Positions 1 to 20,541 of a stretch of 20,541 nucleotides of DNA are shown piece by piece. The notes beneath the pieces were generated by a model, which saw only the letters and a list, made by a program, of their open reading frames with translations, was not told the DNA's origin and ran no database searches. Numbering within the stretch: position 1 is the stretch's first letter; each line of letters starts with the position of its first letter. The stretch is taken from IMG/VR virus record IMGVR_UViG_3300010430_003214, positions 1 to 20,541 of that record; one strand, given 5' to 3'. The DNA is from a virus. The position numbers and the translations under genes are program-made.

Positions 1-314
1 TAGCTTATGCTATATCTTATAAGGCACAAAAGTTCATTGAGGGATTTGCATCAGAGCATAAGCCACAAATCTTTTTGATTGGACACTATCATATGACAGG
101 TCAGTTCTTCATTCGAAACGTACATGCATATCTAGGTGGATGTTTTCAATCACAGACCCCATATCTGAGAGCAAAAGGTTTAATGCCACAAGTTGGGGGA
201 TGGATTGTTGAATTTGACATTGCATCAGATGGATGGTCAATTGAAGAAATTAATTCAAAATTGATACCATATTACAAACCTATAAAAGATGATTATAAAA
301 ATTACCCTAGATAA
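1..314 (+). CDS. Calcineurin-like metallophosphoesterase, C-terminal part
   Basis: The gene enters from the left edge: the frame is open from position 3 and ends with TAA at 312-314, giving about 103 residues. The visible part has the C-terminal metal-binding signature of calcineurin-like phosphoesterases, a hydrophobic strand followed by Gly-His-Tyr-His (FLIGHYH, codons 54-74), in which the histidines bind one of the two catalytic metals. This block normally lies near the end of the fold, so the N-terminal metal ligands (DxH, GD, GNH) must lie outside the window. Many T4-like phages carry such enzymes as DNA repair nucleases (gp47/SbcD type) or as stand-alone phosphatases. This short C-terminus without a capping domain fits a stand-alone enzyme better than gp47. 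An internal ATG at 99 is not the start, because homology extends upstream of it. The substrate cannot be told. Confidence 0.7.
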   Translation, partial: AYAISYKAQKFIEGFASEHKPQIFLIGHYHMTGQFFIRNVHAYLGGCFQSQTPYLRAKGLMPQVGGWIVEFDIASDGWSIEEINSKLIPYYKPIKDDYKNYPR

Positions 315-327
315 ACCCGATAGGGTA
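303..327 (+). terminator. Hairpin over the stop codon of the phosphoesterase gene
   Basis: TACCCTA (303-309) and TAGGGTA (321-327) are perfect inverted repeats with an 11-nt loop that contains the stop codon. An A-rich rather than T-rich stretch follows, so this is at best a weak terminator or an RNA-stabilising 3' hairpin. Confidence 0.3.
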
Positions 328-402
328 TAAAACCACTATTTTTGGTATGAAACGTAGGTAGTTTTTCTTATTTACCTACGTTTTATACCCGATAAGGTAT
401 AA
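315..402 (+). repeat. Direct repeats flanking a 17-bp hairpin
   Basis: ACCCGATAGGGTATAA (315-330) and ACCCGATAAGGTATAA (387-402) differ at one base in 16. Between them GGTATGAAACGTAGGTA (344-360) and TACCTACGTTTTATACC (373-389) pair over 17 positions with one G-T wobble around a 12-nt loop. The right arm can alternatively pair with 324-333 (10 bp) or with 396-402 (7 bp, loop CGATAA), so at least three exclusive folds are possible. The downstream bases are not a T-run, which argues against a plain intrinsic terminator. Function is not known. Confidence 0.6.
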
Positions 403-433
403 TGACACATTGCCCTAGTAAAGAAATAAATTT

Positions 434-479
434 AACCTCCTATGATATAAATATAAATGAGGAAATATTGTAGGGGGTT
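434..479 (+). promoter_or_regulatory. Hairpin masking the RBS of the 486 gene, with a late promoter inside
   Basis: Bases 434-448 pair with 465-479 over 15 consecutive positions, three of them G-U, around a 16-nt loop. The right arm holds the ribosome binding site TAGGGGGT (471-478) of the gene starting at 486. The late promoter octamer overlaps the left arm and loop, so a transcript starting near 459 would lack the left arm and leave the site free, while read-through RNA would mask it. Five T's after the right arm (478-482) mean the same stem could act as a terminator for upstream RNA. Confidence 0.5.
446..453 (+). promoter_or_regulatory. Late promoter, T4 type
   Basis: Exact TATAAATA, the -10 octamer recognised by T4 gp55-family sigma factors, 32 bases upstream of the ATG at 486. 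T4 late promoters have no -35 element and start about 12 bases after the first T, here near 458-460. A gp55 gene is present at 19346-19756, which makes this reading coherent. Confidence 0.7.
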
Positions 480-485
480 TTTATT

Positions 486-731
486 ATGAAAAAATTGTTA
501 ATTATTTTAGCGTTACTAGGACTTTTCATAGGAGGGTTTAACTACAAGGGGTATAATGTATTTATTATCAATGATGATGTTAAGAAGACCTCTATAGGCG
601 TAATCTTTAAAGATGGAGCAAAGGTTGCAACAGTTACAGGTGAACCTCTTTTAAAACTTTATAATGAAATGCTAAGAGAACATAAAAGTAAAATAATGAA
701 AGAACTTGGTCAAGGTGGAACTGAGATATAA
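486..731 (+). CDS. Small membrane-anchored or exported protein, unknown function
   Basis: An 81-residue protein. Residues 1-20 are Met-Lys-Lys followed by a leucine/isoleucine-rich stretch (LLIILALLGLFIGGF), a classic uncleaved signal anchor or signal peptide with no lipobox cysteine. The remaining 60 residues are polar with mixed strand and helix character and a charged helical end. AGGGGG at 472-477 is the ribosome binding site, inside a possible RNA hairpin. The stop codon overlaps the next ATG (TAATG at 729-733), so translation is probably coupled to gp15. Late expression suggests a role in virion assembly or cell-envelope changes at lysis. No family is recognised. It has only one membrane segment, so a standard multi-pass holin is unlikely, but a spanin-like or pinholin-like role cannot be excluded. 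Confidence 0.7.
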   Translation: MKKLLIILALLGLFIGGFNYKGYNVFIINDDVKKTSIGVIFKDGAKVATVTGEPLLKLYNEMLREHKSKIMKELGQGGTEI

Positions 732-1555
732 TGAAATCATATTACTACTACAAGGTTATAAGAAAGACTATCATCCAATTTCTAGATATATTCAATAATA
801 TCCAAATAGGTAGATATAGTGATGCAGCAGGAGCAGCAGATGGTGTGATACTTGAAGGACTATACGTTGTGCCTTTGAAATTTGGACCTAAACAAAAGAC
901 ATGGTATTGGATAAACGAAAGAAAAGATGATGAAATGTTACCTATTATATCTGTTACTTTACAGGGAGTAGAGTATGCATCTGAAAGACAAGTATCTAAA
1001 AGTGGTTATATTTGTAAAAGTAAAGACATAGATGCTGGAACCTTACAAAAGTTTCTCAATCCTATTCCTTATAATTTTAATTTCCAAGTAACCATATGGA
1101 GTTTACATATGGTTGATGTTGACCAAATTTTAGAACAGATTCTTCCATTCTTTACACCATATATACAAATCAGAATTGCTATACCGGAGTTATCTACAAC
1201 TTTAGATGAAAGGGTACAATTCAATGGAGCAACCCCTGATGTTACATTTGATATGTCGGATGAGGAAAGAAGAGTCTTGATGTGGAACCTTGATTTTCAA
1301 GTACAGGGTTATCTATTCCAACCCCTATTACCACAAGACGGTGATACTGCTGGATTTAAGATAATTAAAGAAATGATTATACAATACTACACCAAGTGTG
1401 GTTTATTTCTAGATAGAAGCAGTCAAACAGAATTTATGTCTGCTGCACCATCAGGTGGTTTATATACATCATGGACAAAGGGCATAACAGCATTACCAGA
1501 CCCAGACGCAGCATTACTATATAAATACGAACTATTTGAGGAACATTTAGAATGA
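731..1555 (+). CDS. 15: Tail sheath stabiliser / tail terminator (gp15-like)
   Basis: A protein of 274 residues; T4 gp15 has 272. gp15 forms a hexameric ring at the head-proximal end of the finished tail, caps the sheath and provides the surface for head attachment. The N-terminus shows the gp15 pattern: a run of Tyr and basic residues, then FNNIQIGR at residues 21-28 (FSNIQIKR in T4), a conserved Val-Pro strand (47-48), a Pro-Ile strand block at 71-83, and the segment DQILEQILPFFTPY at 131-144, which matches IVEQILPYFQPHF of T4. The C-terminal third is less conserved, as in the family. The start overlaps the stop of the upstream gene, and the end overlaps the next ATG by four bases (ATGA at 1552-1555). 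An exact late-promoter octamer lies within its last codons. Confidence 0.88.
   Translation: MKSYYYYKVIRKTIIQFLDIFNNIQIGRYSDAAGAADGVILEGLYVVPLKFGPKQKTWYWINERKDDEMLPIISVTLQGVEYASERQVSKSGYICKSKDIDAGTLQKFLNPIPYNFNFQVTIWSLHMVDVDQILEQILPFFTPYIQIRIAIPELSTTLDERVQFNGATPDVTFDMSDEERRVLMWNLDFQVQGYLFQPLLPQDGDTAGFKIIKEMIIQYYTKCGLFLDRSSQTEFMSAAPSGGLYTSWTKGITALPDPDAALLYKYELFEEHLE
1520..1527 (+). promoter_or_regulatory. Candidate late promoter inside the end of gp15
   Basis: Exact TATAAATA, 24 bases before the ATG at 1552. It encodes Tyr-Lys-Tyr in gp15, so chance is possible, but its distance to the next start matches the other late promoters here. Confidence 0.4.
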
Positions 1556-2106
1556 CAGATACAACAGCATGTATGGATGATGTAAGTGGAGGTATTGTTC
1601 TAGACAAGGCATCTCCAGCCAATTTTCATTTGGTGTTGCCTAATCTCCCACCAGACATCACAATAGCAGACACAGCAGAGTTAGTCATCAATATTTTTGG
1701 TACGGTTATTCCAGGAGTGAACTTAGATGTATTGGAACACTTTTGGGCTGGAGGGAAGTATCATGGTGATAGTGGTTTGATTTCATATGACCCATGGACT
1801 GTTGATTTTGTTGTTGATGCACAACTTTTAAATTGGCAGATTCTATACAGATGGTTAACCTATATCAATAATAACAAAGATATACGTGGTAGAATACCAC
1901 AAGAATATACTATTGACGCTACATTAAGGGTATTGGATAACTTCCAAAGAGAGATACTTAGAATATTCTTTACCAACTTATGGGTTAATACTCTGGGTGA
2001 AGTTAGGTTCAGTACAAGAGAAGGTGAACAAAACTTAGAGTGTCAAGCACAATTTATTTTTGATAGATATGAAGTACGTGACGATTCATGTCTCACTCCT
2101 ACCTAA
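1552..2106 (+). CDS. Tail-tube-fold structural protein (tube terminator or second tube protein)
   Basis: A 184-residue protein between gp15 and the sheath gene, overlapping gp15 by four bases. It is not gp19, but it shares a distinctive pattern with the gp19 of this window (residues 77-96): here WTVDFVVDAQLLNWQILYRW at 82-101, that is Trp-x-x-x-Phe-x-Val-Asp followed by two spaced Trp. It has an N-terminal strand ANFHLVLP at 23-30 and a C-terminal segment (about 141-176) with alternating strand character, both as expected for the two-sheet barrel of tube proteins. The T4 tail ends with the gp3 hexamer, a 176-residue tube terminator, so the size and the position next to gp15 fit a gp3 role. 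A minor tube subunit is the alternative. The family assignment is an inference from pattern, not a direct match to gp3. Confidence 0.6.
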   Translation: MTDTTACMDDVSGGIVLDKASPANFHLVLPNLPPDITIADTAELVINIFGTVIPGVNLDVLEHFWAGGKYHGDSGLISYDPWTVDFVVDAQLLNWQILYRWLTYINNNKDIRGRIPQEYTIDATLRVLDNFQREILRIFFTNLWVNTLGEVRFSTREGEQNLECQAQFIFDRYEVRDDSCLTPT

Positions 2107-2110
2107 ACTG

Positions 2111-2125
2111 AGAACTTATAGTTCT
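2111..2125. terminator. Hairpin between convergent genes
   Basis: AGAACT (2111-2116) and AGTTCT (2120-2125) form a perfect 6-bp stem with a 3-nt loop, between the stop at 2106 and the minus-strand stop at 2116-2118. There is no T-run on either side, so termination would be weak. Confidence 0.3.
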
Positions 2126-2325
2126 GATAGAAAAATATCATCAGGGTCTCTAGGGTCTTCCTTGACCTTTGTATAACCTATTAAATTCTTATAGATTTCC
2201 CTTATTTTCTTCCTTAACTCAAAGGGAATATCTACCTTACCTTGAACGTGTCTTATCATTTCCCTTTCATCAGAGGAGCACCTAAAACAATATGTCTCAC
2301 TTTTGTTCACTTTTCGCATATACAT
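2116..2325 (-). CDS. Small protein with its own late promoter, possible ribbon-helix-helix
   Basis: The only convincing minus-strand gene in the window. It encodes 69 residues and has an ideal ribosome binding site (AAGGAGGTT, complement of 2331-2339) 5 to 6 bases before its ATG, plus a minus-strand TATAAATA at 2345-2352. It fills the gap between the tube-fold gene and the sheath gene. The protein has a polar N-terminus with a short strand-like SETYCFRCSSDERE (9-22), a pair of cysteines (CFRC at 13-16), then two probable helices (about 20-30 and 34-49) and an acidic tail. A strand followed by two helices is the order found in ribbon-helix-helix regulators, but no signature proves it, and the CxxC could instead bind metal. 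An ATG two codons downstream is an alternative start. Function unknown. Confidence 0.72.
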   Translation of the reverse strand: MYMRKVNKSETYCFRCSSDEREMIRHVQGKVDIPFELRKKIREIYKNLIGYTKVKEDPRDPDDIFLSEL

Positions 2326-2344
2326 TGTATAACCTCCTTGAAAG

Positions 2345-2352
2345 TATTTATA
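2345..2352 (-). promoter_or_regulatory. Late promoter for the minus-strand gene
   Basis: TATTTATA on the plus strand reads TATAAATA on the minus strand, 19 bases upstream of the ATG at 2325. It is divergent from the sheath promoter, with 17 bases between the two octamers. Confidence 0.65.
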
Positions 2353-2369
2353 AAAAAGACTCTCAATTA

Positions 2370-2377
2370 TATAAATA
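2370..2377 (+). promoter_or_regulatory. Late promoter for the sheath gene
   Basis: Exact TATAAATA 41 bases upstream of the sheath ATG at 2419, in a short non-coding stretch. This is the place where a high-output late promoter is expected, because sheath and tube are needed in large copy numbers. Confidence 0.75.
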
Positions 2378-2418
2378 CATGTGAAGTTTTAATTTTTTTA
2401 TGTAGGGAGGAAAAAGGA

Positions 2419-4200
2419 ATGGCTTTTTATCTTAGTCCATTAGTTGACGTAAACGAAATTGACCTTACCACAACTATTCCAGCAGTAGCAACATCAGTTG
2501 GTTGTATTATCTTAAGGAACAGTTATAAAGGTCCAGAAAGAAAAACATGGTTAGTCACTTCTGAAGATGACTTAATCGACACATTTGGACAGCCTGTACA
2601 AAATGCATTTGGGTATCAAGACATACTTGCAGCTACAGGGTTCTTTAGATGGGGTACAAAACTCTATTGTACCAGAACAATGCCACAGTCTGCTACTTTT
2701 GCAGGGACTAAAGCTACGTCTGGTTCAGGGGTTAGTCCTTCAGTGTTTGACCCATTCACACTAGGCACAGCATATATCTTAGATGATTTTGCAAGTGAAG
2801 ACCCTGATAAATTCGATGAAGAAGTTACTGTTTCAGCACCTTATCCGTTTTATCTTATAGCTAACTCTAGGGGAGCATGGGGTAATCAAGTTAAGGTTGC
2901 AGTCGTTGACAGAACTACTTATAACGCAATTGCATCAGGAGGTCTACAATCCGGTGATTGGGTTGACCCAGATGAAGGTACTTGGGCAGCAGTTCAAGAT
3001 ACTGACAGTCCGTTATCAGATGATAAAGATTTCTTAATTCTTGTATACTCGCAAGACCAAGGCGAGACATCATTTACAAGAAAAGAAGAATGGAATGTTT
3101 CAACTGTTGAAGGTAGAGTAGATGATGAAGGTGTAACTACCTTTGCAGATACTATCATCAATCAGTCATCTAAATACATCAGAATTGCACTTAGACAAGC
3201 ACAAATAAATCAAGATATCGTAGTAGCAACTGCATTATTCCAGACGTTTGGTGGTGGAGTTGATAACCAAGGCGATTTAGTAGAAGATGCACAAATAATA
3301 CAAGACCTTGATTTGTATGAAAATGCTGAACAAATTGATGTCAATATCTTTATTGATTCCAATAAGTCTAATACAGTAAAAGCATACATGAATGATATTT
3401 GTGTATCTAGAATGGATGCTATGGCAGTTCTTGATTGTCCTAGAAATCTAGTTATTAACAATAGTGGAAATGAGACAGTTGACCTAATATCTTGGAGACA
3501 AGGTACAGGAACATATGTTGGTGATAACTTGAATATCAATACAAGTTACTCTGCCGTTTATGCAAACTGGTTAGAGATTTTCGATAAGTGGAATAACAGA
3601 TTTAGATGGGTGCCAGCAGCAGGTCACGTTGCAGGTATCTTTGCAAGAACAGATGATGTGACAGACCCATGGTTTGCACCAGCAGGATTCCAAAGAGCAA
3701 TTCTAAGTAGTATTAGAAGACTTGGATGGAACCCAACATTAGGTGATAGAGACCTTCTTTACAAGAATGGTCTTAATCCTATTGTAAGCTTTGCTGGTCA
3801 AGGCAAGGTTGTCTTTGGTCAAAAGACAATGCTTTATAGAAATTCCGCTTTCAATAGAATTAATGTTAGAAGACTTTTCATTATTCTAGAAAAAGCAATA
3901 GCAACAGCAGTCAAAAACTTTCTCTTTGAACCTAACGATGCAGTCACCAGACTACTCTTGGTGAATATGATTGACCCATTCTTAAGGGATGTTAGGGCAA
4001 GAAGAGGTATTTTTGACTTTCTAGTTGTTTGTGACACGACAAACAATACACCAGAACGAGTTGATAGAAATGAATTATGGTGCGATATTTATGTTAAGCC
4101 AACAAGAGCAGCAGAATTTATTGTACTTAACTTCATAGCTACCAAAACTGGTGCATCATTTACTGAAATTGCTGCACAGAGAGCAGGAAGAGCTAATTAA
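2419..4200 (+). CDS. 18: Contractile tail sheath protein (gp18-like)
   Basis: 593 residues from the ATG at 2419, which has AGGGAGG at 2404-2410. The open frame extends upstream to 2242, but that part overlaps the minus-strand gene, lacks a ribosome binding site and does not resemble a sheath N-terminus. The true N-terminus MAFYLSPLVDVNEID is typical of T4-like sheaths (short tail arm, then 'SPGV'-type and 'TIPAVATSVG' strands at about 20-30). The C-terminal domain, about residues 420-585, has the conserved sheath elements: a helix FNRINVRRLFIILEKAIATA (about 475-494), then FLFEPNDAVTRLLL and the final strand block with DIYVKPTRAAEFIVLNF. It is slightly shorter than T4 gp18 (659). Six subunits per ring surround the gp19 tube and contract during DNA delivery. 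It is followed after 22 bases by the tube gene. Confidence 0.95.
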   Translation: MAFYLSPLVDVNEIDLTTTIPAVATSVGCIILRNSYKGPERKTWLVTSEDDLIDTFGQPVQNAFGYQDILAATGFFRWGTKLYCTRTMPQSATFAGTKATSGSGVSPSVFDPFTLGTAYILDDFASEDPDKFDEEVTVSAPYPFYLIANSRGAWGNQVKVAVVDRTTYNAIASGGLQSGDWVDPDEGTWAAVQDTDSPLSDDKDFLILVYSQDQGETSFTRKEEWNVSTVEGRVDDEGVTTFADTIINQSSKYIRIALRQAQINQDIVVATALFQTFGGGVDNQGDLVEDAQIIQDLDLYENAEQIDVNIFIDSNKSNTVKAYMNDICVSRMDAMAVLDCPRNLVINNSGNETVDLISWRQGTGTYVGDNLNINTSYSAVYANWLEIFDKWNNRFRWVPAAGHVAGIFARTDDVTDPWFAPAGFQRAILSSIRRLGWNPTLGDRDLLYKNGLNPIVSFAGQGKVVFGQKTMLYRNSAFNRINVRRLFIILEKAIATAVKNFLFEPNDAVTRLLLVNMIDPFLRDVRARRGIFDFLVVCDTTNNTPERVDRNELWCDIYVKPTRAAEFIVLNFIATKTGASFTEIAAQRAGRAN

Positions 4201-4222
4201 AAAGGTTTAGGAGGAAAGAATA

Positions 4223-4774
4223 ATGGCAGGTTTCGATATTGACAGTTTTAGAGCAAACTTCCAAGCTGGAGCAAGAGCATACTTGTTTCAATGCAAGCCA
4301 ATGTTCCCACTACAGGTAACTAATGCTGATACAGACCAGTCTACATATCTTGTAAGAACATCCTCTTTGCCACTTTCAACCCTGGAAGAAATTCCAGTGA
4401 ACTGGCAAGGACATGATTACAAAATGGCAGGTAAATATACATTTACCGATTGGATTATCACATTCAATGTAGACCAAAATGCAGACATCTTGAAGTGGTA
4501 CATTGATTGGCAAAAGCTTATTCTAGACCCAACCTCTAACCAACATGGTGCGCCTTCAGATTATATGGTTGACCAAGTAGTAGAACTATTAGGTCTAGAC
4601 GGTGAACCAATTCTTAAGTATAAGTTGGTAGGGGCTTGGCCCGGAGAGGTTGCTGCTGTAAACTTGGATTATGCAACTAACGATACTGCACAGTTTGATA
4701 TCTCTTTTAGATATCAATACCATGTGGTTGACAGAGCAGTTGACTACTCAAGAGTTCTATCATTTGCTGGATAA
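4223..4774 (+). CDS. 19: Tail tube protein (gp19-like)
   Basis: A 183-residue protein (T4 gp19 has 163) directly after the sheath gene, the classical order. Hexameric rings of it stack into the inner tube through which DNA passes. Visible features are an N-terminal strand AYLFQCKPMFPLQV (19-32), the segment RTSSLPLSTLEEIPVNWQG (45-63) that matches the 'ssLP' interface region of tube proteins, WIITFNVDQNADILKWYIDW at 77-96, and a C-terminal strand block with FDISFRYQYHVV (about 158-169). The ribosome binding site is AGGAGG at 4209-4214. The sheath promoter at 2370 presumably drives it as well. Confidence 0.93.
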   Translation: MAGFDIDSFRANFQAGARAYLFQCKPMFPLQVTNADTDQSTYLVRTSSLPLSTLEEIPVNWQGHDYKMAGKYTFTDWIITFNVDQNADILKWYIDWQKLILDPTSNQHGAPSDYMVDQVVELLGLDGEPILKYKLVGAWPGEVAAVNLDYATNDTAQFDISFRYQYHVVDRAVDYSRVLSFAG

Positions 4775-4789
4775 TAGGAGGTTAGTAGT

Positions 4790-5080
4790 ATGACCGATTT
4801 AAAAGGGTGGGGCGAGAAAATCGCTGACAAGTATACAAAAATGTTGAATGAAGGTCTACTTGATGATAAAGTTGACTCACGTTCACAGCAATTGGAAAGA
4901 GTACGAGAACAAAATATATTACGTTTTGGTTCGGGCATCATGCATCTTGCTGATGCTCGTTCCAAAATTGATACAGCAGGTAAATTCCTAGAAGGTGGTT
5001 CTAAGAATGATGCTGAGTTAGCTTTAAAAGCAGCATTGATTGATATCAATGAAGCACTTAAAGAGATTGACGAAAAATAA
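4790..5080 (+). CDS. Small helical protein of the tail cluster, unknown
   Basis: A 96-residue protein with a strong ribosome binding site (AGGAGG at 4778-4783). It is charged, has no cysteine and no membrane segment, and is predicted almost wholly helical: helices at about 7-20, 28-42, 48-66 and 72-95, the last ending in the repeated Ala/Glu/Lys pattern of a surface or coiled-coil helix. The end is acidic and basic (IDEK). It lies between the tube gene and the gp26-like gene, where other tailed phages keep tape-measure chaperones or hub assembly factors, so an assembly role is a reasonable guess. I do not recognise a family. Confidence 0.7.
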   Translation: MTDLKGWGEKIADKYTKMLNEGLLDDKVDSRSQQLERVREQNILRFGSGIMHLADARSKIDTAGKFLEGGSKNDAELALKAALIDINEALKEIDEK

Positions 5081-5100
5081 TAAGTGAGAGGTAAAGAAAA

Positions 5101-5844
5101 ATGTCTGATTTCAAAAAATACTTGAATAAGTATGAATTCAAAACTGTATTACCTGGAAGTGGAGAAAAGCTAACATTTAAACCCATTACTACTGGTCAGA
5201 TGAAAGCATTACTCGTCCATGAAGGTGAAAAAGAATTAGGTGTGATAGAATTAATTCTAGACCAATTGATGCAAGAATGTATTGTTACACCTAAAAATTT
5301 TAATGTAGAGAACATGTACATTAATGACAGATTCTTCTTCTTGATTGAACTGAGGAAGTATACTAAGGGAACAACACATCAATTTGAATATAAATGTACT
5401 GAATGTGCTTCCCAGAGTTTGCAAACAGTAGACTTAAAAAATCTTAATGTCACAAAACTACCAAAGAAAGTTAATCATGTAGTTGAACTTAATGATGACA
5501 TCTCTGTGAACATTGACTTCCCTAGGCGAATAGACCAAAAGAATGCATATGAGGTTCTTAGGACATATGAAGGAAATCCAACAGAATCAATGCAAACGGC
5601 AGAACTTGGTATAATCATAACAGCATTAACTATTAATTCTGTTATAACCCCTGAAGGTGAAGACGAGAATATTTCAGTTGAAGATAAAATTTATCTTCTG
5701 GAAAACATCACTACAGAGTTGTATGAAAAAATAGCAAATTGGTCAACAACAAATTTTGGTGTAGATTTTTTCATGAATATAAAATGTAATTCGTGTGGTT
5801 ACTCACATAAGGTAGATATCCCACCAGAGAATTTTTTTTTCTAG
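5101..5844 (+). CDS. 26: Baseplate hub assembly protein / tape-measure chaperone (gp26-like)
   Basis: A 247-residue protein of the T4 baseplate-protein family that includes gp26 (208 residues in T4), needed to build the hub and tube initiation complex. The N-terminus, with the Tyr-x-Phe-Lys-Thr-Val-Leu-Pro-x-Ser-Gly block (11-21) followed by FKPITTGQMKALL (26-38), is the family signature. Two CxxC pairs, C99/C102 and C229/C232, are spaced to bind one zinc ion between the middle and the C-terminal end; T4-like marine phages often keep such pairs. It ends in Phe-Phe-Phe encoded by a run of nine T's, just before TAG at 5842-5844. That run could allow a -1 frameshift into the next ORF. The ribosome binding site is GAGAGGT at 5086-5092. 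The next large gene is the tape measure. Confidence 0.8.
   Translation: MSDFKKYLNKYEFKTVLPGSGEKLTFKPITTGQMKALLVHEGEKELGVIELILDQLMQECIVTPKNFNVENMYINDRFFFLIELRKYTKGTTHQFEYKCTECASQSLQTVDLKNLNVTKLPKKVNHVVELNDDISVNIDFPRRIDQKNAYEVLRTYEGNPTESMQTAELGIIITALTINSVITPEGEDENISVEDKIYLLENITTELYEKIANWSTTNFGVDFFMNIKCNSCGYSHKVDIPPENFFF
5832..5838 (+). promoter_or_regulatory. Candidate -1 ribosomal frameshift site
   Basis: The gp26-like gene is read as T TTT TTT across 5832-5838, a perfect X XXY YYZ slippery heptamer inside a T9 tract (5832-5840), one codon before the stop TAG. The -1 frame has no stop from 5811 to 6038. Ten bases downstream a weak stem, ATTACT (5849-5854) with GGTAAT (5859-5864), has a loop AATT. 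Slippage would fuse residues 1-246 to 67 further residues, giving 313 in total. Confidence 0.5.
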
Positions 5845-6041
5845 TGAGATTACTAATTGGTAATAATAGCATGGAAACATTGACGTATGAGCAGTTTCAA
5901 CTAGCTAGAAAAGCCAATATAAGCATTATGGAGAGTACAATGTTACCGGAATTTGAACGTGAAGCTTATGTTAATATGCTATTAAAAGATTTAAAACAAG
6001 AAGTAGATGCATTATCAAAAGCAACAAGTAGTAGAGTATAG
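5844..6041 (+). CDS. Short ORF in the -1 frame after gp26-like, probable chaperone extension
   Basis: The frame could start with GTG at 5844 (65 residues, overlapping the previous stop) or ATG at 5871 (56 residues). Neither has a convincing ribosome binding site, which is unusual here because nearly every other gene has one. The product from Met at 5871, METLTYEQFQLARKAN and onward, is mostly helical, with a conserved-looking middle (TMLPEFEREAYVNMLLKDL). Its frame is -1 relative to the gp26-like gene and joins it at a T9 tract, so it may be expressed as a C-terminal extension, like the T part of lambda G-GT or the E' part of P2. Independent translation coupled to gp26 termination is the alternative. 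The stop is followed by two hairpins before the tape measure. Confidence 0.6.
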   Translation: MRLLIGNNSMETLTYEQFQLARKANISIMESTMLPEFEREAYVNMLLKDLKQEVDALSKATSSRV

Positions 6042-6047
6042 CCACAC

Positions 6048-6065
6048 TTAGGTTTATATACCTAA
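6048..6065 (+). other. Small inverted repeat
   Basis: TTAGGT (6048-6053) and ACCTAA (6060-6065) are perfect inverted repeats around TTATAT, seven bases after the stop at 6041. It lies just upstream of a stronger terminator hairpin and may protect the 3' end or bind a protein. Function unknown. Confidence 0.35.
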
Positions 6066-6080
6066 AGGATTCCAAATATG

Positions 6081-6107
6081 GGGGGTCTCAAGGGCTTGAG
6101 ACACCCC
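6081..6107 (+). terminator. Terminator-like hairpin before the tape measure gene
   Basis: GGGGGTCTCAA (6081-6091) pairs with TTGAGACACCCC (6096-6107): eleven pairs, one bulged A at 6103 and a GGGC tetraloop. It is the most GC-rich hairpin in the window. The downstream ATTTCTATATTTT is only moderately T-rich, so it may attenuate rather than stop transcription and thereby lower tape-measure output relative to sheath and tube. Confidence 0.65.
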
Positions 6108-6131
6108 ATTTCTATATTTTAAGGAGAAATA

Positions 6132-7679
6132 ATGGCAGTAAGTGGTGAAGACAAACGAATGGAAGGTTTCTTTAAGGGACTGATACAAAGTGCTGCTGAC
6201 TTAGAAGCGACAAAAGCAGTATCAGAGCAAGGTAGACAAGTAATTAGTGCTGTTGGTGGTCATGTACGTGAAATTATGGGTGAAGTTACTGAGGTCTTTG
6301 ACCTTGTGAAAAATGCCTTTAAAAATACAATGGACTTCTTCAAAGGTTTGCTTACAGATATAGGTGGTTTCTTTGGTGGTATGGTGGGTGAAACAAGATT
6401 TGAAGTTGCATCTATTAAACAGAGGGATGACACTATAAAAGTCATGAAGCAGACAAGAGATGCAACAATTACGTCTGCTGCATCTTTTGATGCACACTTC
6501 AAGAATCTTCTAGATGAAATGGATACTGCTAATAAAATTGCAGGTGAAGAATTAGCACAAACAAAAAAAGAAGACCTTGCTGCTGGAAGGGAACCTGGGA
6601 AAAAGAAAGGGGGCATTGCTAAGATTTGGGATGTTATTTTTGGACTCATCCTTTCACCATTTATGTTGATTGCAGGTTTAATTGCAGGTTTCGTAGATGT
6701 TTGGTATAGAGTTTTTACAGCACCTTTAAAATTACTCAAGGGGCTTACCTCTTTTAAAATTGTTAGGACCGTTTTAAAGCCCTTTCAACTTCTAATGGCA
6801 CCATTTAAGATGATATTGAAGAATCCTATAGCTAAAGCAGTCTTTGGATTTGGTAAGAGGATTGGTAAAATTTTCTTCCCACTCTTCTTGATTATTGATG
6901 GTCTTTTAGGTCTTAGGAAATACAAGGAGATATTTGGAAAGGGAGCAGGGATAAGGGAAATGATTGAATCAGCAGTTGCAGGTGTAGTATCCGGTTTCTT
7001 TAAGCTACCTGCAAAGATGGCAGATTGGCTTATCGAAAAGGTTACTGGCATTGAGACTGATTTTGCATCCTTCTTTGATATTGAAAATATTGCTAAACAC
7101 TTCCATGGTTTTGTTGATTGGATAAAGGAATCTTTTGTTATACCTATAAGAGACTTCTTTCAAAGCGACAAATGGGAGTTTATAAAACAAGAAACCGAAA
7201 ACACCATTAATGCTTTGGGAATGATACTAGATAAACTAGGCAACGTAATAAGAGAAACAATCACTTTCTGGACAGAAAAGTTTCAGGCTTTAATAGACCT
7301 CATGTTTACGGAGACTGAAGTTGAGAAAAGATATAGAGAAAGAGAATTAGCAGGGACAGCACCAATTGACGTTGGTTTGGGTATGGGAGATATTGGGCTA
7401 AAATATTCAAAGAAAGAAGCAGAAGATATTCAAGCACTAGGTGCAACAGCAGAAGAAAGGAGAGAAGCACTTGCTGGAATGAGAATGGAGCAAGCTTCAG
7501 ACCAGCATAAAGAAATGATGGACAGATTAGATAAATTAATTGAGGTATCTGAAATATATACACCTTCTTCAGATATGAATATATCAAATGTAATGTCCGG
7601 TCAGGGTCAGGCACATATGCAAGGAAGGTCACCAAGTGAACAAGTAACAGGAATGGCAGACGTTTCTGGTCTACCATAA
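6132..7679 (+). CDS. 29: Tail tape measure protein (gp29-like)
   Basis: 515 residues, with AAGGAG at 6121-6126. Position and composition identify it: it follows the chaperone gene and precedes the tube initiator, the N-terminal 150 residues are helical and rich in Ala, Lys and Phe, and the middle has strongly hydrophobic segments. Two of these, about 168-195 (FGLILSPFMLIAGLIAGFV) and 240-262 (IFFPLFLIIDGLLGL), are the membrane-active segments usual in tape measures, which form a channel in the inner membrane on DNA entry. The C-terminal third (about 395-470) is charged and helical, then a Ser/Gly/Met-rich disordered tail. T4 gp29 has 590 residues. No lysin or peptidase domain is visible. At about 1.5 angstrom per residue the length predicts a tube of some 75 nm (inference). 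Confidence 0.75.
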   Translation: MAVSGEDKRMEGFFKGLIQSAADLEATKAVSEQGRQVISAVGGHVREIMGEVTEVFDLVKNAFKNTMDFFKGLLTDIGGFFGGMVGETRFEVASIKQRDDTIKVMKQTRDATITSAASFDAHFKNLLDEMDTANKIAGEELAQTKKEDLAAGREPGKKKGGIAKIWDVIFGLILSPFMLIAGLIAGFVDVWYRVFTAPLKLLKGLTSFKIVRTVLKPFQLLMAPFKMILKNPIAKAVFGFGKRIGKIFFPLFLIIDGLLGLRKYKEIFGKGAGIREMIESAVAGVVSGFFKLPAKMADWLIEKVTGIETDFASFFDIENIAKHFHGFVDWIKESFVIPIRDFFQSDKWEFIKQETENTINALGMILDKLGNVIRETITFWTEKFQALIDLMFTETEVEKRYRERELAGTAPIDVGLGMGDIGLKYSKKEAEDIQALGATAEERREALAGMRMEQASDQHKEMMDRLDKLIEVSEIYTPSSDMNISNVMSGQGQAHMQGRSPSEQVTGMADVSGLP

Positions 7680-7690
7680 GGAGATAAACA

Positions 7691-8758
7691 ATGGGAATAG
7701 ATTTTGATAAAGCGTTAAATGCTGCTGAACAGATAATAGGTACTGGTAAGCAACTAGCTGACCTTTATAAATTAACAGATTCAGATGAGAAAATAATTCA
7801 ACGCCCTAGGGGAATTAGAGTTCCACATGCAAATTTTGTAGATGCACTATGGATTCATATTCAACCCAAAGTTCTCTTGAGTCAAACGAAAGCAGCAAGA
7901 GGAGAAAATGCAACTAGAAGTTCTAAGGATTTTATCAAACCTGATGGTAGTGTTGCTACTTTACCTCTCTTTAAATTTCTAGCACCTGTTGAAATTCAGG
8001 AAGCAATTATACATGATTGGCAATCATATGAAAGTATAGTTACCAGACTCCTACAGAAAGGTGTAGATTTACATAGAACTTTTAGCGATATTAATACAAC
8101 AGTAAGACCTGCATATAGAGAGGGAGAAAAACTTTTAAAAAAAGCACTAAAAAGTGTAAAAGGGGTGACTGCTGGTGATGTCAAGACAGGATTAAGCAAT
8201 GTTGTGAGGGGCATGACCACTGCCACTGTACCTAGAAACAAACTTGATACTCCTTTAGTATATCAAGACTCTACTAGAAGAACATATACTTTTACATTTT
8301 ACTTAGTAGATGAGGGGAATTCATTTAAAGATGTTGTATTTCCGGTAAAACAATTGGAATATCTTTCGGCTCCAGGATATGGTGCTCCAGGTCAAGAATT
8401 CATTGGATTCAGCCCACCACATATTTTTGAGGTTTCAACTTTTCCAAGCACTAAGTTCATCAATATTCGAAATGCTGCACTTACTTCAGTGCAACCAATA
8501 TATAGACAACCATATAGAGATGGATATCCCTCTATGTGTGAATTAAACTTAACCTTTACTGAAATAGAACCTCTATATAAACGACAAATTGAAAGAGGTC
8601 AAAGGGGAACTGTAACAGTTTCTATCACTCCAGGTGTAAGATTAAGCCTTGGAGAGACACAAGACCTTAGTATTGCTGGAATATCGGGCAGGAAATATGC
8701 TGATAAGTTCAGCACAAAACCAGAATTTCCTACACCAGTAGCAGGTTACATGGACTAA
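7691..8758 (+). CDS. 48: Baseplate tail-tube initiator (gp48/gp54-like)
   Basis: A 355-residue protein just after the tape measure, the position of gp48 and gp54 in T4 (gp48 has 364). These proteins form the rings between the hub and the first gp19 ring and start tube growth. The C-terminal half has tube-like strands, with RRTYTFTFYLVDEGN (about 197-211) and the end segment INIRNAALTSVQPIY...LNLTFTEIEPLYKRQI (about 257-302), which parallels the final gp48 block 'IQSIRF...FTLEITMREI'. The N-terminal half (1-180) is helical and basic, and may contact the tape measure. Only one gene of this type is present, so it probably serves as both gp48 and gp54 or the other copy lies elsewhere. Which of the two T4 names fits better cannot be decided by eye. 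Confidence 0.72.
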   Translation: MGIDFDKALNAAEQIIGTGKQLADLYKLTDSDEKIIQRPRGIRVPHANFVDALWIHIQPKVLLSQTKAARGENATRSSKDFIKPDGSVATLPLFKFLAPVEIQEAIIHDWQSYESIVTRLLQKGVDLHRTFSDINTTVRPAYREGEKLLKKALKSVKGVTAGDVKTGLSNVVRGMTTATVPRNKLDTPLVYQDSTRRTYTFTFYLVDEGNSFKDVVFPVKQLEYLSAPGYGAPGQEFIGFSPPHIFEVSTFPSTKFINIRNAALTSVQPIYRQPYRDGYPSMCELNLTFTEIEPLYKRQIERGQRGTVTVSITPGVRLSLGETQDLSIAGISGRKYADKFSTKPEFPTPVAGYMD

Positions 8759-8773
8759 GAAGGAGAATATAAT

Positions 8774-9172
8774 ATGGCTAATACAATTAGACTAGATGAG
8801 AGTTTTGAAGAGATTACAGGGCAAGACATAAGTAATGTCTCACAACTCAAACTCTTTAATATTCTTCAAGATGAAAATGGAACCATATTCCAGAATATTT
8901 GGAGGTCATATTCTCTAAACGAAGAAGTTACAGAAGAAACCATTTTTTATAATACCTATGAAATGCAAGATGATGAATGGTGGGAAAACATTTCTTATGC
9001 AAATTATGAAACCCCAAATCTTTGGTGGGTATTATGTATTATGAATAATGTGGAAAATCCCTTTGAAGAGGTAAACCCAGGACAGAAAACCAAAATACTT
9101 AGAGCAAATTATCTTTATCAACTTATCAAAGAAATGGAAATTATATCTGAACTAGGTAAATCTGAATTATAG
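8774..9172 (+). CDS. 53: Baseplate wedge protein (gp53-like)
   Basis: 132 residues (T4 gp53: 196). gp53 clamps neighbouring wedges to the hub, and its fold relates to LysM-like P2 gpX. The diagnostic block is in the second half: a Tyr-Asn-Thr-Tyr strand (54-57), WENISYANYETPNLWWVLCI (73-92) in which the pair of tryptophans follows a 'YG.p.LWW' type turn, and NPFEEVNPGQKTKIL (98-112), the LysM-like 'NP...v.pG..l.ip' ending. It lacks the extra N-terminal part of T4 gp53. The ribosome binding site is AAGGAG at 8760-8765. Confidence 0.8.
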   Translation: MANTIRLDESFEEITGQDISNVSQLKLFNILQDENGTIFQNIWRSYSLNEEVTEETIFYNTYEMQDDEWWENISYANYETPNLWWVLCIMNNVENPFEEVNPGQKTKILRANYLYQLIKEMEIISELGKSEL

Positions 9173-9204
9173 AGAGTGGGAAGGGAGTAGTATAGGTAAA
9201 CAGA

Positions 9205-10605
9205 ATGGTTAATCCAATAGCAGACAGCACACGGCAATCAGAAGAAACCCAATCAATATCAATTACCTTTGAAGCTTTTGATAAGGGGTATGTTCTGGAC
9301 ATGAACGATGTAGAATTGTTCTACTTTATTGAAGATATCTTTTCTTACAGCTTAACAGGTGTACTAAGATTCACAGACTTAATGGGGTTTGCTGAATTTG
9401 CACCACTAACCGGAAGTCAAGAGAAAATTGTTATTAGATACGGTGATGATAAAGATGTAAAATTAAGCTTTGACGTATATAAAATCAGAGAAATTGTACC
9501 ACAAGCTGCTGGAGGAGTCACTGACTCAACTGCCCATACACTCATAGAAATTGTATTTGTTGATGAATATCATGTGCGAATGACTCATCAAAAGTGGAGT
9601 AGGTCTTTTCTACAATCATCCGTTTCAGATATTGTTACCCATCTAGTGGACAATATGCTTGAGTGGTTTCTAGACTCAGGAACTTTTGAACCTTCAAGAG
9701 AAAAAATAGATTTTATAATGCCATGGTGGACAGTGAAGCAAGCTATTAGTTGGTTATCAAAAAGAGGGACTGGTGGTACTCCCCTACCTAGTTTACCTTC
9801 TAGCATTGGTGGCATAAGTATACCTAGCGTACCTGGGGGAGTTAGTACAACAGGAGGTAATCCTGGATACCTCTATTTCCCTAGTACCAAAAATAAGGAA
9901 CTTGGGTTAAATTTTATGACTCTCAATAAATTAATGCAAGGGTCTGTCAGAACAACAGGGGAAACAAAAGGCGTATATGTTTTTCAAAATCCTGAGAATA
10001 TTAATTATATCAATAGAATTTTAGGATGGGAACATATAGGTGTAGATAACTTCTTTCTTTCAAAGGGAATTCATGGTGGAAATAGATTTGGATATGATTT
10101 CAGCACAAAAGGTCTTCTTAATACTAGATATGAATACAAAGATGGTATTGATAAAACAACAATATTGGGGAACAAGACGTTATATACCGATATGGGAACA
10201 TCACGGTCAGAATATGTTATAGAGGGAGATAGCAGCATAGAAATTCTAGATTCTACATTTTATCATGAATTTATTAAAAGGTACTCCTTACAGCAGGGAA
10301 TTAAGATTATAGTCAAGGGACACGAAGAACGATATGCTGGTGCCTTAATAGAAATAGAATGGCCCTCCACAGAGAAACAGCTTGTACATAACAAACAAAT
10401 GAAGGGACTTTATCTCATTAAATCAGTTACACATCAATGGAGTCCAAGTAGACCTGGATGGATTCAGAAGTTAGTTCTATTAAAAAATGGTTATACAGAT
10501 TCTAGAAATAGAGACTTGCTTAAAGCTAGTAAAAAAAATCTCTATGGTGCAAGAGTTACTAGTATATTATCCAAAGCTGCTGATATAGGGGCAAATGTAA
10601 TATGA
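9205..10605 (+). CDS. 27: Baseplate hub protein (gp27-like)
   Basis: 466 residues; T4 gp27 has 391. A trimer forms the torus below the tube and holds the gp5 spike. The N-terminal strands ISITFEAFDKGYVLDMNDVE (18-37) and IEDIFSYSLTGVLRFTD (about 43-59) match the gp27 pattern of a beta domain that makes the pseudo-sixfold ring. The C-terminal part (about 365-445), with GALIEIEWPS and YLIKSVTHQWSPSRPGW, is the hub domain shared with VgrG and P2 gpD. A Gly/Ser/Pro-rich insert at about 186-220 (GGTPLPSLPSSIGG and onward) interrupts the middle and may be a flexible loop. The start has only a moderate site (AGGT near 9194). The last codons overlap the gp5 start (ATGA at 10602-10605), so hub and spike are translationally coupled. 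Confidence 0.85.
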   Translation: MVNPIADSTRQSEETQSISITFEAFDKGYVLDMNDVELFYFIEDIFSYSLTGVLRFTDLMGFAEFAPLTGSQEKIVIRYGDDKDVKLSFDVYKIREIVPQAAGGVTDSTAHTLIEIVFVDEYHVRMTHQKWSRSFLQSSVSDIVTHLVDNMLEWFLDSGTFEPSREKIDFIMPWWTVKQAISWLSKRGTGGTPLPSLPSSIGGISIPSVPGGVSTTGGNPGYLYFPSTKNKELGLNFMTLNKLMQGSVRTTGETKGVYVFQNPENINYINRILGWEHIGVDNFFLSKGIHGGNRFGYDFSTKGLLNTRYEYKDGIDKTTILGNKTLYTDMGTSRSEYVIEGDSSIEILDSTFYHEFIKRYSLQQGIKIIVKGHEERYAGALIEIEWPSTEKQLVHNKQMKGLYLIKSVTHQWSPSRPGWIQKLVLLKNGYTDSRNRDLLKASKKNLYGARVTSILSKAADIGANVI

Positions 10606-11690
10606 TAAGAGCTAGAGTGAAAGATTATGAACCACCAAGTGATAAACTTTCTAGTATTTATCGTGGTGTTATAGAAGACAGGGATGACCCTGCAAGTGCA
10701 GGTAGATGTAGAGTAAGAGTTTTTGGTGTTCACACTGAACGAAAAATTAAATCTAATATAGAGGGGATACCAACAGATGAATTACCGTGGGCTGAACCTG
10801 CAATGGGTCTCATAGAGGGGTCAATATCAGGATTTGGTTTATGGTCTGTTCCACTACAGGGTTCACATGTATTTGTATTCTTTGAAGGTGGAAACATCAT
10901 GCAACCAAGATATTTCGCTACAGTTCCAGGAATACCAAAAGAAGGTGCAGATGAAGCAACATTACAAACTGAGGGATTTCAAGACCCAGACGGTGTTTAT
11001 CCACTTAAAGTAGCAGACCCACCACTTGAACCAAATGCGCTCAATGAACCTGATGTTCATAAACTAGCAAGAGGGATAATAACATCCACGATTGTTAATG
11101 AGAAGAAAGAAAGACAAATAACAGATATTGAAACAGCAGATGGAAATACATGGAATGAACCCCTTCCATATTATGACGCAAGATATCCAGATAATATAAT
11201 ATTGGCAACGCATGGTGGAATTGTTGCTGAATTAGATAACACTGTTTTACCAGCAGGTGCAGAGGGAACTGAGACAGGAAAAAGAAGAGTCCATATCTAT
11301 CATCCATCACATACATTTATAGAGATAAGTGAAGAAGGTGATATCTCCTTCAGAAATGAGCGAGACAGATTTGAAATAGTAACACGAAATAGAAAGATTT
11401 ACATAATAGCAAATGAAGACAAGACTATTAACGAAAACCAAACACTCTATGTTAAGAAAGACAAGACAGAAAAAGTTGATAGGCATGTAACGGCAACATA
11501 TTCCAAAGACTATAACTTAGAAATTGGAAACGAATACAATCAATCAGTTGCAGCAGATAAATCTGTATCTGTTGATGGTAATAAATCATTAGATGTTGGT
11601 GGAAATTTAACAATTACTGTACAGGGTAATTGTGACATAGAAGCAAGCGGAGCAGTTAGGGTGACTGCTCCATCAATAGATTTGAATTAA
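10602..11690 (+). CDS. 5: Baseplate central spike, gp5/VgrG-like without lysozyme domain
   Basis: 362 residues against 575 in T4 gp5. Domains in order: an OB-fold at about 17-112 (YRGVIEDRDDPASAGRCRVR, then FGLWSVPLQGSHVFVFFEGG), which binds gp27; a linker with short strands at 113-235; and a C-terminal triple-stranded beta-helix at about 245-362 built from short alternating repeats (EKVDRHVTATYSKDYNLEIG, SVSVDGNKSLDVGGNLTITV), ending in the typical VTAPSIDLN. T4 places a muramidase between OB-fold and needle; here nothing of that size or with its catalytic pattern is present. Cell-wall digestion must come from another protein, if it is needed. The needle is capped by the PAAR protein encoded next, ten bases downstream. 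Confidence 0.87.
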   Translation: MIRARVKDYEPPSDKLSSIYRGVIEDRDDPASAGRCRVRVFGVHTERKIKSNIEGIPTDELPWAEPAMGLIEGSISGFGLWSVPLQGSHVFVFFEGGNIMQPRYFATVPGIPKEGADEATLQTEGFQDPDGVYPLKVADPPLEPNALNEPDVHKLARGIITSTIVNEKKERQITDIETADGNTWNEPLPYYDARYPDNIILATHGGIVAELDNTVLPAGAEGTETGKRRVHIYHPSHTFIEISEEGDISFRNERDRFEIVTRNRKIYIIANEDKTINENQTLYVKKDKTEKVDRHVTATYSKDYNLEIGNEYNQSVAADKSVSVDGNKSLDVGGNLTITVQGNCDIEASGAVRVTAPSIDLN

Positions 11691-11699
11691 GGGGCTTAT

Positions 11700-12002
11700 A
11701 TGGGCATTCCGGTAGCTAGAATAGGTGATATAGGTGTGGGTGATGATAAGTGTCACACTAGCACTAAGAAAAATGTATCAGGAGTCTTAATAAATGGTGC
11801 AGGAACGGTGAGAGCAGAAGGTTCTTCTGTGGGATATCTTGGCTCAATTGTAGTAGCAGGTGATGGTCATACAGGAATAATAGTCACAGGAGCAGGGACA
11901 GTAAGAGCAGAAGGAATTCCAGTAGCACAACTTGGTTCTGTTTTTGTTGGTTGTTTTACAGGAATAATGGTATCAGGTGCAGGGACGGTGACAGCAGGAT
12001 GA
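11700..12002 (+). CDS. 5.4: PAAR-domain spike tip protein (gp5.4-like)
   Basis: 100 residues, the size of T4 gp5.4 (97). PAAR proteins form a sharp cone on the tip of the spike and bind one metal ion. The sequence is a triplicated Gly/Val/Ala strand motif: NGAGTVRAEG (32-41), TGAGTVRAEG (63-72) and SGAGTVTAG (92-100), preceded by PVARIGD and later PVAQLGS. Candidate metal ligands are C18, H19, H57 (GDGHTG) and C85 (GCFTG), in the places of the PAAR His/Cys set. It is the whole protein, with no effector extension. The stop overlaps the next ATG (11999-12002). Confidence 0.9.
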   Translation: MGIPVARIGDIGVGDDKCHTSTKKNVSGVLINGAGTVRAEGSSVGYLGSIVVAGDGHTGIIVTGAGTVRAEGIPVAQLGSVFVGCFTGIMVSGAGTVTAG

Positions 12003-12751
12003 GTATATATAGTGATAAAATTAGAGAGATGGTGGATGGATATCCAGACCAGATAGATTCTCTTCAAAAATCTTTAGACTCTCTCAATGCCCAAACAGCA
12101 GACTTACAGCAGCAAGAGGAAGCATTGGAAAAGGGAGCATTAGATGTTATTGCTCAAGACCAATTAGTTGATGTTCTTTTGCCAGCAAAGACAAATGACC
12201 CTGCTAATGCTTACATCTATACATTCGGTAATTTTGGTAGTTATGGTTCAAGTGGTAATGCAACAGATTGGGAAGTATATCAATTAATTGTAAAAGAACC
12301 CACATCAACTTTTACACAAGACAGTCCATCAGGATTTGTAATTGCAGGAAATTATACCGGACAAGTATCACCTGGAGATAAAATTTTTATCACAAATGGT
12401 GGTTCTTTCGCAGGACCAGCAACAGTAACATATGTAGCACTTAATGAACCTTTAAAACCATTAGGAACGTACATTGTTATTAATAATTTCATAGTTCAAG
12501 CAAGTGTAAATGGTATGTGGAAGTTGGTCTATAAATACCTTGGAGTGGGGTGGGATAGTGACCCTGCTATTCAACAAGAAATTGATGACTATGCGTTCAT
12601 CATTGACCATTTGCATAAAGCCCTAGGGACTGGTGGAACATATGGAATTATCGCTTTAACTGATGCCCTAACAGTTGGTAAGAATATAGTGGCAGCAAAT
12701 CTAAATAAGATAGAAGGTGCTGAAACCAAATACGATAGGTTTGGTACTTAA
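11999..12751 (+). CDS. Unknown structural protein with N-terminal coiled coil
   Basis: 250 residues from the ATG at 11999, which overlaps the PAAR stop by four bases. The open frame reaches back to 11951, but that part would lie inside PAAR without a ribosome binding site. Residues 5-50 form an amphipathic, Gln/Leu/Asp-rich coiled coil (IDSLQKSLDSLNAQTADLQQ). Residues about 60-185 are beta-rich with Gly/Ser/Thr turns (FGNFGSYGSSGNATDWEVYQ), and the last 65 are again helical. The helix-then-beta layout suits a trimeric fibre or wedge accessory protein. Being placed between the spike tip and gp25, it is probably part of the baseplate. No family is recognised. Confidence 0.65.
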   Translation: MSIYSDKIREMVDGYPDQIDSLQKSLDSLNAQTADLQQQEEALEKGALDVIAQDQLVDVLLPAKTNDPANAYIYTFGNFGSYGSSGNATDWEVYQLIVKEPTSTFTQDSPSGFVIAGNYTGQVSPGDKIFITNGGSFAGPATVTYVALNEPLKPLGTYIVINNFIVQASVNGMWKLVYKYLGVGWDSDPAIQQEIDDYAFIIDHLHKALGTGGTYGIIALTDALTVGKNIVAANLNKIEGAETKYDRFGT

Positions 12752-12762
12752 GGGGAGATAAA

Positions 12763-13152
12763 ATGACAGTAGGTTCAGCCTTTTATTCAGACATTGACAT
12801 CAAATTAGAAATACAAAGTGATGGTGATTATACAAGAGATACTGAATATGCAGCAGTTATTAATTCTCTAACTAATATTTTTAATACCACACCTGGGTCT
12901 AGAAGAATGTTACCAGAGTTTGCAGTAAACATCTGGAACCAACTTTTCGAACCCATGGATGAAGAAACAGGATGGAAAATAGGTCAAGACTTTTTAGGAG
13001 CAATAGAAATTTGGGATGACAGAGTTATTGTTGAGAATATCCATGTTCATGCCAACTATGACAATAATCAATATGAAGTGAAGCTTACCTTTACTGTTGA
13101 ATCAAGAACAGAAACAGTAACAGTTGACTTTATATTAAAACCTGGAGGATAA
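12763..13152 (+). CDS. 25: Baseplate wedge protein (gp25-like)
   Basis: 129 residues; T4 gp25 has 132. It belongs to the gp25/W family found in all contractile injection systems; it joins the gp6 core bundle and helps start sheath assembly. Diagnostic features are the N-terminal strand with SAFYSDIDIKLE (5-16) and the segment NTTPGSRRMLPEFAVNIWNQ (41-60), the family's 'T..GsR...pefG' motif. In this protein Ala replaces the usual Gly after Phe. The C-terminal strands YEVKLTFTVES and VTVDFIL follow. The ribosome binding site is AAGGGGAG at 12750-12757, and gp6 starts four bases after its stop. Confidence 0.92.
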   Translation: MTVGSAFYSDIDIKLEIQSDGDYTRDTEYAAVINSLTNIFNTTPGSRRMLPEFAVNIWNQLFEPMDEETGWKIGQDFLGAIEIWDDRVIVENIHVHANYDNNQYEVKLTFTVESRTETVTVDFILKPGG

Positions 13153-13155
13153 GAA

Positions 13156-14850
13156 ATGCCCGATTTAGTACCAGAATATTTGCGAATTGATTTTCAGACA
13201 CTCATCATTAGACTGAAAGAGCAAATCAAAAACAGCGAAATATTCAGAGATACCGATTATGAAGGTGCTAACGTAACTATCTTAGCTGAACTAATGGCAT
13301 ATATTGGTGAGCTACAGACCTTCTATACTAATAAGGTAGCAAAGAATATATATATGGAGACAGCAGACATCTATGAGAATGTTCATAGATTATCTACTCT
13401 CATTGGATATGACCCCAAGGGGTTTAGAGGAGCAAGAGGAACAATATCCGTTACCGTATCAGCAGGTGTAACTAATGGAGATATTTTGAATATCTCTGAT
13501 TGGCATCAGATATCAAGTACACAATCAGATGAAGAAAGTGGAAACGTAATTCAATATGCTACCACTGAAAGTGCAACTGTTACGGCAAGTCCAGTTCCAT
13601 ATAAATTTGACTTATTTGTAAGGCAGGGCATAGTAACTAGGTTTTCATTTACAGGCAGGGATATTATAGACAACGAAATTCTGCTACCTCTTGCTGATTA
13701 TGATTATGACGATAACTTAATTGATGAACATGACACTGTTGAAGTTAGAGTTAATAATAGTCTATGGACTAGAGTTGGTGACTTCTTTGACCTGATTTCG
13801 GGACTACAAGACACTAGTACAGTATATAAGTTTCTATATGATAAGTACCGGAGACATAAGGTGCTTTTCTCTGCATTGAGAGAAGTTCCACAAGACTCCG
13901 ATGCTATTGATATAGTCGTTCTCAGTTCTTTGGGCGAAAACAGTGGTGTTGGTCCGAACACAATTATTTCACCGGAACCTGATTTCGTCTTTAACACAAA
14001 CACAGGACTATATCTTGATAACACCACTATAACAGTTACAAATAGTGCTTCAACAGTTGGTGCAGCAAACCCAGAAGGAATTGATGAAATTAAAGATAAC
14101 TCTCAAGGTCAATTACATGCACAGTTTAGAAACGTAGCTGCTGTTGACTATATATCTAATCTTAGTGCTCGTTCAGATATCGTTAGCACTAATGTCTGGG
14201 GTGAGCAAGAAGTAGCACCATCTGGTGATACATCTGAATATAACAAAGTGCATATAGTATCATATCCAAATCCATGGGGAGATGGAACAATTGAGACCTC
14301 TGCTGCATCAGGTGATAATGGAGCAGTATATCTTGTTCCAACCGTGATGTCAAGTGTATGGAGAGAAGACTTAGAAAATTATCTTGAGCCACGAAAAATG
14401 CTTACTGTATATGAACAGTTTGAAATTCCTCAAATCCTATATTTTCAGTATGATATTGGAATTCGTATAGCACGAACATATGATTTCGCAGCAGTTAGAG
14501 ATGATACTGCTGCAAAACTTGCTTTTTATTTTGACCCAACATTAAGGTCATTTAACGAGAAAATAAATTTTAGGGATATAGAAGAGTTCCTATTAGATAA
14601 GTCTGAAGTATCTGAGGGAACACTATTCACTACTGAGAATAGATTTACCAACATTGCTGGTATTAGGAATTTAATATTTAGGGATATTAATGTGCAAAAC
14701 GCAACTGTATATGAACCTAATCAAACAATGTTCCCAAGATATATTCATACTCCATATGCTGGTGAGAATAAGCTAAGAACTATTGAGCTAGGATTTGAAC
14801 AATTCCCTGCGCTTGATAGCATTAATACTAGATTTACTGAAGAGGTGTAA
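13156..14850 (+). CDS. 6: Baseplate wedge protein (gp6-like, baseplate J family)
   Basis: 564 residues; T4 gp6 has 660. gp6 dimers make the continuous ring that ties the wedges together. The N-terminal region, about 15-100, has the baseplate-J signature: an Asn-Val-Thr-Ile-Leu-Ala-Glu-Leu block, a helix LMAYIGELQTFYTNKVAKN (46-64), then ETADIYENVHRLSTLIGYDP (69-88), followed by the RGARGTISVTVSAGV strand. The C-terminal part (from about 410) contains the conserved P2-gpJ-like segments with KLAFYFDPTLRSFNEKINF (about 453-471) and a Asn-Leu-Ile-Phe-Arg-Asp strand. It lies between gp25 and gp7, the usual order in contractile systems. GGAGGA at 13144-13149 precedes the ATG. Confidence 0.9.
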   Translation: MPDLVPEYLRIDFQTLIIRLKEQIKNSEIFRDTDYEGANVTILAELMAYIGELQTFYTNKVAKNIYMETADIYENVHRLSTLIGYDPKGFRGARGTISVTVSAGVTNGDILNISDWHQISSTQSDEESGNVIQYATTESATVTASPVPYKFDLFVRQGIVTRFSFTGRDIIDNEILLPLADYDYDDNLIDEHDTVEVRVNNSLWTRVGDFFDLISGLQDTSTVYKFLYDKYRRHKVLFSALREVPQDSDAIDIVVLSSLGENSGVGPNTIISPEPDFVFNTNTGLYLDNTTITVTNSASTVGAANPEGIDEIKDNSQGQLHAQFRNVAAVDYISNLSARSDIVSTNVWGEQEVAPSGDTSEYNKVHIVSYPNPWGDGTIETSAASGDNGAVYLVPTVMSSVWREDLENYLEPRKMLTVYEQFEIPQILYFQYDIGIRIARTYDFAAVRDDTAAKLAFYFDPTLRSFNEKINFRDIEEFLLDKSEVSEGTLFTTENRFTNIAGIRNLIFRDINVQNATVYEPNQTMFPRYIHTPYAGENKLRTIELGFEQFPALDSINTRFTEEV

Positions 14851-14853
14851 AAT

Positions 14854-17259
14854 ATGCCAAGATTTACAGACCCTCCATACTTTTTATTGAGAGATTATTT
14901 TGCTGATACTTTACTTGAAGGAGCACCACCTGTTTTAGCAATTGATGAAGACAGTCTTTTTTGGCAGGACTTTATTTGGCAAGATTGGGATGATTGGAAA
15001 TGGAAAGACTTTAACTTCTGGTCTTGGGTAAGATGGGTTATATACACTCAAGCAGGATGGAGTGATGGTTGTACTCTAAAGGGACAATATCCTGGTGCTG
15101 GTCAAGGTCATGGTATAACAGTTGATGGTGGTGGAGCAACTGAACTATGGGTATTAACTCCAGGTTCAGATGAAGAATTCATTCCTATTAAATTAGATTT
15201 TTCAGAAATAAATGGGAACTTTTTCAAATTCTTTCAGAATTTCGCTACTGATACCAATGAATGGGAACCAGGGTCACCTGTATTTTTCAGAAAGAACAGT
15301 CCTTTTCATTATTGGTTAAGGCAGCAAAGAACAATACCTAACCCAACTGTTGAGAGAACAGTTGAAAGATATGTAAATCCAGAAAGACCATTTATGTATT
15401 TTGGTACTATATTTCCAACTGGAACTGAATCAACAACCCCATCTGGACAGACACATCACGTTGAATTTTGGGGAATGAAGGATTGGACTGTTGCAGCATT
15501 ACCACAAGCTAGTAGAGGAGAAAGGATAATAGAACAATTTAACCTATACTTTGATAGGTTATATCATGAAGCATTTCAAGCATTAAAAGAAGTTAATACA
15601 TTACTAGACCCAATTGAATGTGATATTAACTATCTTGGTATGATTACTCAATTGTTTAATGTCACCTTGATTGATGAAATACCAGATGAGTTGAGAAAAA
15701 GACAATTTACTCAATCCATTATTAACTTCCTCAAAAGAAAGGGAACATATTCTTCACTATACGCTATCTTCAGAATCATGTTGGGTGATACTAGCAATAG
15801 ATTGAATATTTACGAAAGGTGGCATAAGGGCAAAAATCCACCTGGAGACCATACTGGAAATCCAGCTATAACATCTCCGGTTTCACCATTTTTTAATGAT
15901 TATCTATATACGGCATTCTATGGTGAAGACCCTGTAGCACCTAGTGGTAGTAGTGCTTATGGTTGTAGATATCCTGTTGGTCCTGATTATTATGCAAGTC
16001 ATGGAACAAGTGCATATCCATCACAATATGGTGATAATGACCCGACAACAATAGTGCCAACTAGTGCAGCAGATTATATATCACCACACTATAAGGTGGA
16101 AATTGATTTTTCTTGTGAACCAATGGGTGAACATTTCATTATAGACCAGACAACCATTGAGTCATTGCTTGATTATTGGGAGATGATAAGACCTGTAGCG
16201 AGAGTTTCACATTACCGCTACTTGATAGCACCAATTACGAATTTTCAGGGGTCTTGGTTTCCACTATATTCTGCTGAATATTCAGCAATTATGAACTCTA
16301 TATGTACTGACCCTGTTGTTGCAGCAGAAGCAGGAGCAGCAGTTTTTGTTCAGACATTCAACTCTGCTGAGTGGATATTCTACCATAATTTGGGAAGTGA
16401 AAATATTATTGTTCAGACGTTTGATTATAGTTACAACATGACGTTTCCAAAAGAGATTATTGTGGATGATGCCAATACCGTTAGAGTCATTTATGATAAA
16501 CCAGTTGCAGGGTATGCATATGCTCTTACTGATACAGCAGTGCAGCAAGTAGCATCAGCACTAAATTGGAATGTGGCGCATAATCAAGGCGAATGGGATG
16601 TTCTGTCACAGTTTGACCACATAGACGCAGCAGAACGAAAAAAACTAATGCCAATAAGGGTAGACCTTATTACTAATAATAGTCTACAGGCTGAGTTTAG
16701 TCAAGCTAGAAGTGGATGGACAATTACATCTCTAGCGGATTATACACATGAGCAATCTATAGCACAAACAACGTGGCAAGTCAATCATAATCTTGAAGTA
16801 ACTGGTATACAAGTACAATGTGTTGATAGCAGCAGAGAAGTAATTACACCAAAAACGGTAACAGCTATTAATCAGGATACGGTAATTATAGAATTTGATG
16901 ATGCCATAACAGGATGGGCATTAGTAAAGAAAATTGGTAAACCTCTTACACAAGATGGTGTGATGGACCCAATTGTAAATGGATGGATAAAGTTTGGAAC
17001 TGGTACAGATTTGGATACTTGGAATCCTATCTTTAATAATGATTTGAAGAATCCTATCTATCAAATTGATGATTTTACTATAACAAAACAAGATAATTTA
17101 TATTTTATTAGTGCAGATACACAAGGAATTTTTGAGGGTGAAATTACTGAAATTGGCATATTCAATGATGTAGGAAGATTAATTTTTTACACCATGAATG
17201 ACCCATTTTATAAACCTTCAGATGTAGGAATAACACTACATTATAGAATACTTCGCTAA
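14854..17259 (+). CDS. 7: Baseplate wedge protein (gp7-like, with P2 gpI domain and C-terminal repeats)
   Basis: 801 residues (T4 gp7: 1032). The core, about 225-320, is a gpI-type domain: a long helix (IIEQFNLYFDRLYHEAFQAL), then DPIECDINYLGMITQLFNV, then RKRQFTQSIINFLKRKGTYS, the last being the family's most conserved block. An N-terminal stretch at about 31-63 is extraordinarily rich in tryptophan. From about 495 to 695 there are three diverged tandem repeats of about 65 residues, each with Trp, a His-Asn motif, a Pro/Val strand and a Gly-Trp/Gly-Tyr end. The last 100 residues (EIGIFNDVGRLIFYTMND) look like the collar or fibre-type domain that ends many phage appendage proteins. The extra repeats suggest that gp7 carries fibre-binding surfaces itself. 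It begins four bases after gp6. Confidence 0.82.
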   Translation: MPRFTDPPYFLLRDYFADTLLEGAPPVLAIDEDSLFWQDFIWQDWDDWKWKDFNFWSWVRWVIYTQAGWSDGCTLKGQYPGAGQGHGITVDGGGATELWVLTPGSDEEFIPIKLDFSEINGNFFKFFQNFATDTNEWEPGSPVFFRKNSPFHYWLRQQRTIPNPTVERTVERYVNPERPFMYFGTIFPTGTESTTPSGQTHHVEFWGMKDWTVAALPQASRGERIIEQFNLYFDRLYHEAFQALKEVNTLLDPIECDINYLGMITQLFNVTLIDEIPDELRKRQFTQSIINFLKRKGTYSSLYAIFRIMLGDTSNRLNIYERWHKGKNPPGDHTGNPAITSPVSPFFNDYLYTAFYGEDPVAPSGSSAYGCRYPVGPDYYASHGTSAYPSQYGDNDPTTIVPTSAADYISPHYKVEIDFSCEPMGEHFIIDQTTIESLLDYWEMIRPVARVSHYRYLIAPITNFQGSWFPLYSAEYSAIMNSICTDPVVAAEAGAAVFVQTFNSAEWIFYHNLGSENIIVQTFDYSYNMTFPKEIIVDDANTVRVIYDKPVAGYAYALTDTAVQQVASALNWNVAHNQGEWDVLSQFDHIDAAERKKLMPIRVDLITNNSLQAEFSQARSGWTITSLADYTHEQSIAQTTWQVNHNLEVTGIQVQCVDSSREVITPKTVTAINQDTVIIEFDDAITGWALVKKIGKPLTQDGVMDPIVNGWIKFGTGTDLDTWNPIFNNDLKNPIYQIDDFTITKQDNLYFISADTQGIFEGEITEIGIFNDVGRLIFYTMNDPFYKPSDVGITLHYRILR

Positions 17260-17277
17260 ATATGGATGGAGGGATTA

Positions 17278-18333
17278 ATGAAGTTTGCAAGCTATATCAA
17301 AGAAGGAACAACAGAACAAATAGATGAGTTTAGTGTTTTGGAAAGAACGTATGGAGAGAAGGATGGACTTACTATAGGTCTTGCTAATATTCATGCCAAA
17401 GTTCCTGATATTGAACACAACAAAGATAAGATAGCAAGAGCAGTAGATATATTCAAACAGAAAGGTGTCAATATAGCAGTGTTCCCAGAGTTTTGTCTTG
17501 CAGGATATTTCTGGGATAATACACCTAAAGAACCCGAAGAAGGGGAAGGATTAGATGCCAAAGAACAAAAGGGAGACAATCAATGTTGGGAATATATGGA
17601 TAAAGCTATTGTTGAAAAACATTGGGATTGGGTAGCTTCTTCATTGGAGTCAAAATTAGATAAGAATTTCCAATTCATCATATTTAATAATATTAGAAAG
17701 GGTCCATCCGGTCAAAAGAAATATTGGAACTCTACATACGTTATAAATAAACAGCTTGATTATAAAAATCCTAAGTGGATATATGACAAGACATTTCTTC
17801 CAGGTATAGAAAAGACCTATACCATTTCTGGGGAAACCGATAGACTTGTACTTGATACCAAATGGGGTAGACTTGGATTTTCCACTTGTTATGATTTTTG
17901 TATCTCTCAAATATATCAGGAAATGGCTCAGATAGATAAGGTTGATGCTTGTATTCAGATAGCTTCTTGGAGAGGTAGTTCTGAGCGCAACTATCCAGGG
18001 ATGAATGTAGCCACTGATAACTATTATGGTGATTTATGGGATATGCTTATGGATGGTACAGCAGCTAGAAATCAGATATGGGTCATATCAACTAATGCAG
18101 TGGGAATACATGGTATTAGTAATGCTAGATTTTGGGGTGGTTCTGGATTGTGGTCACCTTCTGGATTGAAACTACTACAAGGTTCTCATACTAAAGATGA
18201 GTTATTGATAGTTCACAATGTTGATATAAAGGGAGAGGTAAAATTTGAAAAGGATGATTTTGATTACTCAACTGATTTCGGTTTAATATATAAAATACTA
18301 AAAGGTAAGAGAGCATTTACAAGAATAAAATGA
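17278..18333 (+). CDS. Carbon-nitrogen hydrolase (nitrilase superfamily)
   Basis: 351 residues from the ATG at 17278, chosen because GGAGGG (17269-17274) lies just before it; an ATG at 17266 in the same frame has no site. The enzyme family hydrolyses C-N bonds of nitriles, amides or ureas. The full triad is present: E71 in AVFPEFCLAGY, K171 in YDKTFLPGIEKTY, C204 in GFSTCYDFC, with the usual 33-residue K-C gap. E178 fits the second glutamate. Later family blocks are ARNQIWVISTNAVG (263-276) and FWGGSGLWSPSG (285-296). Only two bases of drift in codon use are visible and it reads like its neighbours. The N-terminus MKFASYIKE-G resembles T4 capsid-targeting peptides. It lies between gp7 and a fibre gene, where no metabolic enzyme is expected. 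The substrate cannot be deduced; an amidase-type reaction is likeliest. Confidence 0.88.
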   Translation: MKFASYIKEGTTEQIDEFSVLERTYGEKDGLTIGLANIHAKVPDIEHNKDKIARAVDIFKQKGVNIAVFPEFCLAGYFWDNTPKEPEEGEGLDAKEQKGDNQCWEYMDKAIVEKHWDWVASSLESKLDKNFQFIIFNNIRKGPSGQKKYWNSTYVINKQLDYKNPKWIYDKTFLPGIEKTYTISGETDRLVLDTKWGRLGFSTCYDFCISQIYQEMAQIDKVDACIQIASWRGSSERNYPGMNVATDNYYGDLWDMLMDGTAARNQIWVISTNAVGIHGISNARFWGGSGLWSPSGLKLLQGSHTKDELLIVHNVDIKGEVKFEKDDFDYSTDFGLIYKILKGKRAFTRIK

Positions 18334-18350
18334 GATAGGAGAAAGATATT

Positions 18351-18881
18351 ATGGCACGTATACACTTTTGGACATACATGCTCAATGAGGAGGGGCAACC
18401 TCTACAAGATGCAGATGTAACTGTCATGCTTGCAGGAACAGTAGTGCCAGCAGACGTTTATTTGCAGGAAGCAGGTGGTTCATCAACAGATGTGGCACCA
18501 CAAATGATAACAAACTCAGAAGGATATTTTGAGTTCTGGATAGGAGATGTTAATGAAATAGCAGGTTATGCTACTCCACAGAAATTCAAACTAGTATGGG
18601 AAAAGGTAGGCGTTACAACTGGTCAAATTGACTTTATTGACATTCTACCTAATGCCCCACGATTTTACAATGATACGACAACCTCTTGGACATCTGCTGC
18701 ATCAGGATTTTTCTATGACGTAGTTCATGGTTTGAATAATCAATTCCCATTGGTTCAAGCATATGACCAAGCAACACAAACAGTGGTAGACCCACTAATT
18801 ATTCAAACTATTTCAACATCCCAGACTAGGATTTGGATGAGTACGAATACAAGAATACTGGAAATTGCCATAATAGGATAA
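18351..18881 (+). CDS. Baseplate or fibre decoration protein with Ig-like and HNL-type domains
   Basis: 176 residues, AGGAG at 18336-18340. The N-terminal half (1-95) looks like a transthyretin- or carboxypeptidase-regulatory-type beta domain: an opening strand, then QPLQDADVTVMLAG (16-29), and the typical ITNSEGYFEFWIGD (53-66) ending. The C-terminal half (about 108-176) matches the repeat seen three times in the gp7-like protein: SWTSAASGFFYDVVHGLNNQ, then a Val/Asp/Pro strand and a final hydrophobic strand. This suggests a small appendage protein that attaches to the wedge or to the fibre base. It is not T4 gp8 (334 residues). A name cannot be given. Confidence 0.6.
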   Translation: MARIHFWTYMLNEEGQPLQDADVTVMLAGTVVPADVYLQEAGGSSTDVAPQMITNSEGYFEFWIGDVNEIAGYATPQKFKLVWEKVGVTTGQIDFIDILPNAPRFYNDTTTSWTSAASGFFYDVVHGLNNQFPLVQAYDQATQTVVDPLIIQTISTSQTRIWMSTNTRILEIAIIG

Positions 18882-18884
18882 CGT

Positions 18885-19247
18885 ATGAAACTGCTCAAAT
18901 ATCTTTCTCAAACAAGTGATGAAGAAACCACCAAGTTTAGAGTATTAGACTGTAAGCTTGTCAAAGAAGAGACAGGTAATAAGGAACTGGTAGAAAAAGT
19001 TGTAGACAAGTACGAACTTGGCAACGACATATTAGAGTTATATGACCTGTTGAACAAGGATTTACGTAAGCATTACAAAGGAAAATTAAAATTTGACTTT
19101 ACATTAGGCGAAGGAAAGCCTGTAGATGTATTGAAGATAAAGTCAGGTAGAAAGAACTTTATTAAGAAAAAAGTGTTTGAATTTGAAGATGAACTTGCAA
19201 AGACCCAAAGAAAGCTGGAAAGTTATTTGCAAGAAAAAAAAAGTTAA
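18885..19247 (+). CDS. Unknown charged protein next to gp55
   Basis: 120 residues, starting four bases after the previous stop, with AGGA at 18875-18878 as the site. It is rich in Lys, Glu and Leu. The first half (10-50) has short strands and a helix (VEKVVDKYELGNDILELYDL, about 36-55), the middle has KGKLKFDFTLGEGKPVDVLK, and the end is a long basic helix (about 88-120) with KTQRKLESYLQEKKS. There is no membrane segment and no cysteine beyond C23. It sits upstream of the late sigma factor, so a transcription-related role might be guessed, but it does not resemble T4 gp33 and I recognise no family. Confidence 0.65.
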   Translation: MKLLKYLSQTSDEETTKFRVLDCKLVKEETGNKELVEKVVDKYELGNDILELYDLLNKDLRKHYKGKLKFDFTLGEGKPVDVLKIKSGRKNFIKKKVFEFEDELAKTQRKLESYLQEKKS

Positions 19248-19256
19248 CATAAATTT

Positions 19257-19285
19257 TTTACAATTGCAGGCATATATGGTAAAAT
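19257..19285 (+). promoter_or_regulatory. Host sigma-70-type promoter for gp55
   Basis: TTTACA (19257-19262), a 17-base spacer and TAAAAT (19280-19285), with TG one base upstream of the -10 (19277-19278), making an extended -10. Five of six -35 bases match TTGACA and five of six -10 bases match TATAAT. The gp55 start is 60 bases downstream. It is the only such promoter noticed in an intergenic gap here, and it would let the host polymerase make the late sigma factor before late transcription begins. Confidence 0.6.
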
Positions 19286-19345
19286 GATTTATACTCTTTA
19301 TATATTATATAGTATATAGGAGAAAAATATGTGCTGGAGGATAAG

Positions 19346-19756
19346 ATGAGATACGGAAAGAAATACATTTCGAATGCAGACCTTCTACCTGAAATAGTTA
19401 AATTTAAAGAGACAGGAGAAGTATCAGAGGAACTAGGAGACATGCTTCTCAACATGGGATATAAGTATGCAACCAAAGGGAACTTCGCTAACTACACATG
19501 GAGGGATGATATGGTACAACAAAGCATAGAGATATGTCTAACGTACCTGAAGAATTTTGACCCAGATAAACAAAAGAGACCTAACCCCTTTGCTTACATT
19601 ACAACGATATTCAAAAACGCCTTTATCAACTATATCAAAAAGCAAGGAAGACACAGTGTGATAAAGGATATTTGCTATAGAAACAGAGAAGTTTTGTTTG
19701 AGGGTCCGACATACTTAAACAAAGGAATAGACTATCAAACACTAAAAAAGGAGTAA
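19346..19756 (+). CDS. 55: Late promoter sigma factor (gp55-like)
   Basis: 136 residues from the ATG at 19346, with GGAGG at 19336-19340; an in-frame GTG at 19331 would put that site inside the gene, so it is rejected. T4 gp55 (185 residues) is a distant sigma-70 relative that recognises TATAAATA. The match is clear: a Lys-Lys-Tyr-Ile-Ser-Asn-Ala-Asp-Leu-Leu start (T4: YNYVNNKELL), GYKYATKGNFANYTWRDDMV (about 42-61; T4: [20 protein letters not shown]), then LKNFDPDKQKRPNPFAYITT (T4: LHNFDETKYKNPHAYITQ) and FKNAFINYIKKQ (T4: FNAFVQRIKKE). The acidic C-terminal tail of T4 gp55, which binds the sliding clamp gp45, is absent or very short here. It is separate from the DNA-replication region, amid tail genes. 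Confidence 0.9.
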   Translation: MRYGKKYISNADLLPEIVKFKETGEVSEELGDMLLNMGYKYATKGNFANYTWRDDMVQQSIEICLTYLKNFDPDKQKRPNPFAYITTIFKNAFINYIKKQGRHSVIKDICYRNREVLFEGPTYLNKGIDYQTLKKE

Positions 19757-19760
19757 TATA

Positions 19761-20246
19761 ATGTCCGTTACAAGAGCATATGGTGCTAGAGCACTAGTTG
19801 GTGGTGGCATAGGTGCAATGGATAAAATAGATGGGAGTCTGTTGAATGACCAAGATAAATGCTTCACGGTGACTGAAACTGCTGCATATCTATACAATCT
19901 TGATGAATTTTCAGGTGAAGCTGAAGACAGTCCCAAAATCATAGCACCAGATACAAGTGCTGGAAATAAAAGATGGAAGCTAATTGGGGTAATAACTGAT
20001 TCTCATAGAGGAAGAAACACAATGATTACAGGCGTAACAGGATTATCTGTAGCATTTGATTACCCATTTGACGATACCAATTTCAACATAGAGGTATCGC
20101 TTCTAAATGTAACTGATGTAAGTCCATCACAATATGGTATCACTGTTACAGCAAAGACTGTAAGTGGTTTTAATGTAGCCTTTTCAGGTGCAATGGATTC
20201 AGATAATTATGAATTGCATTGGTTTGCAAGTAGAGACTTAGTATAA
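19761..20246 (+). CDS. Tail-fibre-type virion structural protein
   Basis: 161 residues with AAGGAG at 19747-19752, one codon before the gp55 stop. The first 80 residues follow a pattern common in phage appendages: a Gly-rich start (RALVGGGIGAMDKIDGSLLND), an aromatic strand (AAYLYNLDE), then SPKIIAPDTSAGNKRWKLIG (57-76), in which the 'Pd...gnkrW.l' element is typical. The second half (83-161) is a beta-rich domain: VTGLSVAFDYPFDDTNFNIE and FNVAFSGAMDSDNYELHWFA. Both look like short modules repeated in tail fibres of myoviruses. It probably forms part of a fibre, spike or connector together with the following gene. Confidence 0.6.
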   Translation: MSVTRAYGARALVGGGIGAMDKIDGSLLNDQDKCFTVTETAAYLYNLDEFSGEAEDSPKIIAPDTSAGNKRWKLIGVITDSHRGRNTMITGVTGLSVAFDYPFDDTNFNIEVSLLNVTDVSPSQYGITVTAKTVSGFNVAFSGAMDSDNYELHWFASRDLV

Positions 20247-20249
20247 AAA
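20242..20249 (+). promoter_or_regulatory. Imperfect late-promoter-like octamer
   Basis: TATAAAAA matches TATAAATA at seven of eight positions and lies 18 bases before the ATG at 20268, right at the stop of the upstream gene. It is a weak candidate in an AT-rich region. Confidence 0.25.
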
Positions 20250-20267
20250 TAAAGTAGGAGCAAAAAA

Positions 20268-20541
20268 ATGGCAAGATTTAAGGAGAGAAACTTAAAATTA
20301 GATGATACTGAAAAGGTTGTTTTCGGTACATCGGATAACAATGAAATGGCATTTATTCCAAGTGCTAATAAGGTAATGTTATCTGAAAATATAGGAGTGA
20401 GTGCATATCCACCAGTAGCAGATGAGGATATAGTGCCAAAAAAATATGTCGATGAATTACAATGGATTCTAGGAGATGATACATTCGAACCAACTGGTTT
20501 TGTTGACTATTGGCTACATTCTGTAATGACTTTTGATAATA
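20268..20541 (+). CDS. Tail fibre or virion structural protein, N-terminal part
   Basis: Starts at ATG 20268 with GTAGGAG at 20254-20260 and runs open to the right edge; 91 complete codons are visible. The N-terminus MARFKERNLKLDDTEKVVFG has the short strand typical of a fibre attachment end. AYPPVADEDIVPKKYVDE (about 46-63) is a motif seen in many T4-like and marine phage fibres, where a 'VPkKYVD' segment leads into a longer shaft. What follows turns polar (GDDTFEPTGFVDYWL). The full length and the receptor-binding part lie outside the window. Confidence 0.65.
   Translation, partial: MARFKERNLKLDDTEKVVFGTSDNNEMAFIPSANKVMLSENIGVSAYPPVADEDIVPKKYVDELQWILGDDTFEPTGFVDYWLHSVMTFDN

Follow-up and report, generated by a model that had tools for sequence, protein, structure and literature searches.

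A bacterial-type amide hydrolase with a capsid-targeting-like N-terminal tag in a T4-like phage

The window analyzed here, one complete IMG/VR record of 20,541 bases, is a piece of a larger phage genome and is without head genes. It contains a T4-type tail cluster, a late sigma factor and an open reading frame for a 351-residue enzyme of the nitrilase superfamily. The features used below all lie on the plus strand:

10602–14850, plus strand: T4-type baseplate genes (gp5-like, PAAR tip, gp25, gp6-like), from Pfam and PHROG-type profile matches
17268–17272, plus strand: GGAGG ribosome-binding site, well spaced for the ATG at 17278
17278–18333, plus strand: nitrilase-superfamily (CN_hydrolase) enzyme, 351 residues; confirmed reading frame with Pfam match, homologue alignment and AlphaFold2 model
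17278–17304, plus strand: capsid-targeting-like tag MKFASYIKE (F3-x-x-Y6-I7-x-E9), from orthologues and the T4 targeting residues (PMC9026906), with a prohead-protease cut predicted after Glu9
17305–17325, plus strand: linker, residues 10–16, variable in length and sequence among orthologues
17326–18330, plus strand: enzyme core, starting E17-F-S-V-L-E-R-T where, in the alignment, the core of the bacterial homologue L026 begins past its signal peptide
17488–17490, plus strand: codon of catalytic Glu71 (this and the next three from sequence and homologue alignment)
17788–17790, plus strand: codon of catalytic Lys171
17809–17811, plus strand: codon of Glu178, the second conserved glutamate of the superfamily and its usual fourth residue
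17887–17889, plus strand: codon of the nucleophile Cys204
19331–19756, plus strand: gp55-type late sigma factor (phrog_234, E = 1.3e-27), indicating a T4-type phage context

A longer reading of the enzyme frame is possible from an ATG at 17266, which has no ribosome-binding site before it. The start at 17278 is preferred because the position of the GGAGG fits this codon instead, and because four of the five viral orthologues begin at the equivalent position. Against Pfam CN_hydrolase, whose cut-off is 23.2 bits, the product scores 66.6 (E = 2.8e-18). The complete Glu71-Lys171-Cys204 triad that the sequence-only reading had described is there, accompanied by Glu178, and all four residues are invariant in an alignment of 11 homologues. 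An AlphaFold2 model built from 11 sequences (pLDDT 74, pTM 0.79), which replaced a poorer model from six (pLDDT 59), matches nitrilase-superfamily structures with Z scores of 24–27 at about 14–19% identity, among them β-ureidopropionase, D-carbamoylase, N-carbamoylputrescine amidase and Nit2. Triad and fold together place the protein in the nitrilase (CN hydrolase) superfamily.

None of the curated subfamily models reached its own cut-off with the enzyme, all being far below, and the substrate is therefore left at an amide, an N-carbamoyl compound or, less likely, a nitrile. Identity as N-carbamoylputrescine amidase (TIGR03381) was rejected at 41.2 bits against a cut-off of 410.25, with all 11 family members scoring weakly. 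The anti-phage nitrilase-fusion defence proteins (DRT, CARF-nitrilase) were likewise set aside: the enzyme stands alone, without a reverse transcriptase or CARF domain, and its PADLOC matches to such fusions are weak and span 36–55 residues. A search of the INPHARED phages returned no homologue, and the library of papers searched yielded none naming a phage nitrilase as an auxiliary gene or as a packaged protein.

Identity between the tail sheath of the window and the sheaths of T4-like phages, two Desulfovibrio vulgaris phage records among them, is about 30–40%; nucleotide similarity to known phages was looked for across 14854–20541 and none was seen. The host is probably a sulfate-reducing bacterium, to judge from the bacterial homologues of the enzyme, a class III cytochrome c in a 45-kb relative of the phage (G003) and the sheath match to the Desulfovibrio phages.

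The enzyme begins MKFASYIKE followed by glycine, just as first read from the sequence. Its five viral orthologues lie in T4-like contigs, and four of them (five of six members when the window is counted) keep M[KRN]Fxx[YF][IL]xE, with the starts MKFKNYINE (L003), MKFKNFITE (L002), MRFTSYLNE (L014) and MNFRKYITE (L015). The remaining one, L016, has a divergent start (MAFKQKLFSWANEVE) in which the site reads Ala-Asn-Glu, not Ile/Leu-x-Glu. Past Glu9 the linker differs among members, and the conserved core resumes at about Glu17-Phe18. The codons of the tag differ between the window and the four tag-keeping orthologues while the motif is kept at the level of amino acids; conservation therefore acts on the peptide.

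Scanning 84,980 species genomes returned a single bacterial relative of the enzyme, in a Desulfobacteraceae MAG. When 395 genomes from the phylum of that MAG were sampled, another five proved to encode members, in one case divided between two contigs. All bacterial homologues to date come from Desulfobacterota-type genomes, and MxFxxYIxE is absent from every bacterial member found. Three (L026, L032 and L037) have, judged by eye, a classical Sec signal peptide at the site of the phage tag and linker; three others (L033, L034 and L035) have neither a Sec signal peptide nor the tag at the N-terminus. The genes for L026, L032 and L037 adjoin the same MFS transporter gene, which suggests that Desulfobacterota-type bacteria have a periplasmic pathway for using amides. 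A tree of the enzymes settles neither the monophyly of the phage proteins nor the branching between phage and bacterial members, and for this reason we do not claim a single transfer.

In T4, the first ten residues of internal protein III (IPIII) are enough for packaging, residues 4 and 7 of the capsid-targeting sequence (CTS) act in targeting and residues 8 and 10 in processing, gp21 cleaves after (L/I)-x-E, and CTS fusions up to β-galactosidase in size are packaged and delivered (PMC9026906). F3, Y6, I7 and E9 of the phage enzyme have the mutual spacing of Y4-x-x-F7-I8-x-E10 in T4, so that targeting and processing residues are both present and rightly spaced in the enzyme, with L016 as the divergent member. 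The proposal that Ile-Lys-Glu lies at the T4 distance thus holds for the spacing inside the motif but not for its absolute position, as the cleavable Glu is residue 9 and not 10. MKTYQEFIAE, which the sequence-only reading had assigned to T4 internal and scaffold proteins alike, does open internal proteins II and III in the T4 genome; the scaffold gp22 starts MLKEQLIAEA instead, and Alt starts MELITELFDE. Since T4's own scaffold is without the tag, an untagged scaffold does not refute capsid targeting. A small T4 protein, gp61.1 (NC_000866, 54 residues, start 19130, minus strand), begins MKTFKEFIKE, the same tag, and may be an unrecognised internal protein.

Other proteins with this N-terminus were looked for; within the window the enzyme gene is the only one, and the relatives G001 (92 kb), G002 (6 kb) and G003 each have several. 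Matches were counted with the regular expression M[KR](x)[FYLIM]xx[FYW][ILVM]xE behind a Shine-Dalgarno-like site, and the expectation was taken from shuffled N-termini. The expression was partly shaped after the relatives' sequences had been seen, which leaves T4 as the sole independent check; there it gave IPII and IPIII alone (2 against 0.06 expected). Four matches on unrelated proteins were found in G001 (0.03 expected), three each in G002 and G003 (0.00 expected in both) and one in the window (0.01 expected). SPO1 had no match to the strict expression, and neither had HTVC008M, Melnitz, pf16 or S-RIM32, which are T4-like but less closely related. The shorter pattern [FYW][ILV]xE within residues 4–14 occurs 19 times in G001 against 2.4 expected, with a p value of 1.3e-11 that is optimistic because paralogues are among the matches; its enrichment in T4 and SPO1 is not significant.

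A scan of IMG/VR for GGAG followed by MKF/MRF-xx-YINE returned 22 contigs, where a rough estimate that assumes even base composition gives less than one by chance. No fewer than twelve proteins, to all appearances unrelated to one another, begin with these matches. As to whether the tag is confined to T4-like phages, 10 of the 22 contigs encode gp21, gp23 or gp55, the other 12 being fragments or undecided. One peptide on unrelated phage proteins, as expected of a CTS, is accordingly found in G001, G002 and G003 and in 22 further viral contigs. A candidate late promoter, TATAAATA, preceding the tagged genes was discarded as uninformative because the background is AT-rich.

Several observations adjoin these counts. 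A further type of tag, approximately M..I..KI[DN].[YF][IL].E and ending in an aromatic-(I/L)-x-E site, is found in G001 (L007–L009) at 53233, 53479, 53703, 74547, 84266, 91458 and 91700, on small proteins that include paralogue arrays. A conserved 120-residue protein, encoded at 18885–19247 of the window and 8433–8795 of G001, starts MKLLKYLSQ and MRLFKYMGL, respectively, which is the shape of the tag without a cleavable Glu; the protein could belong to the head core and be targeted without processing, or else the likeness is a coincidence. The gp55-like matches in the contigs G409 (15414–15857) and G418 (61917–62328) contain in-frame TGA codons, two reported per contig, for which stop-codon reassignment or assembly errors are possible reasons.

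The prohead protease that would process the tag, of the gp21 family (S77), is encoded in the relatives G001 and G005. The predicted gp23 maturation sites, aligned with FLTE↓A of T4, are YLTE↓T in G001, WIDE↓V in G005 and DLNE↓A in a Desulfovibrio phage, and seven further tag-bearing contigs have a predicted gp23 site of the (I/L/M)xE type. Because the ends of the tags (YINE, YIKE, FITE, YLNE) match these predicted sites, they are the expected cut sites of the phages' own protease.

The tag also marks other candidate cargo. G003 encodes a second tagged enzyme, a 101-residue rubrerythrin/ferritin-like protein whose bacterial homologues mostly align from about residue 11–17 and start MLSxIP instead. 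Further tagged proteins are a HAD-type protein and two related YRG-motif proteins of G001, which by eye look like ADP-ribosyltransferases. Relatives of these two form ten consecutive genes in the Agrobacterium jumbo phage Atu_ph07 (MF403008, 39484–49507; AUZ94865–AUZ94874), a tandem array annotated as hypothetical in which every protein starts M[KR]WxxLxE. By gene order the array corresponds to CDS 53–62 or 64–73, according to the offset in numbering, and so lies inside CDS 31–76; the report on this phage describes mass spectrometry of virions that detected 29 proteins from that cluster (PMC6102473), an indirect hint that tagged proteins enter the virion. The array could possibly represent a family of injected ADP-ribosyltransferase-like proteins. 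A tagged 602-residue protein at 2556–4364 of L002 starts MRLLRYLKE, and its C-terminal half repeats about 20 residues (IRxxYYxNxPxDxDAKKD).

Taken together, the data make it quite probable that a bacterial-type amide hydrolase has been turned into an internal head protein of a T4-like phage that is packaged, cut and ejected with the DNA. The capsid-targeting role first proposed for the N-terminus gains from the motif spacing, the conservation of the tag beside a variable linker, its absence from bacterial homologues, its recurrence on unrelated proteins, and the gp21 protease and predicted gp23 motif of the relatives; injection, the other half of the proposal, is predicted from the example of T4. 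It is probable because a tag of the T4 head-loading kind replaces a bacterial export signal. Residues 1–9 would act as a CTS that draws the enzyme into the prohead core, and a gp21-type protease would cut after Ile-Lys-Glu9, giving a mature enzyme from Gly10 inside the head. The enzyme would leave the head with the DNA at infection, as Alt and the internal proteins do in T4, and, in the new host, hydrolyse a small amide or N-carbamoyl compound. The likeliest early use would be counter-defence, by removing a host amide with a signalling or poisoning effect, or the release of ammonium; relatives of the phage also have an asparaginase-type gene and glutamate dehydrogenase. Nitrilases usually form oligomers. 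Oligomerisation may hinder passage through the tail, although β-galactosidase passed in T4. Packaging, cleavage, ejection, host and substrate are all predictions from gene and protein sequences.

Other roles for the enzyme or its tag have to be weighed against this. It is unlikely, though worth considering, that the protein is an ordinary auxiliary metabolic enzyme acting during phage production and that the motif, common to accessory genes of these phages, is a chance likeness or a recombination-borne leader with no sorting role. The enzyme gene does change its location between contigs, as a cargo gene would, and the relatives do have metabolic genes without the tag: in G003 (IMGVR_UViG_3300035158_000869) the class III cytochrome c (L014 4585–4992) and a full-length glutamate dehydrogenase (L027 3154–4407, minus strand), and in G001 the asparaginase-type gene. 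These same genes indicate, however, that the tag is not a default on metabolic genes. A leader with no role is also difficult to reconcile with a peptide that is kept in its amino acids and not its codons while the following residues drift, that terminates with the motif predicted for gp23 maturation and that recurs on unrelated proteins far beyond chance.

Targeting to another part of the virion (tail, baseplate or neck), with an enzyme that acts on the cell envelope at adsorption, would suit the periplasmic export of some bacterial homologues and the baseplate genes that adjoin the enzyme gene in the window, L003 and L015. We regard it as quite improbable. The gene lies close to head genes in L016 and to replication genes in L014, so the baseplate linkage is unstable, and the motif fits the T4 head-targeting peptide and head-protease site, whereas T4 tails are not processed by gp21. 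Alternatively, a packaged enzyme might act within the head, or while packaging is under way, and be delivered only incidentally; it might, for instance, convert N-carbamoylputrescine to putrescine that neutralises DNA. N-carbamoylputrescine amidase is among both the closest curated family and the solved structures, and T4 head DNA is partly neutralised by polyamines (PMC3012670). Yet the match, at 41 bits, is far under the 410 bits that the family model requires, and no agmatine deiminase partner was noticed among those neighbouring reading frames that were read, which makes such an in-head role very improbable.

Loading into the head for delivery thus remains the preferred reading, and under it the amidase is probably new cargo for a system of a known kind, that of the T4 internal proteins, whose cargo repertoire is likely wider. 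On present evidence it is an evenly balanced question whether a large group of T4-like phages that infect anaerobic and marine bacteria shares a transferable N-terminal tag by which varying sets of bacteria-derived enzymes are loaded and injected; the same balance applies to the candidate set that goes with it, namely the amidase and the ferritin-like protein, together with the ADP-ribosyltransferase-like and HAD-type proteins, whose origin is less clear. If true, this would be a general natural system for enzyme delivery and not a peculiarity of T4. A readable tag would allow candidate injected enzymes to be listed from sequence alone, so that what T4-like phages inject could be tested in uncultured phages as well. 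If the cargo is a small-molecule amidase, this would indicate a host amide, possibly one that signals defence, whose prompt removal aids infection. The tag would be the natural counterpart of engineered CTS-based protein delivery.

Although the internal proteins of T4 were described decades ago, their roles are largely unsolved except for Alt and IPI. The CTS of IPI, IPII and IPIII and the tag described here are alike in being N-terminal peptides with two bulky residues three apart and an Ile/Leu-x-Glu site, in being common to otherwise unrelated proteins, and, as far as the relatives here are concerned, in the presence of a gp21-type protease gene. They differ in that the tag motif lies one residue closer to the N-terminus, that packaging is known for T4 and predicted from genes here, and that the T4 proteins are small and phage-specific whereas the putative cargo here is a folded, bacterial-type enzyme. 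Alt, an ADP-ribosyltransferase, is known to be an enzyme ejected with the DNA, as is predicted for the phage amidase; fold and chemistry are unrelated, and the target of Alt is RNA polymerase, whereas that predicted for the amidase is a small amide. The exported CN hydrolases of Desulfobacterota-type bacteria (L026, L032 and L036/L037) belong to the same subfamily as the phage enzyme, with L026 and L032 being 45–46% identical to it over the alignment, but they are chromosomal and carry a Sec signal peptide where the phage enzyme has the tag. With β-ureidopropionase, D-carbamoylase, N-carbamoylputrescine amidase and Nit2 it has the fold and the Glu-Lys-Cys site in common; its low identity to these four branches, its scores under all curated cut-offs and its inserts set it apart as a member of an uncharacterised subfamily.
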